Shown here: piece after piece, positions 1 to 59,568 of the stretch
How the letters are laid out: each line of letters opens with the position of its first letter
Numbering within the stretch: the first letter of the stretch is position 1
DNA from: an uncultured cyanobacterium
GTDB lineage: Bacteria; Cyanobacteriota; Cyanobacteriia; Cyanobacteriales; Nostocaceae
DNA length: 59,568 bases
Reading direction: 5' to 3'
Assembly (NCBI GenBank): GCA_903848645.1
Contig: CAINGU010000009.1
Span: 1 to 59,568 of the forward strand
Made by a program: the position numbers and the translations under genes
The notes under the pieces: model-generated
What the model saw: the letters and a program-made list of their open reading frames with translations, nothing else
Database searches by the model: none
What the model was told of the DNA's origin: nothing

Positions 1-107
1 ATCTGCATTCTATTTATAGTTAATAACAAATATTCTTTATATGTCAACCCTTACAGCACTTTTAGATATTTGTTGATACATTTTGTAATATTGTTTGGTG
101 GGCGTAG

Positions 108-1253
108 CTAATAGTTTGGCATAACAAGTACCGAAGAGCCATAATTGGTACAACTTTAAAGCCAAGAACACTTGATCCATCCGATGCTTATGACATGATC
201 GGTCTGAATACAATTTATAATATAGGAGATTCTCTTTATACTTACAAATTAGGAACTACACAACTTCAACCCCGTCTAGCAACTCAGCTACCAAAAATTA
301 GCTCAGATGGTTTAACCTATGATATTCAAATTTTTAGCAATGGAGCTAATTTATTTAACGCATTTCTTACTCATGCTATAGATGTGGCTTATTTTTCTCT
401 TGAACCTGCTCAAATTGAGAGTCTAAAACAGGAGGCATTAATAGGAAAATGGCAAGTAATAACTTCTCCTGGTACGACTGTCAATTATTTGGGTCTTAAC
501 TTACGACACAAACCCTTGGACAATCCAATTGTCAGACAAGCGATCGCAATGCTCATTGATAGAAAATTACTAAATCAGCGAGTTCTCAAAAATCAAGCTG
601 AACCTCTATATAGCCTAGTACCAAATGTTTTTGATGTTTACAAATCCGTGTTTAAAACTCATTATGGTGATGGCAATATAGAGAAAGCAAAACACTTATT
701 AAAGCAAGCTGGTTACTCCTCAAATAACCCACTAAAATTACAAATTTGGTATCCATCCACATCCACAACTAGAGGTTTAGTTGCTCAAACTTTAAAAGCA
801 TTTGTTGATCAAAATCTGGGGGGAGTGATGCAATTAGAGGTTAATACTATAGAATCTACCAGTTATCTCAAAAATATTGGCAAAGGACTATATCAGATGT
901 TTTTACTCGAATGGTATCCAGACTTTTTAGATCCTGACAACTATATTCAACCATTTGTCGAATGTTCTGAAGGAAGCTTAGAAAAAGGATGTAAGGAGGG
1001 AGGTAGTCAAACATTGGGTTCTTTTTACTACAAAGAGCGCGTTAACCAACTAATTGATCAAGAGCGAAAGACACAAAACCCTAAAGTCCGAGCAGCTATT
1101 TTTGCAGAGATTCAAGAAATAATAGCGGAGGATATTCCTTACATACCTCTTTGGCAAAGTAAAAATTATATTTTTGCTCACCAAAGTTTAATTGATGTAA
1201 ATATTGAACCTAACTATTCTCTACCTTTTTGGAAAATTCAAAAGTCACATTGA
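108..1253 (+). pseudogene. ABC peptide-transporter substrate-binding protein (SBP family 5), 5'-truncated and internally deleted
   Basis: The reading frame resembles cyanobacterial family-5 solute-binding proteins that deliver peptides to an ABC importer. Homology-like sequence (GTTLKPRTLDPSDAYD) begins upstream of the first ATG at 195, in a frame open only from 108 and with no usable start or signal peptide. The usual length is above 500 residues; here about 350 remain. Near nt 321 the N-lobe motif GLTY runs directly into DIQIFSN, which in full-length relatives lies far downstream, so roughly 150 codons of the central lobe appear lost in frame. The C-terminal lobe (DRKLLNQRVL, DVYKSVF, YGDGNIEKAKHLL) is well kept. 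It is probably a relic, although the ORF from 195 could still be translated. Family call is fairly sure; the deletion size is from memory of the family. Confidence 0.7.
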
Positions 1254-1308
1254 TTTTTTATCTTCATAAAGGTACAATTATTATTAAGTAAATTTAATAA
1301 AAACAAAC

Positions 1309-2403
1309 ATGATTGGGGTAGCAGTTGTTGGCACAGGATTTGGTCAAAAAGTCCACATTCCTGCATTTCAAGCACATCATAATACTAAGATTGTCGCTGT
1401 TTATCATCGAGATATTCATAAAGCAAAAACCATTGCGGAAACTCATAATATTCCCTATGCTGGCGATAATTTAGCAGAAATTCTGGCTTTACCCACAGTT
1501 GAAGCTGTTAGTATTTCCACACCGCCATTTTTACACTATGAAATGGCTAAACAGGTTTTGCAAGCTGGTAAACATCTCTTATTAGAAAAACCCATAACTT
1601 TAAATGCCAATGAAGCTAAAGAATTATATCAGTTAGCCAAAAATCAAGATGTAATTGCAACTGTAGATTTTGAATTTCGGTTTGTTCCAGAATGGCAATT
1701 TTTCGCTCAACTTCTTGCTGACAATTATGTGGGGAATATCCGATTAATTAAAATTGATTGGTTGGGTTCTTCTCGCGCTGATACTTCTCGTCCTTGGAAT
1801 TGGTATTCTAGTAAAGAAAAGGGTGGTGGTGCATTAGGTTCTTTAGGTTCTCATGCTTTTGATTATATTAATTGGTTATTTGGTTCAGTTCACAAATTAA
1901 ACGCCCATTTAACTACTGCTATTTCTGAAAGAGTTAACCCAGCAACTGGAGAATTACAAGCAGTTGATACTGATGATACTTGTTTATTATCTCTAGAATT
2001 GGTAAATGGTACACCTTGTCAAGTTTCTATTAGTGCAGTTGTTCATGCAGAAAGAACTCATTGGATAGAAGTTTATGGTGATAAGGGAACTTTGGTTTTA
2101 GGTAGCAAGAATCAAAAAGACTATATTCATGGTTTTCAGGTTTGGGGTTCTCAATCTGGTGAACCTTTAAAGGAAATAGAAGTTCCGCAACAATTTCTCT
2201 TTCCTCAACATTATGATGATGGGCGGATTTGTGCTTTTCTTCGTGTTGTTGATGAATGGGTAAAAGGAATTACTAATCATCAAGAAATTACACCTTCTTT
2301 AAAAGAAGGAGTTTATTCGCAATTGTTAATGGATTTATGCCATGAATCTCATGAAACAGGAAGTTGGGTAAATGTGCCAAGTTTGGGAGAATTTTTAGAT
2401 TAA
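1309..2403 (+). CDS. Gfo/Idh/MocA-family NAD(P)-dependent oxidoreductase
   Basis: A 364-residue dehydrogenase of the glucose-fructose oxidoreductase/inositol dehydrogenase family, which oxidises or reduces sugars and polyols (substrate unknown here). The N-terminal Rossmann fold has the dinucleotide motif VVGTGFGQ (residues 6-13), and the family signature EKP is at residues 93-95 (LLLEKPITLN). The C-terminal alpha/beta domain follows, with GGGALGSLGSHAFDYINW around residue 180 giving the expected His. Length is normal. ATG at 1309 follows an AT-rich leader. The gene converges on the TOPRIM gene and their 3' ends overlap by 4 bases, so there is no room for a separate terminator. No pathway partner is adjacent. 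Confidence 0.9.
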   Translation: MIGVAVVGTGFGQKVHIPAFQAHHNTKIVAVYHRDIHKAKTIAETHNIPYAGDNLAEILALPTVEAVSISTPPFLHYEMAKQVLQAGKHLLLEKPITLNANEAKELYQLAKNQDVIATVDFEFRFVPEWQFFAQLLADNYVGNIRLIKIDWLGSSRADTSRPWNWYSSKEKGGGALGSLGSHAFDYINWLFGSVHKLNAHLTTAISERVNPATGELQAVDTDDTCLLSLELVNGTPCQVSISAVVHAERTHWIEVYGDKGTLVLGSKNQKDYIHGFQVWGSQSGEPLKEIEVPQQFLFPQHYDDGRICAFLRVVDEWVKGITNHQEITPSLKEGVYSQLLMDLCHESHETGSWVNVPSLGEFLD

Positions 2404-3143
2404 TCAAGTGATGATGACTGATAATTATTACAGAAATTATGTAGATAATTATAAAGTTCACGAAATAAAGGACATCTTTTTTGTAAATTTTCTGGGACTA
2501 TTTTTAGTAATAGCAAAGGGGTATGTAATCCTTTAGAAAATCTTTTTGATTGGATATCAAAGTTTAGTTCTAGTGAAATGCTACTATCAACTATTAGCTG
2601 AGATAATTTATCTTGACAACAATCTCTATCTTGATCATATTTACTAAAAGATTCAGGATCATCAAACGGGATATTTTTCTGGGTGCTTAACCACCAACGC
2701 ATTTTTTCATGTCTACCGCGAAAATCTGGATGTTTAGCAATAGTATTATCCCAATCTCCAATAATCCATGATTCAATTTCTGGAGCAGCAAAAGCGATAT
2801 ACTTAGGAATATCATTACATTCAGTTATTTTAGATATTGCTGATATAAACTTCTGTCTTTGAGAATTAACATCTCGACAATCTAAATCATCAAGAACTAA
2901 AATTAAATCACATTTTTTAGCTTCAGATTGCAAAGCAATAGGTAATTCTTGGGTAATTTGTTCAATTAAACTTTTACCTGTTTTACCATAACCAGTTACC
3001 TTCCCAGGTTTTGGTCCTGGTTTTATTCTTGCTGGTGTTTTCCGTTCAAATTGACAACCAGGAAAATTCTTTTCTAAAAAAGGAATTAATCCTCTAACTT
3101 CCGCTTCTCCACCACCTGCAAATACCCAAACTACCACGGCCAT
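2400..3143 (-). CDS. TOPRIM-like nuclease-type protein (DUF4276-like), partner of an ATPase
   Basis: 247 residues. The order of conserved acids matches TOPRIM/DUF4276 (RloB-like) proteins: an N-terminal GGGEAEVRGLIPFL with Glu13/Glu15, the DxD segment LILVLDDLD (Asp85-Asp88), then APEIESWIIGD (about 120-130), which is the DUF4276 hallmark. TOPRIM folds use such acids to bind Mg2+ for nucleic-acid cleavage. It is the second gene of a two-gene operon: its start overlaps the end of the upstream AAA ATPase by 13 bases, implying coupled translation. Such ATPase-TOPRIM pairs (OLD, AbiL and PARIS types) are phage-defence systems, so a defence role is inferred. No toxin activity can be read from sequence alone. 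Confidence 0.75.
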   Translation of the reverse strand: MAVVVWVFAGGGEAEVRGLIPFLEKNFPGCQFERKTPARIKPGPKPGKVTGYGKTGKSLIEQITQELPIALQSEAKKCDLILVLDDLDCRDVNSQRQKFISAISKITECNDIPKYIAFAAPEIESWIIGDWDNTIAKHPDFRGRHEKMRWWLSTQKNIPFDDPESFSKYDQDRDCCQDKLSQLIVDSSISLELNFDIQSKRFSKGLHTPLLLLKIVPENLQKRCPLFRELYNYLHNFCNNYQSSSLD

Positions 3144-4441
3144 CCTCCCACAGTAGGATCTCCTACACGGTATAAATCACCTAATTGCCATCCTTCTTCT
3201 AGTTTTTGATCTAAAATTTCATGAGAGAGTGTTTTCATAGAAAAATGCGTTTTATCTTGAGAATAAAAACAATAAACATTTTCTAAGCAATCTGTAAAAT
3301 GATCTAAAAGATCAGGACTATGAGTAGTGATAATAATTTGAGTTTTTCTCGCAGCTTGTTTTATCCATTCTGCTAAAATTGGCATCCAAGATATGTGCAA
3401 ACCTAATTCTGGTTCATCAATAACTAATAAGGAAGGTAAAACAGGAGAATGTAATATAGTCGCCCAGCATAACATTCTTACCGTTCCATCTGACATTTCT
3501 GTAAGATAAAATGGTTCTTTAATATCTTCAAAATGCCATTCTAATGTTAATGATAATCGCCCAGAACGAAGAGAACGCAAACGACGAGTTTTAGGTAAAA
3601 TAGACTTCATAGCATTGTTAATGCTGTCTTCAAAGTCAATATTTTCTTGGGTTAAATTTTCAAATACTAAAGGTAAATTATTTCCTGATGTTGATAAATA
3701 AATATCATTTCCTCCTATTTTTGGTTCTGAATTTCTAATTTGATGCAAATCCATGTTATTCGCATTATAAAATTGCCATTGAGAAATAAATGCAATTAAC
3801 TCTCTCCTAATTTTATAACCAGGTGTAGTTATCAGTTTATTTTGGCTATTTTCTAATAATTCTGGAAGTACATTTAAACCTAGAATGTTTGCAGGAATAT
3901 TATCTAATACTTCAAAATGTGTTCCTGATTTCTGTTCACCTTGATTATATACTGAGATCAGACCTTTACCTATTCTTTGCAGTTTTGGATCATTAAATTT
4001 ATAATAATAAAAAGGTGATGAATCTGGATTTACTAAATTATCTCCACTATATAAAGATTCTTGATGAATAGTTGATTTCTGTTTTTTCCTATCTACAAAC
4101 AAATCAAGATCGAGAACTGAATTTTTCGGTTGACTCGTATCTTGTAATTGTTCTGAAAAACCATACTGAAATTTAATGACCGCAGGACTAGCAACACTAT
4201 TATCTAATATTCTATCATTGCCAATTTTACTAATTGCCTCTTCAAAACTAGTAATACCACGACTTTCATCAGAAACATTAGTTAAACAATCCTTTAAAAA
4301 TTTTAATGTACTGATAAAATTACTTTTTCCAGAACCATTTGCCCCTATAAAAATGTTGAGATTTTTTAACTCTACGGCTGGAGATAACGAGAGATTTTTA
4401 TAGTTTTGGGTAAAAATAAATTTAAGAATTGGTTGATCCAT
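3131..4441 (-). CDS. AAA family (AAA_21, ABC/SMC-like) ATPase of a putative defence pair
   Basis: 436 residues with an SMC/ABC-type ATPase fold. Walker A is GANGSGKS (33-40), the signature-like LTEMSDGTVRML lies in the second half, Walker B is LLVIDEPELGLH (338-349) and the H-loop is TTHSPDLL (about 372-379). The long insert between Walker A and the signature replaces a coiled coil, typical of AAA_21/AAA_15 ATPases found beside TOPRIM or HNH effectors. It is the first gene of the pair and overlaps the TOPRIM gene. In OLD-, AbiL- and PARIS-like systems such ATPases sense phage and control the nuclease; here that role is inferred from family and layout. Confidence 0.85.
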   Translation of the reverse strand: MDQPILKFIFTQNYKNLSLSPAVELKNLNIFIGANGSGKSNFISTLKFLKDCLTNVSDESRGITSFEEAISKIGNDRILDNSVASPAVIKFQYGFSEQLQDTSQPKNSVLDLDLFVDRKKQKSTIHQESLYSGDNLVNPDSSPFYYYKFNDPKLQRIGKGLISVYNQGEQKSGTHFEVLDNIPANILGLNVLPELLENSQNKLITTPGYKIRRELIAFISQWQFYNANNMDLHQIRNSEPKIGGNDIYLSTSGNNLPLVFENLTQENIDFEDSINNAMKSILPKTRRLRSLRSGRLSLTLEWHFEDIKEPFYLTEMSDGTVRMLCWATILHSPVLPSLLVIDEPELGLHISWMPILAEWIKQAARKTQIIITTHSPDLLDHFTDCLENVYCFYSQDKTHFSMKTLSHEILDQKLEEGWQLGDLYRVGDPTVGGWPW

Positions 4442-4587
4442 ATTTTTTCATTAACACTATAGAAAGATCTTTTTAACCAAGAAAATTATACAATATATTT
4501 TCTGGAATTTACAATAAAAATATATTAGTACAGCACTTTACTGAACAATCGGATACAATAAAAATAAATCAACCAAAGGTAGCGTTT

Positions 4588-5388
4588 ATGGCAAACCTAC
4601 TCAGTGAAACCAAATCACAGACTGGACTGGTCATCTCCTGGGAAGCCTTACCCGATGATTTTCAGTTAGAGGATGAACCAGTGGAAAATACAGGACAGCC
4701 ACTATTAGCGGGGGCTTTGCGGGAAAGTTTAGAAATCAGTGGATTTATTCAACCACAGATGTTAATTGCTGCTAATTTTGGGTTGTGTGCCACATTAAAT
4801 GAGCAATTTGTGGCTAAAGCACCTGATTGGGTATATGTTCCTTCTGTGAAAGAGATATTACCAGAACGGAAAAGCTATACACCCAATTTGGAAGGGGATG
4901 TACCGGCTGTAGTCATGGAGTTTTTATCAGATAAAGATGGGGGAGAATATTCAGTTAAGCGTACCTATCCGCCGGGAAAATGGTTTTTTTACGAACAAAT
5001 TTTACAAGTTGCCATTTACATCATTTTTGAGCCAGATGGCGGTTTATTAGAATATTATCAACTGGAAAATGGACGTTATGAATTAAAACAACCAGATGAG
5101 AATGGTCATCATTGGATTGAGGCAATGGGACTATTTTTAGGAACTTGGCGGGGGGCAAAAGAAGGACGGACTGGCTATTGGTTAAGATGGTGGGATAATA
5201 CAGGTAATTTGTTACCTTGGGCTGTGGAATTGATTGAACAGGAACGCCAACGTGCGGAACAGGAATGCCAACGCGCAGAACAGGAACATAACCGTGCAGA
5301 ACAGGAACGCCAGGAAAAAGAACGGCTAATAGCTTATTTGCAATCGCAAGGGATTGATCCCAATAATTTGCCTAAAAATGCTGGGTAA
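4588..5388 (+). CDS. Uma2-family putative endonuclease (DUF820) with C-terminal coiled coil
   Basis: 266 residues, of the PD-(D/E)XK-like Uma2 family that is greatly expanded in filamentous cyanobacteria; its biological role is unknown. The core has the family's hydrophobic strands and acids (PDWVYVPSVKE, AVVMEFLSDKDGGEY, VAIYIIFEPDGG). The tail carries a repeated ERQRAEQE heptad (about residues 215-245), predicted to form a charged coiled coil, a common add-on in this family. It is read divergently from the ATPase/TOPRIM cassette, 146 bases away. A link to defence is possible but not shown. Confidence 0.85.
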   Translation: MANLLSETKSQTGLVISWEALPDDFQLEDEPVENTGQPLLAGALRESLEISGFIQPQMLIAANFGLCATLNEQFVAKAPDWVYVPSVKEILPERKSYTPNLEGDVPAVVMEFLSDKDGGEYSVKRTYPPGKWFFYEQILQVAIYIIFEPDGGLLEYYQLENGRYELKQPDENGHHWIEAMGLFLGTWRGAKEGRTGYWLRWWDNTGNLLPWAVELIEQERQRAEQECQRAEQEHNRAEQERQEKERLIAYLQSQGIDPNNLPKNAG

Positions 5389-5409
5389 ATAAAATCATAA
5401 TAAGTCAGG

Positions 5410-5460
5410 AGTCAGAGGGAAGAAAGAAGGAAGAAGAAAATTTCTCTCTCTGACTTTTTT
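5410..5460. terminator. Bidirectional hairpin terminator between convergent genes
   Basis: Arms starting GTCAGAGGGAAG (5411) and ending CTCTCTGAC (5454) pair imperfectly and are followed by six T residues. The element sits exactly between the ends of the Uma2 gene (+) and the nucleoside phosphorylase gene (-). Purine-rich left arm and pyrimidine-rich right arm let it act for both directions. Confidence 0.5.
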
Positions 5461-5467
5461 GATGTGA

Positions 5468-6238
5468 CTATAAATTTGTAGCTGCATGGATAGCAGTTAA
5501 AATTGCATTGTTGATAGCTAAATCCTTTTTTGATAACATAATATCTTCTGACGTAGTACGTTGAGCAACGACAGCACAAACAGCCGCAGCGGCGAAATTA
5601 TAGACACCTGCCATTTTGAATAACATTCCTGATTCCATTTCATAATTCAAAATATTTAAGCGGCGATATTCTTCGGTAATTCCGTTAAGAGATCGGATTA
5701 AATAAGGATTAGCTGAATCAGTCCGTTCTTGTCCTTCATAAAAAGTATCAACTGATGCGGTAATTCCCAAATAATGCTCAATTTTTAATTCTTGTGCTGC
5801 TTTTACTAAAGCCACTGTGAGAAAAGGATCTGCTGTGGCTGGATACTCTACAGGTGCAATATCATTAGCTGCACCTTGACGACACAAAGCCCCGTTACTA
5901 ATAACAATATTCCCAACGGATATATGAGGTTGAATTGAGCCACAAGTACCAATGCGAATAATTTTCTGAATCCCTACTTGTACTAACTCATTGACAACAA
6001 TACTCAAAGAAGGCGCACCCATACCACTGGTAGCAGATAAAATCTTTTTTCCATTGGGTAAATAGCCTAAATAGCTATGAAGTCCCCGATTTTCTGATAG
6101 TAACTGCACATTTTGTAAATGAGTTTGGGCGATAAAATTAGCCCGCTGGGGATCACCTGATAATAAGGCAATTTCGGGAAGAAATTCACCTAAATCAGCT
6201 TTACTAAAACCAATATGATATAGCATTTTATTATTCAT
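5468..6238 (-). CDS. Nucleoside phosphorylase (uridine/purine phosphorylase family)
   Basis: 256 residues of the PNP/UDP superfamily, which cleaves nucleosides with phosphate in salvage. Visible motifs: LSGDPQRA near the N-terminus (phosphate loop), TSGMGAPSLSIVVNEL (phosphate/ribose site), IRIGTCGS (about 95-101), FYEGQER (uracil-type base pocket) and NYEMESG (the Glu/Met-Glu that binds ribose). The EGQER plus YEMES pattern favours a uridine-phosphorylase-like enzyme over DeoD, but base specificity is not certain. It lies 14 bases downstream of yifB/comM on the same strand and may be co-transcribed with it. Confidence 0.85.
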   Translation of the reverse strand: MNNKMLYHIGFSKADLGEFLPEIALLSGDPQRANFIAQTHLQNVQLLSENRGLHSYLGYLPNGKKILSATSGMGAPSLSIVVNELVQVGIQKIIRIGTCGSIQPHISVGNIVISNGALCRQGAANDIAPVEYPATADPFLTVALVKAAQELKIEHYLGITASVDTFYEGQERTDSANPYLIRSLNGITEEYRRLNILNYEMESGMLFKMAGVYNFAAAAVCAVVAQRTTSEDIMLSKKDLAINNAILTAIHAATNL

Positions 6239-6252
6239 GTTTTTTTAATTGA

Positions 6253-7785
6253 TTACTGCATTCTATCAATTGTCCGATATTGAATTGCTTCGGCTACGTG
6301 CTGGGGTTTGAGGTTTTCATCTCCTGCTAAATCTGCAATAGTTCGTGCTACTTTGAGAATGCGATCGCTCGCTCTTGCTGATAACCCTAATTTCCTAATT
6401 GCTGCTTCTAATAAATTCCGACTAGCATCATCTAATTTACACCATTTTTGTAAATGACGACTTTGCATTTGAGCATTACATTGTAAATTTTCTTCTTGCT
6501 GAAACCGAATTACAGCTTTTTCTCTAGCTTTTTCTACTCGTTCCGCTACAGATTTCGACGCTTCTCCCGTTGGTTGTTGGGTAATTTCCTCTGGTTTCAA
6601 ACGATTGACTGCTACTTGCAAATCAATTCTATCCATTAATGGTCCAGACAATTTTGCCCAATATTGTTCCCGTTGTCGAGGTGAACAGGTACATCCTTGA
6701 ATTGTATCACCATAATAACCGCAAGGACAGGGATTTGTACTGGCTACTAATGTGAATTGTGCGGGAAAAGTGACAGATTGTTTAGTTCGAGAAATTGTCA
6801 CAAAACCATCTTCCAAAGGTTGACGCAAAAACTCTAAAACATCTCTTTTAAACTCTGTTAATTCATCTAGAAAAAGTACACCTCTATGAGATAATGAAAT
6901 TTCACCAGGACGAGGAAAAGTACCACCACCAACTAAAGATGGACCAGATGCAGAATGGTGGGGACTTCTAAAAGGTCTTTCTCTAACTAAAGAACCCCGA
7001 TTTTTCAATAATCCAGCCACAGAATGAATGCGTGTCACTTCCAAAGATTCAGGAAAACTTAAAGGTGGTAAAATTCCCGATAACCGCCGTGCTAACATCG
7101 TTTTTCCACTGCCTGGTGGTCCAACAAAAATCAAATTATGTCCCCCCGCAGCCGCAATTTCTAAAGCTCTGCGTGCGTGCGCTTGTCCTTTGACATCTTG
7201 TAAATCTGCTAAATTTAAAGATGTTTCCTGAGAAGTTTCTACTGCTTTATTTAACTGAACAGGTTTGTATTTTTTAGGATTATTTAATAAGTCCACCACA
7301 TCAGCAACATCTTTGCAACCATAAACCGCCAAACCTTCAACAACAGCCGCTTCTTGGGCATTATCAACGGGAACAACTAAACCCGCAATTCCCATTTTCT
7401 TTGCAGTTGCCGCAATCGGTAAAACACCAGCAACCGGACGCAAACTACCATCTAAAGAAACTTCACCTAAAAATAAAAAATCTCCTAACAAATCGGCGTT
7501 AACTTGTTCAGAAGCTGCTAAAATTCCCACACTAATTGGTAAATCAAAAGCTGGTCCTTCCTTTCGTAAATCTGCGGGAGTTAGATTAATGACAATTTTC
7601 CGCATGGGAAACGCAAAACCCGCATTTTTCAAAGTGGCTTTTACCCGTTCTTTAGATTCTTGAATAGCGGAATCTGGTAAACCTAAAATGACAATTCCCG
7701 GTAAACCCCCGGAAACATCAACTTCCACACCCACTTTTACAGCGTCAATCCCAATGATAGATGCACTCCAAACTCTAGCCAGCAT
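6253..7785 (-). CDS. comM: YifB/ComM-type Mg-chelatase-like AAA+ ATPase
   Basis: 510 residues, the standard length. The N-terminal ChlI-like/Lon-type domain (LARVWSASIIGIDA) is followed by an AAA+ module with Walker A GPPGSGKTML (about 217-226), Walker B LFLDELTEF, and the ASTNPCPCGY sensor region. The C-terminal Mg_chelatase_C domain contains SARASDRILKVARTIADLAG. In naturally transformable bacteria ComM is a helicase aiding branch migration during DNA integration. Most filamentous cyanobacteria carry one copy. comF lies close by, although on the other strand. Confidence 0.95.
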   Translation of the reverse strand: MLARVWSASIIGIDAVKVGVEVDVSGGLPGIVILGLPDSAIQESKERVKATLKNAGFAFPMRKIVINLTPADLRKEGPAFDLPISVGILAASEQVNADLLGDFLFLGEVSLDGSLRPVAGVLPIAATAKKMGIAGLVVPVDNAQEAAVVEGLAVYGCKDVADVVDLLNNPKKYKPVQLNKAVETSQETSLNLADLQDVKGQAHARRALEIAAAGGHNLIFVGPPGSGKTMLARRLSGILPPLSFPESLEVTRIHSVAGLLKNRGSLVRERPFRSPHHSASGPSLVGGGTFPRPGEISLSHRGVLFLDELTEFKRDVLEFLRQPLEDGFVTISRTKQSVTFPAQFTLVASTNPCPCGYYGDTIQGCTCSPRQREQYWAKLSGPLMDRIDLQVAVNRLKPEEITQQPTGEASKSVAERVEKAREKAVIRFQQEENLQCNAQMQSRHLQKWCKLDDASRNLLEAAIRKLGLSARASDRILKVARTIADLAGDENLKPQHVAEAIQYRTIDRMQ

Positions 7786-7960
7786 TTTTTATATATGAAT
7801 AAACATTGAGAATATCAAAGCAGATTTGTAGGTAAATTAACAATGAGTGAAATCACCGAAGAGGATTGTTAATATAATAATAGCAGCCAAAGATGCAGGT
7901 GACTTATGGTTCAAGCATTAACCAACCATCACTTAAAATCTTTAACAGATGAGTCAGTAA

Positions 7961-8317
<357 letters not shown>

Positions 8318-8400
8318 TTCAAGTATTCAGTAATGCACAGAAAGCTGATTTCTGTGCTATTTTTACGCATTAGAAAAACAAATAATTTTACAAAAGAAAA

Positions 8401-8877
8401 ATGTATTTTTACCAAGATTTTATCATTCGTAATTGGCAAGAAAAAGATCGCACTTTAGCAGCTAAAGTTATTAGTTCTGTCTTATCAGAATATGGTTTAC
8501 CTTGGCAACCAGAGGAAGCAGACAAGGATGTATTAAATATTGAAGAATATTATTTAGCAACTGGTGGAGAATTTTGGGTAATTGAACATCAAAGTCAGAT
8601 TGTCGGGACTGCTGCATATTATCCCATCAATCGCGCAGAAAAAGCTGTAGAAATTAGAAAAATGTATCTTTTACCAAAAGTGCGCGGTTTAGGATTAGGA
8701 AAATATTTATTACAACAACTGGAAACAGCAATTGCTTTGCGGGGATTTGAACAAATTTGGATTGAAACCGCCAGTATTTTAACCGAAGCTGTTAAACTTT
8801 ATGAAAGTAATGGTTATCTACCAACAACAGGGGTAGAAACTAGCAGATGTGATCTTGTTTATGTAAAATATCTATGA
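8401..8877 (+). CDS. GNAT-family N-acetyltransferase
   Basis: 158 residues with a single GNAT fold. The acetyl-CoA pyrophosphate loop is RGLGLGKYLL (motif A), preceded by the beta-bulge strand VEIRKMYLLPKV and followed by the motif-B region ALRGFEQIWIETA and the tail KLYESNGYLP. The substrate is unknown. The gene overlaps comF by ATGA, so the two are translationally coupled. Confidence 0.9.
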   Translation: MYFYQDFIIRNWQEKDRTLAAKVISSVLSEYGLPWQPEEADKDVLNIEEYYLATGGEFWVIEHQSQIVGTAAYYPINRAEKAVEIRKMYLLPKVRGLGLGKYLLQQLETAIALRGFEQIWIETASILTEAVKLYESNGYLPTTGVETSRCDLVYVKYL

Positions 8878-9539
8878 TCAAGATATTCCAAAACCTTCTT
8901 AATCTTTTTCTTAAATCCTCTTGTCCCCTGTGTCAACGTCCTACAGATAAGGAACTTTGTCCATATTGCATTAAGCAAATTCAAAGTTGTCATCAACAAA
9001 ATCCCGCTTATTTATGGAAACAACCATTACCAATATTTGTGTGGGGAAGTTATGGTGGTGCAGTCAAAAGAGCGATCGCTGCCTTAAAATATGAAAATCA
9101 ACCCCAAATTGGTTATGTTTTCGGGCAATGGTTAGGAGAATCATGGTTATTACATTCACCGCAACCACAACAACAGCTTTTAGTTATTCCTATCCCTATG
9201 CACCCAAAAAAACAAAAACAACGCGGTTTTAATCAAGCCGCATTAATAGCTGAAGGTTTTTGTAATGTTACAGGATACAAATTGAAAATCAATGGTTTAG
9301 AACGCATTAAGGAAACTGAAGCCCTATTTAGTTTATCCCCAGCCCAAAGACAAGAAAATTTAGCAGATGCTTTTATTCTTGGTAAAGATTTGCGTCGTCC
9401 TCCCCATATACCTATATTATTAGTGGATGATATTTACACTACTGGTGCTACTGTCAAAGCTGCTGTCAAGACCTTTGAACAACATCAAATTAAAGTCTGG
9501 GGTGTAGCTGCTGTTGCCACGACAAATAAACAAAAATAA
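8874..9539 (+). CDS. comF: ComF-family amidophosphoribosyltransferase-like protein
   Basis: 221 residues. The N-terminal zinc-knuckle CPLCQRPTDKELCPYC (about 17-32) is followed by a type I phosphoribosyltransferase domain: RGFNQAALIAEG and the PRPP-binding loop ILLVDDIYTTGAT (about 179-191). ComF proteins are required for natural transformation in several bacteria, where they handle incoming single-stranded DNA. It begins inside the GNAT stop (ATGA overlap), so the pair forms an operon. Length and motifs are complete. Confidence 0.92.
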   Translation: MIKIFQNLLNLFLKSSCPLCQRPTDKELCPYCIKQIQSCHQQNPAYLWKQPLPIFVWGSYGGAVKRAIAALKYENQPQIGYVFGQWLGESWLLHSPQPQQQLLVIPIPMHPKKQKQRGFNQAALIAEGFCNVTGYKLKINGLERIKETEALFSLSPAQRQENLADAFILGKDLRRPPHIPILLVDDIYTTGATVKAAVKTFEQHQIKVWGVAAVATTNKQK

Positions 9540-9589
9540 AGCTATATTAGATTAGTTACCCTGTATTAGTGGGAACACTGTTTTTATTT

Positions 9590-10045
9590 ATGAAGAAGAT
9601 TTTTACAGCGAGTTTCAGACAAATTTTAATTATTCCTATCACATTGCTAACAATAGGAATGGGGATAAAAACAGCTTCAGCACAAAATAAGTTATATAGT
9701 CCCATTCCTTTAACTAATTTTACAGAAATCTCTGATACTCTATCAAACAAAGATATTCCCACAGGACAAGGAGGATTTGCTCGTGATTATGTAGTTAAGT
9801 TAAAGAAGGGTGATAATTTATCTATTGATTTGTCATCGGAAAACTTTGATACCATTATTACCCTATTAGCCCCCAATGGCTCAACGGTAGCAGAAAATGA
9901 TGATGGTCCCGATGGTACAAGTAATTCTCTGTTATTTACCCGCATTACAGAAGCAGGAACTTATATTGTGCGAGTTCACTCTTTTGGGGAAACTGGGGTA
10001 GGAAAGTTTAAACTTAAGGTGACAAAACTTCAACCACTTAAGTAG
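9590..10045 (+). CDS. Secreted PPC-domain (pre-peptidase C-terminal) protein
   Basis: The ATG at 9590 (MKKIFTASF) is preferred over an upstream GTG at 9569 because it places a classic signal peptide at the N-terminus: two Lys, a hydrophobic core LIIPITLLTIGMG, and a TASAQ cleavage region. The mature part is one PPC beta-sandwich (DYVVKLKKGDNLSIDLS, FDTIITLLAPNG, ENDDGPDGTSNSLL, AGTYIVRVHSF). PPC domains occur on secreted proteins and bind polymers or assist folding; here the domain stands alone without a peptidase. Likely periplasmic or extracellular. Confidence 0.8.
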   Translation: MKKIFTASFRQILIIPITLLTIGMGIKTASAQNKLYSPIPLTNFTEISDTLSNKDIPTGQGGFARDYVVKLKKGDNLSIDLSSENFDTIITLLAPNGSTVAENDDGPDGTSNSLLFTRITEAGTYIVRVHSFGETGVGKFKLKVTKLQPLK

Positions 10046-10214
10046 GGTTTGCTGAATAAACTATCTAACGATGTCATGGACATTTCCAGAAATTAAATAA
10101 TTAAATATGTGCCTTTACCTCTATTTCTGCATTTTGATATGAAACATTTGCTGATAGTCTCAAACAACACTTTTGAAGTAATGGACTTACACTTTCTAGT
10201 ATTTGACTGTTGAT

Positions 10215-10676
10215 TTAACTTTTATCTTTAGCCACACCTAATTGCCAATTACTGGCTTTTTTGATCTCGTTCATTTTACCTGATAAAATAAATTTCATGC
10301 CAATGCGAGTATGTAAATACCCCTTAGCAAGATCATAGCCTGGCTTGGCAATAATGCCATCTACATTTTGACCAGTTTTGCTGACATCACCACAAAAACT
10401 CGGATTAGTTGCTAAATTAACCGTTATAAAATTATTATATAAATTGCCTTTTGGTAACATGAATATAGCATATATATGATGCCGACCTAACCAAGGTTTA
10501 ACTATAACTTTCTCAGGATGAATATAAAATTTTGTCGTCTTGATACTCATAAATCCCCAATTTTCACAGGGAACAGTTGGTACTTTACCCAAGAAATTGT
10601 TAAAGCCAATAGTCATCACTAAAGTGAAGGTAAAGAAGAGATAAATAATTTGATGTTTTCGCACTGCTAATATCAA
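10215..10676 (-). CDS. Hypothetical protein with N-terminal membrane anchor or signal
   Basis: 153 residues, family not recognised. Residues 9-28 (IIYLFFTFTLVMTIGFNNFL) form one hydrophobic segment after basic residues, so the protein is probably exported or anchored. Two Cys (CENWG and FCGD) could pair outside the cytoplasm. The rest is beta-rich. It is convergent with the PPC gene, with a 169-base gap in which no clear terminator is seen. Codon use resembles the neighbours, so it is probably real. Confidence 0.55.
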   Translation of the reverse strand: MILAVRKHQIIYLFFTFTLVMTIGFNNFLGKVPTVPCENWGFMSIKTTKFYIHPEKVIVKPWLGRHHIYAIFMLPKGNLYNNFITVNLATNPSFCGDVSKTGQNVDGIIAKPGYDLAKGYLHTRIGMKFILSGKMNEIKKASNWQLGVAKDKS

Positions 10677-10877
10677 TAACTAGATTTTTGCTTATATTTT
10701 TGATTTTACTAACTTGATGAAAATAATAAAGTACGATTGCTTACCAATGGGACTCCTATATCTTTAACATAGTTTATTTCTTCTTCATTCTGACTCCTGG
10801 CTGCTGACTCCTTCTTCATTCTTAACAGAAAAATTCTTACCAATTGGCAATATTGAGTTACAGCATATTTCGCTCTA

Positions 10878-10946
10878 ATGAGGTACAAACTTGAATTATG
10901 GAACTCTTGTAGTGCGGGCATCTTGCCCGCTATATATGTACCTCAT
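10878..10946. repeat. Nested inverted repeat (MITE-like) in a 375-base intergenic region
   Basis: Outer perfect 10-base arms ATGAGGTACA (10878) and TGTACCTCAT (10937) enclose a perfect 7-base palindrome GCGGGCA-TCT-TGCCCGC (10914-10930). The inner palindrome resembles GC-rich interspersed repeats common in cyanobacterial genomes. The surrounding gap, 10677-11051, otherwise contains only AT-rich sequence and a short, non-convincing reverse ORF; it should hold the promoter of the M23 peptidase gene. Confidence 0.6.
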
Positions 10947-11051
10947 AACACCGGGAAGTGCTGTAAATTAATCAAATCACTATGTTAATTTTTACCTAAG
11001 TTTGGGCATAATACTGTTTATGTTGACATTTATTAGGCTGAATGTAATTAG

Positions 11052-12260
11052 ATGAAAAGGGTATTTTCTCCAAAAATTAGCTTGTGGTGGTTATTTCTGA
11101 TATGTTGCGGCCTTGTCTGGTCTATTGTCATCCTATTACCAGTATCTGCAAATTCTATTCATACCCTCAAACAACAACAACAGCAAATTCAGCAACAACG
11201 CCAGAATGTCATTCAGGAACAAAATCGTTTAACTAATTTACAAACAGCAGCCCAAAAACACCTCAGCGGTTTAAACCAAAATCTACAAGCTACTAATAGC
11301 TACATTCAAGATAGTCAGCTAAGATTACAACAAGCTAATCAAACTCTCCAACAGTTAGAAGCTAATTTGAATATTGCAGAAAGTGATTATCAAAATCGCC
11401 AAGTTGCTACAGTGGCGCGGTTGCGGTTTCTTCAGCGTTCCCCAACTTTTCAGGGATGGGCGGTTTTACTACAAAGTCAAAATATGAGCGATTTTATTAG
11501 TCGTCGTTACCGCTTAAAGTTAGTTTATCAGGCAGATCAACGAATTTTAGCCAAACTATCTCAACAAGCAAATTTATTAATTCAACAAAGAACAGAAATA
11601 GCAGGACAAAAAAATCAAATTGCTTTAATTAGAGAACAATTATTAGCCCAAAAATCCGATTATCAAAATCAAGCACAATCACAAGCAGAATTAGTTCAAC
11701 GTTTAAATAGCGATCGCTTGGCCTTAGAATCTGCTCAAAATCAACTAGAAAAAGATTCTCAAAATCTCACCGTTTTGATTCAACAAAAAATTGCCCAACA
11801 ACAAAGAATCGCCGCCGAAAAAGCCAGGGAAGCAGCCAGAACGAAAACCGCTAGTAAAAATGTAATTATTCCCGGCACAGGTATCTTTGCATTACCCAGC
11901 GACGCACCCACCAGCAGCCCCTTTGGTTGGCGGATACATCCCCTCCTTGGTTATCGTCGCTTTCATGCGGGTTTGGACTTTGCAGCCAGCTATGGGAGTA
12001 CAATTCACGCCGCCGATTCAGGTACAGTGATTTTTGCCGGTTGGTATGGTGGTTATGGTAAAGCCGTAATTATCAGTCACAGCCAAGGGATCACCACCCT
12101 CTATGGACACACCAGCGAATTATTTGTCAGCGAAGGACAAAGCGTAAAAAAAGGACAAGCGATCGCATCTGTCGGTTCTACAGGCTTCTCCACAGGTCCC
12201 CACCTCCATTTTGAAGTCCGCCGCGATGGTACACCTGTTGACCCAGCAAATTACTTATAA
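11052..12260 (+). CDS. EnvC/NlpD-like murein hydrolase activator or M23 peptidase
   Basis: 402 residues. An N-terminal membrane segment (WWLFLICCGLVWSIVILLP) is followed by a long Gln-rich coiled coil (about 35-265) and a C-terminal M23 LytM domain. The zinc-site motifs HAGLDFAA and HLHFEVRRDG are both intact, so unlike E. coli EnvC this protein may be catalytic. Such proteins act in the periplasm on peptidoglycan, often at the septum; in filamentous cyanobacteria they may affect septal junctions. It stands alone, followed by tRNA-Arg. Confidence 0.9.
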   Translation: MKRVFSPKISLWWLFLICCGLVWSIVILLPVSANSIHTLKQQQQQIQQQRQNVIQEQNRLTNLQTAAQKHLSGLNQNLQATNSYIQDSQLRLQQANQTLQQLEANLNIAESDYQNRQVATVARLRFLQRSPTFQGWAVLLQSQNMSDFISRRYRLKLVYQADQRILAKLSQQANLLIQQRTEIAGQKNQIALIREQLLAQKSDYQNQAQSQAELVQRLNSDRLALESAQNQLEKDSQNLTVLIQQKIAQQQRIAAEKAREAARTKTASKNVIIPGTGIFALPSDAPTSSPFGWRIHPLLGYRRFHAGLDFAASYGSTIHAADSGTVIFAGWYGGYGKAVIISHSQGITTLYGHTSELFVSEGQSVKKGQAIASVGSTGFSTGPHLHFEVRRDGTPVDPANYL

Positions 12261-12310
12261 TTAAATTCTGATTAAATTCAAAAAGTATGTTATACTGTTC
12301 CTATATGTAA

Positions 12311-12383
12311 GGGCGCGTGGCTCAGTGGATAGAGCAACAGGTTCCGGTCCTGTAGGTCGGGGGTTCGAATCCCTCCGCGCTCA
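12311..12383 (+). tRNA. tRNA-Arg (anticodon CCG)
   Basis: 73 nt cloverleaf. Acceptor stem GGGCGCG pairs with CGCGCTC (one G-U), the D-arm has GCTC...GAGC, anticodon stem ACAGG/CCTGT frames loop TTCCGGT with anticodon CCG at 12344-12346, and the T-arm contains GGGGG-TTCGAAT-CCCTC. Discriminator base A. CCA is not encoded, in line with the CCA-adding enzyme at 52 kb. Confidence 0.97.
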
Positions 12384-12476
12384 TTTTTTAATTTCCATAG
12401 CACTTCTAAAAGTCCATAGCAAATGGGTCAGGGAATGCAAACTATAGTGAGAATACCTCCCCTGACACATCAAAAA

Positions 12477-13628
12477 CTAATTTCTAAGTTGTACAGGCAT
12501 AGCTAAATAAGTCATTTTTAAACCACCCAAGGGAGTAAAAATTACCGGAGTTAAACTTTGATTTAAGTGCATTTGAATTTCCGAAGATGGTAATTCTTTC
12601 AAACCTTCCATGAGATATTTGACATTAAAAGCAATGTCAATATCTTCTCCAGATATTTGCGCTGGCATTGATTCTGTACCACTACCGACATCTTGAGCTT
12701 CACAAGATAAAGTAATTTCTTGATTGGCATGATCAATGCTGACTTTGACAATATTATTTTTCTGATCTGCTAACACAGCAATTCTTTCTAAAGTGCTGAT
12801 AAATTGCTTTCTTTCTAATGTAACTTGGCGTTCAAATTGCCGGGGGATAAGTTGCCGATAAGCGGGATATTGTCCTTCTAAAGTACGGCTGGTTAACCGT
12901 TGATTTTGCCAAGCAAATACTACTTGACCTTGATCAAGATATACGGCTACAGTTTCTTCTGATGCGGAATTATGTCCTAACATCCGTTGTAGTTCCCGTA
13001 ATGCTCTCGCGGGTACTGTCACCTCTACCTGTTCGCTACCTTCAACAGGACGCTCATTTGTGGTTTCCAGCACGGCTAAACGGTGTCCGTCCGTGGCTGC
13101 AAATTCTAAAGTGTCTTGTTTCAGGGTTAAATGTACGCCTGTGAGAACTTGCTTAGTTTCATCGGAACTGGTAGCAAATAAAGAACCTTTCAACCCTTCA
13201 ATTAGTGCAGCGGTGGTGAGATGAATTGCTTCGGCGTTTTCAATCACTGGTAATTCGGGAAATTCTTCTGCCCCCATAGCTCGGACTTGATAACGTCCGC
13301 TTTTGGGCTTGAGAGTAACAATTATACCTTCTCCACCAGCATCTTCTGATTGGTCATCAAGGGTAATTTCCCCTTCTGGTAAGCGAGATGTGATATCTAC
13401 AAGTAGTTTAGCAGGCAGAGCAATTGTCCCTCCTTCTAATACCTCAGCACTAAAACTAGTACGGATACCTAAACTCAGGTCAAAGGCGGTTAAACTAACT
13501 TGATTAGTTTGGGCATCTGCTTGTAATAAGATGTTAGCAAGGACAGGGTGAGTCGGTCTGGATGGAACTGCACGACTGACGAGGGAAAGATTGCTACTGA
13601 GATCACCTTGAGAACAAATTAATTTCAT
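12477..13628 (-). CDS. dnaN: DNA polymerase III beta subunit (sliding clamp)
   Basis: 383 residues, three repeated clamp domains. Recognisable segments: KLICSQGDLSSNLSLVSRAV at the N-terminus, TGVHLTLKQDTLEFAATDGHRL in domain 2, and the C-terminal MPVQLRN that forms part of the protein-binding pocket. The ring-shaped dimer tethers polymerase to DNA. As usual in cyanobacteria it is not next to dnaA. DUF1995 and TPR genes lie upstream on the same strand with a 72-base gap. Confidence 0.98.
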   Translation of the reverse strand: MKLICSQGDLSSNLSLVSRAVPSRPTHPVLANILLQADAQTNQVSLTAFDLSLGIRTSFSAEVLEGGTIALPAKLLVDITSRLPEGEITLDDQSEDAGGEGIIVTLKPKSGRYQVRAMGAEEFPELPVIENAEAIHLTTAALIEGLKGSLFATSSDETKQVLTGVHLTLKQDTLEFAATDGHRLAVLETTNERPVEGSEQVEVTVPARALRELQRMLGHNSASEETVAVYLDQGQVVFAWQNQRLTSRTLEGQYPAYRQLIPRQFERQVTLERKQFISTLERIAVLADQKNNIVKVSIDHANQEITLSCEAQDVGSGTESMPAQISGEDIDIAFNVKYLMEGLKELPSSEIQMHLNQSLTPVIFTPLGGLKMTYLAMPVQLRN

Positions 13629-13700
13629 CTTTCAATTAAATAGTGGGGGAATTGGTAATTGTAATGGGTAATTAGGTAATTTACCCATCACTGTGTTATC

Positions 13701-14435
13701 CTAACTGCTCAGAGCCTTGATAAACCGTTGTAAACTCTTAAACACACTGGGTTTTCTCGCAGGTGTAGCGTCCGTAGTGTTTTCCGTTTGTCCCCCCATC
13801 AGAATCGCGTCTAATTCGTCACCAGAGGGTTTTTTGGGGAGTTCGGCAACTTTTTGATATTCACCCTCTGTTTCTAGCCATACTTCCCACAGTCCAGGGT
13901 AGCAACGGAAAAGGGCAGATTCATCATCTACGGGACGGATATAGTAACAAGATTCGATGGTGCTAATGAAACGACGACGGGTTTCTCTGGCTGTGTAACC
14001 GATACCAACTACACTAGAATCTTCTAGTCGGGGAGTTAACATGATTACGGGACGTTCTCCGATTAGTTCACACAGCTTTTCTAATTGTGGCACTTCCACG
14101 GATGTGGGGGCGATAAATAGGAAAATTTCATCTTCTGGCTGAATTTTCGCTGCTAAAGATGCAGCCCTACCTGTACCGATATCGGAAATTTGGAATTGTG
14201 CATCTGTCCAGTCACGACGGGCTAAAGCAGCCGCACCAGCATCAGCAAAGAATACCTTGAGACGGGATTCATATTCAGTGAACAGGGGGAGAAACTGTTC
14301 TGCAACTGTCATGAATTTGAGTTCTGGAAATAATAACTCAACTTGAATACGAGTCATACCATCAGCTAAAGCTGATTTTACCGCTTCACAAGATTGAGCG
14401 ATCGCATCTTCTAGGGTTTTGGGAAGTTCAGCCAT
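13701..14435 (-). CDS. DUF1995-family protein (LPA3-like)
   Basis: The start at 14435 (MAELPKTLEDAIAQ) is favoured because DUF1995 proteins begin at this LPxTLEDAIAQ segment; an upstream ATG at 14471 would add 12 unrelated residues. The family is shared by cyanobacteria and plastids; plant LPA3 aids photosystem II assembly, but the bacterial role is not established. Family features visible: VELLFPELKFM, VFFADAGAAALARRDW, FLFIAPTSVEVPQLEKLCE. A low-complexity tail (about 210-225) precedes a conserved-looking Phe/Lys-rich end. Confidence 0.85.
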   Translation of the reverse strand: MAELPKTLEDAIAQSCEAVKSALADGMTRIQVELLFPELKFMTVAEQFLPLFTEYESRLKVFFADAGAAALARRDWTDAQFQISDIGTGRAASLAAKIQPEDEIFLFIAPTSVEVPQLEKLCELIGERPVIMLTPRLEDSSVVGIGYTARETRRRFISTIESCYYIRPVDDESALFRCYPGLWEVWLETEGEYQKVAELPKKPSGDELDAILMGGQTENTTDATPARKPSVFKSLQRFIKALSS

Positions 14436-14480
14436 AGTTGACAAAGTGTCTGGGTTAATATTGAACAGCAAGAAAATAGT

Positions 14481-16328
14481 CTAATACAATTCTTCTTGAT
14501 ATTTCACTAATAATGTAGGAATATAATCATAGCCATCAACACCAATAACAGCAATTATTTGAGGGCGATTTTGTTGAAGTAATAATTGGAATTTTTCTGC
14601 ACTAAGTTGTCCCCTAATAATTGTCAATAAACTAGCAGGTTGTCGCCACTCATCAGAAGCAATTTGCTCCAAGAGATACATTCCTAAGCTACCAGTATAA
14701 ACTGCTTTTTCATAATTAGCCATCAGATAATTAGCTTCAGATAAATATGCTAAATTTCTCCCTTGTAAATACAAATCACCAGAAACTTGAGATGTTCTAA
14801 AGGCATTCTCTAGATATTTAATTGCTATCGGGTATTGTGCAGTAACTAAATAAGCAATCCCCAAACTACTAAAACATAAAGCTTGACTTTGCAAATCACT
14901 TAATTTTTCTGCCAGTTTTAACCCTTGTTCTAGATAGTTAATGGCAGATTCATACACTTCAGGTTCACTAATTTCTGTTTGCTTTGCTTGCATGACTTCG
15001 CTATAACCTAAGTTTACCAAAGCGTTAGCCTCTCCAGTTTTGTCCCCTGTTTGTCTACTAAAAATTAATGCTCTTTGACTATAATTAATTGCTTCACTAT
15101 AATTTTGTTGTTGCACATAAGTCCGGCTGAGGTGGTTAAGATTGGCAATTTCACAGGTTTTATCTCCGGCATTTCTGGCTATTTCTAAAGCTTGTTGATG
15201 AAAATCAAGGGAGCGATCATATCTACCCAAACCGCGCTGGGAATAACCCAATAATGTCAAAATCCGCGCTTTTTCCTGAGTACCTTCGGCAGAACGCAAG
15301 GGGGCATCTAAATAATCCAAAGCATCCCGTAAATAACTACCAGAAAATGAGGCAAAAATCCCACCATAAAGCGGAAAATAAGGACGTTGGGCAAAAGTTC
15401 GCAAAATTTGCAGCATGATTTGCGATGCACCATTGCTATATATTACGGCTTGATTTTGAAAACCGCTGGCTAATTGACTCCAAATTACCGCAAAGGTTAA
15501 AAATGTGGAAATAGATAATTTAGGACCTGCTTGAATATCATAAGCTTGTTGATCAAACCAGTTAATTAAACCCCTTTGTAAAAGCTGTAAAACTATTGTT
15601 AATTCTACCCAATTACTCAAACTAATTTGCTGTTGTTTTTGGGCAAATTCCAAAGCTGATTGTTCTACTGCAAGGGTATGAAAAAATGCTTGGGGAACTT
15701 CACTATTTACTACTTTAGCCCAACTTGCCCAAGGACTGTTTTCTCCGGGTACACCTCCAAATCCTAGGGAGTTTTTGTGTTCATACATCCAATTAAGTAA
15801 ATTTGCTTGGATTCTTTGCCAAGCAGCTATACCATGAGTAATACCATCAGCAATCTGTTGAAAATCCTGATTAGCACTAGCAAATTGCTGTAAAGATTTG
15901 GCTAACTGTTGCAGTTGGGACAAATTTAAGGGATACTTCTGATTAGGATCAGTAGCTCGTAATAAAGCCGTTAACCGTTCTTCTGGGGTAGCTGTGGTAA
16001 TTTCCCGCATAGATAGGGATATCGCTTCAGTGGCTTTATTTTGTTCTTGCCACCGTTGCCATTGAGTTTGAATTGTTTTGGCCGCGCGTAAACTCCGGGT
16101 AGCTTTGGCTTTTTTCAGTTCATCGGTTTCCGAGTCTACCTGAGATTGTATGGTATTTAAGCGATCGCTCAAAACTAACTCAAACACCTCTCCAGTCCCG
16201 GAAGTGATACCTTTGAGTAACATTTGATAAACCTGCTCTACAGAGCTAATTTTGCCCTTGAGAGTGGTTTCGATAATATCGTTAATTAAAGCGAGATAAT
16301 GCTCGCGTAATGGTAAAGATTCTGACAC
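14481..16328 (-). CDS. Tetratricopeptide-repeat protein
   Basis: 615 residues. The first half is helical with no recognised domain. From about 355 to 560 are TPR units such as ARILTLLGYSQRGLGRYDRS, ANLNHLSRTYVQQQNYSEAI, and CFSSLGIAYLVTAQYPIAI. TPRs are protein-docking solenoids; partner unknown. The gene lies upstream of DUF1995 on the same strand, separated by about 45 bases when the preferred DUF1995 start is used, so the two may be co-transcribed. Confidence 0.8.
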   Translation of the reverse strand: MSESLPLREHYLALINDIIETTLKGKISSVEQVYQMLLKGITSGTGEVFELVLSDRLNTIQSQVDSETDELKKAKATRSLRAAKTIQTQWQRWQEQNKATEAISLSMREITTATPEERLTALLRATDPNQKYPLNLSQLQQLAKSLQQFASANQDFQQIADGITHGIAAWQRIQANLLNWMYEHKNSLGFGGVPGENSPWASWAKVVNSEVPQAFFHTLAVEQSALEFAQKQQQISLSNWVELTIVLQLLQRGLINWFDQQAYDIQAGPKLSISTFLTFAVIWSQLASGFQNQAVIYSNGASQIMLQILRTFAQRPYFPLYGGIFASFSGSYLRDALDYLDAPLRSAEGTQEKARILTLLGYSQRGLGRYDRSLDFHQQALEIARNAGDKTCEIANLNHLSRTYVQQQNYSEAINYSQRALIFSRQTGDKTGEANALVNLGYSEVMQAKQTEISEPEVYESAINYLEQGLKLAEKLSDLQSQALCFSSLGIAYLVTAQYPIAIKYLENAFRTSQVSGDLYLQGRNLAYLSEANYLMANYEKAVYTGSLGMYLLEQIASDEWRQPASLLTIIRGQLSAEKFQLLLQQNRPQIIAVIGVDGYDYIPTLLVKYQEELY

Positions 16329-16537
16329 TTTAGCTAATAGAGAACATCACAACAATTCTCATTGTAGCTGTAGCAGGTTTGAAGATTTAGGATTGGATGT
16401 GATTATAATAATTGCTAAGAAGATATTTGCAAATGGTATAATGTTATGCTATGGAAAGATACAGGAGTCTATGCAATCCTTGTTAGTTAACTCAAATATA
16501 CTAAAAAAAAGGAAAATAGCTTCCTTTTTATTGATAG

Positions 16538-16586
16538 GTAATTGCTTTTTTTTACATCACAGAAATTTTAAAGTTTCAGGAATTCT
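16538..16586. repeat. Direct repeat, left copy (end of the LysR gene)
   Basis: This 49-base stretch, beginning GTAATTGC and a T-run, covers the 3' end of the LysR gene. It matches 20076-20124 at about four positions in five. The two copies bracket the LysR regulator, the NADPH oxidase and the 94-residue ORF. Confidence 0.6.
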
Positions 16587-17468
16587 ATTTTTCTCCAATA
16601 GAATTTTGAGAAATTTATCTAAAGATTGATGAGGTATTTCTTTCCTCCATACCGCAGTTGATCGGGCGTAATATATTGGATGGTGAAGCGGCATAAACAC
16701 AACTTTAGGATGAGGTAGTGCGCTTGCCTCTCTTGGCATCACTGCTACCCCTTGTCCAGCCGCTACAAGGGCAATCATAGAAGCATGACTGTCAGCTAAC
16801 AAGTTCAGATTGGGCATAAAACCAGCTTGATAACAAGTATCACGGATACGGTCGTTCCGTCCTGGAAAAGTTTTTTCAGACATCCCAATAAATTTTTCAG
16901 ATGCAAGTTCCATCAAATTGATCGAAGGACAAGATGCTAATAAATGGGTATCCGGTATTACAGCATCAATTACAACTTCCTTAACACATTTAACTATGAA
17001 CTCTGGTTCTAAATCATTCGGTGGATTACCCATAAAAGCAATATCAATCGTTCTATTCCGCAAACATTTTACCTGTTCACTAGGGGACATCTCCTGGAAA
17101 CGCACAGCAATTTCAGGATAGATAACTCCAAAACGATGTAACGCTTCACCTAAAAAACTTTCCAGGATAGTTGGGATATAGCCAACCACCACAGGCTCAT
17201 TTGTATTTGTGTAATTATTTTTGATGGTTTGAATAACAATATTACTACGATTCAAAATATCCTTTGCTGGTTCGAGAAAAAATTTTCCAGCTTCAGTGAG
17301 TTTCAACCCATCCGATTGTCGGATAAAGAGGATAACACTCAGTTCATCTTCAAGATTTTTGATTTGACGACTTAACGCAGGTTGTGAAATATAAAGTTGG
17401 GTAGCAGCACGACTGAAATTGAGGTTTTCTGCAACCGCCACGAAATATTTAAGATGGCGTAATTCCAT
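16557..17468 (-). CDS. LysR-family transcriptional regulator
   Basis: 303 residues. N-terminal winged helix-turn-helix (RHLKYFVAVAENLNFSRAA, YISQPALSRQIKNLE) and a C-terminal effector-binding domain of periplasmic-binding-protein type (PVVVGYIPTILESFLGEAL, LLADSHASMIALVAAGQGVAVMP). It is divergent from the EF-hand NADPH oxidase across 189 bases containing a candidate operator. LysR proteins usually regulate the divergent gene and themselves, so control of the oxidase is a reasonable inference. The inducer is unknown. Confidence 0.92.
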   Translation of the reverse strand: MELRHLKYFVAVAENLNFSRAATQLYISQPALSRQIKNLEDELSVILFIRQSDGLKLTEAGKFFLEPAKDILNRSNIVIQTIKNNYTNTNEPVVVGYIPTILESFLGEALHRFGVIYPEIAVRFQEMSPSEQVKCLRNRTIDIAFMGNPPNDLEPEFIVKCVKEVVIDAVIPDTHLLASCPSINLMELASEKFIGMSEKTFPGRNDRIRDTCYQAGFMPNLNLLADSHASMIALVAAGQGVAVMPREASALPHPKVVFMPLHHPIYYARSTAVWRKEIPHQSLDKFLKILLEKNRIPETLKFL

Positions 17469-17481
17469 AATTCTGTGGGGT

Positions 17482-17518
17482 ATGCCTAAAAGTTATAACG
17501 GCCATAATTATAAGGCAT
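17482..17518. promoter_or_regulatory. Candidate LysR operator
   Basis: An interrupted inverted repeat with outer arms ATGCCT (17482) and AGGCAT (17513) and inner TTATAA-N9-TTATAA. Comparing the two half-sites gives about 13 matches in 19. It lies just upstream of the LysR start, in the LysR/oxidase divergent promoter region, where LysR-type T-N11-A boxes are expected. Confidence 0.5.
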
Positions 17519-17657
17519 TAGACTTTAGTTATGTATTTTATTATGCTGAATTGTTAGAAATATCATCTGTTGAATATGAGAACTCAACAGTGGAGATTAA
17601 CAATAAGGTTACTAACCTCCATTTAGCAATAAATAACTCTTATAAATAAAAGAAACA

Positions 17658-19667
17658 ATGGCAACACCAAAACAAACCTTAGACGAATTGCGACAAGTCT
17701 TTACCAAAATTGCCGGAGAAGATAAACAAATTGATCAAAAAGAATTTAAAAAAGGTTTAGGGCTAAAAGACGAATATTTTGCCGACAGACTCTTTTCCAT
17801 ATTTGATACCGATAACAGCGGTGATATTCAAATAGAGGAATTTTTAAAGACTGTAGAAAATCTTGTTTTCGCCACCACAGAAGAAAAACTTGAATTTGCT
17901 TATAAATTGCATGATATCAATGGGGATGACGGCATTGACAAAGTAGAAATTGCTCATTTGATTACTGCTAGTCTCAATGAAAACAATCTCAGTTTTAAGC
18001 CAGAACAAATTAACGATTTAGTTGATATATTGTTTCTAGAAGCTGACAGCGACAACAGCGGGGAAATTTCCTTTGCAGAATTTAAAGGTTTAATAGGCAA
18101 ATTTCCTGATTTAATTGAAGCCATGACAGTCAGCCCTGTTAGCTGGCTCAGACCGGATAAACAAAACTCTCAAACAGTTACTTCACGAGAAAACAAGCGG
18201 ACAAAAAAAGATTACATCAAGCATTATATTGAAAATAATTGGGTCAAAATTGCTTTTTTAACCCTCTATGTTGCTATTAATTTGTTTCTTTTCTTTGGGG
18301 CAGTTGAGCGATATGCAGATTTAGGAAAAAATGTATATGTTCAAATTGCCAGAGGTTGTGGTGCAACGCTTAACTTCAATGGGGCGTTAATTCTCATCCC
18401 CATGATGCGGCATTTTATGACTTTGCTTCGTAAAAGTAGCCTGAATGACTATTTACCTATAGATGAAAGCATTGAATTTCACAAGCTTATAGGTCAAGTC
18501 ATGTTTGCCTTGGCAATTGTGCATACGTTCGCACATTTTCTCAATTACAGCACATTACCTGCGTCATTTATCCAAAGTTTACTGGGGACAAAAGCTGGTT
18601 TATCAGGATTTTTATTACTGATAGTTTTCACAATTATGTGGGTAACAGCGCAAGCACCTATTCGACAAGGAGGGAAATTTGCGCTCTTTTATATAGCTCA
18701 TATGGGATATGGTTTGTGGTTCATTCTCGCATTAATTCATGGTCCAGTATTTTGGCAGTGGGTATTATTCCCTGTGCTGGGATTTTTAATTGAATTAGTG
18801 ATTCGCTGGAGGGCAACAAAAGACGCAACATTTGTGGTTAATGCCTCTTTACTTCCTTCTAAAGTTTTAGGTTTAGAAGTGCAACGTCCCGCCTCTTTCA
18901 ACTATCAACCAGGGGATTATTTATTTATTAAATGTCCCACAATTTCCAACTTTGAATGGCATCCATTTACAATTAGCAGCGCCCCAGAAACACCAGATGT
19001 TTTATCTTTACATATCCGCGCCGCAGGGAGTTGGACTGGTAAGTTATATCAACTTTTTCGAGAGCAGAGAGAAAAATGGATACGTTCAGATAATGGTCAA
19101 CCTGAGCAGGGAGTTCCAGTTTATTTAGATGGTCCCTATGGGACACCAAGTACACATATTTTTGAATCTAAATATGCTGTGTTAATCGGTGCTGGGATTG
19201 GTGTGACTCCCTTTGCTTCTATCCTGAAAAGTATTTTGTACCGCAATCAAAATCATGCTTCTAACATAAATTTGGAAAAGGTACATTTTTACTGGCTAAA
19301 TCGAGAACAAAAAGCCTTTGAATGGTTTGTCGAACTGTTATCAGAAATCGAAGTTCAGGACACTAACAAACTCTTTGATATCAACTTATATCTCACAGGC
19401 GCACAGCAAAAGTCAGATATGAAGTCTAGCACCCTATTTGTGGCGATGGATTTGTTACATTCTCGGACAAAGGTTGATTTAATCACAGGTTTAAAGAGTC
19501 GCACAAAAACCGGTCGTCCAGACTGGGATAATATTTTTAGTGACTTAGCAAAACAACACGCACCCCATAAAGTTGATGTATTTTTCTGTGGGCCGCCTGG
19601 ACTTTCGACACAGTTAAAGAGTCTCTGTGCCAAATACGGATTTGGCTATAGAAAAGAAAACTTCTAG
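17658..19667 (+). CDS. EF-hand NADPH oxidase, NOX5-like (ferric reductase-like transmembrane protein)
   Basis: 669 residues. EF-hand loops at about 50-61 (DTDNSGDIQIEE), 86-97 (DINGDDGIDKVE) and 130-141 (DSDNSGEISFAE), plus a degenerate first one. A six-helix ferric-reductase domain has paired haem ligands His275/His289 and His348/His361 with NOX spacing. The FAD site is HPFTIS (435-440), NADPH motifs are GAGIGVTPF (about 510) and FFCGPPGLS, and the chain ends in Phe as NOX enzymes do. Family members move electrons from NADPH across the membrane to O2, making superoxide; NOX5 is Ca2+-activated. A Cylindrospermum NOX5 is the known structural model. Divergent LysR suggests regulated expression. 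Confidence 0.92.
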   Translation: MATPKQTLDELRQVFTKIAGEDKQIDQKEFKKGLGLKDEYFADRLFSIFDTDNSGDIQIEEFLKTVENLVFATTEEKLEFAYKLHDINGDDGIDKVEIAHLITASLNENNLSFKPEQINDLVDILFLEADSDNSGEISFAEFKGLIGKFPDLIEAMTVSPVSWLRPDKQNSQTVTSRENKRTKKDYIKHYIENNWVKIAFLTLYVAINLFLFFGAVERYADLGKNVYVQIARGCGATLNFNGALILIPMMRHFMTLLRKSSLNDYLPIDESIEFHKLIGQVMFALAIVHTFAHFLNYSTLPASFIQSLLGTKAGLSGFLLLIVFTIMWVTAQAPIRQGGKFALFYIAHMGYGLWFILALIHGPVFWQWVLFPVLGFLIELVIRWRATKDATFVVNASLLPSKVLGLEVQRPASFNYQPGDYLFIKCPTISNFEWHPFTISSAPETPDVLSLHIRAAGSWTGKLYQLFREQREKWIRSDNGQPEQGVPVYLDGPYGTPSTHIFESKYAVLIGAGIGVTPFASILKSILYRNQNHASNINLEKVHFYWLNREQKAFEWFVELLSEIEVQDTNKLFDINLYLTGAQQKSDMKSSTLFVAMDLLHSRTKVDLITGLKSRTKTGRPDWDNIFSDLAKQHAPHKVDVFFCGPPGLSTQLKSLCAKYGFGYRKENF

Positions 19668-19686
19668 CTATAATTTCGGTCATGAA

Positions 19687-19714
19687 TCAATTTAGATCAT
19701 TCAATTTAGATCAT
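19687..19714. repeat. Two tandem copies of a 14-mer
   Basis: TCAATTTAGATCAT occurs twice back to back in the gap after the oxidase gene. It may be simple duplication or a paired binding site; nothing else supports a function. Confidence 0.5.
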
Positions 19715-19794
19715 CAAGAAAATACCTAATTAAAAATTTGTAAATTAGGAGAAAAAACAAAATAAAATTAGACAAGTTTGTTCTCGCACAAAAT

Positions 19795-20079
19795 ATGGCT
19801 TTCCTGATCTCTATTCCCCCAGAAAGCAATCTTGCGAAATTACTGGCTTTTTGCCTGAGTACAAAGGTTAGGGAAAATACGACAGGAACAAAAATATTGG
19901 AGATGACTTATGAGTTAATGGAAAATCCATCTAAGTTGCCTTATTGGACTCAAGACATTATGGGACAGGATTTAGATTACACAACTGAAGAGTGGAAAGC
20001 ATTGGGAGAAATGGGGATTAAGGATGCTAATGATTTTATGAATACGCTCTGGCAAGAATTAGAAAGCTTGAATTTGTAA
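19795..20079 (+). CDS. Hypothetical 94-residue protein
   Basis: Family not recognised. The N-terminus (MAFLISIPPESNLAKLLAFCLS) is moderately hydrophobic; the rest is helical and acidic (YWTQDIMGQDLDYTTEEWKALGEMG). A fair ribosome-binding sequence (TAGGAG) lies some 45 bases upstream, too far to be useful, and the spacing to the oxidase is 127 bases. It sits between the oxidase and a relic of another LysR tail, so it may itself be part of a transferred or decaying segment. Moderate chance of being real. Confidence 0.45.
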   Translation: MAFLISIPPESNLAKLLAFCLSTKVRENTTGTKILEMTYELMENPSKLPYWTQDIMGQDLDYTTEEWKALGEMGIKDANDFMNTLWQELESLNL

Positions 20080-20124
20080 TTGCTTTTTTTCAAATTACAG
20101 AAATTTTCAGGTTACAGAGATTCT
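20076..20124. repeat. Direct repeat, right copy (relic of a LysR 3' end)
   Basis: Matches the 3' end of the LysR gene at 16538-16586. Read on the minus strand it encodes R-I-S-V-T-stop-K-F-L-stop, against the genuine regulator tail RIPETLKFL, so it is a decayed copy with an internal stop. Confidence 0.6.
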
Positions 20125-20133
20125 GTAAACAGC

Positions 20134-20325
20134 ATGAATAATCTACAAAAAGACCATTTATCTTCAAATATAATTCCTAACTCGGAAACATCTAGCCAAG
20201 TAGGAGAAAATAATCATCAAGAAGGAAAAGTCTATTTCATTCGGTATGGTGAAAGTACCAGCAATGAACGGAAAGTCACTTCAACTGTAAAGTATATAGT
20301 CTACGGGTGGATGTTAGTAAGATAG
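20134..20325 (+). pseudogene. Histidine phosphatase (phosphoglycerate-mutase-like), N-terminal fragment
   Basis: From MNNLQKDHLSS the frame reaches KVYFIRYGESTSNERK, the catalytic RHGES-type motif of the histidine phosphatase superfamily. The phosphate-accepting His of RHG is replaced by Tyr, and the frame ends about 20 codons later. A frameshift near 20300 gives the next expected segment (RVDV), and a MITE follows directly. Intact members exceed 180 residues, so this is a dead fragment. It may once have belonged with the nucleotide-type operon at 21.5 kb, but that is speculation. Confidence 0.6.
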
Positions 20326-20326
20326 A

Positions 20327-20446
20327 TATACTAAACACGGTTGAGAGATGGACTTTTGTAAAATCACGAAAAACCCGGATTTGTAGGGGTTTAGCAGTGC
20401 TAAACCCCTACCTACAGAATCAAATAATTAAGCCGTGTTGAGTATA
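20327..20446. mobile_element. MITE, about 120 bp, with terminal inverted repeats
   Basis: Terminal repeats TATACTAAACACGG (20327) and CCGTGTTGAGTATA (20433) match in 13 of 14 positions. The flanking or terminal TA on each side is consistent with an IS630/Tc1-type TA target site. Inside is a perfect palindrome with 14-base arms GTAGGGGTTTAGCA / TGCTAAACCCCTAC (20383-20411), also present at 24494. There is no coding capacity, so movement would need a transposase supplied elsewhere. Confidence 0.7.
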
Positions 20447-20599
20447 GTTGGACTATTTTTAATATTTTCGGGAATTTTGTATCAAAGCCCAGGGGATTTG
20501 TACAAAGTTATGTGGGTGCTGTTTTTGATAGTTCCACCCGCGCTTACTTCCCCAGTTTTATCGGCACTTTGGGGCGGTAATCTTTATCCCTATATTTGA
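20447..20599 (+). pseudogene. Fragment of a membrane protein (possibly a cation/H+ antiporter subunit)
   Basis: Directly after the MITE, a frame without a start reads VGLFLIFSGILYQSPGDLYK and then WVLFLIVPPALTSPVLSALW, i.e. two transmembrane segments and a short tail ending at 20599. It resembles the C-terminal half of small MnhG-like antiporter subunits, but that assignment is weak. Its 5' part appears to have been removed by the MITE or earlier rearrangement. From 20600 to 20763 I see no gene. Confidence 0.4.
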
Positions 20600-20763
20600 T
20601 AATTGAAAATGACTCTTGATTTCTTAGCAAATAATACAAATACTTGTATAAAATCAACAAAATAAGTTAAAATAATTCGTAATTACAGTAAAGTAAAAAA
20701 TTGACACATTTATGTGATAAATGTGATTGTAGTAAAGTTTCAATTTTTAGGTAAAAAGGCATT

Positions 20764-21249
20764 ATGACTATTAAAGATTCACGGAAATTAGCAGGCGCAT
20801 GGGTGTACAAACATCTCCAAGGTGCTAACAAACAGCTACCAGATGAAGCGATTGGAACTTTTGCAAAGGCTTTACTTATTGCCGCAAAAGGCGACAGCGT
20901 TTTATCCCAAGATGAGAGAGATTGGGTAATTGGTTTGACAGCCGCAAAAGGAGCATCAGAAGCATTACTTGCCGAACTAGAGACCTACAGTGGAGATGAA
21001 GATATAGAATCCCTACTCCAAAGCAATCCAGTCAGCAATAAATCCAGAAGAAACTTGATTTATACTGCTATTCAAGCTAGTGATGCTGATGGTACTTACA
21101 ATGAAGGAGAAAAAGCTGCTATTCGTAGCATCGCATCCAAGCTAGAAATTAGTGAAGATGTTGTTGCAGAACTTGAAAATTTCTACCAAAAAGAGAAAGA
21201 ACTTTTTGATAATAAGATCAGTCTTCTTTTCCCTGATGGGATTGTTTAA
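20764..21249 (+). CDS. TerB-like tellurite-resistance-family protein
   Basis: 161 residues, all helical, with the acidic TerB pattern: AIGTFAKALLIAAKGDSVLSQDERDWV and IYTAIQASDADGTYNEGEKAAIR, in which Asp-rich loops may bind a divalent metal. TerB-like proteins occur in stress and phage-resistance settings; exact function is unknown. A purine-rich GTAAAAAGG precedes the ATG. It lies between the decayed MITE region and the four-gene nucleotide-type operon, 235 bases from the latter. Confidence 0.75.
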   Translation: MTIKDSRKLAGAWVYKHLQGANKQLPDEAIGTFAKALLIAAKGDSVLSQDERDWVIGLTAAKGASEALLAELETYSGDEDIESLLQSNPVSNKSRRNLIYTAIQASDADGTYNEGEKAAIRSIASKLEISEDVVAELENFYQKEKELFDNKISLLFPDGIV

Positions 21250-21298
21250 TTAAGTCTGAGATACTAATTGATTAAATTAGGAAAATGGACTAGCAATA

Positions 21299-21404
21299 GT
21301 GTGGGAATTTCTCTTGATTGGATTCATTATCCTAGTGTTTCATTCATAGAGATTCAGAAAATTGCTTTTTCATTTTCACTAATTTTTATTCGATTTTCCC
21401 ACAC
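21299..21404. repeat. Inverted repeat in the gap before the nucleotide-type operon
   Basis: Perfect 9-base arms GTGTGGGAA (21299-21307) and TTCCCACAC (21396-21404) are separated by 88 AT-rich bases. It could be a small decayed MITE. The operon promoter should lie at its right edge or just after, before 21485. Confidence 0.4.
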
Positions 21405-21484
21405 AGTATTCTTGTAAATAGTCTTTCAATTGATGGTAAGCTATAAAATACACTCATTCAATTATTTAGATAAGTGGCGATAAA

Positions 21485-22039
21485 ATGAAAAAAATTGGTG
21501 TTTTCGGTTCGGCTGTAGATAGCCAAGATTCTCTTAATCAAAAGTCCAGAAAACTTGGAGAACAAATTGCCAAAACTGGTAACAGTATTGTGACAGGAGC
21601 TTGTACTGGTCTTCCTCTTCATGCTGTTTTAGGGGCTAAAAGTTTGGGTGGATATTCAATTGGATTTTCAGCTACCTATAGTCAAGAAAAACACATGGAG
21701 GTAATGGGAACTTCTCCAGAATTATATGACAATATTATTTTGATACCGGAAGATTACAAATACAAAGATAATGTGCAAGTTTGCCGCAAATATAGGAATG
21801 TTGAATCTGTAGCAGCCTGTGATGCAGCTATTTTTATTAGTGGGAGGTGGGGAACTTTAAATGAGTTATCAAATGCTTATGACATGAATAAAATTATTGG
21901 TATTCTCAGTGATACTGGTGGAGTTACAGATCATGTTCAATTACTGCTCGACTCTTTCAAAAAAGAAACAAAATGCCAAGTATTTTTTGAAAAAGATCCA
22001 TTGAATCTCATTAATCTAATTTCTCAAAAACTGCAATAA
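21485..22039 (+). CDS. SLOG/LOG-like Rossmann protein (TIGR00725-like), possible nucleotide phosphoribohydrolase
   Basis: 184 residues. The N-terminus KKIGVFGSAVDS is a Rossmann strand and nucleotide loop; ITGAC-like IVTGACTGLPLHAVLGAK follows. The LOG active-site-type pair is visible as Arg101/Arg104 (RKYRNVESV) and GRWGTLNEL (120-128), the counterpart of PGGxGTxxE, with Pro-Gly replaced by Gly-Arg-Trp. LOG enzymes cleave the N-glycosidic bond of nucleoside monophosphates. First gene of a compact operon with GTP cyclohydrolase II, OMP decarboxylase and SDR genes. Catalysis is inferred; a binding or regulatory role is also possible. Confidence 0.75.
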   Translation: MKKIGVFGSAVDSQDSLNQKSRKLGEQIAKTGNSIVTGACTGLPLHAVLGAKSLGGYSIGFSATYSQEKHMEVMGTSPELYDNIILIPEDYKYKDNVQVCRKYRNVESVAACDAAIFISGRWGTLNELSNAYDMNKIIGILSDTGGVTDHVQLLLDSFKKETKCQVFFEKDPLNLINLISQKLQ

Positions 22040-22073
22040 CTGTTTTGCTTTCAAATAAAAGTAAGTTAATCTT

Positions 22074-22718
22074 GTGAGTTTGGAAATGATTTCAGAATAC
22101 AAAATAATTGATAAGGTTTTGGGAGTTTCACTAACTACTGAAAGTGGGATTAAAAACCTAAAAATGGGAGGTTATACAATCCAAAACAATCAAATAGACA
22201 AAGAACACGGAATTATTTATCGAGGAAATATTCAAAATCCCGGTAAACCTGTTTTATTACGAATGAATTCTGCTTGCTATACAAGTGATATTTTTGGTTG
22301 TCAAAGATGTGACTGCAACTGGCAACTGCAAAGAGCAATGGAGATGATTTCTCAAGAACAAGATGGCTTGATAATTTACCATTTCGATCATGAAGGTAGA
22401 GGCGCTGGGTGGACAAATAAATTGAAAACCTATTCATTAATGGAAAAAACCAAATGTACGTCTTTTGAGGCATTTGTCAGTTTAGGTATTCAGCCTGATT
22501 TAAGAGATTATTATTCTGCTATAGCTATTCTCAAAGATTTAAACATAAAATCCGTGAATCTTATTACCAATAATCTTGAAAAAGCAGAATTTTTAACCAG
22601 TAATGGGATTGAAGTAAATCTAAAAATTCCTCTAGTTAATTCTCGGAAAGAATGGCAATCTTATCTAACTTCTAAAAAAGAACAATTTGGTCATGAAATA
22701 AATGAAGAATATTTTTAG
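22074..22718 (+). CDS. ribA: Stand-alone GTP cyclohydrolase II (RibA-like)
   Basis: 214 residues from a GTG start (ATG at 22086 is an alternative). Zinc ligands are at Cys68, Cys79 and Cys81 with the exact C-x10-C-x-C spacing. EGRGAG (107-112) replaces the usual EGRGIG, and DLRDYY and TNNLEKAEFL match the ribose/phosphate side. The enzyme opens the guanine ring of GTP, releasing formate and giving a diaminopyrimidine nucleotide. Cyanobacteria normally use a fused RibBA for riboflavin, so this is probably a pathway-specific paralogue. It follows the SLOG gene by 34 bases. Confidence 0.85.
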   Translation: MSLEMISEYKIIDKVLGVSLTTESGIKNLKMGGYTIQNNQIDKEHGIIYRGNIQNPGKPVLLRMNSACYTSDIFGCQRCDCNWQLQRAMEMISQEQDGLIIYHFDHEGRGAGWTNKLKTYSLMEKTKCTSFEAFVSLGIQPDLRDYYSAIAILKDLNIKSVNLITNNLEKAEFLTSNGIEVNLKIPLVNSRKEWQSYLTSKKEQFGHEINEEYF

Positions 22719-22800
22719 TATATCTAAACTTATAAAAAATATTACCTCAATCATGATATAAATAATCAAGAATATTTTTAATGAGGATGTTTTTGAAGAT

Positions 22801-23709
22801 ATGCACTTTAGCGATCAACTTATTGAACAGCAAATCCAAAAGAGTGACTTGGTAGTTGGAATCGATCCGAATTTTGATTTGATGCCAGAATTTTTACTGC
22901 CAACAAGTAATAGCTCTCAGGAAATTACCAGAGCCTTAACTAGCTTCTCACAAATCATTATTGACAGTTTATCGGATTTAATTCCAGCCGTAAAGTTCCA
23001 ATCTGCATACTTTGAGCAGTTTGGCAGTAGTGGCATAAATGCTCTTGTTGAATCTATTAAATATGCTAAAACCCACAATCTTCTAGTAATTTTAGATGCA
23101 AAAAGAGGAGATATTGATTCAACTTCACTTGCTTATGCTAAGGCTTATTTAGAGGGACAGGTTGCATTGAAAAACGGAATAGTGATCAATTCAGATTTAG
23201 TGGTTGATTGCATCACAATTAACCCCTTTTTGGGAGAAGATAGTCTGATGCCCTTTGTAGAAGTTGCGACTAAATGTGGTAAAGGCTTATTCATTTTAGT
23301 TAAAACTTCTAATCCTGGCTCAAGTATGATTCAAGATATATCAGTCAACGGAAAAAAAATATTTCATCAACTGGCAGAACTGGTTAATCAATTAGGTAAA
23401 GATAGCATCGGAAAATACGGTTACAGTTGTATAGGTGCTGTTGTGGGTGCGACATTTCCTGATGAAGCAAAGCGACTAAGAGAAATTATGCCAAATGCGA
23501 TTTTTCTAGCTCCTGGAGTAGGGAGTCAAGGAGGAAATATTGAAAGTATTGTTGATAGTCTCGGACATGATGGCAAAGGTGTAATTGTTCCTATTTCTAG
23601 AGGTATTACATACTTTTCAAATAGGGATATGTCCTTACCGGATTATCAATTAGCAGTTCGAGAAAGAGCTATTCATTTCATTCAAACCTTGAAAAAGAGA
23701 GACAGCTAG
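22801..23709 (+). CDS. pyrF: Orotidine-5'-phosphate decarboxylase, type 2 (long form)
   Basis: 302 residues, the long (mycobacterial-type) class. Catalytic array DAKRGD at Asp99, Lys101 and Asp104, preceded by VVGIDPNFD and the lysine-bearing VKFQSAYFEQFG. Phosphate-side motif PGVGSQGG and the late SRGITY are present. It decarboxylates OMP to UMP or acts on a related nucleotide. Overlap by one base with the following SDR, and tight spacing with GTP cyclohydrolase II, make it a member of this operon rather than of pyrimidine biosynthesis. Whether the genome has a second, type-1 pyrF cannot be seen here. Confidence 0.88.
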   Translation: MHFSDQLIEQQIQKSDLVVGIDPNFDLMPEFLLPTSNSSQEITRALTSFSQIIIDSLSDLIPAVKFQSAYFEQFGSSGINALVESIKYAKTHNLLVILDAKRGDIDSTSLAYAKAYLEGQVALKNGIVINSDLVVDCITINPFLGEDSLMPFVEVATKCGKGLFILVKTSNPGSSMIQDISVNGKKIFHQLAELVNQLGKDSIGKYGYSCIGAVVGATFPDEAKRLREIMPNAIFLAPGVGSQGGNIESIVDSLGHDGKGVIVPISRGITYFSNRDMSLPDYQLAVRERAIHFIQTLKKRDS

Positions 23710-24422
23710 TGAGCAGTGATTTACTGATTATATTAGGTGTAGAGGGAGTGCTAGGCTCTGGGATATCTTGTCAAAATAGAATGTCGAATATTGACATTAT
23801 GGGGATAGACTTGCCAGAAGTCACTCGTCTCAAGCAAATCAAATATTATATTTCCTGTGACGTTCGCAATAAGGATCAAATTCAATCAACTGTAAATCAA
23901 ATTCCTATTCATGAATATGAGAAAATTATTCTCATCAGTTGTATTGGTAAATTTGGTGTGGAAACATTTAAGTCTCCATTTTTGGAAGAGGATAGTTTAT
24001 ATGAAAGTGTCCAGGTTAATTTGTTAGGTGTTTCTCATTTTATTATCTCATTAGTGAAGAAATGTTTGCAGCAAAACCTATCAACACGAATCATAGTAGT
24101 TGGTTCTGCGGCAGCTAATGTTGGTAGTCGAGATGTGGGATATGGAATTTCTAAAGCGGGACTTAATGGTTTAGTTTTAAGTTTATCTAAGTCATTGGCT
24201 GCTCAAAATTCAGTTATTATAGGTGTTAATCCAGGAATATTTGAATCTGAAATGTCTGAAAAAGTTTCTTTAGATAGACAATTACAGGCTGTAGAAAGTA
24301 CACATATTAAGCGCAAAGGAAGCGTCAATGAAATTATAAATTTTGTCACCTATCTTGCTCTTGATGCACCTGATTATTTAACAGGTTCTGTTTTAGGGAT
24401 TAATGGAGGGCAATATACTTAA
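23709..24422 (+). CDS. Short-chain dehydrogenase/reductase (SDR)
   Basis: 237 residues from GTG at 23709, whose first base is the last base of the pyrF stop. The cofactor loop is GVEGVLGSG (10-18), and the catalytic set Asn104, Ser133, Tyr145 and Lys149 (YGISK) is complete. The PG near NPGIFESEM and the C-terminal GSVLGINGGQY are SDR-typical. It is an NAD(P)-dependent reductase/oxidase with unknown substrate, the last gene of the operon. A repeat-rich intergenic stretch follows. Confidence 0.88.
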   Translation: MSSDLLIILGVEGVLGSGISCQNRMSNIDIMGIDLPEVTRLKQIKYYISCDVRNKDQIQSTVNQIPIHEYEKIILISCIGKFGVETFKSPFLEEDSLYESVQVNLLGVSHFIISLVKKCLQQNLSTRIIVVGSAAANVGSRDVGYGISKAGLNGLVLSLSKSLAAQNSVIIGVNPGIFESEMSEKVSLDRQLQAVESTHIKRKGSVNEIINFVTYLALDAPDYLTGSVLGINGGQYT

Positions 24423-24493
24423 ATAAGAAGATTTAGTAATAATTTCTTTTAGGGACTTACAATTTTTAAAATGTTCCCCTTTAGACCACAAAA

Positions 24494-24522
24494 GTAGGGG
24501 TTTAGCACTGCTAAACCCTTAC
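24494..24522. repeat. Palindromic repeat, second copy of the MITE core
   Basis: GTAGGGGTTTAGCA-C-TGCTAAACCCTTAC differs at one arm base and the centre from the palindrome inside the MITE at 20383. It is flanked at a distance by AGGGACT (24451) and AGTCCCT (24567), which may be remnant ends of a related element. It lies in the leader of the bestrophin gene. Confidence 0.65.
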
Positions 24523-24612
24523 CCAATGACTACACCACTAAAAAATTGGATAATTTATTTTTTGGTAGTCCCTTACAACTTACAACATTCTGAAATTGGA
24601 TTAAAAAACTTT

Positions 24613-25512
24613 ATGGATAAACTATTTAAAGGATCGTGGCTGCATCTTGCGTTCACTCTACGCGGCTCTATTATTCCTGCTGTCTTCCCTCGTGTCATTC
24701 TCGTGGGTATTTTTGGACTGATAATTACAATTTTATATAATCAAGGAGTGCCGATATTTTTTCCCAAGTTAGAAATCCTGATTCCCAGTATTCTTTTAGG
24801 TTTACTATTAGTTTTTCGCACAAATACTGGTTATGATCGCTTTTGGCTAGGTCGGCAAACATGGGGAGCAATAATTGGGATATCTAGTCATTTAGCCAGG
24901 CAGATTTGGGTTAATGTTCAAGAAAAAACACCGCAAGATCGAGTAAATAAAGTTGCGGCAATGTACTCTATAGCAGCTTTTGCAGTAGCGACTAAACAGT
25001 ATCTACGTCGAGAACCTATTAATGAGGAGTTAGAAGACCTTCTGATTAAATCTCGACTGGAAAAGATTACATTAGTGAGCAACCCAGCTTTGGAAATTGC
25101 GCTTTGGATTCAAGATTACCTAAAGCAACAACATCAGCAGCACAACTTAATTATTGATGAATTTCAAAGTCTACAGCAAATATTGAGTTCAGTAGTTGAT
25201 AAATTTGGTGTTTGTATATGTATCCTAATGACACCACAACCCAAGGCTTATACTATTCATTTAAGACAACTAACTCTGATTTACTGTCTCACCTTACCAA
25301 TGCGTCTAGTTGGAGATTTTGGCTGGTGGACAAGTCCGATTATTGCGCTAATTTCCTTTACCTTATTTGGGATTGAAGAGATTGCTTTAGAGATTGAAAA
25401 TCCTTTTGGTCGAGATTTTAATGATATTCCTCTGGATAATCTTTGTGATGTCATTCTCAATGAAGTTGAAGGTGTGATGAAATTATCTCCTAAAAGCCCC
25501 AAATCTTCTTAA
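24613..25512 (+). CDS. Bestrophin-like anion channel
   Basis: The ATG at 24613 (MDKLFKGSWLH) is chosen: the longer frame from 24526 begins inside the palindromic repeat region and adds residues not expected in the family. About 299 residues with the bestrophin features LRGSIIPAVFPRVILVG (first helix) and LLGLLLVFRTNTGYDRFWLGRQTWG (pore/neck). C-terminal part includes LPMRLVGDFGWWTSPIIALISF. Bestrophins are pentameric chloride/bicarbonate channels, in photosynthetic organisms often thylakoid. It precedes an FAD monooxygenase by 24 bases. Confidence 0.87.
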   Translation: MDKLFKGSWLHLAFTLRGSIIPAVFPRVILVGIFGLIITILYNQGVPIFFPKLEILIPSILLGLLLVFRTNTGYDRFWLGRQTWGAIIGISSHLARQIWVNVQEKTPQDRVNKVAAMYSIAAFAVATKQYLRREPINEELEDLLIKSRLEKITLVSNPALEIALWIQDYLKQQHQQHNLIIDEFQSLQQILSSVVDKFGVCICILMTPQPKAYTIHLRQLTLIYCLTLPMRLVGDFGWWTSPIIALISFTLFGIEEIALEIENPFGRDFNDIPLDNLCDVILNEVEGVMKLSPKSPKSS

Positions 25513-25536
25513 TTAACTTTACTAACTTAATTCGCA

Positions 25537-26799
25537 ATGGAACTACCAATTTGTAGAGGAGAAGGCAGAAAAGTTGGACTTCGTATTGTTGTTGTCGGTG
25601 CGGGAATTGCAGGTTGTTTAATTGTTCAAGGTTTACAGCAAGAACCAGATATTGAATTAATTTGTATTGAGAAAGGTTCTGAAAAAAATGTTCTAGCTGG
25701 AACAGGTTTAAATATTGGACCTAATGCTCTCAAAATTTTAACCCAGTTCAATTATGAACTTGCTATCTCACTACAAGCAACAGGAGTAAGTTTACCTTGG
25801 CTATCTTGGAAAGCGGGATTAACAGATGGAACATTAGTTATGGATTTACCACTTTTGCAAGTAGCTGATAATCCTGGCATTCGTATCCGCTGGTCAGAAT
25901 TATATCATCAACTCAGAAGACCAATTGCCGGAAGAGTTTGGTATAACACCACTATTAAGTCCATGAGATATGCTGAATCTGCCATGAAAGGACCACTTGA
26001 GTTAGTTGTGGAAAACCAGATTACTGGTGAACTTCAAATACTCAATCAGGTTGATTTGATCATTGGTTGTGATGGCCGCTACTCACAAGTTCGTAGTACA
26101 TTTTTTGGTGGACAACCAGAACCAACTTATCTTCCAGTGTGTATCTACCGGTTACTAGTTCCTAATCGCGCCGATAATTTAATTGATGATTATCAGCAGT
26201 GGTTTCACAATGGTCATCGTTTACTTGCTTTTGCAATTCCTGGTAATGAAGTTTATATTGCAGGATCATTTCCTTTAAATTCAAATTTGGATATTTCCGA
26301 GGAAAATAAACAACCGCATATTCTCCAACAACTCTATAAATCTGAACCTGGTTATAGTGAAGTCTGTCAATTTCTAGTTGATTCTATCTGTAACCACGTG
26401 GATAATATTCATTGGGCTAGAATTCAAGAAATCCCCCCTGTATTTGGTGATGAAAAAGATCATGTTCTTTGTTTAGGAGATAGTTCTCATGCCATGTTTC
26501 CTACTTTAGGACAAGGAGCTACTCAAGCTTTTGAAGATGGCTGTTTCTTTGTTTCTCAGATCCGCCAATGTTTGACTGAAGCAAAGAAAAATAATAGTCA
26601 ATTAGATGTATCATCTCTTATTGCCAAAGTAGAAGCGAAACGTCGCTCTCGAATTAAGTTTGTACAACAGTTCTCTCGTGAAGCTAGTGATTCTCTGCTG
26701 TCTGGATCAAACCCAATGGCTGAAATAAACTCGAAAATGCAAGCTCCATTTCTGGAAAAATTAATGAAATTGTATCAGAATACTCCTGAAATTATATAG
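25537..26799 (+). CDS. FAD-dependent monooxygenase (PHBH/salicylate-hydroxylase-like)
   Basis: 420 residues. N-terminal ADP-binding motif IVVVGAGIAGCLIVQGL (GxGxxG), mid-protein VDLIIGCDGRYSQVRS (the DG motif) and LCLGDSSHAMFPTLGQGATQAFEDG (GD motif for the flavin ribityl). These three fix it to the class A flavoprotein monooxygenases. The substrate is unknown. It starts 24 bases after the bestrophin gene and is probably co-transcribed with it. Confidence 0.9.
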   Translation: MELPICRGEGRKVGLRIVVVGAGIAGCLIVQGLQQEPDIELICIEKGSEKNVLAGTGLNIGPNALKILTQFNYELAISLQATGVSLPWLSWKAGLTDGTLVMDLPLLQVADNPGIRIRWSELYHQLRRPIAGRVWYNTTIKSMRYAESAMKGPLELVVENQITGELQILNQVDLIIGCDGRYSQVRSTFFGGQPEPTYLPVCIYRLLVPNRADNLIDDYQQWFHNGHRLLAFAIPGNEVYIAGSFPLNSNLDISEENKQPHILQQLYKSEPGYSEVCQFLVDSICNHVDNIHWARIQEIPPVFGDEKDHVLCLGDSSHAMFPTLGQGATQAFEDGCFFVSQIRQCLTEAKKNNSQLDVSSLIAKVEAKRRSRIKFVQQFSREASDSLLSGSNPMAEINSKMQAPFLEKLMKLYQNTPEII

Positions 26800-26936
26800 C
26801 AATTAGAACAGAATCATGAAATCCATTAATTCATCCGCGTTTATCTGCGTTTATCTGCGTTCAATAATTCTTCATCTTAATTTTGTATTAGGGGACAGAA
26901 CATCCGGCAATAAAAATCAAATAAGAGACTTATTTT

Positions 26937-28685
26937 ATGTGTAAATTTTTGCTGCAATCATTATCAATTTGTTCAATAACATACATTTATCTATGGTTAA
27001 CCTTTCAAAGTGCTATCGCTCAAGAACAACCAGAGAGTGAGGATGCGGCACAAGTGACATCCGTGTCTCAACTTGAAGATGTGCAACCAACCGACTGGGC
27101 TTTTCAGGCATTACAGTCTTTGGTAGAACGATATGGTTGCATTGCAGGGTATCCAGATAGAACCTATAGAGGCAATCGGGCATTAACACGGTATGAATTT
27201 GCCGCAGGTTTGAATGTTTGTTTGGATCGGCTAAATGAACAAATTGCCTCATCAACATCAAACTTGGTACAAAAAGAAGACATCACCATTCTCAAGCGGC
27301 TACAAGATGAATTTGCCGGAGAACTCGCTACTTTGCGCGGACGTGTAGACCATCTAGAAGCCCGCACAGATCAGCTAGAAGCTCACCAATTCTCCCCAAC
27401 AACGAAACTGAATGGACTTGCTTGGATTAACGTCACTAATGCAGGATCTACTGGAGGTGGAATTAGAACTGAAGCAGTTAGTGAAAGATCCAGTTCTGGT
27501 AGTCTTTCTACACGAGTCGCTGGACGAGATCCTGTGACTGGTAAACCTAATGTGATTAAGGTGAGTAATCCGAATACTACCTTGAGTAGCTTAGTCTGGC
27601 TGACCCTCAATACATCTTTCACAGGTAAAGACGCATTAGTCACTCAGTTAGCAGCCGGAAATGGCATCTCTCCAGCCAATCAGTATGCCTCTGCGGGACA
27701 ATTCAATACATTTGGTGTTCCTTATTTTGATCAAACGGCAGGATCAACTAATGGTAGTTCTGATGTTGTCATTCGTGAACTTTCCTACAAATTTCCCATT
27801 AACAATCAAATTCAGGCTGTAGTTGGTCCGAGAATTAATTGGTATCGCTACTTTGACAACAATCGCTTTACATCTATCCTCACTGGAGCAAATAGCTACA
27901 ACTCCAATAGCAGCACTCTGTTAAACACATTAGATCGTGGTTCTGGAGCAGTTTTGCAGATCAAACCAAGTAAGCAGTTTCAGGTTAATATTGGCTATCT
28001 GGGTGAAAACAATGAATTTCTCCCCAGTAGCTTATTCAATACCTCATCTGACCCAACTCGCGGTTTATTTGGTGGTACTAATTCAGCTACCGCTGAGTTA
28101 ACCTACTCACCTAATAACAATATAAATCTCAGACTTCTCTACAATCGATCTCGTCTTCAGCAGAGAAATGGCATCATTGGTGGTTCAGTTGGAGAGCCAC
28201 TTTATGCAACAGCAGATAATGGTTCTGGTGCCGTTATTCTTGACCCAACCAAGCAAACTGTAGCAAATGGTGGTCTCGATAGTTCTACTGCTGACACTTA
28301 TGAAGCTAACTTTGATTGGTTAGTCAATCCTAAATTTGGCCTTTTTGGACGTTATACCTATGGAAGTACCCACTTAAAACCAATTAACCAAGATGTGAAT
28401 GCTCAAGCTATTCAAGGAGGATTGGCCTTTCCTGATTTAGGTAAGCAGGGAGCATTAGGAACTATTTCTTTTGTAATTCCCTTTTCAATTTTAGATGGGC
28501 GAAAATTTTTAATTTCTAATGGTGGTAATGGCGGTATTGAGTATGATTTTGAAGCAAATTACTACTATCCTGTAACCGATCACATTGCCATTGTTCCTGC
28601 ATTTTACTTCATTATGCACCCTAACAACTTCAGCGACAATCCTGGTATTTATGTTGTCAATATGCGAGCGCAGTTTAGCTTCTAA
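26937..28685 (+). CDS. SLH-domain outer-membrane porin (iron-uptake/OprB-type porin)
   Basis: 582 residues. Signal peptide (ICSITYIYLWLTFQSAIAQ), then an S-layer homology domain (VSQLEDVQPTDWAFQALQSL, CIAGYPDRTYRGNRALTRYE), a short coiled coil (GELATLRGRVDHLEARTDQLE), and a beta-barrel ending with Phe-Ser-Phe (MRAQFSF), the outer-membrane targeting end. This order is typical of the major cyanobacterial porins, several linked to iron or sugars uptake. Three copies of GCGTTTATCT-like units lie in the gap before it (26837-26865). Confidence 0.93.
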   Translation: MCKFLLQSLSICSITYIYLWLTFQSAIAQEQPESEDAAQVTSVSQLEDVQPTDWAFQALQSLVERYGCIAGYPDRTYRGNRALTRYEFAAGLNVCLDRLNEQIASSTSNLVQKEDITILKRLQDEFAGELATLRGRVDHLEARTDQLEAHQFSPTTKLNGLAWINVTNAGSTGGGIRTEAVSERSSSGSLSTRVAGRDPVTGKPNVIKVSNPNTTLSSLVWLTLNTSFTGKDALVTQLAAGNGISPANQYASAGQFNTFGVPYFDQTAGSTNGSSDVVIRELSYKFPINNQIQAVVGPRINWYRYFDNNRFTSILTGANSYNSNSSTLLNTLDRGSGAVLQIKPSKQFQVNIGYLGENNEFLPSSLFNTSSDPTRGLFGGTNSATAELTYSPNNNINLRLLYNRSRLQQRNGIIGGSVGEPLYATADNGSGAVILDPTKQTVANGGLDSSTADTYEANFDWLVNPKFGLFGRYTYGSTHLKPINQDVNAQAIQGGLAFPDLGKQGALGTISFVIPFSILDGRKFLISNGGNGGIEYDFEANYYYPVTDHIAIVPAFYFIMHPNNFSDNPGIYVVNMRAQFSF

Positions 28686-28715
28686 TTCAATATGATAAAA
28701 AACAGTTGTGTTAGC

Positions 28716-28802
28716 AATACCTTCGCCATTTTTTTGTGGGTTGGGTTGAAGCACGAAACCCAACCTACGAATCAAGGCTTTTTTCAATTTGGCGAAGGTA
28801 TT
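28716..28802. mobile_element. Short MITE-like element with inverted ends
   Basis: Perfect 13-base arms AATACCTTCGCCA (28716-28728) and TGGCGAAGGTATT (28790-28802) enclose an inner hairpin GGGTTGGGTT (28738) / AACCCAACCT (28757). Non-coding, 87 bp. The inner motif recurs at 58701-58728 and, as a half copy, near 55303. It occupies the leader of the adenylate cyclase gene and may affect its expression. Confidence 0.6.
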
Positions 28803-28869
28803 TGTTAGGAAAAAAGCTCAAATAAACTCGTTTGAAAGCAATAAAGCAAATAAGATCAAAAAAATTTCC

Positions 28870-31017
28870 ATGCAATTATTTAAGCAATTAAGTATAAAAA
28901 CAAAACTCATCGTTATGCTACTGGTAGTCAGCCTTTGCGCTATGGTCGCCAGCACATTTACCTGCTCCAGTGCTGGTAAATCTATTCTGACAGAAAAAGT
29001 CTTCAACCAATTAACCAGCCTTCGGTCTGCCAAAACTTATCAAATCCAGGATTATTTTGAAACCCTGAACAACCATAGTCAGACCCTCAGCGAAGACTTA
29101 ACAGTCGTAGCCGCTATGCAGGAGTTTAAAACGGCTTACCGCGAACTTGAGAAATCAACAATACCAGCGGATTTTGACAAAAAAATTGATACCTACTACC
29201 AGACAGAATTTCTTCCCAGACTGGCACGAACTAATGAGGGTTTGCCCGTTCTGGAATCTTATACGCCAAAAACAGCCGCAGCCCGTTACCTACAGTACCA
29301 CTACACCGCTGCTAACCCTAACCCCGTTGGGAAAAAACTTCTCCTTGACAATCCAGGTGATGCCAGTTCCTATAGCCAGGTTCACACCCGCTACCACCCT
29401 ATTTTTCGGAATATAGTTGAGAAATATGGTTACTACGATATGTTTTTGATTGATCCCGAAGGAACTATTGTTTACACGGTTTTTAAAGAAACTGATTTTG
29501 CCACAAACTTCACCAACGGGCCTTACAACGAAAGTAACCTAGCAAAAGCGATCGCCGCAGCACGAGGATCAAAGGGCAAGGGCTATGTGAAAATAGTAGA
29601 TTTTCAGCCCTACAGTCCTTCCTACGGTGCGCCTGCGGCTTTTATCTCTACCCCAATCTTTAACGGCTCGGAATTCATTGGTGTTTTGGCGTTCCAACTT
29701 CCTGTTGACAAAATTAACAATGTGATGACGGGAAACAAAAATTGGAAACAAAATGGTCTGGGGGATTCAGGAGAAACTTATCTAGTTGGTTCAGATTATC
29801 TCATGCGGTCTGCATCTCGTTTTCAGATTGAAGACCCAAAAGGTCATGAAAAAACCCTAAGCTCTATCGGTACTGATGAAAAGACCATCAAGAAAATCAA
29901 GGAGTTCAATACGACAATCCTCCTCCAGGAAGTACAAACAAAAGGCGTGAAGCAAGCTTTGTTTGGGAAACAGGGAACAGAGGTGATCAACGATTATCGA
30001 AATATTCCAGTTTTGAGTTCTTATGCTCCCCTCAAGATTGATGGATTGAGGTGGGTGATTTTAGCCGAGATCGATGTTTCTGAAGCTTATGCCCCAATTC
30101 ATTCCTTTGAAAAAACAGTTGTGATTGGGGCTACTTTAATCATGGTGCTAATCACCCTTATTGCCATGTGGCTGACTGCAATCTTTGTTAAACCCATCCA
30201 GATGTTAATTGCTAGTGCCGAGCAGGTAGGGGCTGGAGAAATTGATACTATTGTCAAATCGGGTTCAGAAGATGAATTTGGAGACTTGGCTAAATCATTT
30301 AATCAAACCATAGATAGCCTCCGGTATGAATCTAATTTAATCGAACAGAAAAATCGAGAAAATGAAGCATTAGTTTTAAATATATTTAGTCCGGCAATAA
30401 CCAAACGACTCAAACAGGGCGATCGCGAAATTGCCGATCAGATTTCTAATGTTTCGGTCTTATTTTCCGACCTCGACCAATTCACCAAGCTGACAAAATC
30501 AATGTCCCCTCAAGAGGTTGTGCGCCTACTTAATGAATTGGTAACAGCCTTCGATGAAATGACAGATAAATATGGTTTGGAAAAAATTAAAACCATTGGT
30601 GACGGTTACATGGCTGTATGTGGGCTAAGTGTGCCACGTCTGGATCATGACAAACGTACAGTAGATTTTGCTTTAGAAATGCTGGCTTATGTGCGACGAT
30701 TTAGTTATGAAAAAGGCTTGCATCTAGACTTGCGTCTCGGCATCAATTCAGGAGATGTAGTTGCAGGAGTGATTGGCAAAAATAGATTACTCTACGATAT
30801 TTGGGGCGATACTGTAAATATTGCCCATCGTTTGAAGTCTGCTTGTCCGTCAGGATCAATCTTAGTCTCCCAAGACATCTGCGATCGCCTGTACGATCTC
30901 TACGATTTTGAGCAAGTTGGTGAAATTCAAGAACCTGGAAAAGAAAAGCTAGTAGCTTGGCAACTTAAAAATTCTCATCTGACAGTAAGTGTTCAAGAGG
31001 AGAAAGTGTATGAGTAA
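28870..31017 (+). CDS. Membrane adenylate cyclase with Cache sensor, HAMP and class III catalytic domain
   Basis: The ATG at 28870 (MQLFKQLSIKTKLI) is chosen; the longer frame starts from TTG inside the MITE-like end. About 715 residues: first transmembrane helix (LIVMLLVVSLCAMVAS), a large extracytoplasmic Cache-type region (YYDMFLIDPEGTIVYTVFK), second helix (GATLIMVLITLIAMWLTAIF), HAMP, and a class III cyclase domain. Metal Asp residues (VLFSDLDQFT, TIGDGYM), the adenine-selecting Lys in EKIKTIGD, and DIWGDTVNIAHRL are present, so it should be active on ATP. The stop lies inside the MscS gene (8-base overlap), so the two are coupled. Confidence 0.9.
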   Translation: MQLFKQLSIKTKLIVMLLVVSLCAMVASTFTCSSAGKSILTEKVFNQLTSLRSAKTYQIQDYFETLNNHSQTLSEDLTVVAAMQEFKTAYRELEKSTIPADFDKKIDTYYQTEFLPRLARTNEGLPVLESYTPKTAAARYLQYHYTAANPNPVGKKLLLDNPGDASSYSQVHTRYHPIFRNIVEKYGYYDMFLIDPEGTIVYTVFKETDFATNFTNGPYNESNLAKAIAAARGSKGKGYVKIVDFQPYSPSYGAPAAFISTPIFNGSEFIGVLAFQLPVDKINNVMTGNKNWKQNGLGDSGETYLVGSDYLMRSASRFQIEDPKGHEKTLSSIGTDEKTIKKIKEFNTTILLQEVQTKGVKQALFGKQGTEVINDYRNIPVLSSYAPLKIDGLRWVILAEIDVSEAYAPIHSFEKTVVIGATLIMVLITLIAMWLTAIFVKPIQMLIASAEQVGAGEIDTIVKSGSEDEFGDLAKSFNQTIDSLRYESNLIEQKNRENEALVLNIFSPAITKRLKQGDREIADQISNVSVLFSDLDQFTKLTKSMSPQEVVRLLNELVTAFDEMTDKYGLEKIKTIGDGYMAVCGLSVPRLDHDKRTVDFALEMLAYVRRFSYEKGLHLDLRLGINSGDVVAGVIGKNRLLYDIWGDTVNIAHRLKSACPSGSILVSQDICDRLYDLYDFEQVGEIQEPGKEKLVAWQLKNSHLTVSVQEEKVYE

Positions 31018-32503
31018 TTTAAGCTTTACAAACGATTGGTATACCTGGGCAGTAGTTGTCGGCTTAGGATTCCCTCTGCTGGTAATTTTACTAGGTGAGG
31101 TGATTTATCATCTCCAAAAACGTAGTAAACCCATAGCATCTACCTTACAGGTTGTGAAAAACCTCGTCCTGCCTGGCTTAATGCTGATGGTTTTAATTAG
31201 GAATGTCCTAAAACTTGACGTTAACCAGAATTTTCCCAAACTCGTCGCCACGCTGTTCTGGATATCTGTGATTTATGCTTCTCTCTCGCTGTTTAATGTA
31301 ATTTTGTTTGAAGAAGCAGAGGCAAATACATGGCGGGCTAGGATGCCCAAACTGCTGATTGACCTTTCTCGACTATTTTTAGTGTTAGTGGGCAGTGCGA
31401 TCGTGCTGGCGGCTGTGTGGGGTGCAGATTTGGCAGGGTTGGCTACCGGATTAGGCGTTAGCTCAATTGTCATCGGTTTGGCACTTCAGGATACATTGGG
31501 TAGTATCATGTCTGGCATTGCGCTGCTTCTGGAACGCCCCTTTAGTGTGGGTGATTGGTTACGTATTGGTGATATAGAAGGGCAAGTAATTGATATCAAT
31601 TGGCGGTCTGTGCGTCTGCTAACTCTCCAGCGCCAGGTAATTATTGTTCCTCATCAATTGGTTGGCAAAGAAATCATCCGTAATTACAGCCAACCAGAAC
31701 GCATTTATAACCAACGTATCAATATTGGTTTCTCCTACGATAGCCCCCCTAATCTTGTGAAACAGGTGCTAACCAGTACAGCTTTAGCTACACAAGGAAT
31801 ATTAGCCGAACCCGAACCCGAGATTAAAACCACATCCTATGATGAAACGGCAATTATTTATGAGGTAGAGTTCTTTATCGAGAATTTTGAGGATGTGGAG
31901 CAGATACTTGATCGGTTTATGACGCGAATTTGGTACGCAGCCCAGCGAAACAATTTAACGCTATATCGCTACCGATATGAGTATGCTGTAGAAACTGCGG
32001 ATAAGGCAGATAGCACTTCCAGTAAATTAGCCCAAAGCCTCAACTCTATTCCTGGATTTATGCCTTTAGCTAGAGAGTCGAAAAATTTGGATGATTTGGC
32101 TAAGGGAACTATTGTCCAGCAGTTCGGTGCTGGCGAGAAAGTTGTCCGTCAAGGCGACCCTGGTAAGGCTTTGTACATTATTATTGCAGGTCAGGTTAAG
32201 GTAACGGTTACAAATGAGTTTGGGATGGAGTTGGAGGTAATGACTATCCTCCGTGGTGAGTTCTTTGGCGAAATGGCATTGTTTAGTGGTGAACCAAGTC
32301 CAGTATCCATTATTGCCATTGAAGATTTACAAGTTCTGGTCATCTACTCAGATGCTGTAAATACGATGATTGAACGTCAACCCAGCTTAGGAAGGGAAAT
32401 AGGTCAAATTATTGAAGCCCGAACCAAAGCAATAAGTATGGCTCAACAGGCAGATGTTTCATCCAATGCTGAGGTTGAATTACCGATGAGGATTTTTAAG
32501 TAA
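31010..32503 (+). CDS. MscS-family channel with C-terminal cyclic-nucleotide-binding domain (bCNG type)
   Basis: ATG at 31010 has a good AGAGGAGAAAG site and overlaps the cyclase gene. About 497 residues: N-terminal membrane helices, the MscS pore helix and beta domain (GLGVSSIVIGLALQDTLGSI, ERPFSVGDWLRIGDIEGQV), then a cNMP-binding fold (about 360-480) with GEFFGEMALFSGEPSPVS. Bacterial CNG channels of this architecture are known. The usual phosphate-binding PRAA Arg is replaced by SPVS, so true cAMP binding is doubtful. Direct coupling with a cyclase nevertheless suggests a signalling pair. Confidence 0.88.
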   Translation: MSNLSFTNDWYTWAVVVGLGFPLLVILLGEVIYHLQKRSKPIASTLQVVKNLVLPGLMLMVLIRNVLKLDVNQNFPKLVATLFWISVIYASLSLFNVILFEEAEANTWRARMPKLLIDLSRLFLVLVGSAIVLAAVWGADLAGLATGLGVSSIVIGLALQDTLGSIMSGIALLLERPFSVGDWLRIGDIEGQVIDINWRSVRLLTLQRQVIIVPHQLVGKEIIRNYSQPERIYNQRINIGFSYDSPPNLVKQVLTSTALATQGILAEPEPEIKTTSYDETAIIYEVEFFIENFEDVEQILDRFMTRIWYAAQRNNLTLYRYRYEYAVETADKADSTSSKLAQSLNSIPGFMPLARESKNLDDLAKGTIVQQFGAGEKVVRQGDPGKALYIIIAGQVKVTVTNEFGMELEVMTILRGEFFGEMALFSGEPSPVSIIAIEDLQVLVIYSDAVNTMIERQPSLGREIGQIIEARTKAISMAQQADVSSNAEVELPMRIFK

Positions 32504-32531
32504 TTGAGGTTCTTCAGTAGACTGATTGTGA

Positions 32532-32675
32532 GAGTGGGGATTAACTTCTAGTGAAGTTGATGAATACATGGAAAAATATGATGATAATAAAGATTTAAAA
32601 ATTTCCTTTGAAGAGTTTTTTAAAATGTATCGAGTTTTATCTTTTGCCTACTCTGATATAATTCTCGCCAACTAA
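32532..32675 (+). pseudogene. EF-hand remnant upstream of the globin fusion
   Basis: A frame open from 32532, with ATG at 32568, reads EYMEKYDDNKDLKISFEEFF, a near-canonical EF-hand loop (D-x-N-x-D with terminal Glu; position 6 is Leu instead of Gly), then ends after some 35 codons at 32675. It lacks a strong ribosome-binding site. Probably the end of a lost calmodulin-like or EF-hand protein, standing 15 bases before the globin gene. It resembles the EF-hands of the NADPH oxidase at 17.7 kb. Confidence 0.5.
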
Positions 32676-32690
32676 TAATAGGGAAAAAAT

Positions 32691-34676
32691 ATGTCTTTAA
32701 ATGTTGAACTTTTAGAACAAAGTTTTGATAAAGTTAAACCTCGCGCTAATGAATTTGCAGCCAGTTTCTACGAAAACCTTTTTCAATTTCACCCAGAGGT
32801 AAAACCGTTATTTACCCATAGTGATATGGTAAATCAACAAAAAAAGCTGTTAAATTCTCTGGTTTTGGTAGTAGAAAATCTCCGCAACCCAGAAGCTTTA
32901 GGCCCAGTTCTCAATGCTTTAGGAGGTAGACACGTCGGCTATGGAGCTATTCCTAAATATTATGGACCAGTTGGAGAAGCATTGCTATTGACCTTTGAGC
33001 AATATCTTGTTGAAGATTGGACTCCTGAAGTCAAAAAAGCTTGGTTAGATGCTTTTACAGCTATTACCAGTTTGATGTTAAAAGGTGCAGGTGTAGATCA
33101 TGCACCAACAACAAATAAATCAGAACAACAAGCAGCACAAGTCACTACAAAACCAATTGAGCAAAAAATTGAGGAAATTCCACAATTAGAAGTAGCGGAG
33201 CAAATATTAACAGAAATACCAGAAGCAGAATCTTCAGAGTTACCTGTAGAAATATTGGTAAATAGTTTTGAAAAAGTTAAACCCCGCGCTAATGAATTTG
33301 CAGCCAGTTTCTACGATAATCTTTTTCAACTCTACCCAGAGGTAAAACCGTTATTTACCAATACTGATATGGGAAACCAAGAGAAAAAACTTTTAAATTC
33401 TCTGGTTTTGGTAGTAGAAAATCTCCGAAACCCAGAAGCTTTAGGACCAGTTCTCAATGCTTTAGGAGGTAGACACGTCGGTTATGGAGCTATTCCCAAA
33501 TATTATAAACCAGTGGGAGAAGCACTGCTAATGACGTTTGAGCAATATCTCCAGGAAGATTGGACTCCTGAAGTCAAAAAAGCTTGGCTAGATGCTTATA
33601 GAGCAATTACAACCTTGATGTTAAAAGGTGCGGGGGAAGAATCTTTACCTAAAGTTGTTGAAGCTCAGAAACCTGCTATTTTACCAAAACCTGTCCCAGC
33701 GGAAAAACCTACAAATTTAGCGAAATCTTCAACATTAAAAACTGAAATTCCCAAAGAATCTCAGCTATTTCAGCCCTCAGCCAAACAAGATAGAAAATCT
33801 CTGATATCGGTTCAGTTAGATGGTGAAGTTTTAAAAGAAATTATCAATAATTTTACTGCTAATTATCAGAAATTTCAGACCAAAATATCTGAACAGCCAT
33901 TCAGTGAAGTCTTCAAACAAATTCCTAGTAAACTTATTGATGCTTTCTGGATAGCTCCAGTATGGTTAGTGGCTGTAGTTTCGGCAGTTGTGTTTACGGT
34001 ATTCCTGGTAATTGTTGATGATAATTCTTTGCTAGGAGAGGTTTTGGGTGCTGCTGATACTATTAGTTTGGTGGTGGCATTAGTTCTATTTATTAAAGAA
34101 GCTCCAGACCGCAGAAAAGAATTTCATTATCAAGCCTGGAGTATAGTTGATGCCGCACACAATGTTAAAGTTAGTTATGCCAGAATTTTGGCACTACAAG
34201 ATTTGAATGAAGATGGTGTTTCTCTGAGAGGTTTGGATGCTCCTAGTGCAGAGTTAGTAGATATTAATCTCTCTCATGCCAATTTGAGTAAAGCTAATTT
34301 GATGGAATGTGACTTGAGTAATGCTAATTTGAGCTATGCCAATTTAGATAATGCTAATCTCAGTCAAGCTAAACTTAGTGGTGCAAATTTGAATCATGCA
34401 AAATTAGGTTTTGCTCGCTTGAGTCAGGCTAATCTTAGTAGTAGCAATCTCAATCATGCTAATTTGATTTGTGCAGATTTGAGTAATGCTAACTTGAGTG
34501 GTGCTAATTTGAAAGATGCTAGTTTGAGTGGTGCTAATTTAGAGGGGGCTTACCTCACTGGTGCAAATCTCAAAAATGCTAAAGTCAGCGATTATGAACT
34601 GAGTAGTGCTTTCCTAGAAGGTGCAATTATGCCTGATGGTTCAAAGTATAAATCACCAGTTAGCGATTGCTCTTAG
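32691..34676 (+). CDS. Double-globin, membrane and pentapeptide-repeat fusion protein
   Basis: 661 residues. Two globin domains (about 1-135 and 185-315) with likely proximal His81 and His262 (GGRHVGYGA) and Gln in the distal-side QKKLL segment; their amino-acid sequences are nearly identical. A Pro/Lys-rich linker leads to two membrane helices (about 422-447 and 455-473), then pentapeptide repeats (A(N/D)LSxA, about 515-650) forming a beta-helix, probably cytoplasmic. Single globins bind O2 or NO; this order suggests a membrane-tethered gas sensor or scavenger with a docking surface. RBS GGGAAAAAAT precedes ATG. It follows the EF-hand relic and cyclase/MscS pair. Confidence 0.9.
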   Translation: MSLNVELLEQSFDKVKPRANEFAASFYENLFQFHPEVKPLFTHSDMVNQQKKLLNSLVLVVENLRNPEALGPVLNALGGRHVGYGAIPKYYGPVGEALLLTFEQYLVEDWTPEVKKAWLDAFTAITSLMLKGAGVDHAPTTNKSEQQAAQVTTKPIEQKIEEIPQLEVAEQILTEIPEAESSELPVEILVNSFEKVKPRANEFAASFYDNLFQLYPEVKPLFTNTDMGNQEKKLLNSLVLVVENLRNPEALGPVLNALGGRHVGYGAIPKYYKPVGEALLMTFEQYLQEDWTPEVKKAWLDAYRAITTLMLKGAGEESLPKVVEAQKPAILPKPVPAEKPTNLAKSSTLKTEIPKESQLFQPSAKQDRKSLISVQLDGEVLKEIINNFTANYQKFQTKISEQPFSEVFKQIPSKLIDAFWIAPVWLVAVVSAVVFTVFLVIVDDNSLLGEVLGAADTISLVVALVLFIKEAPDRRKEFHYQAWSIVDAAHNVKVSYARILALQDLNEDGVSLRGLDAPSAELVDINLSHANLSKANLMECDLSNANLSYANLDNANLSQAKLSGANLNHAKLGFARLSQANLSSSNLNHANLICADLSNANLSGANLKDASLSGANLEGAYLTGANLKNAKVSDYELSSAFLEGAIMPDGSKYKSPVSDCS

Positions 34677-34712
34677 TCGGTGGATAAGTTATTTTTTAGT
34701 ATTCTCTTAAAG

Positions 34713-36011
34713 TTACTTTACTCCCTGTAGTAAATAAGTCATCATTTCCCCTTTACCTTTAATCTTAATTAAACCCCGTTTTTCCAACAAATATTTATCT
34801 TTTAATAACTGATAAGTAGCTTCACAAATTTGGATATGATCCGGTATACCATGAGATTCCATTCTACTAGCTGTATTCACAGTATCACCCCACAAATCAT
34901 AGGCAAATTTCTTTAACCCAATTACCCCAGCTACCACAGGACCCGTACTAATACCCATCCGAATCTGAAAAGATAGATTATTTTGTTGATTAAATTCCTG
35001 GACAGATTTTTGCATATCCAATGCCATATTTGCTATAGCTAAAGCATGATCACTGCGATAATTAGGTAAACCAGCAACAGCCATATAAGCATCACCAATT
35101 GTCTTAATTTTTTCTATACCATGAATTTCTGCCAATTCATCAAATAAACAAAATATTTGATTTAATAATTCTACCAATTCTGGTGGTGATGTATGAGTTG
35201 ATAATTCTGTAAAACCAACAATATCAGCAAATAATACTGTCACTGCATGAAAACTGTCAGCAATAGTAGTAGGTTGTAGTTTTAATTGTTTAGCAATTAC
35301 CGCAGGTAAAATATTTAATAATAGCCGTTCTGATTGTTCTTGGGCAATTTCTAATTCTCTTTTAGCTCGAAATTCTTTTTTTCTAAGTTTCTCATATAAA
35401 TAAACAGAGAAAACACAAACTATCCCCGTCCAAAATAAATATAAACCTTGTTCTATATAATGGGACATTGGATATTTAAAGGTAGGTCTATATATTAGAT
35501 ATATTCCTAAATACCAAACAATTGTTCCTACTTGTCCTATTAAATGTATCCGCCATTTGACAGGAATAATTGTTGCTTGAGTAATAAACATCAAGTTCCA
35601 AATATTTGTCATTGGTTCAACATAATTAAACAATAAAGCTGTAGAAAGTTGAATAGTACAAGTTGCTGACCAACATAACCCTAAAAAAAACATATCTAAA
35701 TAACGACGTGCTAGAGGTGTTTTACATAACAACCAGCACAGAATAATAAAAAATTCAAGTAATAACCCAATTTTGAGCGCGTATATTTTTTGAGATATTC
35801 CTTCATTTACCCACATAAAAAAAGCAGTCAGAGTTAAGCCAATAATCATCATCAGTTTGGCTTGTAATTCTAAGCGGTTAAGTAGGAAAGTTTTACGCTG
35901 TTCTCTATAGGATTGGGCAAAGTTTTCATCTGTCTCAAAATCCAATAATTCTGGGCTGACAATTGCCTCTAGCTGGGTTCTGATAGCATTGATATTAGTC
36001 ATCTTGCCCAT
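34713..36011 (-). CDS. Membrane adenylate/guanylate cyclase (class III)
   Basis: 432 residues. Several membrane helices (LMMIIGLTLTAFFMWV, IGLLLEFFIILCWLL, YLFWTGIVCVFSVYLYE) are followed by a class III cyclase domain with metal Asp residues VLFADIVGFTEL and IGDAYMAV, adenine-type Lys in EKIKTIGD and DLWGDTVNTASRM. It is convergent with the globin fusion gene (36-base gap) and divergent from the helicase gene. A second cyclase within 7 kb of the first. ATG at 36011 may be replaced by 36002. Confidence 0.88.
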   Translation of the reverse strand: MGKMTNINAIRTQLEAIVSPELLDFETDENFAQSYREQRKTFLLNRLELQAKLMMIIGLTLTAFFMWVNEGISQKIYALKIGLLLEFFIILCWLLCKTPLARRYLDMFFLGLCWSATCTIQLSTALLFNYVEPMTNIWNLMFITQATIIPVKWRIHLIGQVGTIVWYLGIYLIYRPTFKYPMSHYIEQGLYLFWTGIVCVFSVYLYEKLRKKEFRAKRELEIAQEQSERLLLNILPAVIAKQLKLQPTTIADSFHAVTVLFADIVGFTELSTHTSPPELVELLNQIFCLFDELAEIHGIEKIKTIGDAYMAVAGLPNYRSDHALAIANMALDMQKSVQEFNQQNNLSFQIRMGISTGPVVAGVIGLKKFAYDLWGDTVNTASRMESHGIPDHIQICEATYQLLKDKYLLEKRGLIKIKGKGEMMTYLLQGVK

Positions 36012-36060
36012 TTTGCGTTATGAGTAGTTAAATCAGTGTAACCGGATTGAGAGAAAATAA

Positions 36061-37617
36061 ATGGCTCGTCACCCGACTTTAACTTTTGATCGTGGCACAT
36101 TAATTTTACACCCACCACCACGAAGCAAAACTTGGATAGACTATGCAATTTGGGATGATAGAATTGAAAAATTCCGTATTCCTGCGATTAGATACCGTTC
36201 TTTAGTTGAAGCACTTCAAGCCGAAGCAACAGATTTTGTTGATGAAGCCAAGGCTTTTTATCCCCTAGAGTTGGTATCTAGCTTAGAAATGACACCCTAT
36301 CCCCATCAAAATGAGGCGTTAGCGGCTTGGAAACTGGCAGGACGACAGGGGGTAGTTGTGCTACCAACGGCAGCAGGTAAGACGTATTTAGCCCAAATGG
36401 CGATGCAAGCCACACCGCGCACCACGTTAATTGTCGTCCCCACCTTGGATTTAATGCACCAGTGGTATGCTCACTTAGTAGCAGCTTTTCCCGACGCAGA
36501 AATAGGGTTATTGGGGGGTGGTTCGCGGGATAGAACCGCAATTTTAGTTGCTACCTATGATAGTGCGGCAATTCACGCAGAAAGTTTAGGTAATAAATAT
36601 GCCTTGATAATTTTTGATGAATGCCACCATTTACCTACAGATTTTAACAGAGTTATTGCTGAATATGCGATCGCACCCTATCGCTTAGGACTTTCCGCAA
36701 CCCCGGAACGCACAGATGGTAAACACGCAGATTTAAATATTCTCATTGGTAAAGAAGTTTATCGTAAATGCGCTGAAGATTTAGCAGGAAAAGCTTTAGC
36801 GGCTCATGAAATTGTGCAAATTAAAGTTAAATTATCCCAACTAGAACGGGAAAAATACAATCAGTTAATTCAAACTCGCAATGATTTTTTAAAGCAATCA
36901 AAAATCTCTTTAGGAAATCTCCCAGGGTGGCAAATGTTTGTGCAAATGAGTGCGCGTTCTCAATCTGGACGGAGAGCCATGTTATCACATCGTCAAGCCA
37001 AAGAAATCGCTTTGGGAACTGATGGTAAAATCCGGGTACTTATAGATTTATTAGCCACCCATTATCCCGAAAGAATTTTAATTTTTACTGCTGATAATGC
37101 CACAGTTTATCGCATTTCTCAATATTTATTAATTCCGGCTATTACTCATCAAACACCAGTCAAAGAAAGGCATGAAATCTTAACTAAATTCAAATCAGGT
37201 GAATATAATACTTTAGTTGCTTCTAATGTCTTAAATGAAGGTGTGGATGTCCCCGCAGCTACTATTGCCATTATTTTATCAGGAACAGGTTCAACCAGGG
37301 AATATATTCAACGTTTGGGGAGAATATTGCGGAAAGGAAATTTAGCAAATAAACAAGCAATTTTATATGAAGTTATAGCCGAAGACACAAGCGAAGAGGG
37401 AACTTCAGCTAGACGCAGAGGAGAAAATAACAACCAAGAAGAAAAACCGCAAAAAGCAAATTTACAAGTTATTTATGGAACTGGAAATAAAAGCGATTTA
37501 AAAGCAGCAGAACAATTAGAAATTAATTATTCAACTAAAAAGAAAGATGTTACCAACAGACCTACTGATACACCGCCAAAACGGCGAGGAAATTATCCCA
37601 AAGAGACTGAAACTTGA
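36061..37617 (+). CDS. XPB/Rad25-like SF2 DNA helicase
   Basis: 518 residues. Helicase motifs: Q/I GVVVLPTAAGKTYLA (Walker A), LIIFDECHHL (DECH, motif II), LGLSATPER (motif III), NVLNEGVDVPAATIAI and QRLGRILRKG (motifs V and VI). The N-terminal damage-recognition-like segment and short length are typical of archaeal/bacterial XPB. The 3' end overlaps the next gene by 71 bases in another frame. With its Bax1-type partner it would unwind and cut damaged DNA, as in archaeal nucleotide-excision-like repair. Confidence 0.9.
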   Translation: MARHPTLTFDRGTLILHPPPRSKTWIDYAIWDDRIEKFRIPAIRYRSLVEALQAEATDFVDEAKAFYPLELVSSLEMTPYPHQNEALAAWKLAGRQGVVVLPTAAGKTYLAQMAMQATPRTTLIVVPTLDLMHQWYAHLVAAFPDAEIGLLGGGSRDRTAILVATYDSAAIHAESLGNKYALIIFDECHHLPTDFNRVIAEYAIAPYRLGLSATPERTDGKHADLNILIGKEVYRKCAEDLAGKALAAHEIVQIKVKLSQLEREKYNQLIQTRNDFLKQSKISLGNLPGWQMFVQMSARSQSGRRAMLSHRQAKEIALGTDGKIRVLIDLLATHYPERILIFTADNATVYRISQYLLIPAITHQTPVKERHEILTKFKSGEYNTLVASNVLNEGVDVPAATIAIILSGTGSTREYIQRLGRILRKGNLANKQAILYEVIAEDTSEEGTSARRRGENNNQEEKPQKANLQVIYGTGNKSDLKAAEQLEINYSTKKKDVTNRPTDTPPKRRGNYPKETET

Positions 37618-38761
37618 TCAAAAACATTTGAGTTTAGCGACTGATTTAATTAATTTTTTTCAGGAAGCAGTGGGGAAAACTCAAGGATTACTAGAACGTC
37701 AATTAGCAGACTTTGAAGGAGATACTACAGATTACCGCATGAAACGGGGTTTGGCTTATATTATTAAAAGTGGTTTTTGCACCTTTGAAATAGTTAGTCC
37801 TCTCGAACCACAAATGTTAAGAGCCAGGGTATTTACTTTAGCAGCAAAATCCGTTGCTAGTCTGGAATCAACGGATATTAATTTAAATAAAATTGCTGAT
37901 GATTTAAGCCAGGAACTCAACCAAGAAGTTTTACCTGATCAAATCCGCAACGGACTTTATGCTGATTTATCAGAAAATAAAATTTTAACTGCTTTTGATG
38001 CTCCTAAACCAGAAGATGTTTTACATCGTTATAATTTATCTCAAATCCAAGGAGTTTTTTATAAAGCTAGTCAATTAGTATTAAATGCTCATCGTAATGT
38101 TCCCGGAGAATATAAACTCTTATTTCGCTATTTAAAACTATTTCAATTAATGGCTTATATTGAAGGTGATGCTGATCATGGTTTTACAATTAGTGTAGAT
38201 GGTCCCACCAGTTTATTTACTCCCAGCACTCGCTACGGTTTAGCTATAGCCAAATTAATTCCCGCTTTACTTCATGTTACTAAATGGAGTTTATCTGCAA
38301 TCTTACAAACCCGTGATTTTTACACAAATGAACCGAGAATAGGACGTTTTACCCTTAATTCTGAATGTGGATTAGTCTCTCACTATCCTCCAGGTAAACC
38401 CTATGACAGTATGTTAGAGGAATCTTTTGCTAGTAAGTGGGATGCTTTAAAAAGTGGTTGGATCTTAGAACGAGAAGTTGATTTAATTCCCATTCCTGGT
38501 AGTGTAATGATTCCCGATTTTCGCCTAGTTCATCCAGATGGACGCGTGTTTATTTTAGAAATTGTAGGCTATTGGCGACCAGAATATTTACAAAAGAAAT
38601 TTGCTCAAGTCAGAAAGGCTAATTGTGATAATTTAATTTTAGCAATTTCCGAAAGATTAAACTTAGAAAAAGCCGGCGTAAAACTAGATAATGTACCCGC
38701 GAGAATTATTTGGTTTAAAGAAAAACTCTTACCAAAATCCGTATTAGCTGTTATGGAATAA
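37547..38761 (+). CDS. Bax1-type nuclease (DUF790), partner of XPB
   Basis: 404 residues. Begins MLPTDLLIHRQNGEEIIPKRL, the standard DUF790 start, which settles the start at 37547 inside the helicase gene. The C-terminal half contains the nuclease-like stretch SKWDALKSGWILEREVDLIP and IPDFRLVHPDGRVFILEIVGYW: Asp and Glu plus Lys match a PD-(D/E)XK-type site. Archaeal Bax1 binds XPB and cuts DNA near a bubble; the large overlap points to coupled synthesis. Frequent in cyanobacteria, known best in archaea. Confidence 0.9.
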   Translation: MLPTDLLIHRQNGEEIIPKRLKLDQKHLSLATDLINFFQEAVGKTQGLLERQLADFEGDTTDYRMKRGLAYIIKSGFCTFEIVSPLEPQMLRARVFTLAAKSVASLESTDINLNKIADDLSQELNQEVLPDQIRNGLYADLSENKILTAFDAPKPEDVLHRYNLSQIQGVFYKASQLVLNAHRNVPGEYKLLFRYLKLFQLMAYIEGDADHGFTISVDGPTSLFTPSTRYGLAIAKLIPALLHVTKWSLSAILQTRDFYTNEPRIGRFTLNSECGLVSHYPPGKPYDSMLEESFASKWDALKSGWILEREVDLIPIPGSVMIPDFRLVHPDGRVFILEIVGYWRPEYLQKKFAQVRKANCDNLILAISERLNLEKAGVKLDNVPARIIWFKEKLLPKSVLAVME

Positions 38762-38799
38762 GGGAGTCAGGAGAAAGAAGAAAGAAGAAGATAATTCTC

Positions 38800-38878
38800 T
38801 CCCTGTTCCCTGTTCCCTGTTCCCTGTTCCCTGTTCCCTGTTCCCTGTTCCCTGTTCCCTGTTCCCTGTTCCCTGTTC
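38800..38878. repeat. STRR: about eleven tandem copies of a heptamer
   Basis: TCCCTGT repeated without breaks over 79 bases, from 38800 to 38878. Short tandemly repeated repetitive (STRR) heptamers are characteristic of heterocyst-forming cyanobacteria and are usually intergenic. It separates the Bax1 gene from the next gene. Function unknown; length likely varies between strains. Confidence 0.95.
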
Positions 38879-38963
38879 ATTACACTTCATTGCGAAACAA
38901 GAAGCTAGGTAAAAAACATGATAACGTCTGATCTAGTCAAGCGATTACACAAAGGAGAACCCA

Positions 38964-39170
38964 GTGGCAATGGAATCAAATGTACTAACGGGCGCAACTG
39001 TAGATAATCAAGATATTAGTGAATATGTTGCTCATTTACAGTTGCACATGACGCTACAAGCTCGCAATGTGGTTCCCAGCTTCAAACAGAAAGTAGAAGA
39101 TAGTCGTCAGCAATTACTTCATCAAACCCAAGCCGACTTTGAAAAATTCGCTTCTCGTCAAAGTCTATAG
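38964..39170 (+). CDS. Small hypothetical cyanobacterial protein (68 aa)
   Basis: Starts GTG at 38964 after an excellent ribosome-binding site (AAAGGAGAACCCA), or ATG at 38970. Composition is helical and polar (YVAHLQLHMTLQARNVVP, VEDSRQQLLHQTQADFEKF), with no signal peptide or membrane helix. I do not recognise the family. The strong site suggests a real, well-expressed gene. It stands alone after the STRR. Confidence 0.65.
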   Translation: MAMESNVLTGATVDNQDISEYVAHLQLHMTLQARNVVPSFKQKVEDSRQQLLHQTQADFEKFASRQSL

Positions 39171-39394
39171 ATTTAAAAGCATTTCTACCAGAATTAGCAT
39201 AGAATAGAAGCAGATATTGTAGTTTTCACCCCAAGGGTATACTGGCAACTTCTGCTTTTTATATTTTTTTTACGCATTTAGTTAAGAAAATCACTCTTTG
39301 GGAGCAAGACCTAAGAGAAAAAAGCCGTTAAAATAATTGCAGTATTACATCACAAATCATATTTTTTAAAGGTTAAATGGCGGCTTGAATCAAA

Positions 39395-40642
39395 ATGACT
39401 TCACTACTCCCTCGAAACCTCAGCGTTGTTATCCGACCAGTCCAACATAGGGATTTGGACGGAATTGATCGCTTAACTCAAGAATCATTGTCCCATCTTT
39501 CTGCCCAAGAAGCTGGTGCAGCTATGCAACAAATGCAATGGCTAAGACGCTGGTATGGGTTACTCAAATTCTTAAGTTGGTTTCCTAACCCATTACAGTA
39601 CCGCTTCTGGGGCTATGTTGCCGAACAGGGACGGATACTGTTGGGAATGATTCAAGTATCACCATTTAACCGAACCCGCAGCACTTGGCGAATTGACAAA
39701 GTGATGTTAGCAGGTACTGGCGATAGAATGGGAGTAGGTTCACAACTACTGCGCCATTGCTTTGAATCAATTTTAGAAGCGCGAACTTGGATATTAGAAG
39801 TTAATATCAATGACGTTGATGCCTTAGCACTGTATCGGCATAATGGATTTCAACGTTTAGCAGAAATGACCTACTGGGAAATTAGTCCCCAGTTATTAGC
39901 GGAATTAATCCAAACTGAACCAGATTTACCCAACCTTTTACCAGTAAGTAATGCTGATGCTCCGTTGCTATATCAACTAGATACAGCATCAATGCCACCT
40001 TTGGTACGCCAAGTATTTGATCGTCACACCCATGACTTTAAAACCACTTTGTTTGGGGCTATTACTGATGCTATCAAGCAGTGGATGACAAAAACGGAAG
40101 TTGTGAGTGGTTATGTCTTTGAACCCCAGCGGAAAGCAGCCATTGGTTATTTCCAGGTGCAAATTGATCGCACAGGTAACAATCCTCATGTAGCAACTCT
40201 TACAGTTCATCCAGCTTATACTTGGTTGTATCCTGAACTATTATCTCAATTAGCCCGGATTGCCCAAGATTTTCCCCAACAAGGATTACAACTAGCTTCT
40301 TCAGATTATCAACCAGAGAGAGAAGAATATTTAGAGCGGATTGGGGCTAAACGCAAAGAACATACCCTGATCATGTCTCGTTCCGTCTGGCATAAACTGC
40401 GAGAATCGAAATTTGTCTCCCTAGAAGGGATTCAGTGGCAAGAAATGTTACAAGGACTGCAACCAACCCGGAAACCTATCCCTGGGGGGATGTCATGGAT
40501 GCCGCAAACACAGCAGGTACAGCCAGAAAGAGCTATACCGATGCAGTCAGAAATTGTGGCTTTTACTCATCAAAACTCTAATATAATAGATACACCTTCT
40601 CCATTAGAGTCAGCCGCAGATGAATCCCAGGAGCAACAATAG
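39395..40642 (+). CDS. GNAT-family acetyltransferase, large (415 aa)
   Basis: An N-terminal GNAT domain (LSVVIRPVQHRDLDGIDRL; acetyl-CoA loop MGVGSQLLRHCF; tail ALYRHNGFQRLA) followed by a second, GNAT-like half (GYFQVQIDRTGNNPHVATLTVHP) and a low-complexity tail. Double-domain GNATs of this kind are common in cyanobacteria. Substrate unknown. The 3' end overlaps ruvX by 23 bases, and ruvX, DUF3727 and yqeG follow on the same strand. Confidence 0.85.
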   Translation: MTSLLPRNLSVVIRPVQHRDLDGIDRLTQESLSHLSAQEAGAAMQQMQWLRRWYGLLKFLSWFPNPLQYRFWGYVAEQGRILLGMIQVSPFNRTRSTWRIDKVMLAGTGDRMGVGSQLLRHCFESILEARTWILEVNINDVDALALYRHNGFQRLAEMTYWEISPQLLAELIQTEPDLPNLLPVSNADAPLLYQLDTASMPPLVRQVFDRHTHDFKTTLFGAITDAIKQWMTKTEVVSGYVFEPQRKAAIGYFQVQIDRTGNNPHVATLTVHPAYTWLYPELLSQLARIAQDFPQQGLQLASSDYQPEREEYLERIGAKRKEHTLIMSRSVWHKLRESKFVSLEGIQWQEMLQGLQPTRKPIPGGMSWMPQTQQVQPERAIPMQSEIVAFTHQNSNIIDTPSPLESAADESQEQQ

Positions 40643-41120
40643 CGTGATCTATCAACAGCAATCTCAATCATTTATCTCCGCTTTAGGCGTGGATGTTGGT
40701 AGTAAACGCATCGGTTTAGCGGGATGTGATGGGACTGGTTTAATTGCTACTGGTATCACCACAATTGAGCGTAGGTCTTTTGTCGAAGATGTGGAGAAAA
40801 TTCAACAAATAGTCAATGAGCGACAAGTGCAAATTCTCGTTGTGGGTTTACCTTATTCAATGGATGGTACTATTGGCTTTCAAGCCCGTCATGTCCAAAA
40901 ATTTGCGGCTAGACTAGCGAATGCGCTCAAACTTCCTTTGGAATATATGGATGAACGATTAACTTCTTATCAAGCCGAACAACTGCTAATAGCTGAAAAT
41001 CGCTCCCCATCGAGGAATAAGGGTTTAATTGATCGCAAGGCTGCTGCATTGATTTTACAACAATGGTTAGATGCTAAACGGAGTTCGGTACAGAGATCAG
41101 TAGCATTTACTGATGAGTGA
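40620..41120 (+). CDS. ruvX: Holliday junction resolvase-like RuvX/YqgF
   Basis: 166 residues. RNase-H-like fold: ALGVDVGSKRIGLAGCD (first catalytic Asp), ILVVGLPYSMDGTIG, the DERLTSYQAEQLL Glu/Asp, and LIDRKAAALILQQWL with the final Asp. Expected length. Overlaps the upstream GNAT gene by 23 bases, so the pair is coupled. Processes 16S rRNA ends or Holliday junctions in relatives. Confidence 0.93.
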   Translation: MNPRSNNSVIYQQQSQSFISALGVDVGSKRIGLAGCDGTGLIATGITTIERRSFVEDVEKIQQIVNERQVQILVVGLPYSMDGTIGFQARHVQKFAARLANALKLPLEYMDERLTSYQAEQLLIAENRSPSRNKGLIDRKAAALILQQWLDAKRSSVQRSVAFTDE

Positions 41121-41246
41121 TCCCTTTTAACATGGTATTCTAAAAACTATTCTTCTATCTCTCAATTTATGGTTGACATCGGCTGTCATTTAGCGGTTCA
41201 ATGATTTCCATATTTAAGAGTATTGTTAAAGTTACATAATTCAGCT

Positions 41247-41819
41247 ATGTATTCATCTCCATTTTCTGAAGACAATGATCACGATTCCGAGAGTTCTCTG
41301 ATTTTGACAGATGAGCTAAAACGCACCCTAGAATGTTACATTGAGCATACGCTCCCAGTAGATGGGGAAAAATATGTTCTCCTTCTCCCTGTAGATGCAC
41401 CAATAGAAATCTTTGCTTGGCAAGCTGATGGTGACGAAGAAGAAGCTGTTTTAGTAGAAGATGATGAGATCATTGATGAAATTTTCGCCACTGCTCAAGC
41501 GGTTCTTTCCGAGCAAAACCTGATTCTCAAGAATACTGCTTATGCCTTAACTGTAGCAGGTGAGTTGCCTCCTGAAGATGAATCGAAATTCTTTACTTTA
41601 GAAATTGAAGATGAAGAAAATGGTTTAGAACCAGAGCAATTAATGGAAATTGCCACTTTTTACCATGAAGCACAAGAGTATGCAATTTATACTCCCCTCG
41701 ATCCCCTGCTATTTTTTGCCAGAATTACTAAAACGGGTGAACCAGAATTACTCTCTCCAGAAGAGTTTCGTAAATTTCAACCCCTGTTAGAAGAATATCT
41801 GTTTAATGAAGTTGAGTAA
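41247..41819 (+). CDS. DUF3727-family protein
   Basis: Start at ATG 41247 (MYSSPFSEDND) rather than the TTG at 41223. Strongly acidic (DGDEEEAVLVEDDEIIDEIF) with the family core LECYIEHTLPVDGEKYVLLLPVDAPIEIF and EYAIYTPLDPLLFFARI. DUF3727 is conserved in cyanobacteria and plastids beside ruvX and yqeG; its role is unknown. A hairpin terminator follows. Confidence 0.85.
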   Translation: MYSSPFSEDNDHDSESSLILTDELKRTLECYIEHTLPVDGEKYVLLLPVDAPIEIFAWQADGDEEEAVLVEDDEIIDEIFATAQAVLSEQNLILKNTAYALTVAGELPPEDESKFFTLEIEDEENGLEPEQLMEIATFYHEAQEYAIYTPLDPLLFFARITKTGEPELLSPEEFRKFQPLLEEYLFNEVE

Positions 41820-41829
41820 TTAGCATCAA

Positions 41830-41871
41830 AATCCAAGCATTCAGGATTCACCAAATCAGAATGCTTGGATT
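41830..41871 (+). terminator. Hairpin after the DUF3727 gene
   Basis: Perfect 13-base arms AATCCAAGCATTC (41830-41842) and GAATGCTTGGATT (41859-41871) with a 16-base loop. It lacks a long T-run, so it may weaken rather than fully stop transcription into yqeG. Confidence 0.6.
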
Positions 41872-41914
41872 CTTAATATGCCAGGGAGCAGGTTTAAACT
41901 GATTAAATAGAATT

Positions 41915-42448
41915 ATGACGCGCAACCATCTATTAGAGCCTAACTTGATGTTAGCAGGTTCAGTATTGACCCTGACTCCAGATGTAATCCAACAATATGG
42001 GCTGAAAGGTTTAGTATTGGATGTTGATGACACTTTAGTACCCATTACAGCAGGTTCTACTTTTCCCGAACTGCAAGCATGGGTAGCAGAAATTCGTACT
42101 TGTACAGCATTATGGTTAGTCAGTAATAATTTAAGTGAGGCGCGAATTGGTGGTATTGCTCGTTCTCTGAATTTACCTTACTACTTAGGTGCAGCTAAAC
42201 CCTCCCGCCGCAAAATTCGGGCTGCTTTGCAAGAGATGAATTTACCTGCACATCAAGTAGGCATGGTAGGCGATCGCTTGTTTACAGATGTCTTAGCTGG
42301 GAATCGTTTGGGAATGTTTACGATTTTAGTCGAACCAATTATCCATCCCGATTTTACTGCCCTCCGTTCCCATCCTATCCGCAATATTGAAGTTTGGATA
42401 TCAGAGATATTAGGCGCGTCTATTAAAGGTAAGCAATTAAAAATTTAG
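41915..42448 (+). CDS. YqeG-family HAD IIIA phosphatase
   Basis: 177 residues. HAD motif I is LVLDVDDTLVP, motif II-like LWLVSNNLSE, and motifs III/IV K-PSRRKIR and MVGDRLFTDVLAGNRLG. The opening (RNHLLEPNLMLAGSVLTLTPD) is YqeG-typical. Plant relative is a mitochondrial phosphatidylglycerophosphate phosphatase; the cyanobacterial enzyme may have that role (inferred). Conserved neighbour of DUF3727 and ruvX. Confidence 0.9.
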   Translation: MTRNHLLEPNLMLAGSVLTLTPDVIQQYGLKGLVLDVDDTLVPITAGSTFPELQAWVAEIRTCTALWLVSNNLSEARIGGIARSLNLPYYLGAAKPSRRKIRAALQEMNLPAHQVGMVGDRLFTDVLAGNRLGMFTILVEPIIHPDFTALRSHPIRNIEVWISEILGASIKGKQLKI

Positions 42449-42514
42449 GACTAGTACCGCAAGCCGGAAATTAACCAAGTATTAATTGCATCCTCCGCTA
42501 CTAGTTCTAAATTT
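42441..42514. terminator. Large bidirectional hairpin between convergent genes
   Basis: Arms of 19 bases, AAATTTAGGACTAGTACCG (42441) and CGCTACTAGTTCTAAATTT (42496), match at 17 positions. It sits between the yqeG stop and the methionine gamma-lyase-family stop, overlapping the yqeG stop region. A-rich and T-rich ends let it work in both directions. Confidence 0.65.
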
Positions 42515-42519
42515 ATTTT

Positions 42520-43764
42520 CTAGTTCAGCGCATCCATAGCCGCTTGTAAAGCTATAGATACATGAGTCCAATGAGTCCCCCCTTGGCAATAGACAATATA
42601 AGGCTCACGCAATGGACCATCTGCCGACAACTCTAAGGTACTCCCTTCAATAAATGTCCCCCCAGCCATAACTACTTGGCTTTCGTAGCCCGGCATATCA
42701 TCAGGAATGGGGTCGAGATAAGAACCTATGGGTGAACATTGTTGAATGGCTTTACAAAAGGCAATCAGCTTTTTAGCAGAACCGAGTTTAATCGCCTGAA
42801 TCACATCTCCTCTGGGGGCTAAAGGTGGGGGGTTGACGGGATAACCCAGTTTGTCAAATACATAACCTGTTAGGTATGTTCCTTTCATTGCTTCCCCTAC
42901 CATCTGCGGGGCTAAAAATAATCCTTGGAATAACAGGCGGTTTTGGTCAAAGGTTGCTCCACCTTCGCTCCCAATACCAGGGGCAGTAAGCCTACAAGCG
43001 GCGGCTTCTACTAGGTCAGCCCGACCAGCGATATAACCACCTGCACTCACGACTGTACCCCCAGGATTTTTAATCAATGAACCAGCCATTAAATCAGCAC
43101 CAACATGGGTTGGTTCTTGGGTTTCAATGAATTCGCCGTAGCAGTTATCTACAAAACAAACAGTGTGAGGATTTTGCTGTTTGACTATGTAAACAATTTT
43201 CTCTATGTCAGCTATAGAGAGGCTTGGCCGCCAGGAATATCCGCAGGAACGTTGAATTAATACTAACTTTGTATTTTCGGTAATACTAGTGCTTAAGGTT
43301 TGCCAATCTATTTTTCCTTGTTCAGTTAATTCCAATTGGCGGTATTTTATGCCAAAATCAATTAGAGAACCTTGGCCTTGTCCTCTCAAGCCAATCACCT
43401 CTTCCAAAGTATCGTAGGGAGAACCAACTACTGCTAACATTTCATCCCCAGGACGAAGTACACCATACAGCGCACAAGCGATCGCATGAGTTCCCGAAAC
43501 AAACTGCACTCGCACCACCGCAGCTTCAGCACCCATTACTTGGGCAAAAACTTTATCTAAAGTTTCTCGTCCTAAATCATCGTGTCCGTAGCCACTTACG
43601 CCTGCAAAATGATGTGCGCCTACTCGGTGATGACGAAAGGCATCTAATACTCTTTTAAGATTATGCTTGACCTGAGCGTCAATACCAGAAAAAATTTCTA
43701 ATAGTGCCTGTTCTGCTTCCCGCAGCCGTTCAAAGCTGTTCATCATTTCCTCATTCAAAAACAT
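42520..43764 (-). CDS. Methionine gamma-lyase family PLP protein (aluminium resistance-type)
   Basis: 414 residues, Cys/Met metabolism-type PLP fold but of the separate Met_gamma_lyase (PF06838) family. Visible: VSGYGHDDLGRETLDKVFAQ, FVSGTHAIACALYGVLRPGDE, CFVDNCYGEF (Asp to the pyridine N) and MAGSLIKNPGGTVV with the Schiff-base Lys. Function in cyanobacteria is not established. Start may be 43764 or the ATG seven codons later. Divergent from desC by 65 bases. Confidence 0.85.
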   Translation of the reverse strand: MFLNEEMMNSFERLREAEQALLEIFSGIDAQVKHNLKRVLDAFRHHRVGAHHFAGVSGYGHDDLGRETLDKVFAQVMGAEAAVVRVQFVSGTHAIACALYGVLRPGDEMLAVVGSPYDTLEEVIGLRGQGQGSLIDFGIKYRQLELTEQGKIDWQTLSTSITENTKLVLIQRSCGYSWRPSLSIADIEKIVYIVKQQNPHTVCFVDNCYGEFIETQEPTHVGADLMAGSLIKNPGGTVVSAGGYIAGRADLVEAAACRLTAPGIGSEGGATFDQNRLLFQGLFLAPQMVGEAMKGTYLTGYVFDKLGYPVNPPPLAPRGDVIQAIKLGSAKKLIAFCKAIQQCSPIGSYLDPIPDDMPGYESQVVMAGGTFIEGSTLELSADGPLREPYIVYCQGGTHWTHVSIALQAAMDALN

Positions 43765-43829
43765 AAAATAGATATGCGGATTTTCGGATCTCGCAGATTA
43801 GGCTGAACAATTTCTATTCAGGTTACTGC

Positions 43830-44645
43830 ATGACAATTGCTACTTCTAAACCTCCCATTAACTGGGTTAATACCCTATTTTTCGTTTCATTGCACGTCGG
43901 CGCTCTATTTGCCTTAATTCCGAGCAATTTTAGCTGGAAGGCAATTGGTGTTGCTTTATTGCTTTACTGGGTGACTGGAGGTTTAGGTATTACTTTGGGA
44001 TATCACCGTCTTGTCACTCACCGTAGTTTTCAAACGCCTAAATGGCTAGAGTATGTCTTGGTAATCTTTGGGACACTATCTTGTGAAGGTGGTCCGATTG
44101 AATGGGTAGGTACACATCGCATTCACCACTTACATTCTGATACTGAATCTGATCCCCATGATTCAAATCAAGGTTTTTGGTGGAGTCACATGGGTTGGAT
44201 GATTCATTTCGCTCCCGCTCACGATCAAGTTCCTCGCTTCACTAAAGACATTATTGATGACCCAGTTTATCAGTTTTTGCAGAAAAATTTCATTTCGTTA
44301 CAAATTGCCTTGGGTGTAGTCCTATATTTCTTAGGTGGCTGGCCAATGGTGGTTTGGGGAATTTTTGTGCGGATTATTTGGGTCTATCATTGTACCTGGT
44401 TGGTAAATAGTGCTACTCATAAGTTTGGATACCGCACCTATGAATCTGGTGACAGATCAACTAACTGTTGGTGGGTTGCTATTCTCGTATTTGGCGAAGG
44501 TTGGCACAATAACCACCATGCTTTTCAATACTCTGCCCGTCATGGCTTAGAATGGTGGGAAATTGATATGACTTGGATGACTATTCAGTTATTGCAATTA
44601 CTAGGTCTAGCCACAAATGTAAAGCTGGCAGAGAAAAAGGCATAA
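43830..44645 (+). CDS. desC: Acyl-lipid delta-9 fatty acid desaturase
   Basis: 271 residues. Three histidine boxes HRLVTH, HRIHH and HNNHH bind the di-iron site, with membrane helices between them (INWVNTLFFVSLHVGALFALI). It makes the first double bond in membrane lipid acyl chains. First gene of the desC-desA-desB block; a terminator separates it from desA, so each gene may have its own promoter. Typical length. Confidence 0.93.
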   Translation: MTIATSKPPINWVNTLFFVSLHVGALFALIPSNFSWKAIGVALLLYWVTGGLGITLGYHRLVTHRSFQTPKWLEYVLVIFGTLSCEGGPIEWVGTHRIHHLHSDTESDPHDSNQGFWWSHMGWMIHFAPAHDQVPRFTKDIIDDPVYQFLQKNFISLQIALGVVLYFLGGWPMVVWGIFVRIIWVYHCTWLVNSATHKFGYRTYESGDRSTNCWWVAILVFGEGWHNNHHAFQYSARHGLEWWEIDMTWMTIQLLQLLGLATNVKLAEKKA

Positions 44646-44661
44646 TACAGATTTCATGCTT

Positions 44662-44711
44662 AAAGTCAATAGTTTTATAGTCATTTTTGGGCTGGAAACT
44701 ATTGACTTTTT
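44662..44711 (+). terminator. Intrinsic terminator after desC
   Basis: Perfect 14-base arms AAAGTCAATAGTTT (44662-44675) and AAACTATTGACTTT (44696-44709) followed by T residues. From here to the desA start the 240-base gap is non-coding and probably holds the desA promoter. Confidence 0.75.
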
Positions 44712-44883
44712 GTCTGTAACTAAAGCATTCAACTATCAGCAATCAGCTAAGATTATACAAGCCTTATTTTTCTGGTGTTGAATGCTTGCCTTGGCACTAA
44801 GGAAACTTTTAACCGGAAATTTTTAATTGCTAATTACCTATGCTAATTGGTTGTTAAGTTGTTATAATCTCAGAAATTAATGT

Positions 44884-44919
44884 TACAAAACTTTGTAGCA
44901 AGTTACTTTTTTTAGTAAC
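44884..44919 (+). promoter_or_regulatory. desA leader with two small hairpins
   Basis: A palindrome TACAAA-AC-TTTGTA (44884-44897) is followed by hairpin GTTACT-N6-AGTAAC (44902-44919), ending 33 bases before the desA ATG. The short paired segments in the leader could affect translation; cold control of cyanobacterial desaturase messages is known generally, but no specific site can be shown. Confidence 0.35.
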
Positions 44920-44952
44920 CTTGTGTTGCAGTCTGTTGTTTTTCAGGTATTC

Positions 44953-46011
44953 ATGACTACATCAATCATCAAAAGTCAGGAAATAGCGGTCTCCACAGAC
45001 CTTGGTAAAGACCAAATAAAACTAAAACATATTATCAAAAGTCTACCCAAGGAATGTTTTCAGAAAAATAGCCGCAAAGCATGGACTACTGTGATTATCA
45101 GTTTATCTATGGCTGCATTAGGCTATTATTTTCTAGCAATTTCCCCTTGGTTTCTTCTACCCCTAGGCTGGATTTTTACAGGAACTGCTTTAACAGGTTT
45201 TTTCGTTATTGGACATGATTGCGCTCATCGTTCATTTGCAAAACGTCGCTGGGTAAATGATTTAGTGGGACATTTCTTCATGATGTTCTTAATTTACCCT
45301 TTTCATAGCTGGCGCATTAAACATAATCATCACCATAAACATACTAACAAGCTAGATGAAGATAATGCTTGGCATCCTATTAGAACAGAAGTTTTTGCAA
45401 GTTGGTCTAAAAATAGACAGTCCGCCTTTGAGTTTTTCATGAGTAAACGTCTCTGGTGGGTAGGTTCTATTGGCCATTGGGCAGTTGTGCATTTCGATTG
45501 GCGCAATTTCCAGAAAAAAGAACAAGCTAGTGTGAAACTTTCTGTGGCTGTAGTAGTTGCTTTTGCGGCTATTGTTTTCCCCAGTTTGATTATTACAACT
45601 GGTGTTTGGGGTTTTCTTAAATTCTGGGTTATTCCTTGGATGGTTTACCATTTCTGGATGAGTACCTTCACCATTGTTCACCACACTCTGCCAGATGTTC
45701 CTTTCAAAACCGCTGATAAATGGAATGAGGCTTTAGCACAGTTATTTGGAACAGTTCATTGTGATTATCCTCGCTGGATAGAAATTCTTTGTCACGATAT
45801 TAATGTTCATGTTCCCCATCATATTTCTACTGCAATTCCTTCCTATAATTTGCGGTTAGCTTACAGTAGCATCAAAGAAAATTGGGGTCCTCTTCTCCAT
45901 GATGAATATAAATTCTCTTGGGATTTGATGAAGGACATTACTAATCAATGTCAACTTTACAAAACTGATATTGGTTATATTACTTTTGACGAATATCGAG
46001 CAGAGAGATAA
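44953..46011 (+). CDS. desA: Acyl-lipid delta-12 fatty acid desaturase
   Basis: ATG at 44953 (MTTSIIKSQ) is preferred to an upstream TTG. About 352 residues. Histidine boxes HDCAHRSF, HNHHHKHT and HVPHHIS, with four to five hydrophobic segments. Introduces the second double bond (18:2) in membrane lipids. Order desC-desA-desB matches Nostoc-type gene organisation. No terminator seen at its end; a 191-base gap leads to desB. Confidence 0.93.
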   Translation: MTTSIIKSQEIAVSTDLGKDQIKLKHIIKSLPKECFQKNSRKAWTTVIISLSMAALGYYFLAISPWFLLPLGWIFTGTALTGFFVIGHDCAHRSFAKRRWVNDLVGHFFMMFLIYPFHSWRIKHNHHHKHTNKLDEDNAWHPIRTEVFASWSKNRQSAFEFFMSKRLWWVGSIGHWAVVHFDWRNFQKKEQASVKLSVAVVVAFAAIVFPSLIITTGVWGFLKFWVIPWMVYHFWMSTFTIVHHTLPDVPFKTADKWNEALAQLFGTVHCDYPRWIEILCHDINVHVPHHISTAIPSYNLRLAYSSIKENWGPLLHDEYKFSWDLMKDITNQCQLYKTDIGYITFDEYRAER

Positions 46012-46202
46012 TAAAACATCAATTATGAACTTTGAAGTATGAATTTATTAATGACTTCTAATTTCATAATCAATTTTTTTAGTTTGGCAATTAACCAAAT
46101 CTGAAAGGGTTTAGGTAATTTGCCAATATTTCTCAGGTTAAATTCCAGAGGTAACTAAAGATTACTTCACAGTTAATTGATAATTTACAATCAACCAATC
46201 CA

Positions 46203-47279
46203 GTGCAATTAGATACTATTCAGTTTAATCAAGATCCTAGTTCTGCATCTTCTGAAGGTCAAGAAAAATTACCGTTTACTCTTCAGGATTTAAAAGCTGC
46301 AATTCCCGCTGAATGTTTTCAGCCTAGTGTGACTAAATCACTCTATTATTTCTTCCGTGATGTTCTGATTGTGGGACTGCTGTATGTAGTGGCTAATTAT
46401 CTGGATTCTTGGTATTTTTGGCCAGTTTTCTGGGTCATGCAGGGAACAATGTTTTGGGCTTTATTTGTAGTTGGCCATGACTGCGGACACCAATCTTTTT
46501 CTAAGCAAAAATGGTTGAATGATTTAGTTGGTCATATTACCCATACTTTCATTCTCGTTCCTTATCATGGTTGGAGAATTAGCCACAGAACTCACCACAA
46601 GAATACAGGCAGCTTGGAGAATGATGAAAGCTGGTATCCTGTTTCTGAATCTGAGTATGATGAAATGCCTACAGCACAAAAAGTAGGGCGTTTTTATCTG
46701 TTCTTATTGGCTTATCCCGTGTATTTGTTTAAGCGTTCTCCTGGTAAAGAAGGTTCTCACTTTTCACCTAGCAGTCCGCTGTTTAAGCCTTCAGAAAAAT
46801 GGGACATTATCACCAGCACCACACTTTGGATTAGTATGGTAGCTGTGTTAGGTTTCTTCACCTATCAATATGGTTGGATGTGGTTGTTAAAATACTACGC
46901 TGGACCTTACATTGTCTTTATCATTTGGTTGGATTTGGTGACTTTCTTGCACCACACTGAACCCGGAATTCCTTGGTATCGTGGGGAAGAATGGACTTTT
47001 CTGAAAGGGGCAATTTCTAGTGTTGACCGAGATTATGGAATTTTTAACCATATTCACCATGATATCGGTACTCATGTTGCCCACCACATTTTCTTGAATA
47101 TGCCTCATTACAATTTACTGAAAGCAACTGAGGCAATTAAGCCAATTATGGGTGAGTATTTCCACGAATCCAAAGAACCAGTTTGGAAGTCCTTATGGAA
47201 TTCTGCTATTGGTTGTCATTTTGTTCCAGATACAGGTAGTAAGGTTTACTACACTTCTAAAAGTCAAAATGCAAAGTAA
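46203..47279 (+). CDS. desB: Omega-3 (delta-15) fatty acid desaturase
   Basis: 358 residues from GTG at 46203. Histidine boxes HDCGHQSF, HRTHHKNT and HVAHHIF. The longer central hydrophilic section (SRSPGKEGSHFSPSS-like, around 185-200) is omega-3 type. It converts 18:2 to 18:3 and helps growth in the cold. Ends at an intrinsic terminator. Confidence 0.9.
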   Translation: MQLDTIQFNQDPSSASSEGQEKLPFTLQDLKAAIPAECFQPSVTKSLYYFFRDVLIVGLLYVVANYLDSWYFWPVFWVMQGTMFWALFVVGHDCGHQSFSKQKWLNDLVGHITHTFILVPYHGWRISHRTHHKNTGSLENDESWYPVSESEYDEMPTAQKVGRFYLFLLAYPVYLFKRSPGKEGSHFSPSSPLFKPSEKWDIITSTTLWISMVAVLGFFTYQYGWMWLLKYYAGPYIVFIIWLDLVTFLHHTEPGIPWYRGEEWTFLKGAISSVDRDYGIFNHIHHDIGTHVAHHIFLNMPHYNLLKATEAIKPIMGEYFHESKEPVWKSLWNSAIGCHFVPDTGSKVYYTSKSQNAK

Positions 47280-47302
47280 TCAGTAGATTATTTAAATCAA
47301 CG

Positions 47303-47326
47303 AAGTCCGCCCAGGCGGGCTTTTTT
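47303..47326 (+). terminator. Intrinsic terminator after desB
   Basis: GTCCGCC-CA-GGCGGGC, one G-U pair, followed by TTTTTTG. A short GC-rich stem and six T make this the clearest terminator in the window. Confidence 0.85.
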
Positions 47327-47517
47327 GTTTATTATCGTCTATGATGACAAAATAAGTGATTCTAGATGGATATTAAACAAATGCCAGAAATAGAAGATTT
47401 AGGAGTTACAAGAATACCCGGTAAGCGTAAAGCTTCACTTAGGGAACAACTCAAGGCTTGAGTAGGGAACATTTATATTAATAATAGTTTTAAGTTAAAA
47501 AAAGGTGAATTTTAAAT

Positions 47518-48588
47518 TTGTCTACTCCATTACAATTAATTGGGCGTTGCGGAGAATTTCAGCGGATTATTGAAATACTGGCAAAAGATGGTGATTTGTT
47601 AATTACTGGAGTTCCTGGTAGTGGGAGACGAACTTTAGTCAGAGGTGCAGCACAGGAAGTCAATACAGTTATCTTAGAAATAGACTGCATTCGCGCTACA
47701 GAAGCCGAAAGATTTGTGCAACTATTAGCAGAAGCGATTAGTCAAAACTGGGAAGCAGAGAAAATTCAAAATTGGTTGCATGAAAATTCATCGGTATTTT
47801 TTACCTTTAATTCGGAAAATCAACTAAAACTGATTCGTTCTTTGGAACAAGAACAACTATGGCAAGCTTTTGCCAGTTTGTTAGACTTATTAGAAATCAT
47901 GGCGGTTGATTTAAATCACCGCATATTGCTAATTTTAGCAAGTTTTCCCCATATTCGTTCTTGGGATCGTCAAGGTTTATGGGAAACTACATTTAGGAAA
48001 GAAGTCAAAGCTTATCCTCATGTTAGTTATGTGTTGATAGCCACGATTGCTGAGTCTAGCCAACATCCAGATGATACCAATTATCCGATAGAAACTATCC
48101 AATTAGCTCCTTTAGCTAAGGATGTTGTCGCCTTGTGGGCGAGGGAAATTTTACATACGGAAGGTTTCACCTTTGATTGTCATAGTCAGGCTTTGCAGCT
48201 ATTTCTAGAGGCAGTACAGGGACATATTGGGGATGGGATGGCGATTATTCGGCGGTTGTCTGCGTCCCGTTGTACAGATGGTTTAATTAGGGAAGAAGAT
48301 GTTCAAAAAGCTATAGCCGGATTATTGAAAGATTTATCAATGACTTATGAATCTTTGCTAATGTTGTTACCAGCAAATCAGGTACATTTATTAGAATCTT
48401 TAGCCATTGATCCTACTGATAAACCTCAAAGTAAAGAGTATATTCAAAAGCATGGACTTTCACGGGGTGGGAGTCTGCAAGGTGCTTTGACGGGCTTACA
48501 GCATAAGGGTTTAATTTATAATGCTGAACATGGTTATCGTTTAGCTATGCCTTTATTGGCTTTGTGGTTGAAAGAACGGTTGAGTTGA
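47518..48588 (+). CDS. ATP-binding protein of the archaeal AAA type, unusual Walker A
   Basis: 356 residues from TTG at 47518, after AAAAAAAGGTGA. The start MSTPLQLIGRCGEFQRII and GVPGSGRRTL mark a P-loop domain in which the usual Lys of GKT is Arg. ILLILASFPHIRSW is the Walker B-like strand, and a C-terminal winged helix follows (QSKEYIQKHGLSRGGSLQGALTGL). This resembles archaeal-type AAA ATPases and STAND-like switches. Without the Lys, ATP hydrolysis is doubtful. Role unknown. Confidence 0.7.
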   Translation: MSTPLQLIGRCGEFQRIIEILAKDGDLLITGVPGSGRRTLVRGAAQEVNTVILEIDCIRATEAERFVQLLAEAISQNWEAEKIQNWLHENSSVFFTFNSENQLKLIRSLEQEQLWQAFASLLDLLEIMAVDLNHRILLILASFPHIRSWDRQGLWETTFRKEVKAYPHVSYVLIATIAESSQHPDDTNYPIETIQLAPLAKDVVALWAREILHTEGFTFDCHSQALQLFLEAVQGHIGDGMAIIRRLSASRCTDGLIREEDVQKAIAGLLKDLSMTYESLLMLLPANQVHLLESLAIDPTDKPQSKEYIQKHGLSRGGSLQGALTGLQHKGLIYNAEHGYRLAMPLLALWLKERLS

Positions 48589-48618
48589 AGGTTTTTTATT
48601 TCTCACGCAAAGGAAGTT

Positions 48619-48730
48619 GTATGAATCAGGATATCCAGGATTTAAGGATTCTCAGGATATGAAGAATACACAAAATCTAAAGATAATAAAATCCTGTTAA
48701 TCCTTTAATCCCCTAAATCCGTGTTCAGAC
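48619..48730. repeat. Copy of an AATCAGGAT-type interspersed repeat
   Basis: AATCAGGATATCCAGGATTT, then TCCTGTTAATCCTTTAATCC on the opposite side, form a loose inverted pair in the gap between the ATPase gene and proA. It is related to the tandem block at 55.3 kb and widely dispersed in these genomes. Confidence 0.55.
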
Positions 48731-48737
48731 ATTCTCC

Positions 48738-50003
48738 CTAAAACCGTCCATTTCCCTGAATAATATGCTTCACCGTCGTCAATGTTTCCAAACTAATAAA
48801 CCCCCTACGATGTCCTTTTTGATTGGACATTCCTAAAAATACAGCCTCTCCCCGTGAGGAATGACGGGAAAAACGCGGGGAAGCATTAATGTAAGTAGAG
48901 GCGCTATTTACTCCTAATGCAAATTGGCGACTTTCTTGATATGATTCTGTGACAATACTATCAGCATGACTGCTACTATATTGATTAATCCAAGCGATCG
49001 CACTTTCTAAACTATCCACTAATTTAAAAGCCACTGTTTTGGTTAAATAAGGTGTTCCCCATTCTTCATCTTTTGCTAATTGCAAATAAGGAAAAGCTGC
49101 AACTAATTCTGCATCACCTTTAAGTTCAAAACCTTTTTCTTTTAAACTACTCCACAGGACTGATAAAGAAGATGGTAAAGCTTGACGATGAATTAAAACT
49201 TTTTCAATGGCATTTACTTGATCTGGTTCGCTTTCATGACTATCCATAATCATCCAACGGATCATTTCTAAGCTACTATTCACGGACCAATACAGATAAC
49301 AATTACCCATTGCTGACTTTAAAACTGGGCAAGTTGCTTGTCTCACTACCTGTTGAATTAAACTAGAACGTCCGTAGGGAATAACTAAACTTAAATACTC
49401 ATCTTGGGTAACTAAATCTCGCACTGAAGCCCCATGTTCAGCGGTGATTAATTCTACACAACCCGCTGGTAAACCAACTTTAGTAATAGCTGTTTGTAAT
49501 GAATTAGCGATCGCTCGATTAGAATTACTAGCTTCCGTACTACCTTTAAGAATAATACTATTACCAGTTTTTATGCAAAAACCAGCAGCGATCGCCCCTA
49601 AATCTGGGAAAGCCTCATAAATAAAGGCAATTACCCCCAAAGGCATTAACTGGGTATAACTTTGGGAGTCTTCCTGTTGATAATCAGCAGTTCTTACCCG
49701 TCGCAAAGGATCGGATAATTCTCCCAATCGTTGCAGAATCTTGATTGTATTCTCCAACCGAGAGGGAGTTAGCTTCAACCAGTCCAAAATTAATTCGGGA
49801 ACTGCCATTTCTCGACTTGCTTCTAAATCCAAGGTATTAGCTTCGAGAATTTCATCAAAATCATTTTCTATCGCTTGTGCCATTGCTAACACAGCGCGAC
49901 TTCTATCTATCCCCTTAGTCGTTCCCAATTTCAAGGAAGCCTGAAAAGCGCGTTTAGCACTTGTCATGGGTTCAGGGTAATCATCAATCACTTCACCTAT
50001 CAT
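48738..50003 (-). CDS. proA: Glutamate-5-semialdehyde dehydrogenase
   Basis: 421 residues. Aldehyde-dehydrogenase fold: MPLGVIAFIYEAFPDLGAIAAGFCIKTGN, SAMGNCYLYWS with the catalytic Cys, and SSRGEAVFLGMSNQKGHRRGFISLETLTT near the end. Reduces glutamyl-5-phosphate in proline synthesis. The ATG at 50003 is 4 bases after the stop of the upstream zinc-ribbon gene; an ATG at 49967 (MTSAKRAF) is an alternative. Confidence 0.95.
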   Translation of the reverse strand: MIGEVIDDYPEPMTSAKRAFQASLKLGTTKGIDRSRAVLAMAQAIENDFDEILEANTLDLEASREMAVPELILDWLKLTPSRLENTIKILQRLGELSDPLRRVRTADYQQEDSQSYTQLMPLGVIAFIYEAFPDLGAIAAGFCIKTGNSIILKGSTEASNSNRAIANSLQTAITKVGLPAGCVELITAEHGASVRDLVTQDEYLSLVIPYGRSSLIQQVVRQATCPVLKSAMGNCYLYWSVNSSLEMIRWMIMDSHESEPDQVNAIEKVLIHRQALPSSLSVLWSSLKEKGFELKGDAELVAAFPYLQLAKDEEWGTPYLTKTVAFKLVDSLESAIAWINQYSSSHADSIVTESYQESRQFALGVNSASTYINASPRFSRHSSRGEAVFLGMSNQKGHRRGFISLETLTTVKHIIQGNGRF

Positions 50004-50007
50004 GGAG

Positions 50008-50415
50008 TTAACGTCTGTAAGTAAGCCAGACCATTAGTGCTGGCAGAATTGCCAATAGCACTGCTACCATTGCCCAAGCTAGAATGCTGGAACTAGTAGC
50101 TAACCGCAGGGCTAATGGTAGCCATATAATGACTAACACAAAAATAATGCTTAGTGCTATTGGTAAATAGTTTTCTCCCAAGGGAGGTTGCACAACTTGC
50201 CAATTATTGCCTTTCCAGCGCCAAGCCCGCTTATAGGGGTAGGTAGTAGAAAGTTGCTCTAATACATATCCATTTTCTTCGACAACAAAAATCTGCTGAC
50301 AGCGATCGCATCCAAAGGCTTCTGTTAGCGTAATAGGAATCAACTGTCCCTTGCGACGACAAGGACAAACGTATTCCGCATTCAGGTCAATTTTATCTGG
50401 TTTTTGAGGTTGCAC
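50008..50415 (-). CDS. Zinc-ribbon membrane protein, conserved cyanobacterial type
   Basis: 135 residues. N-terminal CPCRRKG and CDRCQQ look like a small zinc ribbon; two hydrophobic helices (ALSIIFVLVIIWLPLALRLA and ILAWAMVAVLLAILPALMVW) end the protein. No enzyme motif. It is upstream of proA with a 4-base gap, so the two are in one operon. Function unknown. Confidence 0.7.
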   Translation of the reverse strand: MQPQKPDKIDLNAEYVCPCRRKGQLIPITLTEAFGCDRCQQIFVVEENGYVLEQLSTTYPYKRAWRWKGNNWQVVQPPLGENYLPIALSIIFVLVIIWLPLALRLATSSSILAWAMVAVLLAILPALMVWLTYRR

Positions 50416-50619
50416 AAGCGAGGTAAATAACTTGGGCGGTTTTTTACATTATTCCCCAATTTTCCTGAAAATCAGCATGGGGAAACCTAAAATTACGTCT
50501 ATTGATATAGCTGGGAAAGTCTACTAACAAACTATCCCAACCTAAAAATCCACCATCTACCAATTCAGTAGAGATGGAAAATCTTTAGTGTTATTTTAAT
50601 ATATCAACTTTAACTAGAA

Positions 50620-50691
50620 AGCGGGTGATGGGATTCGAACCCACGACATCAACCTTGGCAAGGTTGCGCTCTACCACTGAGCTACACCCGC
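50620..50691 (-). tRNA. tRNA-Gly (anticodon GCC)
   Basis: 72 nt on the minus strand. Acceptor GCGGGTG/CACCCGC, anticodon stem CAACC/GGTTG framing TTGCCAA with anticodon GCC, T-loop TTCGAAT, discriminator U as expected for glycine. CCA is not encoded. Confidence 0.97.
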
Positions 50692-50779
50692 GAACTCACC
50701 AATAGACTTATTATTCCAGATATATTCAGCTTTGTCAACCCCTCAGCTAAACTTTTTTTCAGGGGGCTTTTTTAGCAGA

Positions 50780-50807
50780 GGCAGGGGGCAGGGGGCAGGG
50801 TGCAGGG
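50780..50807. repeat. Short heptamer (STRR-type) repeat
   Basis: Four units GGCAGGG (fourth TGCAGGG) between tRNA-Gly and ribH. It is of the STRR type but differs from the TCCCTGT array at 38.8 kb. Confidence 0.85.
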
Positions 50808-50849
50808 GGAAAGAATTATTCCCATCACCAATACCAATCACCCATTACC

Positions 50850-51344
50850 TTACTTACTTGCTACATTCGGGCGTAATTGCCGCATGAGACTAGCCATTTC
50901 TATGGCGTTCATGGCATATTCCCAGCCGTGATTACTCTTGATTCCGGCTCGTTCTAGAGCTTGCTGCATGGTATCTGTGGTCAAAATCCCAAAAATCACC
51001 GGCACACCTGTTTGGAAACTGGCAGCAGCAATACCTTTAGAAACTTCTGACGATACATAATCAAAATGTGGTGTTTGTCCTTTGATGACTGCACCCAGGC
51101 AAATTATGGCATCATAACGGCCAGACATTGCTAACTGACGAGCTACATTGGCAACTTCAAAACTACCGGGAACCCAAACATAGTCTACTTGCTGTCCTTC
51201 GGGGTCAGGATCAATACCGTGACGCTTTAAGCAATCTTTACATCCTTCTACAAGTTTCAGGGTAACAAGATCATTAAAGCGAGCGATGATCAATGCAAAC
51301 CGGAAGGACTCGGTGTGCTGAAAATTTCCTTCAAAAACTGCCAT
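50850..51344 (-). CDS. ribH: 6,7-dimethyl-8-ribityllumazine synthase
   Basis: 164 residues. Core motifs [33 protein letters not shown] (active-site His region) and [21 protein letters not shown]. The penultimate step of riboflavin synthesis, here apart from the other rib genes. Adjacent to psbZ, as in many cyanobacteria. No FMN riboswitch seen upstream. Confidence 0.95.
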
Positions 51345-51407
51345 AACTGCCTCTAAATAAATTTACAATAACTGCTTTACCAATATACTTTTCTGCCATC
51401 AAAATAG

Positions 51408-51494
51408 AAGAGCAGGAAAGCACAATCAGGAAAAAGTCGTTTAGAAAAAGAAAGTTTTTTCTTTTTGACTCTTTACTTAAGCTTTTCTGCTCTT
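51408..51494 (-). terminator. Nested hairpins between psbZ and ribH
   Basis: Outer arms AAGAGCAGGAAAGC (51408) and GCTTTTCTGCTCTT (51481) match 13 of 14. An inner perfect hairpin AAAAAGAAA-GTTT-TTTCTTTTT (51445-51466) is extended by AGTC/GACT. Read on the minus strand this is 45 bases after psbZ and could end its transcript or protect its 3' end. Confidence 0.55.
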
Positions 51495-51538
51495 TAGAGT
51501 GTGTATTGTATGCGTTATTGAATGGTCAAAACATTCAA

Positions 51539-51727
51539 CTAAACCACAAAAAAGTTTAATATACCCACTAAAACGACGAGAATTGTCCAAATTCCTGAAC
51601 CAACCCAGAGCAGTTTTTTAGATTCTACCCAGTTTTGAGGAGTGGCGTAAACAACAGGTACACCAATAACAAGCACGAAGGAGAACAAGACTAATGATAT
51701 TAAAGCGATTTGAAATACTATGCTCAT
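51539..51727 (-). CDS. psbZ: Photosystem II protein PsbZ (Ycf9)
   Basis: 62 residues with two membrane helices ([20 protein letters not shown] and [20 protein letters not shown]) joined by [12 protein letters not shown], the PsbZ signature. It stabilises PSII-antenna contacts in the thylakoid. The length is exact. Confirms a phototroph. Confidence 0.97.
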
Positions 51728-51972
51728 TTTGTTTTTCCCAACATAACTAAATCTTAGTTTTCCCAGAACTGATACTGTATAAACAGTTTAGGGTTTTCAG
51801 TGAACCTTATGAACTCACAAGGCATCGCCTGATCAATTAATATTTTACGTCTGGTTTGTAACAGTTGCTCAAATCAAATCTTTCAATCTGTTTTTTCTTT
51901 CGCGGATTTGGGAAATGATTAAGATAGAAATCATAGCCATACTCTTGGGTGTGGTCTACAATTTTTAATTTT

Positions 51973-51991
51973 GGGCGCAGGCCCTGCGCCC
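51973..51991. repeat. Perfect palindrome at the translation start of the CCA fusion gene
   Basis: GGGCGCAGG-C-CCTGCGCCC, with 9-base arms, ends 11 bases before the ATG at 52002. It is a common GC-rich interspersed repeat. Its position means it occupies the ribosome-binding region of the next gene. Confidence 0.8.
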
Positions 51992-52001
51992 CTACGTATA
52001 T

Positions 52002-54701
52002 ATGGATTTAATTCTTTGTCACACAACTGCTGACTTTGACGCTTTAGGGGCAGCGGTGGGATTAACTTGTCTCAAACCAGGGAGTAAAATTGTCTTGACT
52101 GGGGGCGCACATCCTCCGGTGCGGGACTTTTTAGCGTTACATCGTGACGAGTATCCGCTGCTTGAAAGACGTTCGGTAAATCCTGAAAAAATTCGCTCTT
52201 TAATGGTTGTGGATACTCAAAAGCGAGATCGCTTGGGTAAAGCTGCTATCTGGTTCGATTTACCCCATGTCCAAGAAATCATCATTTATGATCATCATCT
52301 TGGACAAGATCGGGATATTCCCAGCACTCAATTATACCTTGATGAAGTGGGGGCGACAACTACCTTAATGGTAGAAGAATTACAAAAAAATAATATTTCT
52401 TTAAATTCTGCCCAAGCAACTGTAATGGCTTTGGGGATTCATGTGGATACAGGTTCATTAACCTATAAACAATCTACAGCCAGAGATGCTTTAGCTTTAG
52501 CTTGGTTAATGCAGCAAGGGGCAAATTTATCAGTTATTTCTACTTATCGTGATCCTGGTTTATCACCACAATTACAACAACTATTAAGTACAGCTTTAGA
52601 AGATTTACAATATCTTTGTTTGCGGGGATATACCATTGCTTGGGTAACACTAAAAACCGATGTTTTTGTCCCTGGTTTATCAAGTTTAGCTTCAGGAATT
52701 ATTGATTTAACAGAAACCGATGCTGTACTGTTGGCAAATGAATATCCTTTGAGTGAAGATGATTGGCGATTAACAGTAATTGGGAGAACGCAAATTCCCC
52801 AAACAAATCTTAATTCCTTATTTCAACCTTATGGTGGTGGAGGACATTCCCAAGCCGCATCTTTTAACCTTCACACCAGAGATTCCCAATCAATTTTACA
52901 ACAGTTATTAAATGGGTTAAAAGTCCAAATTCCCCATCCTCCCACAGCTAGAGATTTGATGTCTTCTCCGGTGCGGACAATTCGCCCTGATACTACTATA
53001 GCTGAAGCACAACGGATTTTATTACGTTATGGACATTCAGGTTTATCTGTAGTTAATAACCAAGATTTATTAATTGGAATTATTTCCCGACGGGATTTAG
53101 ATATTGCTTTACATCATGGGTTTAGTCATGCACCAGTTAAAGGTTATATGACAGGTAATTTAAAGACAATTACTCCTGATACTTCTTTGCCAGAAATTGA
53201 GTCTTTAATGGTGACTTACGATATTGGCAGATTACCAGTATTAGAAAAGGGGCAATTAGTGGGTATTGTGACTCGCACCGATATTTTAAGAGAATTACAT
53301 CAATTAACAATTAAAAATCTAGAATCAACAACTGAAAAAGATTCTCAGAATTTAGGACTAAATACGGAATTAGAAAAACGTCTCACTCCGCAACTTTGGC
53401 AATTACTCAGCGCCGCATCTCAAGAAGCAGAAAGACGCGGTTGGCATCTTTATTTAGTTGGTGGTGCGGTGCGAGATTTGCTATTATCAAAAGCGGAAAA
53501 TCGCAGTTTGATGATTAATGATATTGATTTAGTAGTTGATGGTTTTCATAAAACCGCAGATGTCGGTGCAGGTGTAGAATTAGCTAAAGCCTTACAGCAA
53601 ATTTATCCAAATGCTAGATTAGAAATTCATGGTGCTTTTCAAACTGCGGCTTTGTTATGGCATAAAGATTTAGTATTAGATTCCTTATGGGTAGATATTG
53701 CCACAGCAAGAACCGAGTTTTATCCTTATCCAGCAGCAAATCCAGAAGTTGAAGCTAGTTCCATTCGGCAAGATTTATATCGGCGAGATTTTACGATTAA
53801 TGCTATGGCTTTGCGGTTAACTTCTCCCCGTGCTGGTGAATTATTAGATTTCTTTGGTGGTTTGATAGACTTACAAAATCAGCAAGTTCGGATTTTACAC
53901 GCTAATAGTTTTATTGAAGATCCAACTCGAATATATCGGGGTGTGCGGTTTGCGGTGCGGTTTGGATTTTCCCTAGAACCACAAACAGAAACTTATATTC
54001 GTTATGCTATAAATAGCGGAGTTTATGATCGGACTAGTCAAGAAAATCATAAAACTCCAGCTTTGCAAACTCGGTTAAAAACTGAATTAAAATATATATT
54101 ATCTGCACCTTATTGGCAATCAGCTTTAGAATTACTTGATAATTTAGGTGCTTTACAATGTATTCATCCTAGCCTGAAATTAGATGTAGAACTTTCTCGA
54201 CAATTAAATTTATTAAAACACTGTTTAAGGAAATTTGACAAAAAACAAACTTTAATAAATTGGCAAATGCGTCTAGAAGTATTAATTGCCTATTTACAAC
54301 CAGAATATCGGGAAAAAGTTGCAAAAAATCTGCAATTAGTTGATGATAGTATTGTCAGATTAGAGAAATTATCTCAAATTCAAGCTGAGGTAATTACATT
54401 ATTACCGACTTTTCAAAAACCCAGTCAAACTCTCTATTTACTCAAAAAATATGATTTGCAAACTTTAATTTTAATTGCTTTACAAAGTCACCGCAAAATC
54501 AGAAGACGCATTTGGCAATATTTAACAAATTGGGGAAATATTCAACCGCTGTTAAATGGAAATGATTTAAAAGAATTGGGTTATAAACCTAGTCCCCAAT
54601 ATAAGCAAATGCTTGATGATTTATTGACTGCGACTGTAGATGGTATAATTAAGGATAAAGCGGAAGCACAAGAATTTCTAACCAAGCATTATCCTCGGTA
54701 A
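52002..54701 (+). CDS. DHH phosphoesterase, CBS and CCA tRNA nucleotidyltransferase fusion
   Basis: 899 residues. N-terminal DHH/DHHA1 region (LCHTTADFDALGAAVGL, IIYDHHLGQD, YGGGGHSQAASF), two CBS domains (about 315-440, ARDLMSSPVRTI, VKGYMTGNLKTI), then a nucleotidyltransferase head (YLVGGAVRDLLL, DIDLVV, RRDFTINAMALRL) and its RNA-binding helical region. The head adds or repairs CCA or A at tRNA 3' ends; neither tRNA gene here encodes CCA. CBS domains may sense adenylates. This fusion is known in cyanobacteria. Confidence 0.92.
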   Translation: MDLILCHTTADFDALGAAVGLTCLKPGSKIVLTGGAHPPVRDFLALHRDEYPLLERRSVNPEKIRSLMVVDTQKRDRLGKAAIWFDLPHVQEIIIYDHHLGQDRDIPSTQLYLDEVGATTTLMVEELQKNNISLNSAQATVMALGIHVDTGSLTYKQSTARDALALAWLMQQGANLSVISTYRDPGLSPQLQQLLSTALEDLQYLCLRGYTIAWVTLKTDVFVPGLSSLASGIIDLTETDAVLLANEYPLSEDDWRLTVIGRTQIPQTNLNSLFQPYGGGGHSQAASFNLHTRDSQSILQQLLNGLKVQIPHPPTARDLMSSPVRTIRPDTTIAEAQRILLRYGHSGLSVVNNQDLLIGIISRRDLDIALHHGFSHAPVKGYMTGNLKTITPDTSLPEIESLMVTYDIGRLPVLEKGQLVGIVTRTDILRELHQLTIKNLESTTEKDSQNLGLNTELEKRLTPQLWQLLSAASQEAERRGWHLYLVGGAVRDLLLSKAENRSLMINDIDLVVDGFHKTADVGAGVELAKALQQIYPNARLEIHGAFQTAALLWHKDLVLDSLWVDIATARTEFYPYPAANPEVEASSIRQDLYRRDFTINAMALRLTSPRAGELLDFFGGLIDLQNQQVRILHANSFIEDPTRIYRGVRFAVRFGFSLEPQTETYIRYAINSGVYDRTSQENHKTPALQTRLKTELKYILSAPYWQSALELLDNLGALQCIHPSLKLDVELSRQLNLLKHCLRKFDKKQTLINWQMRLEVLIAYLQPEYREKVAKNLQLVDDSIVRLEKLSQIQAEVITLLPTFQKPSQTLYLLKKYDLQTLILIALQSHRKIRRRIWQYLTNWGNIQPLLNGNDLKELGYKPSPQYKQMLDDLLTATVDGIIKDKAEAQEFLTKHYPR

Positions 54702-54726
54702 TTGAAATTGAAAATATGAGGTTGAT

Positions 54727-55302
54727 ATGCAAATTCAAACATCCAACAAATACTACACTCCAGAAGAATATTTAGAACTAGAGGAAAAATCAGAATTTAA
54801 AAATGAATATCGAAATGGTGTAATTTTACCTTTAACTGAAAATACAACTAATCATAATGAAATTGTTGGAAACTTTTGTACTAATTTTAAATCTATAATG
54901 CGGGGTAAAAATTATAAAATTTACATGATTAATGTTAAATTATGGATACCGCGTTATCAAATTTATACCTATCCAAATATTATGGTAATTCAAGGAGAAC
55001 CAACATATCAAGGAACTGGAACTACTCAAGTAACAAATCCGTTAATGATTGTAGAAGTATTATCTAAATCAACTATAAATTATGATAAAACCGACAAATT
55101 TAGATTTTATAGTTCTCTTCCTGAATTAAAGGAATATATTATGATTAACCAATATGAATATTTTGTTGAACAATTTGCTAAAAATGCAGAAGGACAATGG
55201 GTATTAACTGAATATGAATCAGTAAATGATATATTGTCTTTAAAATCAATAGATTTTCAAATCCCCTTCAGTGATATTTATGAAGGTGTCAATTTCCAGT
55301 AG
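54727..55302 (+). CDS. Uma2-family putative endonuclease (DUF820)
   Basis: 191 residues, the normal size for the family. Typical start YYTPEEYLELEEKSEFKNEY, core NVKLWIPRYQIYTYPNIMVI, and NPLMIVEVLSKSTINYDKTDKF, with Asp/Glu-x-Lys-like acids. Function not known. The second Uma2 member in this window. It follows the CCA fusion by 25 bases. Confidence 0.85.
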   Translation: MQIQTSNKYYTPEEYLELEEKSEFKNEYRNGVILPLTENTTNHNEIVGNFCTNFKSIMRGKNYKIYMINVKLWIPRYQIYTYPNIMVIQGEPTYQGTGTTQVTNPLMIVEVLSKSTINYDKTDKFRFYSSLPELKEYIMINQYEYFVEQFAKNAEGQWVLTEYESVNDILSLKSIDFQIPFSDIYEGVNFQ

Positions 55303-55331
55303 GTTGGGTTGACGCAAGGAAACTTAAATAT

Positions 55332-55640
55332 TGTCAGAATCAGGATTTAGAGGATTTGAGGATTAACAGGATATTCTATTTATTAATCTTGGTTATTCTG
55401 ATTCTGATAATTTCAAATTCATTGTCAGAATCAGGATTTACAGGATTTAAGGATTAACAGGATATTCTATTTATTAATCCTGAAAATCCTTTAATCCTGG
55501 GTATCCTGATTCTGACATTATTATATTCATTAATCCTGAAAATCCTTTAATCCTGGGTATCCTGATTCAGACATTATTATATTCATTAATCCTGAACATC
55601 CTAAAATCCTGGATATCCTGATATGGCTTCGCCACGCTAC
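55332..55640. repeat. Tandem/inverted AATCAGGAT-type repeat block
   Basis: Two long hairpins (about 55332-55408 and 55423-55517) start with TGTCAGAATCAGGATTT and close with the complementary TCCTGATTCTGACA. Overlapping the second, a 56-base unit beginning TAATCCTGAA recurs at 55475, 55531 and 55587. The right end includes GCTTCGCCACGCTACGCTATC, another widespread cyanobacterial repeat. The whole gap, 55303-55651, is repetitive; no gene is seen. Confidence 0.8.
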
Positions 55641-55651
55641 GCTATCAGACA

Positions 55652-58600
55652 TTATTCCATTTCTTTAATAATATTCATTGTTTCCACACTCACTGTACAA
55701 ACTCGCATTAATAAATCTATTACCTGTTCTTTATAATCTGCAAAACGATAAGTATTGAATTTTTCCGCAATGGTTGGATCTTTTGGTTTCTTTTCTTTAT
55801 ATTGATCTAATATCCATTCTAACGCGCAACGATTACCCAGCATATATTCCCAAGCTATTTTAGGAATGTTTTCTAATGTGGTGACATCATCTAAGATAAT
55901 ACTATTTTTGGTTTTATCGGCTTTTAGTTTTGCTTTTGGTGTTTTTTGATTGTCTTTTAAAGGAATATCAACACGGGTTAAATTATAAGGTGTGACTGTT
56001 TCATAATTAATATGTAATTCCATGAGTTGTTTACCCCAGTTAACCCATTTTTGGAAGTTTTCATAATAGGGTAAACGAGGAAATTCGCGTTTAAGATTGA
56101 GTTCGTATTTGGTGCGATAAGCTGGGTTATGTAAGACTGCGTAGGTATAATGAAAGATGTCTATTTTGGTAATTGTTGAATCTTGATAATGGGTTTGAAT
56201 TTGTTGTAGTCCCCAGTCGGTAATATTATCAATGCGTTTTCCTTCTTTGTCGTAACGGTATAATGCTACTCCATGAGTACCTCTTGAACCAAAACCACCA
56301 TCATAAAAACAATTGGTAGCGTGAACAACAAATGGAACTTGTTTATGAACTGTCAAAGAAATTACTAAATTCTCTTTAGATTTCGGGAAAAATGACTGTA
56401 CCTGATATAGTCTATGAATTAAAATCTTTCCAAGATAAAAATATTGTTTTACAAAGGGTCTGTAAATTGATAATATTACTGCTTGCGAATTAAATTCTAA
56501 TTGTGAACCTTTCTTTAGATGTTCTTCTAACTCAGCAGTCCATTTAATACTTCTATCTACAAAATCACTAATATTACTATTTTGCTCTGAATGTTTCCAT
56601 CTTTGTTTTTCTTTCTCATAAACATCGCAGAAAAATTTAATTTTTGCTTTTAAATTAGGTTCATCAAAATCATAAACCCATTCATCTCTATTAGAAACAG
56701 CACCTAAAGAAAATAACTTAAATAATGCGTTTTCATTTTTATCACTTTTAGTTTTTTGATTAGCTAATGGTAATAAACTATTAAAATCGGTATTATCAAG
56801 ATTTATCCAATTGTTATTAATATCTGGTTGAATCCTTTCAAAATGAATTTGATCAAATTTATTAAATGCAATAAATTTTAACTTTTCTTCAGCAGTTTCT
56901 AAATCTGGTCTATTTAAATAGTATATTTTACATGGTGTCCGATTGCTGGCATTTTTTCTTACCATAAAGCTAATAGCAACACCAGCTTGAATCCCAAAAA
57001 CATTATGCTTAGTACCTGATATTTTAGGATTTGATCTTACATCTCCACCTAAATCAATAATATAAATATCACTAAAATCCTCAGCAACCACTTTTCTAAA
57101 CCCATCAAATGCTTTTGCATTAATAAAAGATGAATTAGTAATAAATGCTATAATACCATTTTCATTTAGTCTATTTGTAGCCCAACGTAAAAAACGGATA
57201 TAAGGATCATAAGCTTTTGTTTTCTGAGCAGTGCTATATTTTACATAACTTTCTTTAATCAACTTATCTATTGCTGGATAATCACGATTAGCATTATTAT
57301 CATTTTCATTTTGTTGATTTGCATTATAAGGAGGATTACCAATAATCACAGAAATAGTTCTATGATTCTGTCTTTTGATTCTTACAGTATTCTCCACACT
57401 CGCAACAAATAAATCCAATTGCTTATCTACAAAAGGTACATTATCCAAAGTATCTACAAAACAAATATTTTCAAACTCCTCATACACACCCATTTTCTGT
57501 TTATAGGTGTATTCAATATTCAAATTTGCAATGTAATAAGGCAAAATTGCCACTTCATTACAATGAATTTCATGTTTATACTTGTGCTGTAAACTATGAG
57601 ATGGTAAATAATCAATCAACTCAGTAATAAAAGTCCCTGTTCCCGTCGCAGGATCTAAAATTTCCACATTTTTATCTGCTAACAACTTCCCAAAATGTTT
57701 ATGAACTAAAAAATCCACACTTTCAATCATAAATCGGACAATTTCATTGGGAGTATACACAATTCCCAATCTATCCGCAGCTTTGGGATTATATGCTTTG
57801 TAGAAATTCTCATATAAGGCTTTGAGAAACTTCTGTTTTTCTTGATGATTATAAATATTTGCCGCAGTGCGTCTAATCACTGCATAATATCTTTCAATCG
57901 TTCCCAAAGTATTTTTCTTAACGCTTCCAGTAAAAAAGGTACAAATTACCCCTTGTAATTCTCCCGCAATATTATTTTCTCGATGAAATTGCGATTCATT
58001 AAATATATTGATAAAAATATCTTCCGTCAAAATATGCTGAATCATCATTTCCCGAATATCAAATAAACTGATTTCTGGGTTAATTGATTCCTTGCAAATT
58101 CCCCAGAACTTATCCCGCGCAGTTTGAAAAGATATGTTATTTTCCCCTTGACAATCTATCAAATCTCTGAGAGAATTTAGTACGGTGGGTAAGTCTTGCT
58201 TAAAAATTTCTATAGCTTCCCGAAAATCCTTAACTTCAGGACGCACATAATTAATAAAACTGGTAATAATTCCATCTACCGCGTCAGCATCGCGCATAGA
58301 TACACGCATAGTTTCTGTGCTAGATTGAATTAAAACCGCAGTTTGGGAATCTTCAAATAAAATATTACTATCGGGATAACCTTTATTTAATTTCTTTTCA
58401 ATTTCTTCATCTAATTTATCATATTGATCCTTACTTTCCCAATAACCCCAATCTAACCGCAAAGCATCTTTAATTGTGCCATCGGGATAAACAAGTTTAC
58501 CATTTGGTAATCTATAATCTAATTCAGGAATCAGTAAAAAATCTCTCGGTTTGCAATATTCATTAAGGAGATTTTGAAAAGCGACACGAATAGAAGTTTC

Positions 58601-58672
58601 TTTGCGAGAACCACCATATTGAATGATTTTTTCGACTTCGGCTTGATATTGAGTTACCAGGAGTCTAGACAT
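55652..58672 (-). CDS. Single-chain restriction-modification enzyme (nuclease plus N6-adenine methyltransferase; type IIG/ISP-like)
   Basis: 1006 residues. The N-terminal nuclease-like site is YPDGTIKD (Asp64) with Glu79-x-Lys81 (YWESKD), matching PD-(D/E)XK. A methyltransferase domain has DPATGTGTF (340-348) and the catalytic IIGNPPYN (NPPY 446-449). The C-terminal third should recognise the DNA target (FDGGFGSRGTHGVALYRYD). It lacks the helicase motifs of full type ISP enzymes. No separate S or R subunit is adjacent. Predicted to methylate self DNA and cut foreign DNA. Confidence 0.85.
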   Translation of the reverse strand: MSRLLVTQYQAEVEKIIQYGGSRKETSIRVAFQNLLNEYCKPRDFLLIPELDYRLPNGKLVYPDGTIKDALRLDWGYWESKDQYDKLDEEIEKKLNKGYPDSNILFEDSQTAVLIQSSTETMRVSMRDADAVDGIITSFINYVRPEVKDFREAIEIFKQDLPTVLNSLRDLIDCQGENNISFQTARDKFWGICKESINPEISLFDIREMMIQHILTEDIFINIFNESQFHRENNIAGELQGVICTFFTGSVKKNTLGTIERYYAVIRRTAANIYNHQEKQKFLKALYENFYKAYNPKAADRLGIVYTPNEIVRFMIESVDFLVHKHFGKLLADKNVEILDPATGTGTFITELIDYLPSHSLQHKYKHEIHCNEVAILPYYIANLNIEYTYKQKMGVYEEFENICFVDTLDNVPFVDKQLDLFVASVENTVRIKRQNHRTISVIIGNPPYNANQQNENDNNANRDYPAIDKLIKESYVKYSTAQKTKAYDPYIRFLRWATNRLNENGIIAFITNSSFINAKAFDGFRKVVAEDFSDIYIIDLGGDVRSNPKISGTKHNVFGIQAGVAISFMVRKNASNRTPCKIYYLNRPDLETAEEKLKFIAFNKFDQIHFERIQPDINNNWINLDNTDFNSLLPLANQKTKSDKNENALFKLFSLGAVSNRDEWVYDFDEPNLKAKIKFFCDVYEKEKQRWKHSEQNSNISDFVDRSIKWTAELEEHLKKGSQLEFNSQAVILSIYRPFVKQYFYLGKILIHRLYQVQSFFPKSKENLVISLTVHKQVPFVVHATNCFYDGGFGSRGTHGVALYRYDKEGKRIDNITDWGLQQIQTHYQDSTITKIDIFHYTYAVLHNPAYRTKYELNLKREFPRLPYYENFQKWVNWGKQLMELHINYETVTPYNLTRVDIPLKDNQKTPKAKLKADKTKNSIILDDVTTLENIPKIAWEYMLGNRCALEWILDQYKEKKPKDPTIAEKFNTYRFADYKEQVIDLLMRVCTVSVETMNIIKEME

Positions 58673-58700
58673 AATTAAAAAATGGATTATTAAAACTTTT

Positions 58701-58728
58701 GTTGGGTTGTGCGATCACTTAACCCAAC
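58701..58728. repeat. Hairpin of the GTTGGGTT family
   Basis: Perfect 8-base arms GTTGGGTT and AACCCAAC (58701 and 58721), the same core motif as inside the element at 28738. It lies between the restriction gene and the next gene, followed by ATTACTAT-type tandem bits and a HIP1 site at 58781. Confidence 0.65.
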
Positions 58729-58914
58729 TTATATTACTATATTACTATATTATTACATTGCCTACGTAGATTTAGTTGTGCGATCGCTAATGTAAAGATA
58801 GGTAATGCCATGTTTCCACAGTGACTATATTCCCCTCAGAAAACTTTCAGATAGAAGCATTACAGGCTATATGCAGGTTATAATTCTTTTTGCGGAGCAA
58901 CTTTACAAAAATTT

Positions 58915-59235
58915 ATGAGTAATCCCCTTGTGCAGGCCTTTTTCGTAGGCAGAGCAGTCGCTGAAGTGATTAATGAGCGTGTAGAAGTCGCCTTGACTGA
59001 TGCTTTGAGTGAACTGGGCAAATTTGATGCTGAAGCTAAAGAGCAACTACGCCAGTTTACAGAAGAAGTGATAGCACGAGCTAATCGAGCAGCGGAATCC
59101 TCTGAAACTGGAATCAGCACAGATAATACATCTGGTGGAGATTCAGGAGACTTACAGACCGAAATTGACGAATTAAGGGCAGAAATTGCTTTATTAAGAA
59201 GTGAATTGCAGAAGCAGCGTAATGCTGCAAAATAG
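58915..59235 (+). CDS. DUF6825-like conserved protein with coiled coil
   Basis: 106 residues. N-terminal NPLVQAFFVGRAVAEVINERVE and EAKEQLRQFTEEVIARANRAA resemble the DUF6825 family of cyanobacteria and plants; an acidic/Gly-rich linker and a C-terminal heptad coiled coil (EIDELRAEIALLRSELQKQ) follow. Function unknown. Divergent from the restriction gene. Confidence 0.7.
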   Translation: MSNPLVQAFFVGRAVAEVINERVEVALTDALSELGKFDAEAKEQLRQFTEEVIARANRAAESSETGISTDNTSGGDSGDLQTEIDELRAEIALLRSELQKQRNAAK

Positions 59236-59296
59236 GTAATGGGTAATGGGAAAAATTTTTGCTCCCTGCTCCCATAGGTATCAATTTAACGTGAAA

Positions 59297-59568
59297 CCTG
59301 TAACCCAACTGGGAATTCATTCCCAGTCTCATGGCAAAAGTCATCTAAAGATGACTAAAAATTCTCAAAAATCCTGAGTTTACTTTAGTAAACTTTGGCT
59401 ATTAGCCGGGAAATTCATTTCTGGGCGGGTATGGAAGCCAACAAAGAGCCATCTGTAGCTTCTCCCCTGCCCCCTGTAACCCAACTGGGAATTCATTCCC
59501 AGTCTCATGGCAAAAGTCATCTAAAGATGACTAGGAATTCTCAAAAATCCTGAGTTTACTTTAGTAAA
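59297..59568. repeat. Two 96-base units with three palindromes each, possible transposon end
   Basis: 59297-59392 is repeated at 59473-59568 (window edge) with only two or three differences. Each unit contains ACTGGGAAT-TC-ATTCCCAGT-type and AGTCATCT-AA-AGATGACT palindromes and ends TTTACTTTAGTAAA. Between them is another imperfect palindrome (GCCGGGAAATTCATTTCTGGGC, 59406). Repeated hairpins of this type occur at the ends of IS200/IS605-like elements; the rest is beyond the window. Confidence 0.7.

Follow-up and report, generated by a model that had tools for sequence, protein, structure and literature searches.

To our knowledge, few gene clusters divert a GTP cyclohydrolase to specialised metabolism, among them those for toxoflavin, pseudoiodinine and 8-azaguanine. 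Orotidine 5'-phosphate (OMP) decarboxylase is normally restricted to a single essential reaction. In the 8-azaguanine (ptn) cluster of Streptomyces, a GTP cyclohydrolase is proposed to open the imidazole ring, and the base is released later in the route by PtnC, a LOG-like nucleosidase that did not cleave the product of GTP cyclohydrolase II (GCHII) itself (PMC7109123). The pseudoiodinine (psd) and toxoflavin (tox) clusters employ a GCHII homologue recruited from riboflavin synthesis (PMC9911603), and the angustmycin (agm) nucleoside-antibiotic cluster includes AgmA, a LOG-family AMP phosphoribohydrolase (PMC8599513). Among the matches listed by our literature searches, we found no paper joining GCHII and OMP decarboxylase in a biosynthetic cluster, none uniting at least three of GCHII, orotidine, LOG family and short-chain dehydrogenase, and none linking GCHII with a halogenase in cyanobacteria; the combination of GTP cyclohydrolase, orotidine and cyanobacterial secondary metabolite retrieved only an unrelated Chryseobacterium genome paper.

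A four-gene cassette and its closest described clusters

We analysed a window of 59,568 nucleotides (the whole stretch of DNA considered here) from an uncultured cyanobacterium of the Nostocaceae. Four genes at 21485-24422, all on the plus strand, code in this order for a SLOG protein, a GCHII-like enzyme, a type-2 OMP decarboxylase (OMPDC) and a short-chain dehydrogenase/reductase (SDR), with intergenic distances of 34, 82 and -1 bases. The position, strand and gaps that the original prediction gave for this group are all recovered in the list of open reading frames. The features of the locus are:

20326..20447, no strand: dispersed palindromic repeat upstream of the cassette, with many copies in the genus (z -7.8 when folded as single-stranded DNA)
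21485..22039, plus strand: SLOG cluster 4 protein, 184 aa, probable nucleoside-monophosphate N-glycosidase (PF18306, 87 bits)
22074..22718, plus strand: stand-alone GCHII-family enzyme of a distinct subfamily, 214 aa, GTG start (PF00925, 137 bits)
22801..23709, plus strand: type-2 orotidine 5'-phosphate decarboxylase, accessory copy, 302 aa (TIGR02127, 259 bits, cut-off 110.6)
23709..24422, plus strand: SDR, 237 aa, GTG start, its frame overlapping that of the OMPDC (PF13561/PF00106, 76/59 bits)
24494..24522, no strand: second copy of the repeat palindrome, downstream of the SDR (pattern search)
24526..25512, plus strand: bestrophin-like membrane protein between SDR and FAD monooxygenase, a doubtful member of the cassette (PF25539, 267 bits)
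25537..26799, plus strand: FAD-dependent monooxygenase (HpxO/PRK06847-like), probable tailoring enzyme and putative member of the pathway

Like the cassette, ptn combines a cyclohydrolase with a LOG-like enzyme, and it also has an efflux gene; however, its cyclohydrolase is GCH I-like, it also uses a nitric oxide synthase, and neither OMPDC nor SDR is listed in the parts of its description used here (PMC7109123). The ten scanned window genes include neither a GCH I-like enzyme nor a nitric oxide synthase. Genes of psd encode a RibD homologue, proteins of the WD40 and sulfatase-modifying-factor types and two methyltransferases, none of which was found in the window cassette, whereas SLOG, OMPDC and SDR are missing among the seven psd genes as given in the sections consulted (PMC9911603). 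A scan of ten window genes at the cassette locus revealed no RibD-like, WD40, sulfatase-modifying-factor or methyltransferase gene. The parallel that had been drawn with azapteridines such as toxoflavin thus holds for the recruitment of a GCHII and fails for the RibD, WD40 and sulfatase-modifying-factor genes, leaving an analogy only. The agm cluster, too, contains a LOG-family-type enzyme, but AgmA yields adenine from AMP, and no cyclohydrolase or OMPDC is among the enzymes named in the portion of that report drawn on here (PMC8599513).

Distribution and accessory status

We found that the order SLOG-GCHII-OMPDC-SDR is kept in all six cyanobacteria in which a SLOG was found, the window included (~640 searched). 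This rules out a chance grouping of the four genes and bears out the expectation that they recur together. The original prediction would also have been undermined had these been the genome's only ribA and pyrF genes. On the contrary, the window genome encodes a RibBA-sized GCHII protein (571 aa) at another locus and a separate type-1 PyrF (245 aa), and four near-complete other carriers retain a RibBA-sized GCHII, a PyrF and a fusion-sized PyrF-PyrE frame beyond the cassette. The cassette GCHII and OMPDC are therefore accessory in these five genomes. Name-based annotation would probably label them ribA and pyrF, hiding the cluster.

The distribution of the cassette among cyanobacteria is patchy, and it is probably mobile, although an identity between carriers (60-77%) near that of housekeeping genes (68-73%) tempers the case for lateral movement. 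Its GC content is below that of the rest of the locus. Four matches to the arms of the repeat palindrome occur in the window, two per site, where 0.31 would be expected. Promoter and terminator scans (12 versus 14.7 in shuffles, and 2 versus 1.3, respectively) gave no signal clearly exceeding shuffled sequence. SLOG had no match in plasmid or phage searches, and scans of viral contigs with single proteins or alignments recovered no relative.

A related arrangement is present in a nanoarchaeal draft MAG, where GCHII, SDR, nucleotide kinase and OMPDC genes follow one another, with radical-SAM and methyltransferase genes. The kinase is thymidylate-kinase-like, and the locus has no SLOG. Its GCHII and OMPDC are the only matches to those families in the genome, and accessory status therefore cannot be claimed for them. 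GCHII matches occur in 41 of the 237 genomes of this phylum, its own genome counted; no cassette was seen at 19 other GCHII loci examined in the phylum, which is limited evidence given flanks of ~1.5 kb or less each.

A distinct GCHII subfamily

The motifs originally read in three of the proteins are all present, namely C68-x10-C79-x-C81 and E107GRG in the cyclohydrolase, DAKRGD in the decarboxylase and Asn-Ser-Tyr-Lys in the SDR. In the tree, the cassette GCHIIs group as one clade (support 0.996). All six cyanobacterial copies keep the zinc cysteines (C-x10-C-x-C), EGR, Asp126, Arg128 and Tyr105, and the window enzyme keeps Lys154 alongside its H51N and E53A changes. These retained residues and the family itself are common to RibA/RibBA, from which the cassette enzymes differ by H51N, E53A, G68N, F69W and the replacement of I96 by Ala or Val, as well as by a setting without riboflavin genes. 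Position 51, the His of the R-x-H-S segment in the RibA type, is Asn in 7/7 cassette GCHIIs, whereas His51 is present in 19/19 other nanoarchaeal GCHII loci examined and in 5/5 cyanobacterial RibBAs. It lies within residues 49-53, a GTP-binding segment.

The resulting signature is R[IM]NSAC, CDCNWQ and G[AV]G (GIG becoming GAG/GVG), and the combination of H51N, NW and GAG/GVG is absent from the same 19 nanoarchaeal loci and five RibBAs. E53A is a weak marker, Glu53 being also missing (Gln, Gly or Ser) in 6/19 ordinary nanoarchaeal GCHIIs. CDCNWQ alone was rejected as diagnostic, since two of the seven genome-collection matches carry CDCNWQL and are ordinary RibBA in riboflavin operons. The window protein scores 157 bits against the RibA-type model NF006803, 150.3 against the NF001591 subfamily (cut-off 148) and 143 against the TIGR00505 equivalog (cut-off 205.85). 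Against NF005536, presumably the URC1 branch, it reaches 22 bits for a cut-off of 403 and falls outside that branch.

PF00925 also takes in UTP cyclohydrolases, and URC1-type proteins belong to the same Pfam family as the cassette GCHII. Carrier genomes have longer PF00925 paralogues (frames of 417-439 aa, with low scores to the cassette enzyme) that we take to be UTP-cyclohydrolase-like; the two that were read, in two carrier genomes, keep RVHDEC, versus R[IM]NSAC in the cassette. GCHII matches were also obtained in 206 plasmid and 5 phage records; the four plasmid loci inspected of the 206 are riboflavin operons (ribD-ribE-ribBA-ribH types).

The SLOG, OMPDC and SDR components

The window SLOG is 71% identical to that of genome G331 and 77% to that of Oscillatoriaceae Prado104. 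R104 and E127, unchanged in 5/5 aligned sequences (window counted), correspond to the LOG-type catalytic pair, and the likeness to LOG nucleosidases noted at the outset is upheld by their spacing of 23 residues, the same as for Arg95/Glu118 in the part of the PtnC account used here (PMC7109123). SGRWGTLNE or GGRWGTLNE stands at the place of the LOG motif, and the window protein scores 25 bits against TIGR00730, below the cut-off of 96.35. The signature of LOG phosphoribohydrolases is PGGxGTxxE. The window protein is classed as SLOG cluster 4, not as LOG proper. In one of the six cyanobacteria, an 83%-complete MAG (L078), the SLOG is broken across two frames and a stop interrupts the GCHII in frame close to its start (X in the alignment).

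The OMPDC (91 bits against PF00215) carries DAKRGD at residues 99-104, and K65, D99, K101, D104, Q243 and R267 are unchanged in 6/6 cyanobacterial copies; the catalytic set of this enzyme is Lys-Asp-Lys-Asp. The nanoarchaeal copy has DGKRNEI in place of DAKRGDI, the last catalytic Asp becoming Glu. The window OMPDC is only about 26-30% identical to cyanobacterial type-2 domains. OMPDC matches were found in 32 plasmid and 9 phage records. Ten of the 32 plasmid records were inspected: the copies of Ochrobactrum, Agrobacterium, Paracoccus and Sinorhizobium are not in pyr operons, that of Monoglobus lies within a normal pyr operon, and those of Lactococcus, Enterococcus faecium and Vibrio are paired with tmk (partial in pKL001). 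Six loci (L060-L065) gave no GCHII or SDR match by sequence and three further ones have neither in their annotation, so that nine of the ten were set aside as cassette carriers (the tenth, Ensifer, was left out). A close kinship with the rhizobial plasmid copies, which have VKFQ and VP-SRG motifs in common with the cassette OMPDC, was likewise dropped at a low tree support of 0.53.

The SDR has N104, S133, Y145 and K149, and the window and nanoarchaeal proteins share an SAAA-x-VGSRDV motif. In the six cyanobacteria, the OMPDC and SDR frames overlap by 1, 1, 4, 14, 14 and 14 bases.

Neighbouring genes

The window FAD monooxygenase scores 81-86 bits against HpxO/PRK06847, under their cut-offs, and is 67% identical to one upstream of SLOG in Prado104 (L075). 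The cassette of G331 contains a tetracycline-7-halogenase-like FAD enzyme (E 1.3e-153; PltM match 2.9e-104) with GSGISG at 58 and WMWVIP at 286. Flavin-dependent halogenases are characterised by GxGxxG and WxWxIP; having both motifs and high scores to known halogenases, this neighbour is predicted to be one. An EmrB-type (MFS) efflux gene adjoins the same cassette. At the three Okeania/Microcoleaceae loci, no intact flavoenzyme or transporter adjoining the cassette was recognised in ORF lists read by eye. One of them (L077) has a 127-aa FAD-oxidoreductase-like frame near the cassette, and in the two Okeania loci the SDR has a PrmC-like methyltransferase gene at a distance of ~0.6 and 1.7 kb, the L076 copy being assigned by family scan; a NACHT-like ATPase gene, read by eye from its ORF, is near both Okeania cassettes. 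The bestrophin gene has no homologue in the stretches examined of the five other cassette loci, and related sequences occur elsewhere in sister genomes at 65-67% DNA identity.

A putative pathway and its alternatives

We propose, with a probability of about 0.55, that these genes make up the conserved core of a rare biosynthetic cassette, probably spread by horizontal transfer, whose product is a small specialised metabolite derived from an aminopyrimidine ribonucleotide. We infer the following substrates, order of steps and product, and a place in the pathway for the flanking flavoenzymes. The changed-pocket GCHII-family enzyme would start from GTP or a related nucleotide and open its ring, giving an aminopyrimidine ribonucleoside 5'-monophosphate. 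A decarboxylation and a redox reaction of pathway intermediates may fall to the co-translated OMPDC and SDR, and SLOG, acting like a LOG phosphoribohydrolase, would later detach the modified base from ribose 5-phosphate. The product might be finished by flavoenzymes that differ between strains, a hydroxylase for the window strain and Prado104 and a halogenase for G331, and transporters would export it. Flavin enzymes flanking the cassette in two relatives, and the efflux gene in one, make a small metabolite more likely. Against this reading, tailoring-type neighbours vary from strain to strain, the bestrophin gene parts the window FAD gene from the cassette, and the canonical cyanobacterial OMPDC would suit ordinary OMP decarboxylation equally well.

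The latter point fits a cassette in which the OMPDC serves self-protection, a pyrimidine nucleotide analogue (the product or an intermediate) blocking the host OMPDC while the divergent type-2 copy sustains UMP synthesis. Retention of every canonical residue in the cyanobacterial copies, the low identity of the window copy to other type-2 domains and the second PyrF of the hosts agree with it; we nevertheless consider it unlikely, as the overlap with the SDR frame in 6/6 genomes suggests a pathway step, and the altered archaeal copy is the sole OMPDC match of its genome. Quite improbable is a URC-like breakdown of pyrimidines, in which the GCHII-family enzyme would open UTP, SLOG would free ribose 5-phosphate and the SDR would reduce malonic semialdehyde. 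PF00925 includes UTP cyclohydrolases, some SDR enzymes reduce malonic semialdehyde, and UMP is made by OMPDC, but by score the cassette GCHII sides with the RibA-type models (NF006803) and not with NF005536, it has R[IM]NSAC where the presumed UTP-cyclohydrolase-like paralogues keep RVHDEC, and halogenase, MFS pump and radical-SAM neighbours are ill-suited to catabolism.

We give very little credence to an antiviral nucleotide analogue made in viperin fashion. It would draw on the archaeal radical-SAM protein, weakly viperin-like (PADLOC pVip, 56 bits), with its thymidylate-kinase-like neighbour, and on the NACHT-like gene near both Okeania cassettes; yet the archaeal viperin score is 43 for an NCBIfam cut-off of 180 bits, no radical-SAM or kinase gene was seen in the cyanobacterial cassettes, and only SLOG among the four window proteins matches PADLOC, weakly (PsyrA, 20 bits). 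Just as hard to credit is the joint acquisition of merely spare riboflavin and pyrimidine enzymes: both families are housekeeping and their catalytic residues mostly retained, but the order is fixed in 6/6 genomes, the GCHII is a distinct subfamily, genes for RibD, lumazine synthase and PyrE are missing from the cassette, and the window genome and four carriers already have other GCHII and PyrF genes.

More tentatively, and with considerable doubt, the metabolite reading may be extended to a third functional class of the GCHII family, distinct from both RibA and UTP cyclohydrolase and having a rebuilt pocket (R[IM]NSAC...CDCNWQ...G[AV]G), and to an OMPDC recruited, with the SDR, to decarboxylate a nucleotide other than OMP. 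The cassette would then embody a new enzymatic logic. The module would be old or mobile, present in cyanobacteria (with base release by SLOG) and in a nanoarchaeon (with nucleotide phosphorylation), and would feed halogenated or hydroxylated pyrimidine-type natural products.

The signature of Asn at 51, CDCNWQ and GAG/GVG can be used by others for genome mining, and the pathway lends itself directly to testing, laboratory strains being suitable hosts for expression of its four small genes. If our metabolite proposal is true, the cassette would represent another specialised pathway based on a cyclohydrolase, with a changed-pocket GCHII subfamily and a recruited OMP decarboxylase.

A conserved four-gene cassette in six cyanobacteria

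The four genes that the original prediction had read as one operon lie in the expected arrangement: the first two gaps measure 34 and 82 bases, and the third junction is a one-base overlap. Profile searches assign the genes as follows:

21485-22039, + strand, SLOG cluster 4 (PF18306, 87 bits)
22074-22718, + strand, GTP cyclohydrolase II, GCHII (PF00925, 137 bits)
22801-23709, + strand, type-2 OMP decarboxylase, OMPDC (TIGR02127, 259 bits; cut-off 110.6)
23709-24422, + strand, SDR (PF13561, 76 bits)

The GC content of these genes (31.6-36.5%) makes them slightly AT-richer than the window (37.3%). The window SDR retains its Asn-Ser-Tyr-Lys residues, and the catalytic residues are all retained in the OMPDCs of the cyanobacterial cassettes.

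SLOG was sought in four overlapping draws of cyanobacterial genomes, roughly 640 together, and was matched in 1/291 at E 1e-10, 2/291 at 1e-5, 6/388 at 1e-20 (profile) and 2/388 at 1e-15. These correspond to six different genomes, including that of the window, and SLOG was not found in any further genome of the same genus within the four draws. The predicted co-occurrence is borne out, as the order SLOG, GCHII, OMPDC, SDR is identical in all six carriers, with OMPDC/SDR overlaps of 1, 1, 4, 14, 14 and 14 bases. Identity to the window proteins is 60-77% for SLOG (four others), and 60-64% for GCHII, 63-69% for OMPDC and 60-66% for SDR (five others each). In Microcoleaceae cyanobacterium MO_207.B10, an 83%-complete MAG, SLOG is divided over two frames and there is an in-frame stop near the GCHII start, each of which may be an assembly error.

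Outside the cassette, the window genome (5.4 Mb in 119 contigs; completeness 99.99%) carries a second GCHII match, in a RibBA-sized frame of 571 aa, and a second OMPDC match, in a frame of 245 aa. Among 194 cyanobacteria drawn, a type-2 PyrF match above the cut-off is present in 66. The only such match in the window genome is the cassette copy; every other match falls in a frame of 408-708 aa (mostly 480-530), a length that fits a PyrF-PyrE fusion. Since the cassette OMPDC shares only about 26-30% identity with cyanobacterial type-2 domains and 47% with a Clostridial pyr-operon PyrF, it is, judged by sequence, distinct from the ordinary cyanobacterial type-2 enzyme. Besides the cassette, the carrier G331, Oscillatoriaceae cyanobacterium Prado104 and the two Okeania carriers (SIO2C9 and SIO1I7) each possess a strong GCHII match in a frame of 589-633 aa, a PyrF of 239-254 aa and a frame of 497-505 aa, as long as the fusion. 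In MO_207.B10 the cassette GCHII is the sole GCHII found, and a fusion-sized PyrF frame is present. In three cassette-bearing cyanobacteria there is also a third member of PF00925, 417-439 aa long.

A divergent GCHII and a LOG-like SLOG protein

Tree and residues set the cassette GCHII apart as a separate subfamily: the seven cassette sequences form one clade (support 0.996, tree of 37 sequences). Numbered as in E. coli GCHII (alignment to chain 2bz0), the cyanobacterial cassette GCHIIs keep Arg49, Ser52, Cys54, Cys65, Cys67, Gln70, Glu92-Arg94, Tyr105, Asp126, Arg128 and Lys154, as well as Thr149 or Ser; in them His51 is replaced by Asn, Glu53 by Ala, Gly68-Phe69 by Asn-Trp and Ile96 by Ala or Val. 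Residues 49-53 take part in nucleotide binding. His51-Ser52 and GIG are kept, and Asn-Trp is absent, in all 19 other nanoarchaeal GCHII loci examined and in 5/5 cyanobacterial RibBAs; position 53 is looser, Gln, Gly or Ser replacing Glu in 6 of the same 19. Two ordinary RibBAs recovered by a genome scan have Asn-Trp but retain His51 and GIG. RVHDEC is retained in the two that were read of the three longer PF00925 paralogues (loci L096 and L097), which may belong to the UTP-cyclohydrolase branch, so the cassette changes do not match that type either. These changes predict an altered specificity for substrate or product. A review describes Arg128 and the three zinc cysteines of GCHII as functional (PMC10366380).

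The SLOG protein scores 25 bits against the LOG-family model TIGR00730, far below the cut-off of 96.35, and has SGRWGT or GGRWGT at the position of the PGGxGT motif of LOG enzymes; it is thus not filed as a LOG, and would at best act like one. It has an Arg/Glu pair 23 residues apart (R104 and E127, invariant in 5/5 aligned). The putative catalytic residues of PtnC (95, 118) are equally far apart; PtnC is described as a LOG-like nucleosidase proposed for the last step of 8-azaguanine synthesis (PMC7109123).

Flanking genes and possible mobility

In G331, a flavin-dependent halogenase-like gene lies between SLOG and GCHII; its product carries GxGxxG and WMWVIP and matches tetracycline 7-halogenase (E 1.3e-153) and PltM (2.9e-104). 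An EmrB-type efflux gene in this locus is convergent with the SDR; behind SLOG come EamA genes. Prado104 has an FAD monooxygenase about 0.8 kb upstream of SLOG, 67% identical to that at 25537-26799 in the window. The window monooxygenase gene lies downstream of a bestrophin gene, and we infer that it belongs to the cassette. A PrmC-like methyltransferase is near the cassette in both Okeania loci (family scan of one copy). Upstream of SLOG in one of these (L077, 8588-8971), a short FAD-oxidoreductase-like frame, 127 aa by reading, is possibly the remnant of a tailoring gene.

The cassette has lower GC than the rest of its locus in 4/4 cases (0.380/0.455, 0.383/0.445, 0.300/0.345, 0.319/0.333), which, together with its patchy distribution, suggests lateral movement. 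Against this weighs that the housekeeping RibBA and PyrF of the carriers are 68-73% identical to those of the window genome, just slightly above the figures for the cassette. A dispersed repeat with many copies across the genus lies upstream of the window cassette, and its palindrome recurs past the SDR, so that two copies bracket the cassette:

20326-20447, dispersed repeat of about 120 bp, palindrome with two perfect 14-base arms
24494-24522, second palindrome copy with one mismatch, just after the SDR

Elsewhere, at 38800-38878, the window has a perfect tandem array of 11 copies of the heptamer TCCCTGT.

A variant in a nanoarchaeon

When the genomes of 84,980 species were scanned with a cropped GCHII alignment, 96 stretches matched, seven of which encode a relative: the two Okeania carriers, Prado104, MO_207.B10, two RibBAs and one nanoarchaeal MAG contig (L083). 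The Gastranaerophilales and Armatimonadetes relatives were set aside as ordinary RibBAs within riboflavin operons (by ORF reading). The nanoarchaeal row comprises radical SAM/SPASM, methyltransferase, B12-binding radical SAM, GCHII, SDR, thymidylate-kinase-like and type-2 OMPDC genes, and no SLOG match was found on the contig. The first three lie directly upstream of the GCHII (1130-4393), the radical SAM/SPASM protein having weak viperin similarity. The nanoarchaeal SDR matches that of the window at 106 bits (BLASTP), against 64 bits for the best PDB chain by phmmer, a different program that allows a rough comparison only; both SDRs have SAAA-x-VGSRDV. The OMPDC has DGKRNEI in place of DAKRGDI.

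The tmk-pyrF pair of this row (5960-7557) also occurs, overlapping, with a type-2 pyrF and outside any pyr operon, on plasmids of Lactococcus (L062, 7405-8954), Enterococcus faecium (L121, 5405-6954) and Vibrio lentus (L064, 7406-8834), in the last preceding glycosyltransferase, ACP, adenylation-domain and phosphopantetheinyl transferase genes. Type-2 pyrF without annotated pyrimidine genes around it is found on plasmids of Ochrobactrum, Agrobacterium, Paracoccus and Sinorhizobium (L060, L063, L118, L119).

A probable dedicated pathway

The product of GCHII and the substrates of LOG and OMPDC are nucleoside 5'-monophosphates, and all four cassette families either act on ribonucleotides or are suited to tailoring them. 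In the simplest reading, GCHII would open the ring of a purine nucleotide to give an aminopyrimidine ribotide, the co-translated OMPDC and SDR would provide decarboxylation and redox steps, SLOG would release the base, and strain-specific flavin tailoring and export would follow. Alternatively, the OMPDC could be a self-protection copy instead of a pathway step. The nanoarchaeal genome speaks against the accessory argument: there the cassette GCHII and OMPDC are the sole members of their families found; the genes neighbouring that cassette appear to resemble archaeal regulators, and the binning of the MAG could be wrong.

A literature search found no paper naming the SLOG-GCHII-OMPDC-SDR combination, which is weak evidence as subscription papers were mostly outside its scope. 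The cassette would work like known GTP-cyclohydrolase-initiated clusters, yet it is not a member of any known to us. It very likely represents a dedicated pathway, for which GTP is somewhat favoured as the starting material and a specialised metabolite is the likely product.
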